The notes below the pieces were generated by a model. It saw nothing but the letters and a program-made list of their open reading frames with translations. It had not been told where the DNA came from and searched no databases. Of a stretch of 64,000 bases of DNA, positions 1-64,000 are shown piece after piece (position 1 is the stretch's first letter; every line of letters begins with the position of its first letter). Source of the stretch: Baylisascaris procyonis (taxonomy: Eukaryota > Nematoda > Chromadorea > Rhabditida > Ascarididae). Both the position numbers and the translations under genes were made by a program. The stretch is from the NCBI GenBank assembly GCA_037389465.1, contig JAZARR010000175.1:62001-126000 (forward strand). The letters are read 5' to 3'.

Positions 1-2757
1 CGTATTTTTGTGTGTGCATTTGTCTGTTTGCTAGTATCAAATTATGAACTACTGCAGCAGACTGTAATTTACACATTTATACCTACTGCCGCTGTTTTCA
101 AGCTGCTCTTTCGCCTTCATAGCCACTTAAAGAACTATAGTCACTCGGATTTGCCAGAATTTTTTATGCCCCCCTACAGCAGATCGGATTTTCATTTAAC
201 ACTCACAATGCCGTAAAAATCAGACCTCTCGTAGAAAAATTCCAAGAGTGATCGAACAAATTACAATCAGTTGCCTCTAAGTATGCTTTATTGTCTGTTG
301 GGAATTCGTGAAAGTGGTCGGTCGTGGTGAGTGGTAGTGTAAAAGCACATATCGTGCCAATTGCTCGAGCACGCTTTCCAGCTTGTTCCATTCATTCTTC
401 TTCATAGCAACTATTCACGTGGGGAGCGAATCCGGATTATTCGATATTTATGCGTCAGTTTGCTTGCATGGATCGAAGGTCTTGAAATGCTTCCTAATTC
501 AATGAAGGTTACCTCATATGTTAGTCGACGCGATCATTTAGTTTTGCTCTGCTCATTAGTGCACAACAATCATGCCTTGATAAATGCCCTTTAGTAGGCA
601 GCAACCAACTAAAACTTACACCTAAATATATTTCGCTTGCTATTCTAATATCAATTATCAGTTTAATGTTTTTTATTTTATTATATCAAGTGTTCATCTG
701 TTAATTGCACCTTTGCTAGAGGCATCATCGTCGCGTAACCTCATTCACTAGCCACATTAGCAGCAATGTAAAACAACTTATAATTCATACGCATTTCCCA
801 TGATGCTTAAGTGGTGATTCATGCGAAAAATTCCCAATACGCTTATAAACTTTTCCGCGCGTAGGCAATTTTTAACGGGAAGAGTGGGGACCTAAACATA
901 GTGAAAAATTTTCTTTCATGAGAAATTTAAAGCACATATTCAATTATAGGAAGATTCAGATCCTAGAACAACTATATGTTAGCGTGGCATGACCGAAAAA
1001 GCTTTTTAGGAAAAGTTCAGAATCTAATGCTCACTAACCGAAATCGGCCAATACAACCGAAACGATATTGCAAATACGACTAACTTCAAAACAACTTAAC
1101 AGTAAAACGCTGCGCCAGCGGGAAGGGGCTACTTCGATCAACTATCGAGAATGCCTAGGGAACTTCCATAGTTTTACTTTATTTTAAACTATTTCCTGAA
1201 ATTCATAGATTACGGTGGAATAGTTGACTCGGCCGTGTGTCTTCGGATTGCCAATTTTGAAATAAAAACTTTGCTTATCAATGCAGCACATTATTGTGCC
1301 TCTATTTACACTCCAAAAAATAAGCCATTAGGTAAGCACATTTTATGCATGTGATATATCCTTTTCGCGTACATTTCAGTAGACAATTTTGTCACACTTT
1401 CTGTAGAAATCGTTACTTTTGCACAAGTCCGTCCGTTGCTTCTTTTGCTTTGAGATGGCCCCGATTCTACATGCCTTCTTCTTGTTTTTTCATTCTCTTT
1501 GTTTTATTCGCCATCCCGACCTGCGGAGAGAAAGAATCGTCATTTGTTTAGTTGAGAGATGGTTTCAAGATACAGGAGGCAGAGGACAAGATGTTCTCCG
1601 ATAAATCATAGTACCTGGCACAATATTTTTAAAAAAATGAAGGAAAGAGAACCTTTTTACTCTTTCCGCCATTTTAGTCTTAAATGTATCTTTAAAATTG
1701 CTCATATCTTTCCGGTTCTCGCTGTTCCGGAATCCTGCCAAGTTTTTTAGCGCAATCCTAAACTCTTTAATATTGTGAATATTTAGCTGCTTCCAACATT
1801 AAAGATGTAAACTTTCCACAAAAAAAAAACACTTTCGAATTTCGTTCTATAGAAAACCTTTTTGATAAGGGAAATTTTGCGATTTTCTACAAGGTTGATG
1901 AAACCATTGAAACGAAATATCCATTAGTCAAATCGCATCGAATCAACTATCTATTAATAATTAAAAAATAACTCTGTGTGATGAAAAATTGCGTTCATAT
2001 TTTAGATTTTCGAAATATTAAAAAGAAAACTTTGAATAAAAATCCATCAAATTATACAAAATACATAATTTTCAATAAAGGAAAATGCGGAAACGTTCAA
2101 AGAATTATAGTGAAATTGACAATGAGAAATTTGTCAACGTTCAATGTAAAATGAAAGAAAATTTGGCAACAATTTCAAACAAAAAGAGAACATAATGAAT
2201 AATGACACTCAAAGTCATCAATTAAAGGTGATCGGAAACATATAAAAAATCAGCAAAAAAAACGATAAACTAAAGTGAACCATTCATCCTCTCACTCTCT
2301 CAAGTCTAAATCATTCGCACAATTAATGTTTCAAAAGAAAAGAGGAGTGAGGACAAGTGAATGGAATTCCTTTCCCCTTCCATCTCCTACTTAAATTCTG
2401 ATGTTGAAAATGCTGTTCCCCTGAAATTCTTGATCTGGTTCGTGGATGATTTAAATTCCAAGCATCGTTGTTGAGTGCGATATGCAACAAAAATTGCTCC
2501 GTCTAATTCAAATTCTCGTGCACCCCATAAACTATGTCCACATAAAGCAGTTACACTGTAATCAGCCGTTGCTTCGAACTGTTCGAATTCGATGAAATGA
2601 CTACCTAACATGTAATCTAACTGTGAATTATTGCTAATCACTTAAATTCACCGTCACAAATAAACAATTCAGGTCGCGACACACTCACAACACTAACTAT
2701 TTTACTCTTTGCCTTAAGGAATTACTTCTACTACTTTCAGTTTTGATTACATTTTAG
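1..2757. other. Region without a recognisable gene
   Basis: AT-rich sequence lying downstream of the minus-strand S31 gene. Open frames here are short (at most 84 codons), have no flanking splice sites that join them, and resemble no family I know. It could be spacer, or intron of a gene outside the window. Nothing further is supported. Confidence 0.6.
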
Positions 2758-2763
2758 TTTATT
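2758..2763 (-). terminator. Candidate polyadenylation signal of the S31 gene
   Basis: The minus strand reads AATAAA here, about 330 nt beyond the S31 stop codon at 3096-3098. It is the most suitable hexamer I noticed downstream of that stop. Cleavage would fall some 10-25 nt further down. No transcript evidence is available. Confidence 0.4.
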
Positions 2764-3095
2764 ATTGTTGTTTTTAGCAATAGGATGAAACAATGCTGCT
2801 TCAGTACCTCTCTTCACTACTAAGCGGATAAACTGACTAGACATAAAGATATGTCTACCTAAACTAATAGAATTCTCAGTAGTATTTCAGTGTAAAAGAT
2901 ATACCGACAAAAAGCAAATCGTAGTGGGATGGGAAGTCGACGGAAGGAATGAACTATCCAGCAAACTACACAATTAAAGAGCCTTATATCATTATTACGT
3001 TACAGACATGAGCGCTTATCATCTACATACTACATTCAAATTGCGGACATTTCAGATCGTAGTAGTGATATCCGGTCAAGCAACTTCCTATCGCT

Positions 3096-6000
3096 TTAAG
3101 CGTTGGCAGCGGCAAGTTGCTCTTCTTTATGCAATCGTTCGATTTCAGCCGTCTTCTTCTCGTCGAAATAATTAGCGAACCTGAAATTGCTATCATTTGA
3201 GAACGAAGATTTTTCTCTCACCTATATGAAAACTACCTGCGCAATTTACAATTGTTTTCTTGTATCGAAGTAAAGCCTATATACGTTCCTCTGTACCACT
3301 AACACTAATATTATGAATGTACCTTCTGTCGTTTTATCTACTGAACTTAGACACGACAATTTTTTACAGCGACGAAGGATGTAACAGCCAGGTGGATTAA
3401 TTACCCACAGGCATGAACCGCAGAGAGACGAATCAATCAAGCTTTCCCCCAATAAAGCATAGGTTATTATTTGGTAATTATACAATCGATAGGTCGCATC
3501 AGAAAAAATGTACGACGCATCAATTCCCTGTTCCTTTGAGCATTGGTTTGGCCGTCTGGATAAAGAGTGGTTCAATTCAGCCTCACATACTCATTCAATT
3601 CTTTCAACATTAGTATTCCCTTGAACAATGATTCAAGTCTTTCAATTAAGGTATATCTGCAAAAAAGTCTATTTGCCAGTCTGACCGGCAAGACAGCCAG
3701 CCCAATTCTTATCCAAACAAAACCTGTAAAAAGCCAATCAAATGAAAAAGACATTTCAGAAACTTACCACCGAATATGGGATTGCTTCTTTTCTGCAGTC
3801 ATATAGGGGTTCTTCGACAGACCAACACAGACCAACTCCATAAAATGCGCAATTGGACCAGTCTTTGGGAGTTTATACTGCGAAAGAGTCCTTTCTAAGA
3901 AGATATGTTCGTGGAAGCCAACCTAAAATATTTTCATTGAGGCACACAACCGAGATAATGCCCATGAAAAGCTGAATGTATTCATTTTTCACCGGTTATC
4001 TCTAAAGATCGGGGAATACTCCGCGGGTTACATCACAAACACCCCCTCCTCCTCTCTTTTTCCTCCCTTCCTGTCTTAAACAAAACCTTTCTATATGGCA
4101 CTTTGCTTCATAAAACTTACAATAAACTCGTCAGTATCAAAAGGCTCCCAGTGTGATTACCCAACGAAGCATTGCGTTCATACTTATTCATCATTGACAA
4201 TTGTATATTACAATAAAAGGCATAAGCAAACCATAAAATGTGAGATGATACCGAAACTGAATTTTATGCTAGCATATTCGACGGTACTCTATGAACAAGT
4301 TCACCTTGAAAATTCATCAACTCATCTTCGAAAATTAAAATTCCACAATTCATTTGCAATTAACGTTAGTAAGGAGAGCAAAAATTCATACCAACTTTCT
4401 TATGAATCATAACAAAGTTAAAAACAAATAAAAATTCAAATTTCAATCCCACATTCTCCTCATCGCCAAGAAGATATTCGTTATCGATCGGATATGGCCA
4501 CATTTTGCCTTTTTCTGTTAAATCGATCATTTCTTCAAAACCATTTGTCGGTCCGAATGATTGATTCCACGTTCTGAAAATAACGACTAATAATTTATTA
4601 AAAAAATTAGGCAATAAAAAGTCAAGATCAAAACGCGAAACCATGTGATCAATTAGACAGCGCGACGTTGTTGAAAAAATTAGATCTGACCAACTTATTA
4701 ACATTTTTTAATCAAATATTCGAAAAACCGAAAGAAAAAACAACAAACTTTTAAAAAAACGCAGAAGGCAGAGAACTAGCTCCCTCCATATTAGAGTAAT
4801 CAATGAACAATTAAGCTTCTAAGGTAACACATAGCGGTACATTGAATAAAATGGATTCAACCCCATCCACCCCCTATTCGTTATCGCTGCAATAGCTTTT
4901 TCCTATTGCATATTCGAAATATGCAAGAAGAAAATCATCACTATGAATGTTTATGAAACAAAAAGGACTCCAAACATCTATAGAGAAAATACACAGAGAA
5001 AAAATCGGAGCTTTAGAAGTTTACAACAGAGCGAAGTTGTCCTGTGAGTACTGCAACATTGTCTTGTGAGTATAATTTTTCACATACAGCTCTTGCTGGT
5101 CAAATATGTTACCTTTAAGCGAAACAGGAATAAGCACTTTTTATCGCAACAAATAAAACATGTCCAATTTAAAAACCACTAACTTTGCAGCATGCGCGTC
5201 CCAATCTGCCCAAACTTTAAGGCTACGCTCTTTTAGTTTCGATAAATTACTGTCGTTGAATATGCCAAGCCGAGGTTCGTCCATCGAGAAAATATTTTTG
5301 ATCTTCCGATCTGGATGAATAATCATCTGCATCTCCCCATCAGAGGACTCTACTCGATAGCTCTCCGGATATAACATTTTACTAAAACATTAACGCAATT
5401 ATGAAAATCATCCAACACATATCGCATTCCCTTACCCGTTAAAAGTTGCTCGATGACTCCTACCCTTTTGCAGTTGAAACTTCCTTTCAATGTTATTCTA
5501 ATCAAAGCAACCTGGATTGTGGCTCATTCTTCGAAGATCACACTGGATCCCTCCCTCCATCCCTCACTTTTCGACAAACTGGACCTCCTCATCTCGAAAG
5601 TTAGAAACTATTCTCGACGTTATACTTCCTCAGTTCTCCTCACGTAATTGACCAATAATATAATAAATCACCGCAACGTAACGGTCATATCAAAAATTTT
5701 AAGCAAGTGACGTCAGCCAATCCCCCAAGGCACTTTGATTATTCGCAACTGAAATTTAACCAATCAGCCAAGTTAACACCTACTATTGTACTATATACTA
5801 ATATTCATGACACTGCTATCATCATCTATATACAAAACACAACAAGACAATTACATGAAACCCATTAAACGAGCCAGCTAACAGATTTTATATCTAAGCA
5901 TTTTCTTACAGATAACAGCCCGATCCTTATACCTCCCCCCTTTTGAATCTATCAATTACGCAGATAAAAGAATTATTACTCAGCCATGCGAAAAGCATAT

Positions 6001-6577
6001 TCATAGAGTTTTTGTTCTTTCTCATTGGCCGTCGTTTCCGCAGCGATTTGCTGTTCGATTTCAGCAACTCGCTTCGCATCCTTTTCAGCATGTTGTGCTA
6101 TAGAGCGTGCTTCCGCCGCCGCAACTGCACGTTCTGCTATTGCGCGAGCATCCGTTGCCGAATAACCACTCTGAATAATTCAGTTTAATATCGATAAAAA
6201 CAGATAAGCAATAGAACACTATAGGATCCTAGCTCGTCTCTCTTAGTATCTAGTATAATTCTCCTTGATTCCCTTCTCATTCTCGCAGTCAAACTGCTTC
6301 GCATTTCCACATCCAAGAGATATGAAATATTATGAAAGTCAAGATGGAAAATATTAGCTGCTCATAATATACTTAAAACAGATGTTACGTGCTCGAACTA
6401 TTCAAATATCAACAATTGCTTTCAATGCCAATTGCATATTTCATTAAAGTTCATCAAGCTGGTCGTTGAAGAGTTGTGCGGCCAACCGATGAACACTGCA
6501 GAACATCTTTAAATATCTATTGAATTCGAGCATCTGTTAACATTCGTCACTCGTGTATAACAGTGAGCGAATATGCT

Positions 6578-6639
<62 letters not shown>

Positions 6640-9600
6640 AATTATATATAAAAGAATAAAAATTGAAACACTATTCAAACGATGCATTAAATCACTTTTG
6701 AGCAAAAAAGGCACAATCAGTGATAATAATGAAAACCTGTTTTGCTTGGTAAAATATTTCCCTTCGCAAGAGCAGTAATCCACGACGAGCATGTCTCACT
6801 TCGGCAGCGCTGCAATTTTGTTCAGTATCACCATAGGCAATCACTGCAACCTATATATGGCATGCATAGAATAATGAATGATGAAGGCATGCAGAAAAGT
6901 TAAAGGGTTGGGGAGGGATGGGAGGCATGCGGAAGATGATGGGGGAGTAAGGGCATATGAGGAAGTATGCAAGAATAGAAGAGGGATAGAAGAGGGAAAG
7001 AAGAGAGAAAAGATGCGCATACGTCCACGTTGGTGGATCATCAAAACTTCGCTTTAGATTCAGAATCGGCTTAGTTTTATCGAAAAGACGCATCAAATAA
7101 AGCGACAATGCTTTTCACAGCAATATTCCTATTTTTTTCAGTATCGATTCATAATCAACGAGTCTTAGGGGTTCTCAGTCAAAATATTTGCAAATTCAAT
7201 AAGAGATGAGAAGCAACACAAGCATCTTAAAATCCTCATAATAAAAGGCGAAATAATATTATTTATTTCTGAAAAGCATAACTAAACAATAATAAAAAAG
7301 TACTCAGAGCTAAGAAATAAGCAAGTTATCAAACATATTTGTGAATGAGCGCTTCCGGATTGGAACCCAGTTACGCGTTCGAACTCGTCAACGGACAATG
7401 TGTTCAATGATCATCGAACTATCACTATTAAATGAACCTATATAAAATATTAGATAATTACAAGCAGCAATAAACAACCTCATAAATTTAATGGATACCA
7501 CAAAAAAAGAAATTAACCGAGAAGCTGGAATTGCTTTCTGTTTGCTGACATCCGATAAAAGGTTGATGATATGTTCATCGGAAAGCATCTCTTCACTTTG
7601 ACTATCTGTTGCCGCATGGAATGTCTCCTTTTCGTGTTCACTGAGTTTCGCTATCAGATCCCTTTTGGTGCTAAATGCAAAGAAATAAAACACAATCTCG
7701 AAACGATAGCGTAAAAATGTTCCCAATACATAGTAAATTTAATCAAAGCGTGAAAATATTTTAAAATTAGCCCATATTGGTGGATAAACGACCAATTTCC
7801 GAGTTGGTTTTATAGTTTCTATTTGTAAAAATAATCGAATTGTTGAATGCATTGAAATTTATTTCATTAAATAAAAAATTAAATGAAGAGGGCAATGTGA
7901 AGCGTATATTAAAAATATTCTCACTTTATAAGCAATATAATCAGCCATATTCATCTCCATTAAAAATCGCAAGTTTGAATAATTTTGGTTGTTATAAACC
8001 TGTTGCAAACGTTAGATATATTGCTACAGTTATTCCATGTATCATCCCTTGTTAAGAGCACGAATAAGAATTTCCTTGAAGGGGTGGCAGTAATATCAGA
8101 TTTCAATTGCATAGGAGTTCGCCAAACTTTAAAAATGCCTTACAAAAAATAAGTTTAGAAGTCGACCTCCTCCCTCTTCCTCCCTCTCCCTCCCATCGTT
8201 CCTCCAAGCAATTCCGCTCATGAAAAATGAAGCAGCATTACGAAAACGAATCCCACATTTAAGCCTTCAGCTTTCATGTGTGTCTTTTCGATTCCTTTTT
8301 CCAAACTCAACGTTCTGAGTAAAAAAAGAAAATTGAATGTGAATATCCGACTGAACTTCCATTCGTTACTATTTTCGAAAAAAATTCGTCTCATTATCAG
8401 AAATAAACGATAATAACAATTAAACAAATGTTTCGTGCATGTCTACTTCGTCCTTCAATTTCAGGCCTTGTTCAACCGTTCGTGAGCAACCATATTTTCA
8501 TTTCTCAATTACTGCGAGGATCTTCAACAACTCTCCAGAGGTCTCCCTACCGCACAAATCGTGAGTCATGAATAAAGGCTGCTTCTGAGTGAAAAGTTCG
8601 ATTCATCAAGAAAAGCTGAATTTAGTAAAGCTGGAGAGGGAATAGCTGGGTTAAACTATTAAATGATTCTCCAGAATTTTAAAAGCAGTCTTAATGTCGA
8701 AGGTAAAAAAACAAGAGCGTTTCTCTATATTTCACTTCCCTTTCCCTATCAAAAGACGTGCGAACCTTTTTTTTGCTTCCACATCGTCTTTGTGCAAATC
8801 AGCAGCGACAGTTTCGACCGCTTCTAGTAACTTTTCACCGATAATATCAATTGATTTCGGTGATTTCACTCGTTTTTCCTCGTCTTTCTTCTTGAACAAT
8901 GCTAGAAGATACAGTTCTTTTTAATATATACAAAAAAATCCGATTAAATAGACTTGATGAAATATAATTCAATTTAATGGACGCGTTCCAGCAGGACGTT
9001 TCCATTTCCAGATTTTTTCACTATCTGAACTCCAAACTCGGAATCCAAGTATCAAAATAACGTGATGAGATAGAAAAACTAAATAAAATTCAAAATTTTT
9101 CGTTAAATGTGCCTAATTTAGACTTAATGATCCAATAATTATGAATACTAAAGAAACAGATTGCTCATTATGTATTGCTGCAATAAAGTGGGTAATAATC
9201 AACTATTACAGCATGGTAGAATATTAGTCCACTCTAAGTATGTGTCTATACTGAGTATGTTTTCTTTTTTTTTTTTCATTTCTTATTGAATCGTTACAAA
9301 CGTTGAAAAAAGAATTCTTTTAGATTAATGGGATCGTTGAATCAAAAGAGTTATTTTAATGTTTAGTATCAACTGTGGTGATAGCAGGTGAAAGGTTTTT
9401 CTAGAGGAGAGAGAAAAGCAACTGTTATAACACTTCTCTGGGATATGACGTTTTCGATGGCATTATTAAGGTGAAATTAGATCTCGAAAAAAAAACAACT
9501 GAAATTTCCATTTCGGTGATAATCTGACTTTATGTAACTAATTTTGTTTTTAAACCGCTTATTCTCCATCATAAATAAAGATGAACTTCTTCACTCATTA

Positions 9601-9948
9601 TAATCTAATCAACTCAAATGAAAACTTCTATCAGCAGCAATAACCAATAAATCCATAAAGTCGAACTCTAACGTTCATTATATCACAATTCTCGCAGATC
9701 CACATCATTTCATTTTTTGAAAGCCAATTTTTATTTACAGTTACATCAACAGACAGAAAAACACAAAAAACCCAACATTTAGAAGGAGTTTGTTCTGACG
9801 GTGTTGACTTCTCAGAGTTCCCCGAAGAAGATGAATCCGACGAAGAGGATGCAGAAAGAAATCGTTTGCAGTGGTCTGCATGTCGTCTCATAAATGGCCA
9901 TGAGGTATTACATATACGAAGTGAACGACATCCTACTTTGGCCAACAT
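3096..9948 (-). CDS. mrps-31: Mitochondrial ribosomal protein S31 (small subunit, mS31)
   Basis: Component of the mitochondrial small ribosomal subunit, made in the cytosol and imported. Nine exons on the minus strand join in phase: 9777-9948, 8766-8901, 7518-7670, 6737-6809, 5980-6170, 5184-5381, 4453-4573, 3768-3922 and 3096-3180. They total 1284 nt, or 427 aa (human about 395). The N-terminus ([12 protein letters not shown], then Arg- and Ser-rich) looks like a mitochondrial presequence. Residues 179-241 are Ala/Glu-rich and probably helical or coiled coil. The family signature is the C-terminal third: [20 protein letters not shown] from residue 318, GFHEHIFLE, then [20 protein letters not shown], ending with [10 protein letters not shown] and a short polar tail. 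All match the S31 C-terminal domain as I remember it. An acceptor (TTATTACAG) lies one base before the ATG, suggesting trans-splicing. The N-terminal half is family-divergent, so exons 2-6 rest on frame continuity and fit. Confidence 0.9.
6584..6636. repeat. (TA)n microsatellite
   Basis: 53 bp of uninterrupted alternating AT in the intron between S31 exons 4 and 5. Confidence 0.97.
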
Positions 9949-9960
9949 TCTGTAATAAAT
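9949..9960 (-). promoter_or_regulatory. Splice acceptor abutting the S31 start codon (probable SL site)
   Basis: On the minus strand TTTATTACAG is followed by a single A and then the ATG at 9948. A 3' splice site one base before a start codon is typical of nematode spliced-leader addition. It could instead accept a cis-spliced upstream exon: the candidate at 10205-10359 would join here in frame. Confidence 0.55.
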
Positions 9961-10204
9961 TAAATTAATAATTTTGCACGCTCATATCAACTAGTTTCAT
10001 TAAATCACGACGGGCGAATACCTTCACCTGATTATATATTACGATAAAACAACAAAAATTCAAAGAAAACCCACTAATTCACAAAGACTTTGCGCGTTGT
10101 TCTTCCCTTCACTATAAAAAGCAGACATATATAACCATAGGAAGAGATATGCCTCTGAGGAGACGCTCCTATCGGAAGGTCAACAAACAACTTGATTAGG
10201 TCAC

Positions 10205-10359
10205 TGTATCAAACCTCGAACGAACGTTGGAGGTACTATAGCCTTCCGCATAGCACAAAATTCTTTAGCGACTTCTTCAGCAAATGTGAGAAAGGAAAAT
10301 CTTCCCGAATTGTGGGAATCTATCCATTTATTAATAACATCGAAAAATTTATGCGCAAC
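10205..10359 (-). other. Orphan exon-like open segment, possible alternative 5' exon of S31
   Basis: The minus strand has an acceptor-like TCCAG at 10360-10364, then 51 open codons starting VAHKFFDVINKWIDSHNSGR and a possible donor (GTGACC) at 10204. If unspliced, the frame ends at TGA, 10201-10203. Phase is 0 in and 2 out. Joining the donor to the acceptor at 9949 gives CA+A, a Gln codon, in frame with the S31 ATG. I recognise no domain. It could be an alternative N-terminal exon, the last exon of another gene, or a chance open frame; the donor is weak. Confidence 0.25.
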
Positions 10360-11130
10360 CTGGACGATGCATTTGGAATAATAATATGAATGAATCGAAA
10401 TAACTAATAATCGGGCAAAATAACAACAACTCATCATCACCTGGTGACGATATAAATCAACGAACAAGATACTGCAAACACATCAATGAGGCGCATTGAT
10501 AGCATCGATTCGATCCATCTTCAGTTCAGCTTCCCAAAGCACCGTCACCATTATGGTCAAATGCTCACCTAGCATATGGATAAATCTCGGAAAATTACTA
10601 CTATCAAAAGCTACTGTCCTTAAGTGCTACCTCCACGCATTGGGGCCTGAGAACGGTTTTCCTTGAATTGTAGTAAATCCCTAATCATTTCATATCAAAA
10701 CAATCGAAATCCGGCTTCTACAACACACTTTTAATGTTGTACACCTCCCGCACCGACACCTAAAAACATAGGCCCCTGTAGCCCTATAATGCAATCGTTC
10801 AATCATCAGAATACAAACATCGGGGATCGACCAAAACTTCTTTACTCCGGACAACCACAACTGTACTGACATTGTAACCATGACTGCCAATTTCTTTCTC
10901 CAACCTCTTAATCTATGACTGAAATAATCATTTATTCGACAAAGAATTCGCCTCAATATACCTTAAAGAATCCACAAGCTGAGTATCCCTCAAAGGTTAT
11001 ATTCAAGGATATATGACACGTAAGTCAATATTCCCAAGCATGTTCATAAGCATTCCATCGAATCACCAATATTCTGCATACGGATGAATGACGTTAAAAT
11101 ATGTTTATGCCTCACACAAACAAAAAACTA

Positions 11131-11136
11131 TTTATT
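11131..11136 (-). terminator. Candidate polyadenylation signal of the malate dehydrogenase gene
   Basis: The minus strand reads AATAAA, about 940 nt beyond the malate dehydrogenase stop. I found no earlier perfect hexamer in between. The long 3' untranslated region this implies is unproven; a variant hexamer nearer the stop is possible. Confidence 0.35.
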
Positions 11137-12072
11137 GAAATACTAATATAACGAAACAAATATAACTTAGCCAACAAGTTCAAAATGGTGTGACAGATAA
11201 GAGAACGAAAGAGGGGAAGAATGTTACTTAGAGATGAAAGAAAAGCCTAATTGAAACCAAAAAGAAGCATGCAAAGAATAAGAGCTAAAACTAATAGTAA
11301 ATACGAACACATCAAATGAGTTGTTACAGATATAGATGAGGTCCCACTAATTTCCGAAGTGATACGAATCAAAATGGAGAAGTGAATAGTCGATCCCTAA
11401 CCGATAGAGAACATATCCTCACACAAAACACAAAGAAAAGCTCTAAACCATTCTATAAATAACCGTGAGACGATCGCAAGATGAACAATGCCTCCCCATT
11501 CCCAATTTAAAATCGCCAAATATTCCTCAAATGATTCCACCCGTATCCTCCTTACCATCTTCCATATTTTGTAGCTGCAAAATTTAACAACTTTCTATCA
11601 CATAAGCACAATCAACAACCCAACAACCTACCTCACAATAACAAAAATAACCTTTTCCGTTGAAATTAAGTACCTCATTTTCAAAAATGCGTCTTTCAAA
11701 CAGCAATAAGCCAACCATGAATAACCGAAAGCATCGCACCTGTAAATCGTCCCTAGAGTGAGTTAAATGGCACCGAAGCAAGGATAGGCAAAAATTGAAA
11801 GTGATGGATGAGAAGAAAGGAATTCAATAGCAGAGGTGAACCTGGTAGAAATCTTCTGACAGGGATCAAAAAGGTCAGCAGAGACCCAGCAAATGAAGTT
11901 ACTGCGCATGGGTGGCGCAACACTAAGACAGACAATGGACACTGAATAGAAGGGAATATTTCTTCGGGTGGTTCAGAAGGGAATAAAAATCAATGAGAAG
12001 GACGGAAGACACAATAAATGAGGTGACAGCGTCAGCCATCTAAAACTGTAAAGCAAACTGGTGGGAGTAGGT

Positions 12073-20001
<7,929 letters not shown>

Positions 20002-23000
20002 TCTTGCGTTCCCTTCCTTAATAAATAATCAATATTATTATCGAAATCAAGTGCAATGATTCGACGAGTACCAACTCTCTAAATGCCCAGAGCTAACAAT
20101 TTCACAAAGTCACAACAAACACTTAACAACAGTCAACGCATTTAGGTGACTATTGAACCAATCGAAACGCTTTATTGCTCCTCGAACGATACACCATAAA
20201 TGGACGATGATGGAGAATTCTGTCGGTGTTGGAAGGATTGATCGCATTCAAATGGCCGAATCAGAAACCACACTGACAACATAACTAATCGAAATCAATC
20301 CTAAACTTAAGAAAAGACACTCAACGAAAATGCTTCCAAAAAAAAAAAAATCGCATCCGACATTGTTAACACTCAATCGGAGTTAGCATAAATTCGGCTC
20401 ATAAATTCTATCGCCTTTTTAACTGACAATAACTCATTGAGAACAACACAATCGTAACAAAACTTAGGCATAGGACATCATCATTCATATAGGTTGCACT
20501 TAAAAAAGGTCATCGCTACAAATTTTAGGTTCACGAGTTGCAACGATTCAGAGACGAATTTTTCGTATCTGCGATACTATGAAAAAAACTGAAATTGTCA
20601 GACAGACAGAGGCATACATACACAAGCATATTGGCCTCTTATAAAATTTAGAAAAATCATGTTGCGACGTTAAACGTTCGACGATATTAGCTAATCGGCA
20701 CTGCACCATTCTAAAATCGTGCCTGTTAATCCAATAATGATCAACCATCATCCCCCTACCACGACTACAAACAGAGATCACACAGTAAAAAGACATCCAC
20801 AATGCAACAACGACACCACCCACAACACAAAATCGATCAACAATAACCATCAGCAATGATTTCTGCTTTTATATCCAAACACGTCAAAACTTCGTTTGGT
20901 TCGCTATAGATTATAATATACAGTAGTCGATTTGAATAATACCGTAATTAAATAAACGACTGCCTTTAATCTATAATCTTCATGCAAGTATTCTGTGTTC
21001 ATGATGAGTCGTCGTTTTGAATAATCGCATCTTTTCGTTCTACTCTTTGCATATATTTGATTGTACAGGTTGCAAGAGGAAGGCCTATACAAATGAACAC
21101 TAACACGTTTAAAACAAAATGTTTACTGCAAATATACCTGTCTCTCTTTGACCAAGGTGGACTCACTTGGCGAGTATTAATTGATAAACTTAAATATCAA
21201 AATAAGCTTGTTTCCTGCATTCACTTCAACGCACCTAGTATACTTAGCAAATATCGGGAAATGGTGGTTTCTCTAATCAAAACAAAGTCGAATGTAATCG
21301 TCGTTTCGGAAAGATGACTGTTCCATTCAACGTCTGATTCACTCATCCTAAGGAACGAAGGTTAAGATACTTCGTTATGACTGTGAAGCCAATAAGAAGA
21401 ACAAAGCACGAGGGGTAGCAGTACCGGTAAATGACTATATAAATGCAGTTGAAATTGGTGCCGTGTTCAGATCCTGCGACTGCGAACTGTTATGCGTTGA
21501 TACTATTGCCCGCAAAACTTCCCGCTGATTTCAGTCTATTCAGTACGTGATACTTGCATATGTGATGGTGAACAACTCGTTGACTCGATTTTTGAGTTAT
21601 GCATAGTAAACCAAGTGACCTGAATTTGTGGTCAGTGACCTGAACTTTAGTTTTCCTGCTTGCAAAGAGTCTTGTCAATCAACCGGTTTGCTGGGAAATC
21701 TCCAATAGACTCTTGTTGAGCTGGTCCAATATCCCACTCATGGGGTAAAGCTCTTGATCAGGTTTTGATAAACGATATATCCATTGTTCGCAGTGTTCCA
21801 TACCACAGAACTTCTCAATTAGCGATCATGCAAACATTCGGTTTGAAATTGGAATTTATCTTGTAAAGGTTATATGAGGATGCGAAAAGGGGTAAAGGCT
21901 AACGTTATGCTAACTCAGCATAATTGGAATGAACATTTTGAAGGCTCTCCGAGACTGATGAAATATATTATCACTTTTTAAATTTGCTTCTTAAATTAAA
22001 TGATTGAATTATATGAAATTTTAAGTTTTATTTTAAGTTACATTAAAAATTTATGCATAATTTTATTGAAGTTTGCATATTAAAGCAAGAAACCGCTCAG
22101 ACCAGACAATTGCCACCATATCAGCAGCGATTAACGTTTAAAAAACATTTCTTATGGCTCGATCAGCATAAGCCGGGTGGATTAGAGAAGTTTTATCAGT
22201 GTTCAGAGATCCATCGAATCTAATGCGTAATACCTGCTAGAAATCGCAAGAGACCTGTAATATGTGGCAGAAACACTAAAGCATTTTCCAAATACGTTAA
22301 CATAAAATCGAGGAGGCGTTATACGGTCTGAAGAAACCACTCGCCACCTCAGTAGAAAGCTGCAGCCTAATTAATCTGACTTCCTTCATTTACAAAGTTT
22401 TTCGAAGTAATCGTCAAAGATGCATTAATAGATTATTTTACGCAAAACAGCCTTCTGAACGTCGCTCTTTTATTGTCGATTAGTTTCACCGGGAAGCAGA
22501 TCATAGACTTTTCATTTTCCAACGATTTTTACAAAAAATTCCATCATTTTCAACCTTTTTCCGCCGCTTCTTCACCATCGGTTATATCCTTCCAAAATAT
22601 TTTAAAAATTTACCCCTCCTATTTTTTATCTTCGTCCTTAAGGTGAAGAACGCGAAGAAAAGATTTTTAAAAAGTTTTTAACTGACTATAATTAAATTTT
22701 CTACTGTAATCGAGGGCTATCATAACCGATGGTAATAAAGCAATAAAAAGACTTGAAATTTATAAAAAATTTCATGAGAATCACCGAAAAACAGGAATCT
22801 AAAACGTTCTGTCCAGTCAACATTAATGGACCCTAAAAGCAAATTATTTGCCTATCACTAAAGCAGAACGAGAAATATAAGCATAGGGATAGGGAGTAAG
22901 AGTAAAATTTTATAGAAATCTTAACAAATTCCAAATTAATAAAACATAATGAGGGATTTCAAAAATTGCCTTATTGTTACTCAACATTATTTCAAGCAGT

Positions 23001-25320
23001 CGTTTATTTTCATATTGTTTATTGCGAAATCGATTCTCGACGATTATTCAATGCCACAGTTTTAGCCCATTAAATACGCAAAATTATAAACTTTCAGAAG
23101 TGATGCTTTGTGATGAGAGAAATTTTTATCGTTTCTCTACCGCGTCGTCTTGAACCGTATAGCTATCGCTTTCGCAGTGCTGTGGCGATCCGACGATGTG
23201 CGTTTGCTTGTGTTGGCAGGATTGCTTCACGTAGTTTTGGGAAGGTTGGAGGCGGAGGTGAGGGCAAGGTTTCCTGATGTTAATCGAGGGTGCTGCAAAA
23301 GTGAAAGATGTAAGGGTTTTCCGATGTGGATTGTAGAATGCGTAGTTTTGCTCGGAACGATGGGAGAAGGTTTCGGAGTGAGTTATATTTTGCTGAGGTG
23401 AATCGGATTTGTTGAAAGGTTTGAACGATATTGATCAATTGTTCCAAATAACAGCAATTTGTCGGAAATGAAGTCGAATTATGTCCGCAGCGTATCATTG
23501 TTGCAGATTCGACAACTTATTTACAAACAAATAACTATAGACATTAGGTTTAACTATGCCTTAGCAAACTCTGTTAACGTCTGAAGGAACCTATTTCGAT
23601 GATAATTTTAAAAATCACAAACAAATAAATTAGGGACATTAATATGTCAAGTGATCAGTCGAAATAACAGGATGGATATTTCACTGCCCAATTCTAAGTG
23701 AATTTTCTCAACCTTATCTGAGCACCTCAAGTCTGAAAGATATACCGATGGAAAGTACTTCTCATAAAGCGTTGTTGCATATACTTAATTATACTAATTT
23801 CGAATTTATATCGATGAGAATGGTTAGGATAATACATTTAATTCATATCTTGCAGCATGCGTCTGATGTAGACGATAAAGAAACTGAAATATAACTATAG
23901 ATATAGTAAATCTCGTCGAAAAGGTTCTCAGTTCATTGAGCATGAACATGTGCACGGGATACACTAGGTCGGATATATCGTGAAGTGATAGCGGATCAGG
24001 AACAATAATGTAGGCACCTGAATAGTGACTTCTGAATGTGACAACGCTAAATGCCCTCAGGGTTATTACCGTTTCTTTGTTTCAGTTGTTTCACTGGCAG
24101 TAGGAAGGCTTTATACCCGTAACATTGTAGCAAGTGACAGTTTGCTTTGTGGAATGCTTCGGAATTACTATTTAAGAAAGTGTTAGTGCATTCTATGAAA
24201 ACGAAACTTCTCATCAACGGCAGAAACAGCAACGTCTCATTGGTCGATAGCATTTTGAAATATCTTACGGGCATTTTAATATTGCGTTGTTTTTGTTGAA
24301 ATACTGAAAACTCGATTCCCAAATGGAATTTTCGTATGCGTTCGTTATCGAATTCTTTTTCCATCGTATTCATATCCTATAGACGTGAAGAGAACGGCGA
24401 CGACGAGGTCTCGTTGAGAGGCATGCGTCGAATTATTGACGTGCTGAGATGAGAGGATGTGTGCTTCATTGTGGGTGTGCTTTGTTGTCTAATAGTGGTG
24501 CTTTGCTGTATTGCAATCGTGCAACATTTTACCCGATAACTGTACCATTTAACTGTTTATGTTTACTTAAAAGTAACAAAAACTAGTGATATGCAAATGA
24601 GTCATCGAATGCAGCATTATCGAAATAACTCAACGATCATAAGGTCGATGTTGGAAATAACACCGCTTGATAACGAAATGAGAGCGCATACATCTACAAG
24701 TTGTTCTTCATGCTTTTCTTTATAGTCGATGTTGTATAGTTTATTGATCTATTGCCTTAAATATGAGTTGCGCTGAAAATTGTGCATAATTTCTCAGTAG
24801 ATGAAAATTGCTGTTTTTTTCTCGTTAAAAAATTTCCCCACTAACCCATTCATCAAAATTTTTCCTTCTATATATTATGAATTTCTTATACAAACCACGT
24901 CATATGTTGCGGTAGACGGTGCATTTTTTTCGTGTTAATTTATATAAGAGGCGTAGCATTCGAATCCTGGATGGTGTACGTTTATTCGATTTTCTCCATA
25001 TAGGCGACGTAACGAGAAGAGGTAAGAAAGCAGAGAAGACAGAAATCATTACTGCCGAAAAGTTCTATAGGACTTCGGCAGGTGGAAGTTATATGAGGAA
25101 TGGAAGCAAGGAAAGGAAAAGATTGCGGAAATGCATAGAATGGATCAACTCTCGCGATAGGCGTTTTCACTGGTATCTTCATATGACATTTGTCAGTCAC
25201 TTAGCGGATCATTACGGCACCATTTCAACGTGACCACATGTGATCTTATACAATTGTTTTTTTTTTTTTTGAAATTTTCGTTGAAGGTGATTCAAGCGGT
25301 GGGTATAAAATTTCGTCGGA
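20002..25320. other. Divergent intergenic region between mdh-2 and the V-ATPase a gene
   Basis: About 5.3 kb separating two genes transcribed away from each other, so it should contain both promoters. No TATA element or core promoter can be assigned. A decayed LINE occupies roughly 21170-22480 (listed separately). A GC-richer patch at 23140-23400 and an open frame at 24919-25233 (104 codons, basic, no recognised domain) may be 5' untranslated exons of the V-ATPase gene, but nothing joins them. Confidence 0.5.
21170..22480 (+). mobile_element. Degenerate non-LTR retrotransposon (CR1-like LINE), endonuclease part
   Basis: Pieces of one protein can be read in order on the plus strand, across several frameshifts and stops. 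Near 21215 is CIHFNAPSILSKYREMVVSL, then a stretch ending VIVVSE, resembling the start of the LINE apurinic-type (EEP) endonuclease. From about 21390 come KKNKARGVAVPVND and CDCELLCVDTI. Near 21630 is SDLNFSFPA, a decayed form of the GDFN motif, followed by a PTHG segment and VLINDISIVRSV. Near 21815 is SDHANIRFEIG, the terminal SDH motif. Then comes a linker with NVMLTQHNWNEHFEG. Reverse transcriptase motifs are not visible, so the copy is 3'-truncated or the rest is decayed. It is dead: at least ten stops. The clade call (CR1/jockey-like) is inferred from these motif contexts; the ends are approximate. Confidence 0.75.
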
Positions 25321-28300
25321 ATGGGATCGCTGTATCGTAGCGAGGAGATGTGCCTTGCACAGCTCTTTCTACAAACCGAAGCCGCCTACACATGTGTTGC
25401 TGAGCTTGGCGAACTTGGTCTTGTCCAATTCAGAGATGTTAGCACCTTTCATTCTATTACTATAGACTATCCTAGTTACTGTGATTCCTGCTTAAAAATC
25501 TATGATGTTTACGACACCACTTTTGTATGGAACTATAATTTTTTTAAAAGTAAAAATTGATATTTTTCATCAGTTGATGAAGTTACCGTTATTGCTGCTT
25601 CGATTATTGGCCTAGTGGCCCAATTGGCCCAAAAGCGTAACTCTGTGGCCCAATGATCAAACAGTCAAATTCAACTGGTGAAAGTTCAACTCAGCTTTAG
25701 TTCTATCAGAGCCGATCGTTTACAAAAATTACACTTTTGATGTGCCATTGCAATGTTGTGCATTATTTTCGGAACTCGAAAATATTCTTTCGTTGGAAAA
25801 AATTTAAAATCGAGTAATTTGTTTCAAAGAATAGCTCCCTGTATTTAATCATTCAACCATTTTATTTTTTAAAGACCGCTGTGATCTGCAAATGATATTT
25901 TCAAGGGAGAATTGCTTAGAAAGTGATATTTTGGTTCGCCACATTCCTGCGAGAATAATGCTCTACGAGAGTATTAATTGGAAACATTGTTTATTCGATC
26001 GTGAAATGTTTTTTTTCTTCAACGAGAGCTGTCCTAAATTAGCTTTGCTTTTAATTTCTTGCAACAAAGCCGCATTTTCGTGGCGTATGGATTGGCCGCT
26101 CGGCGCATTGCAACCGTTTTTGCACAATGCCTGTATTTCCGTTAAAGAAAAAATTCTTTCAGAACAGTTATTAATCGAATTTAGAAGCCAGAGTGGTTTA
26201 GTTAAAAGATTTGAATAGTTAAAAGATTTAAATAAAAGTAAACGATAAATGGGCTATTAACATTTTCAATGATCAGCAACATAAAAATTTTGATGAACCT
26301 TTCGGAAAGATGCAATCAAAGCTGGGAAAAGTACCACACAACATTTGAGCGATACGCTCAACCACATCTGCGCAGACGCTCATCGCCCACGCACATCCTT
26401 CCCTCTTCTCTTCACCTCCCTTCCCCTCCCCTCCCCTCCCTCCTTCCCTTTTCTACACTTCCCACATTCCTTAATTTTTTTTAGTGCACCCAATGACTCT
26501 AAATAATTTTGTTATCTTGAATCAAAAACAAGCCATTATGTTATGATGAATGTCTAGAGCAATAATTTCTATGCACAATGTTCCCATATATGATTTGCAC
26601 ATATATATTGCATTTTCTTTCTTTAATAGAGGTTTAATATTTCATATACAATTCACTTAACGACCGTCCATCAACACAAAGATATTTTAGTGGCTGAGGG
26701 CAAATATTTCAGTCGTTCACTATCGCCAGATAGGGAGGGAAGGGGGAGAAGGTGCTTGTAGATCATTGCAATATAGCGCGATGGATTACTGATTACTCAT
26801 TCACTAAATATTTATACCTTTATTTTATATTGTAGTAAACAGTTCAGTAAAAATTATTTGCAGTTGAATGCTGAAGTGAGCGCATTTCAACGTAAATTTG
26901 TGAATGAAGTACGAAGATGTGATGAAATGGAACGAAAATTGAGTTAGTTATTAACGTTTTTTTATGAGAATACAAAATTGTTTGTTGACAAATCCATTAA
27001 CATCACTGATATTTTTATAATATGCCATTGAATGTCTCAGATTAATACAACTGTAATTCCACTTTGAACTAATAAAATCACCAGGTGGAAGGGGAGAGGT
27101 GTATGAGGGGAAGTCAAGAGTGAAATTGTATGGGTATTGTTTCGAATGTCTTTGAACTTCATATGTTTATTAAGCTTTATGAGGCGTAACTTCGATGATG
27201 GCTGTTCCGTAAGTGTTTTTGAAGATAACGATTAATGAATAATTCTGGGTCATAATTTTTTGGGTCATGCTATTGAGAATAAGCGTCGCATTCTGTATAG
27301 GCAATATACAGCTAAAATTATTAAGGTTGCAAATATCCCATCCATGGTGTCGTAATTTCTTTTCGAAAGAGTTGGAGATGATGTTGAGAGGAGAATAGTC
27401 ACATTTAGGAAGCTGTTTTAATTATACGGTGATTGATTATATCATGACCTACAATAATCTCTTGTCTTTTGAAGTTTTTGTTGAATAGGAAGCTCGGTAA
27501 TAAAGCTAGATGGCATTGATGAATGCAAACCAACTTCTACATCTGCTATACCTTAATTGCTTGAAGGGTGTTAATGGGCAAATCGTCGAACGTTATATGG
27601 AGCTAGATTAAGAGACGTTTTGAGAAAAGGATTTATGTTTGAGGATTTATGATATTAAGACACCACCGATTATGTTTGCACATTAAAGTTTGTTATGTAT
27701 GATTTGATGGGTCATTTCAAAAGTTTTCAGAGAGAGAGAAAAAGTACACGTTATGTCTTCTAGAAGATTGACGATGGGTGATGTGAGTTACGTTGTCCAA
27801 GCATAACTGCCATAAGGGATTATCCGTTTTTTTTTTTTTGGAATCAGTTCCCTAGAACTTTTTGGTCTTTCGATGATAATCTTATACCACAAGCTTTCAA
27901 AAAGACTATTCAAGGATTTTTGGAACGCGAAATCAAGAAGGATTCAATACCGATGTTGGACACTGGTGAAAACCCGGATGCACCACAGCCTCGAGAAATG
28001 ATCGATTTGGAGGTGCAGTAAAATTCATATAAATAAAATTCGTATGCATTTAAACTCTTGGGGAGTCGAGCGATATGACTGTTTTAGTTTTTTAGCGTTT
28101 ACAACAGCTTCAGCAATATAAACAATGATGTTTGGGATATGTATAACACTATATTCGGTGAGAAGGGGAAGGTAATATGTAAGGAACGGAAAGGATATTC
28201 GGTGAGGAATGGAAGAGTAGCCAGTGAGGAAGGGAGAGGCTTAATCGACGTGGAGAGGAGGAGGTTACCGATGTGGAGGGCGAGGAATAATCGATGAGGG

Positions 28301-31300
28301 AGCGGATGAGGTAATCGATGGAAAGCGAGAAGAGAAAGGAAAGCGAGATTAGATTATTGAGGGACGATGACGTCATGAATTAAGTCGCTAATGAGAAGCA
28401 GAAGCTGAATTGTTATCGAATCTATACCGACCATATGGTAATTATTGATTTTCCGATTATCATAGATGATGTCTGCAGTGTTCATGTGGATTTTAAGAGT
28501 ATCCTTCGTTTATTGTATTGATTTTTAATGAAATTAAATGATTCATTCGAGCTTTAGCTATTTTAATAGTCTCAAATTTTGATAGAAAGATATATAAATG
28601 CGAATTTATTAAGGCGACTTTCGAGAAATTGGAGAACGAATTACGCGAAGTGAATCAAAATGAAGAAATGTTGAAGAAAAATTTCTCGGAATTGACCGAA
28701 TTGAAACATATTTTACGCAAAACACAGCAATTCTTTGAAGAGGTTTGCTTTCATTTTTATGTGCATATTTTGTTATTGATGAGGCAATATTTTAGACTTT
28801 TTTTGGTTTAAAATGTTTAATCTTTACCGTTTAAATTTTTTATGGGATGATTTTTTTAGCTGAATAGAAATAGTTGACGAGCGGTTGTATGCAACGATCA
28901 AAAGTTTTTTTGGGAAATTTTCATTTTTTTAGGTCGAATTTTTATCTTTTAAAAAATGGTAATTATAAAAGAGTAATAACTGTTGCCATCTAATTTGAGC
29001 TTTGGTGTTTTTTAACGTTATAATGAATTAAGATCAAATCGAATATTTCAAGTTGATGGCCTTTCATCTAATAATGTTTGTCTTGTTTCGCATGATAAGT
29101 GTCGATGAATCTTAAAGGAAATCGAAATCAGAGAGCAAATAAAATTACAGAGCAATAGGGGGGGGGGATGAATATTGGCATTCCTTTATACAGCACCTTT
29201 CTATTTGTTTTTGTTCAAATTTGTGTTTGGTTGTAAGGCTGTTAGCTAGGAATAGGAGAAAACGACCCTCTATCCATTCACTCGATAATTAATGAATCTA
29301 GCAGAAAAGGTTCTATGAATTTTTGGGTGCGATCAAATTTCTTCATCTTCAATTAACTTCAAATGATTAAATATGCACCTTTTTATGAGATGGCTATTCA
29401 CTCATCCCGCCTCCTCCCTCCCACCCTCCGTACAGATGAAAGTGTAAGAGTCAACTCCTAGGATGAGTCTTGGATGCATATATTGAATAAATATTTCGGA
29501 TGCAGTACTAACATTGAAAATTCATGAATTTACTTTTCTACAATAATGGAAGCAAAGTGAAACATGGGGAGTGGTCTAAAGGGGGAGGGAGAGGGGGTAT
29601 GTAGTTCCGAGAAAGCAAGTTTATAAATTGTTGCTTCCTAGCGATGTTAGCTTGCATGGAAATTGGCGCACTTTCTTTTGTGCAATTGCACGTTTAACCT
29701 ATGTTGATATGTTAACAGCATCCCTTCATTTAATCTGCTTCTTTGCTGTGCATGGCATGCTATTTCCCAGTGATTTTTGCTATTCTTTTATGTTTTTCTA
29801 AACTATTTTTGATTTCGACGTTTTCTTTCTTTCCACTATTTTCGATGTCTTTATTTTCATTTCTTCTTTTCTATCTCTTCGCGGATCTTAGCTATTTAGC
29901 GAATTCGATTCATCACCTATATGGCCAGATGGATTGTTTGAAGAGTTCACCACTTCCGATTGTTTTCTCGACTGATTGCATTTAATTTTTTCAGTTTCTA
30001 TATAATTGTTTATAGTTTTTTTTTTCAATAAGGTTTTTATGGGCGCCAACTTAAATAATTTTATTTTCAAACATTTTGTTAGAACTTTTTGAAATATATT
30101 ATCAAATTCCGTTCGTCCAATTTTCCAGTTTTTTCAAAATTTTTTTTTCAGAAATTTTCATCAAACTATAGATTGTAATGAGTATAGAGTCTAACTTTGA
30201 GAGCATTATTTGAATAGGCATGATTTTTTGCTTTCGCATTTGTTCGTTAATGAAAATCGTATAATGGTTGATGTGTTATGGCTTTCTTTCATTTGTGCTT
30301 GAATAGCAATTGTTGTTTGAAATCGGGAACGATATTCGGCTCAAATGCGGCAAACAATTAATACGAAATTTGTATTTATGTCAGTGATAAAAGCACCGCA
30401 CTGTTTTGTTCAGTATATTCAGTAGGTTTATCGAGTCTTATTATCAAGCCCTCTCTCTCTCCCTATTTCTGTTTACTCTCTTTGAACGCGAAATAGTGTT
30501 AATTGATTGTTGCATTAGATTCTTGAGCCTTGGAAAACAGCATTCCTTTTGGCTGCATGATCTTAGGATTGCATGCAAAATCATCAAGTATGAGAAAAGA
30601 GCTTTCAAAATTTTTTTTCTTTGATAGTGACTATAAAATGTATTTTTGCAACGATTCGGCTTTCATGACTGATCTCATATATCCACACGTGGAATCAGTG
30701 AGATATTTGTAGCTTTGTAGAATCTTGCATTCACCTTCTTGTTAAGGTGTGGGATTCTGATGTTTAGTCCTTAACAGTCTTCCAGGTGAGATTTGTTAGA
30801 AACCAATTCCATGGTTTTGTTTAGAATATTTTGAATACATTAGTTTACTGAATGAGCAGGACCATTGTTACATAGGGTGGCATATAGAATGCGTGGCATT
30901 TGGGTCCTCTCACTTCCATGATCCTTCAATGCGCACTGCACACTGACATTTGAGCTTTTGGAGTCTTTTAATTTGAGTGCAATGCGGAGGTTATTCAAGA
31001 ATATGAGGAGCTGCTGAGATAAAAAATGACTATTTTTAGAAATGTTTTTCTGGTTTTTCTTGATTTAGTAAAGGAGTTTATAGAGTGTTTAGTTGTAAGC
31101 TTCTATAATTAGGATAACTTCAATGGTAAATATTCTACTAAGAGAGGAGAATGAGGGCTTCTTTTATCTCAAATAAGCATTTGTAGCAGCATTCCTTTAA
31201 TCTTCCGCTCGGTAGTATGCTAATCATACTTCTTTGTTCAGTTAGGTACAAGAAGGCTGCAATTATTTCACATTAAAGCAAGAGAGTATTATGTAACCAA

Positions 31301-34300
31301 TTGATGCCTGCGTGAAATATAAATACTTTTGTTCACTGATGGACTACTGCTGTGTGGTGATGTGCATGTTTAGTATATTTATAGCTGTAGTTGTTGTGGT
31401 TGTTGTTTTTGTTGTGGTATGTCGGCTGGATGATCTCTAGGTGGAGCACGACAGGTGGCTTCCGATGTATAGGGCATCCACCACTCGACGAGGCTCACTT
31501 CCTGAGGATCAGCAAAGCTTGCTGGGTGATTCTTCAACGGGCGGTTGGACAGGTGCACTCCGATTTGGGTAAGTGATCGTCATCATGAACATCCTGTATG
31601 ACACTTTTTATCGTTTTCTTGTGTTTCGGTTACTTGTTTGCTCTTGTAGTGATTTGCTAGTGTTTTTTATATTGGTGGTCTTTTCTTGATTATTTAAAGG
31701 TTTTCATAAGTGTGGAATAGGATACGGTTGAAGCCCTTACGTCTCCATGATAGTATTCTTTGTTTGCAAATGATTGGGAATAGCATACCCGTGGAGAATC
31801 GATGAGGGGAGCTTGATGCTTCGGGAAGGCATGGATCAGATTTCGACGTCAACGCAATCGTAGTATGAAATCGAGTAACGAAACCAGTATTTTGAATAAC
31901 TGAGGGTAATAACTAACTGAGACAACAAAAAAAAAAAAAAATTATGGGTTACGCTAAAAGATTGCCTCAGAATCTTTTCTTTCTTTAGGAATCCAATTGT
32001 TTCAAATTTTAAGGAAGGTAAGTAATTGTTCGGAAATAGATCTGCATTTGAGGGATAGAGAAAAGAAGCGTTCGAATTTCTGCTGCTCTCATTCTTGCTT
32101 TACTAGCATTGTTGAATATTTAAGCGTTGATAAAGCCAAAAGTAGGTAATTGCATTCTAACACTACGGCACTTATTAAATACAGTATGGGTGCAAGTAGG
32201 TAGTCTGAATGGAGAATTCAGGTGAACTTGTAGTACTGTAATTATTCCTATTTTAAATAGTGTTGAAGGGGGGGGGAGTTAATGTATACTGCGGTGAAAG
32301 TTGAAAAGATTTGTGAATGTGCAATTGTTGCGAGAAATAAAAGTATCACATTCGTGATTTGTACCTCTAGTCATACGTTGTTGAACAACAAAAACTACTG
32401 TGGTAAAATAGAGTAATATAATTTAAATAACCCACTTTGTGTTATACTGTATTCGGTGATGAGAACGACATTACCGTAGTAATTCATTATTAACTATTTT
32501 GATACAGTAGGCCGATCATTTTTAGAATATCAAAAGACATTTGGAATTACTTTTTTCATACGTTTTGGCATTGCCTTTTACTCGTACGGATTGGTTTTTC
32601 ATGAAGCTTTAAATATATATCATTCTTCGAAACTGTCGACGGCGTTTATAATTGTCTCTACCCTTTATTATTACATTATATTTATTTTTATTATATCAGC
32701 TTTTTATTCCTTCAAAACTTTACAAATACCGCCTTTCTGCTTTCGTAACAAGACCTGGAAGATTGCTCTTTTCAACTTTTTCTTTTTTAAATAATACATT
32801 CAATTCAAATTAGGTTAGTATTAATTATCCTTTTATTTATGTTATCTGATATACTCAAATATTTAATTTTCATGTCGTATATATAACTTCATAAACATCT
32901 ATATAACTGTACAAATGATATAGTGTTGCGGTACGTTGTTTTAAGCTTTACGTTGTAATAAGTGTTTATCTTGATTTACTTCCGCCCCTCGAAAACAGAA
33001 ATCGCCAAAATGTAGGAAGGAGTTTAATATTGAATCGTCGATACTCCTATGTGTACTTACTTGACTCTTAGCTGTTGTTATTTATAGGGTAGATTGGTGC
33101 AAAATTTTTGTTATATTATTAATTCTTTCTATTTATGCAGAACTTATTCATATATCATTGATTTCATCGCTCAAAATGCTTCTCATATCTGTTTTTTTTA
33201 ATATCTTTTAACCCGTCACCTCCCTAGCATCGTTCCTCTTATCCTCAATATTAATACTATTTACCTATTTTCTTGCCTTCTGCATTTGACACTTTTGAAG
33301 TTATACCTTTTTAGATAACTATATCTATAAAGGTTAATTAATAGTCACCTAAAAAGAGTGCATGAATCATATATGCTGAAGAAGTAAGTAATGGGCGAGT
33401 AATTCATTTCTTCAGTTTATTTGAATTCTTATTTTTATTTCATAGTGTTTACTGTGTGCAATAATCCCCCACCCCCCACCCGTTTCCCCCTTCCCCTATT
33501 GCCACGAATTTCAATCAAGTATAGTTGACTAGATGAACCATCATTGCTACTTATGCACTAAAAAATAACGCTCATTTTTCCCGCTTAGTCGTTGATAGTC
33601 GGTGTTTTTTTTTTTCTTTTTGTAATGCTATTGAGTGTTTACTGTTATTGCTGCATGCGTTATGCTCTTCTTTTTTTGCTCACTTTTTTTTGCACGCTAT
33701 CGTAACGTCAATTCTTAAATGTTTTGTTATAACAGTGCTTTCTACGGCTAATAATTACCGTAACGAATTTAATAAAAGTCCCAATAAACTTTTGGAGTTT
33801 CATTTTCTTTCTAGGTGGCTTATCGTTAAGAGGGAAAGTCGTTTTTTTTTTGAGATTTTACAATTCACTCATATATGAGAAGGCAGTCCAATAAATGCGT
33901 TTGGTTTTTTAAACTTTTTTTTCGGTGTTTTTGGGTGTAAGCATTTCCTGATATGGATTTTATTTTTTGTTGACCATAAATAATTGTGATATTAAGGTTC
34001 GTGGGGGGGGGGGGTATAGCGGATAGCATTATACGTTGTCTTCCTCATAGAATCGTTTCAACGGTGCCTCACCTCCCTGCAGTTGAGAATGGGATACTTG
34101 CTAAGGTGTGGATACAGAATATGCAAAAATCACTCTATGATGTATGCGAAAAGCTGTCATAAACTGTTACTGAATGAAAACTAGTTCTCAAATGTAAAAG
34201 ACTTTTTCCCGGAATTTTTTATTATACTTTTTAGAAAAATAGGATGTCTCGTTTCAAGTAAAGAAGGAACGTATGCTGCACTTCAAAAAAAAGGAGAAAA

Positions 34301-36972
34301 TTCTGAAAAAAAGGAGCCACAAATTTATATTTTTTGAATGTGAGTTTCGCTTCTAGGAATATCTTTGTTCAGCTTAGTTGGCCATGAGTGGTAATGTTTT
34401 TGGAGAAAGTAAGAGGATATAAATATAAGAATGGGGAGCATAATCGGCATTATTTTTTCCATTATGGTAAAATCGAAGTAAATAAATTGAGAGGTTGAAT
34501 CTCAGATAATGAACAATGAAATCATATTGCAAAGATTTTTTTTTTTTGAATTGGCGACTAATCTTTTCACTCTTTCTCTCTACTCATCCCCAAAATCAGC
34601 GTTCAGCTGGAAGAAGTTTCGTTTCCTAAGAGAGGAGGGGGTTGGTGAACTGTGTGTATGTGCATACAGGCAAGTTGTTATGGTAGGCGGGACCGGAGTC
34701 GATCGTACCTCCGAGCGGTGTTTCACAGCCCAGTGGAGGAGGCTTGCCGGAGCAGATCGTACTTCAGGAAACCGAAGGAATGGGCATCGAGCTTACCGGA
34801 GCGCCTACCGCTTCAATGTTTGCCAATTTTGGGTAGGTTGTAACGCCGACTACTAAGTGTCGTATCGTGCAACTAGGTACCAATTTCTGCTTAGATGTTC
34901 AGCTATGCAATAAGAGATCATTGTGCAATGTGCAATGATCTATTTTCGGGTGACTTCGAAAGTGCGTTTGCATATTTGTGTATATCAGTGCTTGGAGCTG
35001 GCTATGCTTGCATCCAAATAAAAAGATATTCCTTGCACTGAAGCTCGAACTTGTGCTTGTTGCACCTAAACAGGAAGATATTTTTTATGTGGAAGCTCGA
35101 ACCCGAACTTGAAGTTTTGTCTTCATGTGATCAACAAACGATTCTTTTCTGAAATATGCAATAACTGCTACTCGAACATATTGAATATGTTTAGCATGAG
35201 TTAACTGTTTTTTATGGAAGCAGCAACTGGTGTATAGGAAATACGATGTATTTATCCCAGGGTTTCGATTTATAATTGTTAATGCGGAAGGGATTATGAT
35301 TGAATACAGTGCTTCCGTTCAACTTCGTTTGGTCTTGAATGTGCAGCTGTGGCGATGATGGGAGTGGATTTAATATTCTTTATGCAGAATGGGGAAGTAA
35401 TTAATGGAGATTTGGATTTTTCTATTGTACAAATACGTAATACTGGTTGGGAATTTTCCATTTTGCAACTTTATCGGTCATTTATGGCTGTTATATAGAG
35501 AGTATTAAAGTTAATAGAGAGGAGATTAGCACATCGAAGATTTTTGAGAAATTGTCAATGTAAACCTGCATATTATAGGAGAATTTATTCTTTGGAGCCA
35601 CCCGGATGAAGTGGTAAAACTGTGAGCATCATTGAGGAATCATATTGGAATACAGTTCTTGTTTGTAGTTCTTTGCAGAGTTTTATATTTTAATTGCAGT
35701 GAAACTTTTTACAAGCGCTCACTTAGATCGCTACTCCTTTCCTTTTCCTCCATCCTTGCCTCATTTCATCCCCTTTCCTATGCCTAGTAAGAATGAGATG
35801 AAGAATCCTTCGATTCTTTATGTAGATTTTTTATTGCACTTATAACCACATTGGATTCTTTATTGACCAGTTGCTGATATATTGAGGGATTTTCTCGAAA
35901 GAATAGTTCTTGAGAGATTTCAAAAAATTTGAATTGTATCGCTGCGATGACTTTTTTTCAGTTAAATTCTAAGATTTTAAAGGCATTTTGAGATATTTAT
36001 GATTTCGTTGATTGAGACTATTTTATCTGAGATGAGAGACGTTTTCATATTGTAAGAAAAGAGGGAAATGAAGTTTTCATTGTGTTCAATGCTGATATTA
36101 TTTGAAATATGAAACAAAATGATGATTTAATTGTCGGGTGAGAAAGTGATTTAGGAATATATCAATGTATAGCATAGTTGTATATACATATGTGTGCATA
36201 ATTAAATGAGATGATCGTAGGGAAGAATCGTTGCAGTTAATAGCTGGATCGTCATTGAAAATTGATGAATTCCATTGTTTTTAGTGCTATTTTAAGGTGT
36301 GATTGCAGCATTGAGTACGAACTTAGCTCGCTATCAAATTAAAGCAGTTATTCAGAGGTTTTATTTGGATGTTATTTAGGTTTAAGTTGGATTGATGCCG
36401 TACTAGTGCTATGAACCTTAAATATGTCACTTTTTATTAGTGTTATAACACAAATTAGTCGTTTTTTATTGGTTTTATAACAGAAGTTTGTGTTTTTTAT
36501 AAGTGTTATAACACAAATTTTTCATTTTTAAGCTAATCTTATCCGATTCGCAGATGGAGATTCGTTGTTGCGTTTGCATGCTACGCGTCATCTCTATGTT
36601 TGTTTAATTATCGCTGCTATATGATCGATTATTTTGACGTTTTTCTTTATCACTAATCGGCTAACAACTAGGCTGCCACCTATCTGTATGTGGGATTGGT
36701 TTGCCGCATACGGAATGTCACAATCTAACCAGCAGTCATTCCGTATGCACGAACTTTTTTCGTTTTATTTAATACTTGCTGGGAAAAGTTACCACCGTTA
36801 TGTGGATGAGCGATAAAATGTAAACTTTTTGTTGTAAAGGGCTGTATTCAAAAAATATTCCTTCTTTGTTGTACAATAACGGCTAACTGTCGGGTGGGTA
36901 GGAGACATGGAGATCGGGTAGATTTAAAAGTATTATTGTTTAAGTAAAACTTTGAGATGTTTATTTTTTCAG

Positions 36973-37038
<66 letters not shown>

Positions 37039-40000
37039 TGTTGGCAGCGACCCACATTTGTTTTTGAATGTTTTAGTGAAGGGATTTATAAGAACTTCGG
37101 AAGTGCAGTTTTCGTCTAATGCTGTTTTAGCCGATTGAAATGCTTTTCAATTATATTCTCTCTTGTGGCTTGAAATGGAATTTCTTTTCAGTATTTTTGG
37201 TATAGATATAGATGATGCTGATCTATGTGATTGTAGTTCATAAAAGAGGGACGTATAAAGGAAACGCAAAAGTAGTCTTAATTAGAATGGTAATTTAAAT
37301 CACAGAGGATGCGGTTTTTTTGCTCCAGGAAGTATAATATTATCATTTTTCGGTGGAGAATGCGAAGAGATGATTGCATTTTAACCTCCCGATGATAATT
37401 TTTAATGGTTTATGCGGTGCGTAAAATATCATCCGAAACTGTTATATATCTTTTTTAAAATGCATGGATAATAAAAATATTGGTGTGTAGCATGGCGAGG
37501 AGCAAGCGCTTGATTCACTAAGTCATTTGGAGCTCGATGGTTTTGGGGAGAGACTTAGCGAGGAGGATGTTGGACGGTTGGTACGACGCATCGACACTGA
37601 GGATGCGCATCAGCTAAAACAACAACTCAAGTAGATTCAGCACTTTTCATTGTTTTTCTGCATTAATTGAAGATGTGCCTAACATTTCTTATCTCGAAAG
37701 TTGCACAATTTTTTAAAGAGGCTGAAAGAGAAAACACAAAGTTTGTTGCTCTAAAAAAATACTTATTCATTAATTAAACGTGCAATCTGCAAGACTCACT
37801 CTTCCCTACCTCGTCTTAAAACTATAGGGGTGGAGGAGGGAGGCAGGTGGGTGATGAGGGTTGGATTAGATTTTCAGTAATAACTGAGTAGAATGTTTAT
37901 ATGCGTTCGATTCAAATCTTTTGGATGGGTCTGTGAATATCATAAAATTTGGATTAATATTTTTTCGGTACATAAAAAATGAGGATGGAGGAAAGACAGG
38001 AAGGAAGAAAAGAAAGAGCAGCTGAATCCGTAGTGAGGGATTTTGACTTTTTTTGCCTTCAGGAAAATAGAGTCATAACGAATTGCACGTTACTTTCGTG
38101 TTGGAATAAATGAAGAAAATCTTAACTTGCAAGTGGCACGTCCCCAACTGTGTATTTATAGTTGTCCTTTTTTTATATTTTTGAGTTGAAAATGTGAAGA
38201 TGAGTTTCCTTTTCGTTTGATCTTTGCTTGATCCGTAGGGAAAAAAGTTTCAAGAGAGATTATCTTTTTGTAATTTCTTAGCAGTAATGACTCTTCATAA
38301 CAGTTTCTGTCATCTTCTCAGCAGGAAATAATCTAATATATACTAAAATTGAATGACAGAGTTCCACTGATCTCGCGATTTCTTTTTGGGAGTCGCTATT
38401 TCGATGATCTTAGTTTTATTGATTATACATGAATTCTATTAGTTTCATTCGATTTGCCTCTATTCAGTTGAGTCATACATTTTTTTTTCTCTTTTCTAGC
38501 TGAAACAGAAAAAAAATCAAAGCATCGCCTGAGGGAAGCACCGATTGGCAAGTTGGCTATGAAGCTTTCATGTAATAGTGGTGTGAGATGTTGAAAGACG
38601 CCTCGCAATGTAAATCTTTTTATGGTATTGAAAAAAGAGAAACGCTACACGAGAGATTCTATTCATTGCATTGAAAATAATGCAATGAAATGCCATCGAT
38701 GTAAATTGCTAAATGAAAATACGGTGATCAACGGTGCCGATCGGTATTTTCGTCGTTGTATCGCTGTCAATGTTTCAGTAATTTAGACATATAGTTATTA
38801 TGTGGTAAGCGAACTTCAATTGCTTCTCAATAGTCATTCAGTATCTTTCAGAATTAGATTATGGTTTAAGAGTTTGACTTTCAACAAATTATCTATGTTT
38901 ACTTTCCTCCTTTCCCATTACCTTCCAAATAGCGGACGAATTCAAGAGCTGAGTTCGGGAACTTCTTAGTTTTGTACACCGTCTACTTTGAAATTTTGCT
39001 CCTTTATTATTTTTTCCAGCTTACCGCCTAGTGTTTTCTTCACTTCTGGCCCTCTTCTCGGAGGTGTAGTCATGCCTACGTCAAACATTGCACATCCCAG
39101 AGTTTTTTTTTATTGTGGCGTACTTCTGTATATTGAAAATATTCCATGCTAATTTTCAGTTTTTCAGTGCTGTTGCTTTTTGATGTAAAAATTTTCTGAC
39201 AAACGTTGCAGCAGATTTTTATCTTATTCTGTTATATTTTGGGATTGGCTATTGTTCAATGTGTGAGTGATGTACTCTAAAAGCTTTTGTGATCATAACG
39301 ACTATTTATAACATTGGTCTTGTTTAATCATCAAATAATTTTTAAGTTAAATTTACCAGAATTAAAAAGAAAAGAAACGATGATGGATGAGCAAATGCAA
39401 TTTTTTTGTGCGCAAACACGTTTTCCTATAGTATGATAGTAACTCCGAATTGAATCAATATAAGCGCATCGAATGGTATAAAGTTTATTCTTTGGCGAGG
39501 TTTATCCACTCTTCGGTGTGCTTGTCTTTACACGATATGGTCATTCGAAGACGATCCTACCATACCTCACAGATTCTTTCCTTTATTTGTGTATGACTAT
39601 TATTTTCCATCTTGTTAATCTTCTTTTATGGTTTTTCCATCGTTCCTCACAGGAATGTGGAAAGCGAATATTTAAGTAGAAATTTCTTCCATAGTAATTT
39701 CATTTGAGCATCTCATTTTGGTCCCAAGAAAGATGTCGTGTTCGTAATAGTGTTGTGTTCATTATTGCTTCTCTTCAAGATTTACCAAAGTATTTGAGTG
39801 CGAATAGTTGTATTCGGGTGTTGAGTGCTTGTCTGAGTCCAGCTGTTCGAAAATGGCTCCAAGCCGTTCAATTACGCGCCGAGTTAAGGAAATTGAATTG
39901 AAAACTTAAATTATCACATAATTATGATATGTTCGTTTGTTTAAGCGATGAAATTACATCAAATATGGTATGCGGAAATTTCGGTTTTGTTGAGGGAAAT

Positions 40001-43000
40001 ATTTTATAAAAATTTGTTTTGATACAATTCTGTCAATAATCCAGGTAGAATTGAATGCGACATATTTTCTTCACTTGGCGATCAGCGCTAATATCTGATT
40101 TCATTGTGCTCTACAGTTCAAAATTTTGTGGGGAGCGTGTAATTTCTGCTTTTTATTCTTCACATTTCCTAGTAAAGATGTGTGGGGGGCAGGGGCAAAG
40201 AAAACTGAACTCACATTTGAGGTATGAACATGTGAGCTTTGTTTTTCCGATGTATGCTCTAACCGACTGAGCCATCATGTGGCTGTTCGTTTGCCATTAG
40301 TTGATTGTTTCCCTTTAGTCCAAGCGCGCATAAAATGCAAGAGAACTAATGAGCAAAAATTTGCGTATCACTGCCTGTAAACATCGCTCATCGTATATCT
40401 TGTCATTGAACTCTGAGCTAGACTCAAATAGATCTTATCATAAACATTAGCCATTTATATACAAACTCATCAGTTTTTTGGTGACTTTGGTGTAATTCGT
40501 GGAAGGGAACTTTATTCGTAGAGGTTTGTTCAATTTATGCTTTCTAATCGAAGGTGTGCTGAATGATTTTCAGTGAAATTATATCGCTTAAATCATTTTA
40601 TGATGATGGTATCCGACCATTTATAGTTGGTTTATATTGCCTATGAGGAAGGTTAGAGTATTTGTTTCAGATTCGTAGCGGGTGTAATCCAACGTGAGCG
40701 TCTTCCAGCTTTCGAACGTCTTCTGTGGCGTGCATGCCGAGGCAATGTCTTCCTACGACAATCGGAAATTACCGAACCACTAAGTGATGCGGTCACGGTT
40801 GGTGTTTGCTTTGAATGAGGTCTTGATGAAGAATAAATAATCGGCAGTTATTATGTAATGAAAGGGGCCAACTTGATCCAGGGGGAATGGAAAGGAATTA
40901 GCGACCTAGACGAGTCCTTGAACTACGTCATTCGTTTCTTGAACTCAGATTTCGAAGTTAAGAGGGAAGCTTAAGAACTTGTCCATCTCCGCGCACTTCG
41001 GGCCATGCTGTGGGCTGAAACAAGCAATATAGCGCTTTTGAAACGCTGTTTTTAACATTGACTAGTCCTAAGGAGATAAAAGCACCAAGGAGTTGTCTGG
41101 TTTTCTTGAAGAAAGTAGGGAAGAGTACTTGATATAGGAAAGTAGAAAATGCTTAATATGGGAAGATGGAGGAGAATGGGGAAAGGGTGGGGATGAAAAG
41201 AGATTTGAGGATAACAGCGCGAAATAAGATCGAATCGCGTCGACAGATAAAAGCCGATGGTTATGGTTCGATATATTTTTGCCTGAATTGACTTTTTATC
41301 AAAAAACATTGAGGGAATTGTTTTCTTTTCCATTGAGGTTTTAACGTTTGAAGACGTCGTTTCATTTTTTCAATGGTTAATCGTTGTTGCTTTCATAATT
41401 TACGTTCTATTCCTCACAGTTTTTCTTTCAATTTTCAATTACTTTTCACCGCTCATCTTTATCACTTCGAACGTTTCGGTTTTCATTCGTTTATTCGTTT
41501 AGTAATACGAAAAAAAAGCAACAGAAATAGAATATTCAAAAATTCCGTTCGTCTTTTTCACTCAAGGATTTCTATTTAATGATGTTTTTTTTACGTTGCG
41601 GATTTTTTTATTTTTTTTTTAAATTCATCCTCTTTACTTATCTCTTTGTGGTCTTATTTTTCTTTGTTTTATTAATCTTTGTTAACCGCTATCATTGGTG
41701 TATGCATCACTTTTTCAATGGCAGCCTCATGTGTGATGTTATTTGCAGGGCGATCCGATCAACAAAACTGTTTTCATCATTTTCTTCCAAGGAGATCAGT
41801 TGAAAACTCGCGTCAAAAAGATCTGTGAAGGGTTCGTGTTGATCTATTAAAAACTTTATTGCATTTATTGCCAATTGTTTTTTATTGTTGTTCGTTAAGC
41901 TTTACTGTGGTGCTTGCTTCTTTTTTATTACACATACCTGTGGCCATATGCAAATGTTTAGGACGAGAAGAAATTTGTTACCTTTTTTTGATTTTTTCTA
42001 AAATCCTCTCCCCAAAGAGTTGCGGGAAGTTCTTCATTTGAAAACATTTTGCTAACCACAACTGGAAGCAAATTGTTCGGGTAATTGTCAAAACAAGTTT
42101 CACAAAAGTTTTCAACGCGCAAAGCCTGAAATAATACATGTGTTTTTAATAATTCTCATTGTTTTTCATAGTATTCAGCAATGGGGAGGAGGTTATGGTT
42201 TCAATGTGGTATTATGAAATAAGTGCAGATTGTTTAGTTTGTTTGCAGTTTCCGAGCGACTCTCTATCCATGCCCGGATACACCACAAGAGCGACGAGAA
42301 ATGTCGATTGGTGTTATGACGCGTATTGAGGATCTCAAAACGGTGCTAGGACAGACACAGGATCACCGACATCGCGTTTTGGTGCTGTATTTCCTTTCGT
42401 TTTATGATGCATTCGGTTATATTGACAGCAGTTCTTCGATATTCGTCACACTTATGAATGAGTGATAATTTGTTGATATGCCCAAAATTTGCCCACTCAG
42501 CTAGTAGGCTGTGAGCATAAGGAATCTAGCTTGGATACAATGTCATTGGTATGCTTGTGTTGTGTTGTTTCCAAGTGTTGTTTATTGCTTTCAGGATATA
42601 GTAGGATCTATAATAGCGTCATGTTGTTGGCTTGAAATGGTTTTTTGTTCTCTTTGCTTATCTGTGAAATGTGTTGGTATAGGTCAGACAGCGTATCGCT
42701 CAGTGATATATTTTCCTGGTGAAGAAAGAGAGGCTTTATAAGTGAATGGGGATTGTTTGGTAGAGGATTCCTGGACCATGACGGTATATTCAGGAAATGA
42801 AATATTACGGAACTCCTTCCAGCAGATTATCTAATATGGTTTGTTACTGCAAGGGGGAGGAGGAGGGGAAAGGAAGGAGGGGGTGCCGGTTGACTGAATC
42901 GTCAAAAGGCGAACATTGAGGTTGCAGGTGGCTGCGTCGAAGAACGTACGTATGTGGTTAACCAAAGTTCGCAAAATTAAGTCGATTTATCATACGTTGA

Positions 43001-46000
43001 ATCTGTTCAATTTGGATGTCACTCAGAAGTGTCTCATTGCGGAGTGTTGGTGCCCAGTTGCCGATTTGGATCGCATCCAACTCGCTCTTAAAAGAGGAAC
43101 GGTAAATTCATCGCTTTATTTGCTTCATTTTAATAGGTTCTAAAAATTCGGGATGATTTTTAAATAGATTATTTAAAAATTTGAAATATCTGCCGCTAAT
43201 ACCGGTTGAATGAATTGAGTCGAAATGAATTGAATCGAATCGAATTAAATTAATTTAGGTAGAAAGCACTAATCGAATGAATCCATCATTTCGGATGTAC
43301 TCTTAACTGTTATAAGAACATTCGGATGGAATAAGTTAAAGAATATTTGCCCTTGTTACGTTTCTTTCCCCTATATGTGCATAAACTATCTGAACAATTT
43401 GTTGTGCATGTCTCTACCAGTTTATTGTCGTTCATCCGCATTTATGTTTTATGTGGGGGGTGCAAAAGGAACATATGCCTAGTTTTTATTCGTAGTATTG
43501 TAGAACGAAGTTAGGTGAATAACCACTCGGTTATAATGGAGATTTCACTTTATTAGTATCTTTAATGGAAGTTGCTCTAATTATTCCGTATATCGCAAGT
43601 GGCAGAATTTTTTAGTAACGATTAAGTGAGTGTTTTTTCAAGCTGTGGATTCCAGGAAGAATCCGGAAGCACGGTTCCATCTATCCTCAATCGGATGTCT
43701 GATTCGACAGAACCGCCTCCTACTTATCACCGAGTGAATAAGTTTACACGCGGTTTTCAAAATATTGTCGATTCATATGGAATTGCATCGTATCGTGAAA
43801 TAAATCCAGGTTTATCATTGTTTTCTGTTTTGATCGGATGGGGATGACCTTGGGTCTTAAGGACTTTTTCCTTTATTATTCAATGTTGCAGAATTGAAAG
43901 AAGCTCATTTCATCGATAAAGCGAGGAATATTTTTATATGCAAATTTTGAAAGAGTTTTTTGCTGCTTTGATGTACAATATTTTGTGTGATCAAAAGGTT
44001 TATTGCAGCACCATATACAATGATAACGTTTCCATTTTTATTCGCTTTGATGTTCGGTGATCTTGGTCATGGCATGGTGATGCTTCTCGCTGCTCTCTTC
44101 TTCATTCTCAAGGAAAAGCAGCTCGAGGCTGCGCGAATCTCAGATGAGGTAATATCTTTGAAATTTTGGAAGGATATGCCAGCTGATTTTAAGTTTAGTG
44201 TGTCGTAAAGTGGTACATTAATTTAGGAAGTTGCTGACATTGTATACCAATAAAGTGGACGTATTGGGGAAGCAGTTGAACACATTTCTTAGGTGTCCTT
44301 ATTGAAGAATATAAACAAATTTTTATCTGCGAGCATGCACATTCCTGCAGGTGTAAACGCTGCCGCTTTATTGAAACTTTTTTCTGATGATAATTGTTGT
44401 CTGATGATAATTGTAGGCGGTTTTCCACCATGTCTGTGCTATACTTTAAACCCCGAATTAGGGTGTAAAAAGTCCAGTTTATTTGTGCGCTTGATTAGTG
44501 TTTATGAGCTGGATAAAGTTTTGTTTGTTGGGGAAGAATATTTCTGTTAATGACCCTCAAGTTTTTTACTGCTTATAGAAATGTACGTATAAAATATGTG
44601 TAGGTAGGAGATTGTGCAGCAAATTTCTAGCATAAGCTGTATTGCTTATAGAGTTGATGATTGAGGTGACGGCACTCATTTGCCGTTCTTGAGTTCGAAT
44701 GATTTTCTGCACAATCCCTCTTTCTGTTCTCTGGAGTGCTGTATTGCCAAATCTGCCATTCTCTTTCCCTTTTATCTCGTGCAATATCCTTTCGCCGAAT
44801 TAGTTTGCTCTTCTCTACGTAATTTTCTTTATCAGATATTCCAAACGTTCTTCGGCGGTCGTTACGTTATCTTTCTGATGGGTTGCTTCTCGGTCTACAC
44901 AGGCTTCATATACAACGATGTATTCAGCAAATCATTCAACTTATTTGGCAGTTCATGGCGTAATATATACACAAAGCATTTTCTCGATGAACAACAGCCT
45001 GAACGATTCCTCATGTTCACACCTGAATACGCTTATTATAATGTTGTAAGTTGATATTATCGTATGCGTTATTTTATATTCATTAGCAGTTTAGCATACA
45101 TACATGCGGGAGTTTATACTCAATCCAGCGGACGCAAATAATTAGAGAGTTTGGTTAGATTCCGTTTATCAGTTTGGTTTTATAATCTTCTCAACAGACG
45201 TTCAATTTCGGCGTATCCGACGGGTTAGGCGAACGCTAATTGACGAGGCCTTTTTAGATTCTCTTCGACAAATTTTACCGACCGTGGCTTTCCTGATGTT
45301 GTGTCACAAGTAGATAAGCGAGCTAGCAACCGCTTGCATGAATAAGGAAAGAGACATTACTGCTGTTCTGTTTTTACAGTAATTTCAAAAAGCTCTATTA
45401 TGATAACGTCCTCTCTTTTTGCGGTGGTTTACAGAAAGTCAATAACACTTGGTTTATCAATGTAGGTGTATGTCGAGTTATTTATAACATTGAATTACAG
45501 TCAGTTGGACCGTATCCGATGGGCGTTGATCCGGTGTGGAATCTTGCCGAAAATAATAAACTCAGTTTCTTGAATTCGTTGAAAATGAAAACTTCGGTGA
45601 TTATTGGGATTTCGCAAATGACTTTCGGAGTGCTTCTCAGCTACCAAAATTATAAGTTTGTTTTCCAATATCCCTTCTTTTCCAAGATTGTGTTTTATTG
45701 GTCTTAAATAGTGATAGTGGCACCGTTTCATAGAAGAGTGATAGGGCAGTAAATATCGAAGTATTTGCTTTTGTTTGTGCTGTCTCTTGAGGTACATTGT
45801 TTTAATCGTCGATTGCTTTTTTTGTTTGCTTTCTTTTGTCTCTAAGTAACTGCAATAATGTATTAGCACGTATAGAATTTATACTTTAATTGCACAAAAG
45901 AACCAATAACTATTTAAGGGATTCTCCTCTCTCCGTATTAATTTCGAATTTTCGATCTCGGTACCAACTTTCAGCTTTTATTTGTAGGATATAGTGACTG

Positions 46001-49000
46001 CGAATAACGGATCCATCCGCACTTTCAGCTTGATGAAAGAAAATACTTGAAGGAATTGTGGTCCGACTTGTTAGTCCAAAAACCTCAAAGGCGGTGGTCC
46101 GACATCATAAACTGCTTTTAATCAATGACAACAGGAAGTGAAGATCGTCATATGAATAGGATTCTACAGTAGTGATGTCTTGTTTCGGGCTTCTTTTGAG
46201 GCCTTCTCAGACAGACGTGTACGGCAGGTGTGTCACCTGCGTCTACGGATCGTTGTCGGATGCCAGCTTTTTTTTATGTGGATATCCTGAACGTATTGCA
46301 TATAAAGCATTTCTACATTATGCTTACTTTACTGAGTCCTAAACAGGGTCGTTTAGCCAGTATCACTATATTTAAGTATTCATGATCCTTCATATGCAAA
46401 TATTGAGGGCATCACCCCAAAACTTATGCTCATGAGGAGTATTGATTGATTAGACATTGATTTATCATTTTCAGGTATTTCAACTCGCGTCTTGACGTGC
46501 TATTCACGTTCATTCCTCAGATGCTATTCCTTGGCTGCATATTCATATATCTTTGCCTCGAAATCATTTTCAAGTGGTTGCTCTTTTCGGCTGAGGTTTC
46601 ATTTCCTTCTTTCATCTTTTTTTTTTTGTAAATCTTAAGTCGCCTTTTCAAAAAGTAGTGATTGCAGCGTTTGTTAGGTGAATTTGATTATTTCTTCACA
46701 GAAAAGATCAACGGACGAGAAGGGGTACATGCGTATTCTTTGAGTGAGTGTTTAGAACTTTGTGTGTTATTTCCAGAGCGGCACCGTTCTTGGCTATAAG
46801 TACCCATCGTCGAATTGTGCGCCATCACTGTTAATCGGTCTCATAAATATGTTTATGATGAAGGATCGCCCATCGGGTTTTGTCAACGAAACCACTGGGA
46901 CTGTTTATACGCAGTGCTATCTCAACCTGTGGTACCCTGGACAAGTGAGTTTCATATTTGTAATGAAATATCTCATAAATCTTGCTTCTCACATTGATAT
47001 GAATTATATGCGAGGAGTTTCCCAAAACAATTTCGAAAAACAAATAATTCCATGAGGTAAGCGCTGTTGGAAATTGAAAGATTGTTAAGTAGGGAGCGAA
47101 GGATAAGCAAGAGGGGAGTTGAATAAGCGATGGTGTTCGGAGAGTTTGTTCTTTAAAAAAAGAGGTGTTCATCAAACAGATGTCTACTCTGATGCAGGTA
47201 TTGATATTGTAGTTGACTTTGTGGATCCATCTATTTTTGTGTCCATTGGTTGTTCTTTTATTTATTCTTTCACCATTGAGCCGATGGATTCACTCATTTT
47301 AATACCCTCTTCCCTCTGCGTTCCACTGATCACATTTCCTGATTGCCTTTGATATATGTGTCCAGCCGGTGAACTTGGATTCCTTAGTGGTTTAATTGGG
47401 GTTAACCTTGTCGTTAGCTTATTTAATTGACAGTCTATCTGGTGGATATTCTAATTTTTTATTCAACGTTCACCTTGAGCCTTTTCTAATAGCCATCATG
47501 TCGGATGAATTCCTAATTAATGTGCACTGCAATGTTTTTTATTATATGCCTCTCATAAAGTTATATCAAGGAGATATCCTAGAAGATATCGACTAGATAT
47601 TATAGGAGATGCGAAAGAAAAGGAGATGAGGGGAGGGTGAGTAATTGACTGTCTGGAATATACTTTAGCGCTGGGAATCTTAACTTCTACTTATGGTTAT
47701 TGTCACGTAAAAGAATCTAGTATTTGCAGCAAGCACTGAATTGAGTGTTCAATGTATAATGTAGTCACCTATCACTTTACCTGTAAGGCTGTGGTTTTAG
47801 TCGTTCTTCGAGACTCTTTTTGTGTTGGTTGCGGCCGCGTGCATTCCGGTGATGTTGTTCGCAAAGCCGTATATGTTATGGAAGGAGCATAAGCAGACCG
47901 TTGCGGCTGGCATTGTCAACTTGGTGGGTTCCAAGGACACATAAATATATGATCACCGTCTTTGCAACCAAATCCTTGAATGAATTATTGCCTTTAATAA
48001 AATTTCGGTGAAGTGCACTGAATTAATGCACTAAGAATATTGGAATGCGAATATTTTCTAATAAAGTTTTGAAAGGTCATTCAAGAATTTGGTTAGAAGT
48101 GGCTATATATTTGTGTTGTCTGCATGCCATATAAAGGATCTGCCCGTTGTGTTTAGTGAATTGAACGGCTTTAACCCCACCTTTGCTATTCGAAAGCGTA
48201 ACGCGCCTACTGCTGAAATACCTTTTTCTGAGTTATTTTTGTATAGGAGCAAAGGCTTCTTCAGTATGCGTCGTGGTAATGAATTGGGACAAAAGGTGCG
48301 GAAGGCGCATTACGATCAAGGAGTAGTTAATTGTTGCGTGGTGTCGGGCAGTGTTGTGTCGTGTTGTTTCTGTTCCAGGGTTTCGTCGAGAACATTCTTT
48401 TGGTGGTCGCTGTGATACAAGTACCCATCATGCTTTTCGCCAAACCGACAGCTCTCTACTTGGGGCAGAGAAGATCTATTTCCGGCCATCGCATACTGCG
48501 ATCACGGGTATACGTGATCGTCATTTTTGGTGAAATGAGATGAACTATTGGATTTAGAGTCAAAGATCAAGGCGCTTATTTAGAAAGAAACTTTTCTGAT
48601 TTATTTTGCAGTACATAGATGACGAAGCAGCTGAGAATAGTCACTGGATATGCTGCGAGGTTCATGTTCCAGTCAGGGTCTCCGGCAGAAAGCAATTCCC
48701 TAATTTTTCATCGCCGACCCTTTCATTGTTACCTCTTACCGTCAGATCGGTCGAAGGGTCTCTCAACCTTTTCTTCCCATCTTGCTGTCTGTCCTCCCTC
48801 TGATACTACGCGTTTCCATCGTCGAGTTCTCGGCCAAATCATTTACCGCTTACGAAATTGCCCTGGCAGGAACTGCTTCTCTTTCCAAGAATGCGTGTTT
48901 TTATGCGGCATGAGGTCTTCATTCGGCCGAATTACCTTTCTACTGATTCTCATCTTGGCAAACCTCACACTTTCCCGTCGGGGCCATCCTCTCCCCATCA

Positions 49001-52000
49001 CTTGCGGCGTATTAGTCATAGCGGTGCAGTAGGCAAGATACGGGAGATATGTGCATGCATCATCTCACTTTTTTCAAGAAATCTTTGCCTTTAGTGGTGT
49101 TAGTTGGCCGAGAGCTGTGGTCTCATTTGAGAAGCCAGCATGGTTTATGCAACTTTGTGCATCATCCATGCTTGGGTGATATATAGGTGGGAAATCTCCC
49201 AGCCCTCTTTCCACTTTCCTTGCTTTCACATGTGCTCATAGATGCCTAATTCATTTCATTTTCTTCCTGCATCAATTTTCATCTGAGCTGATGTTTGATG
49301 GACATAGATGAATATATTCAACTGCTAAGGTTTCTGTGCTCCCCTGCCTCCTCTTTGCCCCTTCCCTGACGGACATTTTTTCCGGCGATCATGAAATCCT
49401 GCAGCGGCACTATGCCTTTTGCTTGAACCCCCCGTTTAAACGTTATGCAGTGGCCTTGTTTCCATTCATAGTGCTGAAAAATTAGAACATTATGTCTAGT
49501 AGGTCCATGCGTACAAAGGTGGTATGCTCTCTTTGTGACAGCTGAAAACATATTGCATCTTCTCTTTTTTGTAAGGAAATCCAGGGCCTTTTTTGCTCTC
49601 CTCTGCTTACTGTTCTCTCCTCTCCCTTCCTGATGATTAATTTTTAACAAATTATTCTTCGCCCGGAAAATCGAATTGCGCTTTACACGCCGCTCCTCGA
49701 TTTTGAAGTTGTTTTGAACTCATATAAGCCTAATACCTATGAAATCTCTCTCTAGCTATCATTTTGAAGTGCTATCGCTTCTTTCCTCTTCTCTCTTCTC
49801 TAATTGCTCTGAACGGATGTGAGCGATCCTTTGGTTGGATTGAACCTCGAAATGATTCCAGTTAGGGGCTTTTACGTTCTTTTCATTTTATCTGAATGAT
49901 TTTTTTTTATAATTACTGAATAAAAATCTTCTAATGCCGAATGACCCCACCTCCTGATACTCCGGTTTGAAAATATTTCATGATGTTTTTGAACTTTGCG
50001 GTTCTATCTAATCTTGTACGGTGGTGCTATTTTTATTTTGCATGCAATTTTTTGGTTGTTGTGTCGTTGCATATGAACATCATCGTGCTGCCGATATCGC
50101 ACAATGCAGCTAACAATGGGTAATTAGTCGGGTTTTGCTGTTGCAATTTCATAGCACTTAAATGTCATGAAAGTGTGCTCACGTCTCTTGTTTTTAACAA
50201 CTATTAATTTTTCAAATTTAATAATGTTTTATTCATCAGTAATGTTTTTCACAAATTTCCTCAATAAAAGGAGCACTTTCCTTTTGATAGTTACTGCTAC
50301 AGGACTGTAAATCTAATTCCCTTATTTCTTCCTGAAGTTTTAACTTCGTATTAGATGCCTCAGATTTGAAGCATTTTCATCGGATTGACATCGTTGACTT
50401 TTAAATGTTAGCCGAGTAGTAAATACAATCCTGTGTTTCACCATTTTCATAAAAAGTCTGGATGTTTGAAAAATATTTCTATTTGAAAATATATTTTGGA
50501 TTCAATAATCTTTTCCCACTCTCACCATCCATCTGCCTAGTAAAGCTATCGAATGGAGCTTTATGATCGCTATATAAAGCTTTTGTTTGTGGTATGCAAT
50601 AGATGAGTTGATTTGTAGAGTGTACGTGCTGATGTGAATGGTGATGATAGTGATGCACATGTTATACAGACAGATGCAGCACGAGCTGCAAAGGCATCTG
50701 GAGCGACGCATGGAGATGGCCCTGTACGTTTGTTTTTATTATTTATTTCATTCGATCATCTTACTTTTGTTGAGTATTATAAGAAGCATTGGTTGTTCCT
50801 TGCTTTACTGATGACGCTTTTATCTTGCTCTTTGTAATGTTATATGAAGGTATTTTAGTGGTATTTGTCTTGCAACATTACTGCAATAGAAGAGGGAACC
50901 TATTAAAGTGTTACTGTAGTTGTTGATTCTGTGGAAGTGAATCAAGTATTAGCGTTACGAGGGGATTTTTTAAGCAAACCTGAGAAGTAGTGCGGCAAAA
51001 GATTAGAAAAGGAAGGAGGAAGTTGCTGAGTTTCGAAAAAATCAGAAAAAGTTGTTTGAATGCCTCATAGAATTTTAAGAAATTCTCTTAAATGTAATAG
51101 AATTCTTCCTTAAAAAAATATGACAAGTAGGACTCAGAGGAGGGCAGCCGATAAGAGGGAGTAGGGTAAAGGATGGATGGGGAGGGAGTAATGTTGCCTC
51201 CCACCCTCAAAAGAAGTCAGGATATACCAGCTGGCGGTAGATGCATAATTCTTTCAGCGCATTAATGCGATCTGTTTAACACATTCTCATTGGATAAATG
51301 CAGTTAATGCATTATGCAAACGTTTCAGTTTGATCTGGCAGACATAATGGTCTATCAAGCAATCCATACGATTGAGTTCGCATTGGGATGCATATCCCAT
51401 ACGGCCTCATATTTGCGTCTCTGGGCTCTATCACTTGCTCATGCACGTATGTTCCCTTGTTTCTCTTTTGCTGAGAGTGGCTTCTTACTTTAATCTGTGT
51501 GTGGCATTTGTCTTGTACGATTGTAGATTCCAAAAAACACAACAGTAGGTGTTGTCTAGAAACTGGTTCGATATTTATAATGTCCAGATGCATATTAAGC
51601 AGGATGTGGGATGGAGTAGGGGTTGGGAAGGGGGAGGGGGGCAAGGAGAGGTTCTGCGGTTCATATAAACTGTAATTGAACCTGCATTCATAGACGTGGT
51701 CGGTCTCGCAGGGAAATTCGCGAGTTTGATAAGAGAATGACGTATACAGTTAATATCTCAGCGACATCTTATCGTCAATTCTTCTGTCGAAGAAAATACT
51801 CGAATAGTAGTTCTTTTTTCGCTGCGAGGTCTTAACAGCGATTGTGATGACTTGATGTCCTCCACTGTCGGCCATCATTATTGATCACATTCTTCATTAG
51901 GAGGTGCTGATGGAGAGCTAACCCAAAAAAAGATAAGGTTTTTAAATACTTTAAGAATACGAATAAATGTAATATTTGATTGATGGATGGACATCAGCCA

Positions 52001-53097
52001 ACTATTGCTGAGTAATTTAGTGCTTTCTCAAGGAACTTTGTGATAATCTAGGACGGAATGGAATCTGAATTATATAGTTCCTAGGATTTTGGTCCACCGG
52101 GGGGTAATAGTTATGCTCCGATGAGAGGTTAATTTGTGGGATTTTTGCGTTACGAAGTTTTAAGTTCCGAGTTTTTAAATTGTAAGGTAATTTTAAATTT
52201 TGAGGTTTTTAATCTGCCTCGTATAACTGTTTTCGTCATCCTTCATCATCGTATCTCTTGAAACTGAGGCCGGACATGAAAATCTGCGCGTGATATCATC
52301 TGCATTCTCACTGAATCACATTAAGTGAAGGGATCAGCTGGTTAGAACTAATTTTATAAGGTTCTGTTTTATGTGATGTGCAAATTGTAGAGCTATCAGA
52401 TGTTCTTTGGTCGATGGTGTTTCGTCAGGCATTTGCACTTAACGGGTACCTGGGAGTGATCGCCACCTATATTATTTTCTTCATTTTCGCATTTCTTTCA
52501 CTCTCGATCCTAGTGCTTATGGAGGGACTCTCGGCATTTCTTCATGCCCTTCGACTCCATTGGTGTGTTTCTATAATCTTTTTTGTGTTGAATTTTTTGG
52601 TTTGTTATTAATTCGGGATCTATGAATCGTTTCTCATCGATTGTATCAATGGCCAGTTTCACGCTTATCTCGTTTCGCAGGTGGCTGCTATGATTAATCT
52701 AGGATTAGTTTTTTTGCATCGAAACATTGAATCCTCAACAATATTCTTGGAGTCTGAAGTCTTTAAAATGAACTAATAACAGCGTTTTTTTGACTCTTAT
52801 TCCTTTTTCTTTACTCATCGTTTATCTAAAAGTTATTTATGCAAGGTGCGATTGTCAGTCTCCGTATTTTCACTGTTTATAGAGCTCTCCTCGTCAAGTT
52901 TAGATGGAGAGCAGATTGACCGATAACTAAATTTATTGCATCGATGTGCCAATATAACGGGTTTTATTTGCTAAATAGCTCACTTTTTCAGGGTTGAATT
53001 CCAGAGCAAATTTTATAAAGGACTTGGTTATGCGTTCGTGCCGTTCTCGTTCGAGAAGATTCTCGAAGAGGCGCGTGCGGCTGAAGAGAATCTTTGA
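25321..53097 (+). CDS. unc-32: V-type H+-ATPase V0 subunit a, with two sets of mutually exclusive exons
   Basis: Subunit a holds the V0 proton half-channels and acidifies organelles, including synaptic vesicles. Constant exons: 25321-25437, 26864-26942, 27915-28012, 28614-28742, [4a/4b/4c], 40671-40797, 41749-41831, 42249-42381, 42928-43101, 43656-43809, 44009-44148, 44836-45045, 45501-45655, 46475-46595, 46777-46944, [7a/7b], 50619-50723, 51329-51446, 52391-52562 and 52992-53097. With 4a and 7a this gives 2640 nt, 879 aa, the family's usual length. Visible signatures are LFRSEEM-like [20 protein letters not shown] at the start; [80 protein letters not shown]; and [14 protein letters not shown] with Arg778, equivalent to the essential yeast Vph1 Arg735. 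[14 protein letters not shown] follows, with Arg842 (yeast Arg799). The N-terminal half is cytosolic; the C-terminal half has about eight membrane segments. The symbol rests on the alternative-exon layout; vha-5, -6 and -7 are paralogues. Confidence 0.95.
26401..26461 (+). repeat. Pyrimidine-rich CCCTCC tract
   Basis: Some 60 nt of almost pure C/T in the first intron of the V-ATPase gene. Similar C/T or G/A patches recur in this window (about 8168-8203, 28149-28340, 49770-49800). No function can be assigned. Confidence 0.7.
31390..31418 (+). promoter_or_regulatory. UUGUUGUG repeats just before exon 4a
   Basis: Two exact TTGTTGTG octamers (31391-31398 and 31409-31416) sit in a U/G-only stretch 23-50 nt before exon 4a. 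The octamer is the core of the C. elegans UNC-75 site. In the worm, exon 4 choice is also under UNC-75. Binding here is an inference. Confidence 0.5.
31441..31568 (+). other. unc-32: Alternative exon 4a of the V-ATPase a gene
   Basis: 128 nt, phase 0 in and phase 2 out, with acceptor TCTCTAG and donor GTAAGT. It follows the constant exon ending RKTQQFFEE and precedes the constant exon beginning FVAGVI. It encodes 42 residues plus a split Gly: Arg-rich at first, then [18 protein letters not shown]. The stretch lies in the cytosolic domain, where human isoforms have a similar variable linker ending in a Leu-Gly before FVAGVI. It is interchangeable in frame with 34687-34832 and 37491-37630. It cannot be spliced to either: joining phase 2 to phase 0 would shift the frame, so the three are mutually exclusive by design. 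Confidence 0.88.
34687..34832 (+). other. unc-32: Alternative exon 4b of the V-ATPase a gene
   Basis: 146 nt, phase 0 in and phase 2 out, donor GTAGGT. The acceptor (TTATGGTAG) is weak, which fits regulated use. It encodes 48 residues plus a split Gly: Pro/Gly/Glu-rich with [20 protein letters not shown], ending TASMFANFG, then FVAGVI of the constant exon. A stronger acceptor lies 17 nt upstream (CATACAG), but using it would break the phase. The exon is GC-rich compared with the surrounding intron, and other frames are open across it by chance. Position and phase make it an alternative to exons 4a and 4c. Confidence 0.82.
34915..34941 (+). repeat. Inverted repeat: 9-bp stem, 9-nt loop, just after exon 4b
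   Basis: AGATCATTG (34915-34923) pairs perfectly with CAATGATCT (34933-34941) around TGCAATGTG. It begins 82 nt after the end of exon 4b, near enough to influence its donor. Confidence 0.7.
35011..35105 (+). repeat. Diverged two-copy tandem repeat, about 52-bp unit
   Basis: The segments starting at 35011 and 35063 share AAGATATT and GAAGCTCGAAC at matching offsets, with substitutions between. It lies in the intron after exon 4b and looks like an old local duplication. Confidence 0.5.
36429..36520 (+). repeat. Short imperfect tandem repeat with palindromic cores, intron between 4b and 4c
   Basis: Three related units of about 30-35 bp follow one another. The first and third share TTTTTAT(T/A)AGTGTTATAACAC and then AAATT. 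The core GTGTTATAACAC is a perfect 12-bp palindrome at 36440-36451 and 36503-36514; the middle unit has a decayed form (GGTTTTATAACAG). Confidence 0.6.
36706..36748 (+). repeat. Inverted repeat: 12-bp stem, 19-nt loop, intron between 4b and 4c
   Basis: GCATACGGAATG at 36706-36717 is exactly complementary to CATTCCGTATGC at 36737-36748. It would form a stable intronic RNA hairpin in the alternative-exon cluster. No open frame or element explains it. Confidence 0.75.
36978..37035. repeat. (TA)n microsatellite
   Basis: About 58 bp of alternating AT in the intron between alternative exons 4b and 4c, about 455 nt before 4c. Confidence 0.97.
37491..37630 (+). other. unc-32: Alternative exon 4c of the V-ATPase a gene
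   Basis: 140 nt, phase 0 in and phase 2 out, acceptor GTGTGTAG, donor GTAGAT. It encodes 46 residues plus a split Lys, beginning [20 protein letters not shown] and ending [10 protein letters not shown] before FVAGVI. This isoform is acidic and probably helical, unlike the Pro/Gly-rich 4b. A UGCAUG lies at 37461-37466, about 24 nt before the exon. Confidence 0.85.
40198..40281 (-). other. tRNA-like relic or tRNA-derived SINE head
   Basis: On the minus strand TGGCTCAGTCGG (40263-40274) matches the tRNA A-box consensus fully, and GCTC..GAGC would form the D stem. No proper anticodon stem follows. The B-box position holds only a weak AGTTCAGTTTT, and the acceptor arms do not pair. A CTCACAT/ATGTGAG inverted repeat lies between. 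A functional tRNA is unlikely; it is probably a pseudogene or SINE fragment in the intron after exon 4c. Confidence 0.35.
47801..47923 (+). other. unc-32: Alternative exon 7a of the V-ATPase a gene (membrane segment)
   Basis: 123 nt, 41 codons, phase 0 to 0, acceptor GGTTTTAG and donor GTGGGT. It encodes [20 protein letters not shown] followed by a Lys-Pro and a charged loop. This corresponds to the human segment with CVPWMLLFKP, so it forms one transmembrane helix and the start of a cytosolic loop. It shares the MLFAKP motif with 48379-48507 and occupies the same place in the protein. Both exons have lengths divisible by three, so inclusion of both would not shift the frame; exclusivity must come from splicing control. 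Confidence 0.9.
48121..48126 (+). promoter_or_regulatory. UGCAUG (RBFOX-type) motif in the intron between 7a and 7b
   Basis: TGCATG directly follows TTGTGTTGTC, so a CELF-like and an RBFOX-like word are adjacent. Further TGCATG motifs lie after exon 7b at 49052-49057 and 50039-50044. In C. elegans the functional UGCAUG is in intron 7b. Confidence 0.45.
48331..48370 (+). promoter_or_regulatory. U/G-rich tract before exon 7b, resembling a CELF (UNC-75) site
   Basis: The last part of the intron between 7a and 7b reads as two U/G blocks, TTGTTGCGTGGTGT from 48331 and GTGTTGTGTCGTGTTGTTTC at 48351-48370, ending 8 nt before exon 7b. In C. elegans the UUGUUGUGUUGU element in intron 7a binds UNC-75 and is needed for neuronal choice of exon 7a. 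Position and composition match; binding is inferred. Confidence 0.55.
48379..48507 (+). other. unc-32: Alternative exon 7b of the V-ATPase a gene (membrane segment)
   Basis: 129 nt, 43 codons, phase 0 to 0, acceptor CTGTTCCAG and donor GTATAC. It encodes [20 protein letters not shown], then AKP and a basic loop ([16 protein letters not shown]). It is a diverged duplicate of exon 7a: same length class, same hydrophobic pattern and the MLFAKP core. The two versions differ most in the loop after the helix, which carries opposite chemistry: Lys/His/Glu in 7a, Arg/Ser-rich in 7b. Confidence 0.9.
48612..48659 (+). other. Candidate 48-nt cassette exon after exon 7b
   Basis: A strong acceptor (TTTATTTTGCAG) is followed by 16 open codons, beginning [12 protein letters not shown], and a GTTCAT donor. 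Phase is 0 to 0, so inclusion would add 16 acidic residues in the cytosolic loop before [10 protein letters not shown] without disturbing the frame. The family is variable here. Support is only the splice sites and frame; it may be chance. Confidence 0.3.
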
Positions 53098-54172
53098 TCG
53101 AAACTAACCCACCTTGCAGTTTCTCTGGTCATTTTTCTTCTCAATTTCTCTCTCCCTCTCTGTCTTCATCCCCCCCCCCTCTTTCAATGTTTTCGATTCC
53201 ATTAACAGGTCCATCGTTCTGTTAGTAATTATTGAGCGATCTTTTGCGTTGTACTTACATCACTTCTCTCTTTTATGTGGGCAGTGTCGTGCAAATCTAT
53301 TAAAAGTTATCTTATAAAAACTTACTCCAGTTTTTGACTACGCTGTTACCAATTTTTGGACAACATTTTAATCTTATAGTTGTAAATTTTGAAAATTTTA
53401 CTCTAAATATATTTGGCTCGATCTTTTCGAAACGTTTTCGTTCTATGAAATCAATTATTTGAGTGAATCATCTCAGATTGCTTTCATTTTGCTTGAGCGA
53501 TAGATTCTAGAATAAGGCAATACTAAGCCTCAACTAGGAAGCGTTCATGATTTGTTAAAATTGCTTTACTATACGCATAAATGGATAATTCTAGCAATAA
53601 TAGTTATTTTGAATTTTATCGTCGAACCTAAAGAATTTCATCGGACAACAAACGGTTGTGTTATATAATGAAATCATGAAAGCGGTGAAACATCGGACAA
53701 CAAAAAAGTTGCGATTTTTTTAAAAAGATATTGGCTTATTTGTAGAGCTACGAATTCGTTATAATGAATGACAACATAATCACTTGAATGCATTTATGAT
53801 GGCGATCAATGATAGGATGAGGTAGAATCATTGATTTGGTGGCGATCACATTTCAATTCAAATCGTTAAAGTATCACCCTCTTGCTTCAAGTTGCGCTTT
53901 ATTCATTATCGCTTATTTCTGCATATGTTTTTACTTCGTTTCGAATTTTCGCTAGGATGCCATTTGATAATATGCTTGTGGAATGTTGTGGACATGTTCG
54001 AAATAGAATATATTTGTATGTTTTATGTGTTTTAGATCAAATTCGAAGCTGATTTCAAATGATCTGCTTTCACTTGATCATGAGATGTTAGCGCTTTTTT
54101 CTTTACATCGTTCTTTTTTGTTCGCATCGCTGAAATGCAACGTATTTGCTGTTGTAGGAGAAAATGGTTTTT

Positions 54173-54178
54173 AATAAA
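54173..54178 (+). terminator. Candidate polyadenylation signal of the V-ATPase a gene (proximal)
   Basis: AATAAA about 1.1 kb after the stop codon at 53095-53097. It is followed by a T/G-rich stretch (TTTTGGTTGTAGGG). Confidence 0.35.
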
Positions 54179-55267
54179 ATATTTTGGTTGTAGGGCAGGG
54201 AAAAATGTTTATTCCAATTGTGAGTGTAGTAGTGATTGCACTCTATGCACTAATTAGTGCAAACGTATTCGAAAGGAAAATTTAGTATATATATTTGCAA
54301 TCGTCATGAGATGTTTTATTATTTAAAAGGAAAGAATTGAACCATTCTTCCCTCTTCGTTTATGCTGCGTCAATGATGAGAATAGTGGTTTCTTTGATAT
54401 TTAATTTGTAGATTTGTTAAATTAGATAAATTTGTTGAATTAGTTGAAGACTTTATTTTTATAATATATAATCGATGGTATTAGTGAATAGCTGAGATCG
54501 ATGAAATTGGCATAAAATAAGCGTCGAAATAATTCGGCAAATGGAAAAAAAAAATTTGTGGCGTTGACAATAATATTGTGGAAAATATTAAAATATTAAG
54601 TAAGGTACATGCGTTGAAACTAAAAACTTCTCTCATTACTTTCATCTTCTTTCCTTCAAAAAAAAAAAAAAAAAAATAGTTTCGCTTCCCGCCATCTTTA
54701 TTCAAATTTAAAATGTTGTTCGATTTGTTTTTTTTTCTTATTGATTTGCATTTTTATGTAATCGTAAATATTTATTTATTCTCCATGCTTGAACGGATTT
54801 TCTGTGCGTGTAATCTTGTTTGATGAAAATTTCCACAATAATTTATTCAAATTTCTTTTATATTTATTTATTCGTTTAAAAGATTTCAATGAATTATTTG
54901 TGTTTATTAAAACTGAGTTGTTTTTTTTTTAATATAAGAGAAATGCATTATAAAGAGGGTTAAGGAATGCATTTGTGAAAAGATTTATCTATCCCATATA
55001 AAAGGTATAGATTACTGGAGTTGCAAAGGTGTTAATTTTATACTCAAATGATAAGAAAGAATAGAGAGAATGGATTTATGGGAATGGTTTATCATATCTC
55101 ATCTTCTCTTTATTACTCACTTCCGAATTAAATAATTTAATTTAAATGTTGTGCTATGGTGCATCTATCATTATTTATCATCTGCCCTCTCTTCATAAAT
55201 GTACGTCGTATTTCTTCGTTGATTTTACCATCTGCTGTGTTCGTGTTTTGTGCGCTTTACTGTGGTG

Positions 55268-55273
55268 AATAAA
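55268..55273 (+). terminator. Candidate polyadenylation signal of the V-ATPase a gene (distal)
   Basis: AATAAA followed at once by TGTCTGTGTTGTG, a good GU-rich downstream element. If used, the 3' untranslated region would be 2.2 kb. It could equally be unrelated to this gene. Confidence 0.3.
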
Positions 55274-58200
55274 TGTCTGTGTTGTGATATTCGACGAGTC
55301 TCAACATTATATTCGTAGAGAGCGTTAAAGCGGTCGGGTTATCTCCTTATCTGTTTTAATTCTGATTATTTTTTGATCATTTTTTTGAATATTACTTCTT
55401 AGGCACTTCTCAGGTTTAATTAATAGAAGCTAAAAGGGAAGTATTTCTTCATTATTGAGTTATTTATAGGTTTGAATCATGGATATTTCTGGCAGTTTGT
55501 TTTGATAAGTTTTTCATGAACTAAATGTTTTTGCGAAGGGGGAGGGGTTTGTTTTCTCCATCTGATGGAAGGTATTGTGGTGCCTTTTGCGGGGGAATCT
55601 GGAGAGGGCTGTTCAATTTAAACCACCAACATTTATATGTAGAACGATTTGTTGAGTACTGTTTGATGAGTTTTGAGTATATTTGTGTGGTCTATAATAG
55701 GTGTAGTGGATAATATTCACTAATTATTTGCGCATAAATTTGCTCATTATACTATTTTTGTGCGAATGCAGAATGAAGTACGACTTTATACTTTAAATCG
55801 TACAAATTGAATTGGTAGCCTACGTATCTCCAACCATATTGCATGCCACTTGAACCATGAGGCTTTCCCATGGTTATCATTATTGCCAACCTTTGATGTA
55901 TTCCGACTTTGTCTTGTGGGCGAGGATGTCTGCATATGAGTGCTTTAATGCATGGCTGCGGTCGATGGGTCGATGAAATTAGCTGCCCCCAACCTATCCT
56001 GACTGGATTACATTGCTGCTTGCTTGTTGACAATTTAAAGTCTTGTAGAATTTTGGCGATTTGCAATGTTGAGCTGACGTTTACCATCAGTTTTGATCTT
56101 TTTTGAAACAAATACTTGTGAATATTTAAATGCATTTGAATATTTATGTGGTTCTGTTCATCTTATGGATTTTTGGCAATAGGCGATCATCGGAAACAAG
56201 GATTTTCCCATTTGAATATGCCGATTGCTGAATGGGGAATTTGTCATCTACTAGTTGCTTCGATGCGATCGATTCATCGAACGAGAAATATGGTGAGATC
56301 ATTGGCATATTTGAATTTGTAGTTGTGGTTTCCAACCAAAGTGGTTCTTTAATTGATTTTATGCTCAATGAGATTTTAATAAATGCGCTAAAGGTATTTG
56401 TGAGAAGCAGTTGTTGACAGTGAACTTATTTACAAGTTCTAATTTTTTATACAAAACTCGAGCAGATTGTATCAGTTATCGTTTACCCTGTTAGCTTTTG
56501 ACTCCCTGTCATTCAGGTCACGAAGGTGTTTATTTGCATTGTAGGGTAGTCCAGCAAATACGGGCACAACGACGTTTACTCTTCGTTTCAGTTTATAAGT
56601 AGTTGAATAGAATATGAACAAAGATCAGTGGCAAAAGAGCGATTGGCGCTCACATTGAAGAGTGCATACAAGGTGCATACTACAATTTCAACTCTCTGAT
56701 AGCCAGCCAGCTAGCTGTCACTTCGCATTGCAGTGTGTCGGTTGGTGGTTAATGTTGAGTTTTTACAGTTAGCATGCTGTTGCTAACGATGATTTTATTT
56801 ATTGCTTGTTTTGCGATATTATTTGAGTGTTCGCATAATAGTTTTCAATTACAGTTCACTAAATTTCTTTTTAATAAAACGATTGAAATATAATTTTAAT
56901 CGTTTTGAGTGATTCAATTTTTAATGCATCAGGCAGAGATGGCATAATACCACTTTAGAGGATGAATAAGGAAGAGAGATGCCTTTCTCTTCTTGCGTTC
57001 TTTGTCAGTTAGCCTTCTTTTGGAGGGAGAAGAGAAGGAAGAAGGAGGAGGCATTATTAGACGGATAATGCGGGGGATTTTGTTCTGGTGGCAGAAAGGG
57101 AAAAGGGTAATTTCAGGTGGGGATGGGGAGATGGTGGTAGGGGTTGCTGTCGTTCATCGGTCAAGGCTATAAGATGCCATTTACTAACAATAAAAGTTCC
57201 ATTGACGTGCATTATCAATATTTTCGATCAGCTCACATTATATGCTCTCAGTTCACAGCAGCACAATCCATTATGTGAACATATCTTCCGTTCAGTATAG
57301 TTGTTCTTTAATGGGATTTTGATTGGATGCTTTCTGATCGATTGATATGAATTTCCTCGATGGAGATAGATCTAAGCATTAGGCTTTCTTTTAATATCTC
57401 TATGATTGGTCTTATTCTATGAATTTGTGAGATTTGTTATATTGCGACCACAGAAGTTCTTGGGAGTATGAAAAAGAGCCGTCATTTTTATATCATGGTG
57501 ATGTCGTGTCTCTGTGCGTATAGATACATTTGCCTGTCTGTTGAAACATCCGTCTGTCTGTCTGTCAGCTACTTCAACTTTCAAACAAAGAGAGTCATGC
57601 CGACATTTTCATGGATAGAGCTTAGGACGACCGCCGAAACTCGATTCCATTCTAATCGGACTTATGAAATGATCGAATGTGAGCAATAAAATAATTTTTA
57701 ATGTTCCGACTTATAAAGGCCGTCGATTTTATTTCGAAAATATTTTTTTAAGCTTATGTCAATATTAAATTAATCCTTTAGCGCTAAATTTAATGTATAT
57801 GTAGTCGAAACCGTAGATCGACATTATATTCTTGAAATCCCTCCGAATGATCGTATCCTGCCTAAGATGCAGACGCTTAGATTTGCCACAAAATCTTAAG
57901 GTCAACTTTAATCTACAGGTCAACTGCAAACACAGGACAAATTAACACACTGCAAAATATTTTGTCATTGATTTTGTTCATTTGAGCAGCCGCTTTTCGT
58001 GACGAGGTGATTTGCATAAGCGCTTATCGTGCCAGTCTCCTTGGCGTGCTTTTCCATTTGTTTCGATCATGCCAAGTAGTTGCGAATATTCTAAGAAATT
58101 TGAATACGAAAACTCGTTCATCGGTGAATTACTATTTTAAATTTTCCATATTTTTAAAGGAGTTTCAAAATTGCGCGCAAAGATTAATATTTTCAATGGA

Positions 58201-60475
58201 TGGGATGCGCAATTCATTTCTATCGGTGGGAACGAGAGCGCGGTCTTGTGCTGCAATGCTTTGCTAACAACAATTTGATATAGACTGCATTACTGACTAT
58301 ATTCGGGTATGTTGGGGTGAAGATCTGTCTTCGTTGTAACAGCAATCTGCATTCTTCCTTTCTTGGCTCTTTTCTTACTTTCAGTGCTAGAAGACTAGGC
58401 CACATTTGTCCTCGTTAATTCCTTCTTTTATTTGAGTTGGAAACGTTGTCAGGCATGAAAAACGTTGGATAGTTTTTTGCACTTTGAGTTGTTGAATCCA
58501 TCAGTAATTCTAATATTATTTTTAATTAATAGCTTATAATTTATAGTTTATAATTTACAATACTCACAAATGTTTCTTTTTATCAATTTATTCGAGTCTT
58601 TACTAAAAATGGTTGTATTTCTTTTCTTGTGGAAAAGTAAATTTCTAACTAATATTCATCAACATCCTTAGTAGGGATGAAAATTCTTGAAATCTTTAAA
58701 GAAGATTCAATGAACTTAATAAAAGCGGTTGACTTATAAATGTTTCTTTTTTTTATATGTCTGTGAATTTTCATTTTAACTAGATTTGTTTTTCTTTTGC
58801 AAAAACGAGTGTTGTTAATAGTTTTAAACCAACACCAACGTTCTCGCAATTTCCTCGAAAAAACGGTTAAGGGAATAGCTAACCTGAGGAGGTGTAAGGT
58901 CAAGCTAGTTTTGCAAGTTTGACCTGACCTTATTTTCATCCAGTTTTGAAGTGTAACATTATGTGGTTCTCTTTAATTTCCAACAAATAACTTTTCGTTG
59001 TTACAGTGTTGTTATCGCCAGGTGGGCTGATTTTAGATGATGCAATTGTCATATTGTTTCGCTAAACTTGTCTGTCTAGCAAGTATTTTGTTGATTGCGG
59101 GTGTTATCACTAAGTTTATCGTCGCCTTGCGAAAGTCATGAAGTTTTTTTGAACTTAACGATACTGAGTGATAAGAGTCAAGGACTTGTGATAGGTATTT
59201 TATGCTTTTTATTATATTATCTGTAGATTATTTCTCTATCACTAATGCATCTCTAATTTGCCTTCTGTTTACTTCATTTATTCATTTCATTAATGCCAAA
59301 GCCGTATAATTCGAATATTTTTTCTTTTATTTTCTTATCAAAACGATTCGTTTCGCTTCCTTTTTTTCTCTCTCTCAATATCAGTTCACTGCCTTTTTTC
59401 ACTTGGCAGCTGGTTGGTCCTTTGGTGGACTAAGGTAAACAAGCGCATATCATACCGCCATCATGGGGCACTTTTGCATTTGTTTCTGTGTTTAGGGAAC
59501 TACTTCTTGCTGAGGAAATGTTTTAGGCACAGCTTTTCCGATTTTTTTTTTGCGTGGAGTAAGGTGTGTTCGGGAGCAAGGTGTATGAGCGCAAAACCTA
59601 TCTCAATCTACATCTTAACCTTGAGAGAGGGACAGAGTTCTTGATTTCTTCTCAAGGGCGATTCCCGAAAGTCAAACCCTAGTTTTGAAGGTTGTTCCGC
59701 AATCCCGCCTCTAGGCCTATTTCCATTGTTTCATTATCGTTGTAATGCATCTAAATACAGCAAGCGACTTGCCTAGAGGTAAAAGGGGGTTTAAATGTTA
59801 GAGCCTCGTTGGGACAAAATAAAAAAATTCAGCCTTTTAGTCGCTTTATTTCAAAAACTTGCGTTTTTCAACAGAAAAAAATCAATTTATTTTCCTTATG
59901 GGAGAAATTTGTCTTTATTTCTTTGTCGTGGTTTGCGAATTCCGAGCACTCTGCTGCCTATATCCTGGCACATTAGTGTATTCGGATATTCTTTATTCAT
60001 TTGTTATTATTCATTGTTTCATTCATTTATTCTTTTTTTTTCTGCATTCCTTCTATTGTTTTGTGAAGAGGAAGCGGTTCAATGGATACGAAGGCTGAGA
60101 TTATTTATTTTTCATATTATCATAAGTTTACGCTTATTTAAATCATTTTTTGTAACACAGTCACCCTTTGAAGATGTTATTGTTCGTTCGACGATTATTC
60201 TTATAAAAAATTCTGATTTTTTTTGCATTTCGATTTTTTTTCTGCAAAGAAAGAGTAAAGATTCTTTAAAAGATTAGCCTTTCTTTAATGCAAATGAGTG
60301 GAAAAAATTGCCAACCACTTTGCATAGATTTCGATGTTTATTTTAGTTTCTCCTTCAATCTTTTTCCCGTGTTTTCCTTTTTTTTTTGAATTCTGAGTTT
60401 CAAAGTTGCAAATTAAATTCAACAAGAATGAAATATATAAATTTTATTAGCATATCGTCATTGATCTCTGAGAAT

Positions 60476-60485
60476 TTTTTTTCAG
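60476..60485 (+). promoter_or_regulatory. Splice acceptor just before the thiamine pyrophosphokinase start (probable SL site)
   Basis: TTTTTTTCAG ends 11 nt before the ATG at 60497, with no coding exon that I can see upstream. This is the arrangement expected for spliced-leader addition. Confidence 0.5.
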
Positions 60486-60496
60486 ATTTGCAGCAC

Positions 60497-64000
<3,504 letters not shown>

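Follow-up and report, generated by a model that had tools for sequence, protein, structure and literature searches.

The window considered in this report, i.e., the whole 64 kb stretch of DNA that was analysed, comes from an ascaridid nematode near Ascaris and contains a complete orthologue of unc-32, which encodes V-ATPase V0 subunit a. Exons 7a and 7b of this gene are probably two alternative exons, most likely mutually exclusive, the choice between them most likely being decided by whichever junction is spliced first and perhaps being switched in neurons by an UNC-75-type CELF protein together with RBFOX. To judge from its sequence, the pair is the ascaridid copy of unc-32 exons 7a/7b, a kind of exon pair already known, in a species that is new for it.

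The database protein closest to the product of the window gene is A. suum F1KV19, with 866 of 879 residues identical, and the Pfam domain V_ATPase_I is present on the A. suum relative P0003. A model of 21 exons, in which exons 4x, 7a, and 7b are all included, has a single stop codon, and this is the terminal one. When exon 4x begins at 31447, the product counts 877 residues with 7a, 879 with 7b, 920 with both, and 836 with neither; a start at 31441, set like the end of exon 4z by means of the A. suum and Parascaris proteins, lengthens each of these four products by two codons.

The original prediction placed two exons of 41 and 43 codons, both running from phase 0 to phase 0, between an exon ending in WYPGQ and one opening with SVRADV, and every coordinate proved exact to the base, with all four borders in phase 0. 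On the + strand, to which all positions given here refer, the final piece of the C. elegans-type exon 6 (46777..46944) ends with WYPGQ in phase 0 at the donor CAA/gtgagt and is followed by intron 6 (46945..47800, 856 nt). Exon 7a (47801..47923, 123 nt, 41 codons) has the borders ttttag/TCG...TTG/gtgggt and is separated by intron 7a (47924..48378, 455 nt) from exon 7b (48379..48507, 129 nt, 43 codons), whose borders are ttccag/GGT...CGG/gtatac. Intron 7b (48508..50618, 2111 nt) then leads to the acceptor gtag/AGT of exon 8 (50619..50723), which opens in phase 0 with SVRADV.

Each of the two exons encodes one helix and the beginning of the next loop, and the view that the helix is common to both while the loop differs is borne out by their peptides, which align with a score of 61, compared with a mean of -4.0 and a maximum of 32.5 in 2000 shuffles, and find each other by tblastn inside the region with an E of 9e-7. 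Identities number 11 in the first 24 residues and 12/41 over the full alignment, the divergence setting in after KP, where the loops are unlike. A third copy of exon 7 was not found within 46945-50618, nor were further copies found in the two remaining subunit-a genes (searched over 20 kb of C157 and 20 kb of C169), and across the 273-Mb assembly each exon peptide has a single match at E ≤ 0.001 (3 and 4 candidates scored).

Because the products with 7a, with 7b, with both, and with neither all read in frame, the earlier argument that nothing in the frame prevents double inclusion stands. The frame is not the sole possible constraint, since a product with both helices or with neither would presumably have its number of membrane passes shifted by one. 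Subunit a is expected to have eight membrane segments. Hydropathy at one threshold gave five in the normal isoforms and was therefore used for the exon-7 helix only. The AlphaFold model of A. suum P0003 was unusable as a fold because of its low mean pLDDT (55.3), pTM (0.35), and TM-score against the best solved V-ATPase chains (about 0.27, query); in this low-confidence model, residues 672-713 form one helix, with block pLDDT values of 82, 84, 78, and then 62.

The parallel drawn by the original prediction with C. elegans unc-32 7a/7b holds in order, place, and type, and by sequence it is clear for 7a and weaker for 7b. The window 7a shares 27/41 identities with C. elegans 7a versus 14 with C. 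elegans 7b. For the window 7b, the first 24 residues have 15 identities with C. elegans 7b versus 12 with 7a, a thin margin, and over the full length the counts are 19/43 and 18/41, respectively, with equal scores of 74.5; it is taken as the counterpart of C. elegans 7b because a Gln replaces the Cys and because it sits among the 7b rows in the tree. The exon 7a helix has a Cys before the Pro, a residue common to outgroups, and that of exon 7b, which is the more variable, has a Gln before the Pro, which suggests that the 7a form may be the ancestral type and the 7b form the derived one. Many nematodes across the group have 7a and 7b forms, and a region search with 7b returned five entries, all ascaridid. 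The tree of exon 7 is built on 45 columns with species labels assigned by the analyst, incomplete-segment and near-duplicate rows having been dropped by hand, and its bootstrap is unsettled, the fork between the 7a side and the 7b side being weak (40/73).

An origin of the pair before the split of nematodes and arthropods is not supported. The exon-7 segment of the wasp protein P0120 looks 7a-like, and a search with it gave 30 entries, 28 of them named (all insects) and two unnamed, among which a second exon-7 form was not seen; we say "not supported" rather than excluded because such a query could miss a second form. Three Trichogramma isoforms differ at the place of exon 4 and in one residue after the helix.

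As for the splice sites, their strengths are crossed: 7b has a strong acceptor (11.6 bits, 2nd of 22) and a weak donor (3.6 bits, 16th of 22), while 7a has a weak acceptor (3.4 bits, 15th of 22) and a good donor (6.7 bits, 3rd of 22). The C. elegans description (PMC3585155) has weak 7a sites, whereas in the window the acceptor of 7a is weak and its donor is not. GU-rich tracts of the UNC-75 (CELF) type occur at two of the 22 acceptors of the gene, namely that of 7b, where the tract at 48331..48367 adjoins the acceptor as a candidate CELF site, and that of exon 4x, the 4a-type exon, which is preceded by a tract at 31387..31422; UNC-75 cores upstream of the acceptors number 10 at 4x, 6 at 7b, and 0-1 at the remaining 20. 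The acceptors concerned belong to 4a and 7b, the two exons used in C. elegans by intestinal isoform A.

CELF-type motifs exceed chance in intron 7a, where four 12-mers lie within two mismatches of UUGUUGUGUUGU, a number that 0/2000 shuffles reach. The exact UUGUUGUGUUGU was not found in intron 7a or 7b, and in intron 7b the count of 12-mers within two mismatches is not above chance (p 0.27). TGCATG, present twice in intron 7b (49052 and 50039), is not above chance in number in intron 7a or 7b (p 0.22 and 0.25, respectively), and intron 6 is without TGCATG and without an UNC-75-like 12-mer at ≤2 mismatches. Only two close RBFOX+CELF composite sites occur in the 64 kb, one in each of the two introns: the candidate in intron 7a (48108..48126) joins an UNC-75-like 12-mer at 48108 to a TGCATG at 48121, and that in intron 7b (50039..50067) joins the TGCATG at 50039 to a one-mismatch UNC-75-like 12-mer at 50056. 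UNC-75-like 12-mers are also found in a constitutive intron (42557, one mismatch) and in the interior of exon 7a (47817, within two mismatches), and the heptamer TGTTGTG occurs once in intron 7a and once in intron 7b, of 15 on the + strand. The assembly contains CELF genes (C33 and C186), candidates for the UNC-75 orthologue, and RBFOX genes (C61 and C59).

In C. elegans unc-32, UNC-75 acts in intron 7a and RBFOX in intron 7b, the first junction is either 6/7b or 7a/8, and products with both or with neither exon 7 were not detected (PMC3585155). C. elegans tissue data rank unc-32 as the strongest tissue-specific mutually exclusive event, with neurons using the upstream exon (PMC12084633). Regulation is the likeliest cause of exclusivity. 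In the window gene, cells without the neuronal factors would join exon 6 to the strong 7b acceptor and drop 7a, whose acceptor is weak. In neurons, an UNC-75-type CELF protein would occupy the GU tract and block the 7b acceptor, and the composite sites, bound by CELF and RBFOX, would favour splicing from the better donor of 7a to exon 8, with 7b skipped as a result. The choice between the two outcomes would swap a membrane helix together with the first part of the cytosolic loop that follows it. Factor binding and tissue bias are what we infer here, as is exclusivity, for which we rely on orthology with C. elegans.

Exclusivity could instead be mainly structural: a long hairpin at the opening of intron 7a would make it harder for 7a to be spliced to 7b, and proteins would do no more than tune the ratio. 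The predicted stem (47935..48121) has a folding z-score of -5.24, equalled by 0/200 shuffles, although its boundaries were picked after the fold was seen, and its folding window ranks 4th of 580 across the gene, the top three lying on an AT repeat; an UNC-75-like site lies within the 3' arm, and therefore binding and folding could compete. We nevertheless consider this explanation unlikely, as the C. elegans case is accounted for by proteins and splicing order (PMC3585155). Inverted repeats that would join introns into competing structures were not found (12 pairs, the longest ≤22 nt, the best being the hairpin core), and Rfam gave no match at E ≤ 1 across 46777-50723. In other genes, the usual causes are an intron too short to splice, incompatible U2 and U12 sites, or degradation of products whose frame is shifted (PMC3585155), and the sequence already largely refutes all three: intron 7a has 455 nt against 181 nt for the shortest intron of the gene, the donors are of the ordinary GT type, no U12 branch-like motif was found in the last 100 nt, and no exon-7 choice shifts the frame. 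Such enforcement is hardly credible here.

It would be quite surprising if 7a and 7b were independent cassette exons, with both or neither often included. All four choices are in frame, and tandem helices are present in 26 of the 101 nematode-type subunit entries surveyed, including A. lumbricoides P0006 and Toxocara P0020. However, these entries are probably fused models: those inspected by name look genome-derived or computed, as far as names show, and C. briggsae has fused as well as single-helix entries. Entries with neither helix number 0/101, and products with both exons or with none went undetected in C. elegans (PMC3585155). That one of the two exons has fallen out of use in this species is very improbable; the filarial entries seen have no 7b helix, three of them (P0015, P0087, and P0090) having odd non-helical inserts, but 7b is found in A. 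suum F1KV19 and 7a in Parascaris P0005 and P0007, and both window exons are open and have splice sites.

The exon 4 cluster extends the comparison, as C. elegans exons 4a/4b/4c have three collinear counterparts in the window. The C. elegans cluster is described as being without (U)GCAUG (PMC3585155), whereas the introns of the window cluster contain nine TGCATG, and RBFOX-type sites occur in the introns of the exon 4 and exon 7 clusters alike. We offer, with considerable doubt, the idea that a single neuronal switch sets both choices, the hairpin presenting or hiding the CELF site and hindering 7a-7b joining, in which case the code would predate the divergence of the ascaridid and C. elegans lineages, with RBFOX control of exon 4 either gained or, in C. 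elegans, lost.

With regard to known systems, the window pair resembles C. elegans 7a/7b (PMC3585155) in gene, place between exons 6 and 8, order, and exchange of a helix, and in both species intron 7a carries CELF-type sites and intron 7b carries UGCAUG; the window pair differs in lacking the exact UUGUUGUGUUGU, in having UGCAUG in intron 7a too, in the GU tract adjoining the 7b acceptor, and in its long introns and the hairpin in intron 7a. Exon 9 of zoo-1, with neuronal repression via UNC-75 motifs near its splice sites (PMC12005262), shares that placement of motifs but is a single skipped exon rather than a pair. Mutually exclusive exons of the metabolic gene coq-2 are reported in animals including parasitic helminths (PMC7434440), and there the product is a quinone-synthesis enzyme and not a proton pump with a helix swap. 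Literature searches brought up no study of how unc-32 is spliced in Ascaris. With the window gene, the C. elegans case becomes comparative, in that the helix swap can be followed in a distant nematode whose candidate control sites may be compared and mutated, and the two-helix entries are a caution for anyone modelling the parasite proton pump.

A full V-ATPase V0 subunit a, the product of the unc-32 orthologue, is encoded on the + strand of the window at 25321–53097, in a 21-exon model without internal stop. Homology search (7986 candidates scored, 6644 matches, best 120 listed) gave ascaridid proteins as its best relatives: 866 of 879 residues of the 4x/7b isoform are identical in A. suum F1KV19, as are 856 of 877 of the 4x/7a isoform in the Parascaris univalens entry P0005. 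The residues that differ from A. suum point to a species near Ascaris, though perhaps not A. suum itself. Solved mammalian a1 chains can be aligned with the protein over almost all of its length. In the assembly searched (293 contigs, 272.8 Mb), two further subunit-a genes lie on contigs C157 and C169, each with one exon-7 equivalent within the 20 kb read per gene. The window also holds a piece of a thiamin pyrophosphokinase gene (61998–62234, + strand; Pfam PF04263, E 1.2e-14) and three long stretches of AT dinucleotide repeat (translated IYIYIY), at 15145–15414, 36928–37116 and 62535–62804.

The original prediction placed two mutually exclusive exons, 7a (47801–47923) and 7b (48379–48507), in this gene, and both exons are confirmed, with shared phase-0 borders. 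The two peptides align with a score of 61 (maximum among 2000 shuffles, 32.5), and the DNA is 58% identical across the first 69 nt, a divergence too deep for a recent duplication. A low-confidence model of the A. suum protein shows the 7b segment as a single helix (residues 672–713), nearly coincident with the exon. With both exons included there would be one membrane pass more before the last helices, and with neither there would be one fewer; we infer that such a product would be non-functional. The literature searches made found no report of the pair in ascaridids.

A nematode-type anchor (WYPGQ and like) occurs in 101 of the best 120 of the 6644 matches, and among these anchored entries 54 carry a single 7a-type helix with Cys before Pro, 21 a single helix without that Cys, 26 two helices in tandem (including P0006, P0020 and P0071), which are probably fused gene models, and none lacks an exon-7 helix. 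We compared 33 7a and 28 7b rows, hand-chosen from printed segments, with 11 from outgroups. Two positions ahead of the helix proline, all 33 7a rows have Cys and none of the 28 7b rows does, Gln prevailing there (18/28); in the outgroup this residue is Cys in nine rows and Ser in one, the last falling outside the pattern and by eye also Cys. Mainly because of this Cys, we conclude that 7a is probably the ancestral helix and 7b the derived one. A tree of these segments places no 7a row within the 7b rows or the reverse, and puts seven of the 11 outgroup rows with 7a. Other features of the tree count against a 7a-like ancestor: the two Trichinellida rows fall with 7b, as do both paralogues from this assembly, the fork is weakly supported (40/73), and neither group is one clean clade. 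For the 24 labels that have both forms, identity across the first 30 residues averages 0.68 among 7a versus 0.51 among 7b. A single duplication that preceded the split of the ascaridid, tylenchid and rhabditid lines would fit these sequences. Trichuris and Trichinella entries (P0089, P0091, P0096) have one form only; the filarial protein entries seen have 7a only, and the odd non-helical inserts at the expected 7b place in P0015, P0087 and P0090 are perhaps remnants of 7b.

Three familiar routes to exclusivity do not apply to this pair: intron 7a, at 455 nt, is too long for short-intron hindrance, U12 sites are not the cause, and frame-based decay is inapplicable with all four combinations open. 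In C. elegans tissue data, no tissue-specific mutually exclusive event is larger than that of unc-32 (PMC12084633). As described for C. elegans in PMC3585155, 7b is chosen in most tissues and 7a in neurons, the binding site of UNC-75 in intron 7a is UUGUUGUGUUGU and that of the RBFOX proteins in intron 7b is UGCAUG, 6/7b or 7a/8 is the first junction spliced, and double inclusion and double skipping both went undetected.

We tested for these motifs here. Intron 7a (47924–48378) holds four 12-mers within two mismatches of UUGUUGUGUUGU, at 48108, 48331, 48351 and 48356, the last two overlapping; its shuffles average 0.18, and 0 of 2000 had four. The whole window has 13 such 12-mers on the + strand and 16 on the − strand, none of the latter within introns 7a or 7b. 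Intron 7b (48508–50618) has one 12-mer with a single mismatch (p 0.0155 for a match that good), its two-mismatch count not being above chance (p 0.27), and TGCATG counts alone are unremarkable in both introns (p 0.22 and 0.25). Across both strands of the 64 kb, only two TGCATG words lie 20 nt or less from a 12-mer, one in intron 7a and one in intron 7b; when each intron was shuffled, 0.4% and 1.05% of the shuffles had such a composite with a spacing of up to 30 nt. Because the idea was framed after the sites had been seen, the composite site is a lead.

Intron 7a also folds better than its shuffles (z −2.7; second run −2.3), an excess driven by a stem at 47935–48121 (z −5.24, 0 of 200 shuffles as low, boundaries picked post hoc). 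An UNC-75-like site sits in the 3′ arm of this predicted hairpin, whose window ranks fourth of 580 across the gene, behind three on AT repeat, and whose sequence matches only itself in the assembly. A role for it is possible.

UNC-75 cores named in PMC12005262 include TGTTG, TTGTG and UUGU; we counted TGTTG, TTGTG and, as our own addition, GTTGT in the final 60 nt before 22 acceptors. Exon 4x has ten and exon 7b six, and the other 20, all 17 constitutive ones included, have 0 or 1. Among all 60-nt windows of either strand, 0.2% have at least six cores, and two or more such acceptors among 22 has p 0.0009. The alternative exons 4x (31441–31568), 4y (34687–34832) and 4z (37491–37630) are counterparts of C. 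elegans 4a, 4b and 4c in the same collinear order: 4y matches isoform b (z 5.8), 4z isoform c (z 3.4), and 4x is, by elimination and its match to C. briggsae entries, of 4a type. Both marked acceptors therefore belong to the exon pair that makes up isoform A (4a/7b), the intestinal form in C. elegans, a combination also found in A. suum F1KV19. The parallel is imperfect, since the junctions that UNC-75 represses in C. elegans are 3-4c and 4a-5, not 3-4a (PMC3585155). Nine TGCATG lie in the introns before 4x, 4y and 4z (28743–37490), one of them 30 nt before 4z, with two antisense-type control words (CATGCA), one counted; the C. elegans cluster, in contrast, is without (U)GCAUG.

Splice-site strengths, scored leave-one-out with a matrix from the gene's 17 constitutive sites, a small training set, are crossed: at the acceptor, 7b reaches 11.6 (2nd of 22) and 7a 3.4 (15th), whereas at the donor 7a reaches 6.7 (3rd of 22) and 7b 3.6 (16th). 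Exon 6 would then prefer 7b and exon 8 would prefer 7a, and either first step, 6/7b or 7a/8, would take out the rival exon. The risky joint would be 7a donor to 7b acceptor, both being good sites; in neurons, CELF at the 7b acceptor may block it, and elsewhere it may be avoided by non-recognition of 7a.

Candidate factors are encoded in the assembly, as searched with CELF and RBFOX query sequences. Two CELF loci, on C33 (CELF RRM3 query, 90% over 50 residues) and C186 (64% over 53), both have solved CELF chains among their best matches. Two RBFOX loci, C61:98223-98348 and C59:4207935-4208060, each match at 81% over 42 residues with the same pattern, and are perhaps two genes or two haplotypes; L012, the one of the two that was read, reads as an RBFOX RRM. 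The interpretation as the unc-32 exon 7a/7b pair is supported as a known kind of exon pair in a new species, and it comes with a testable model of its control.
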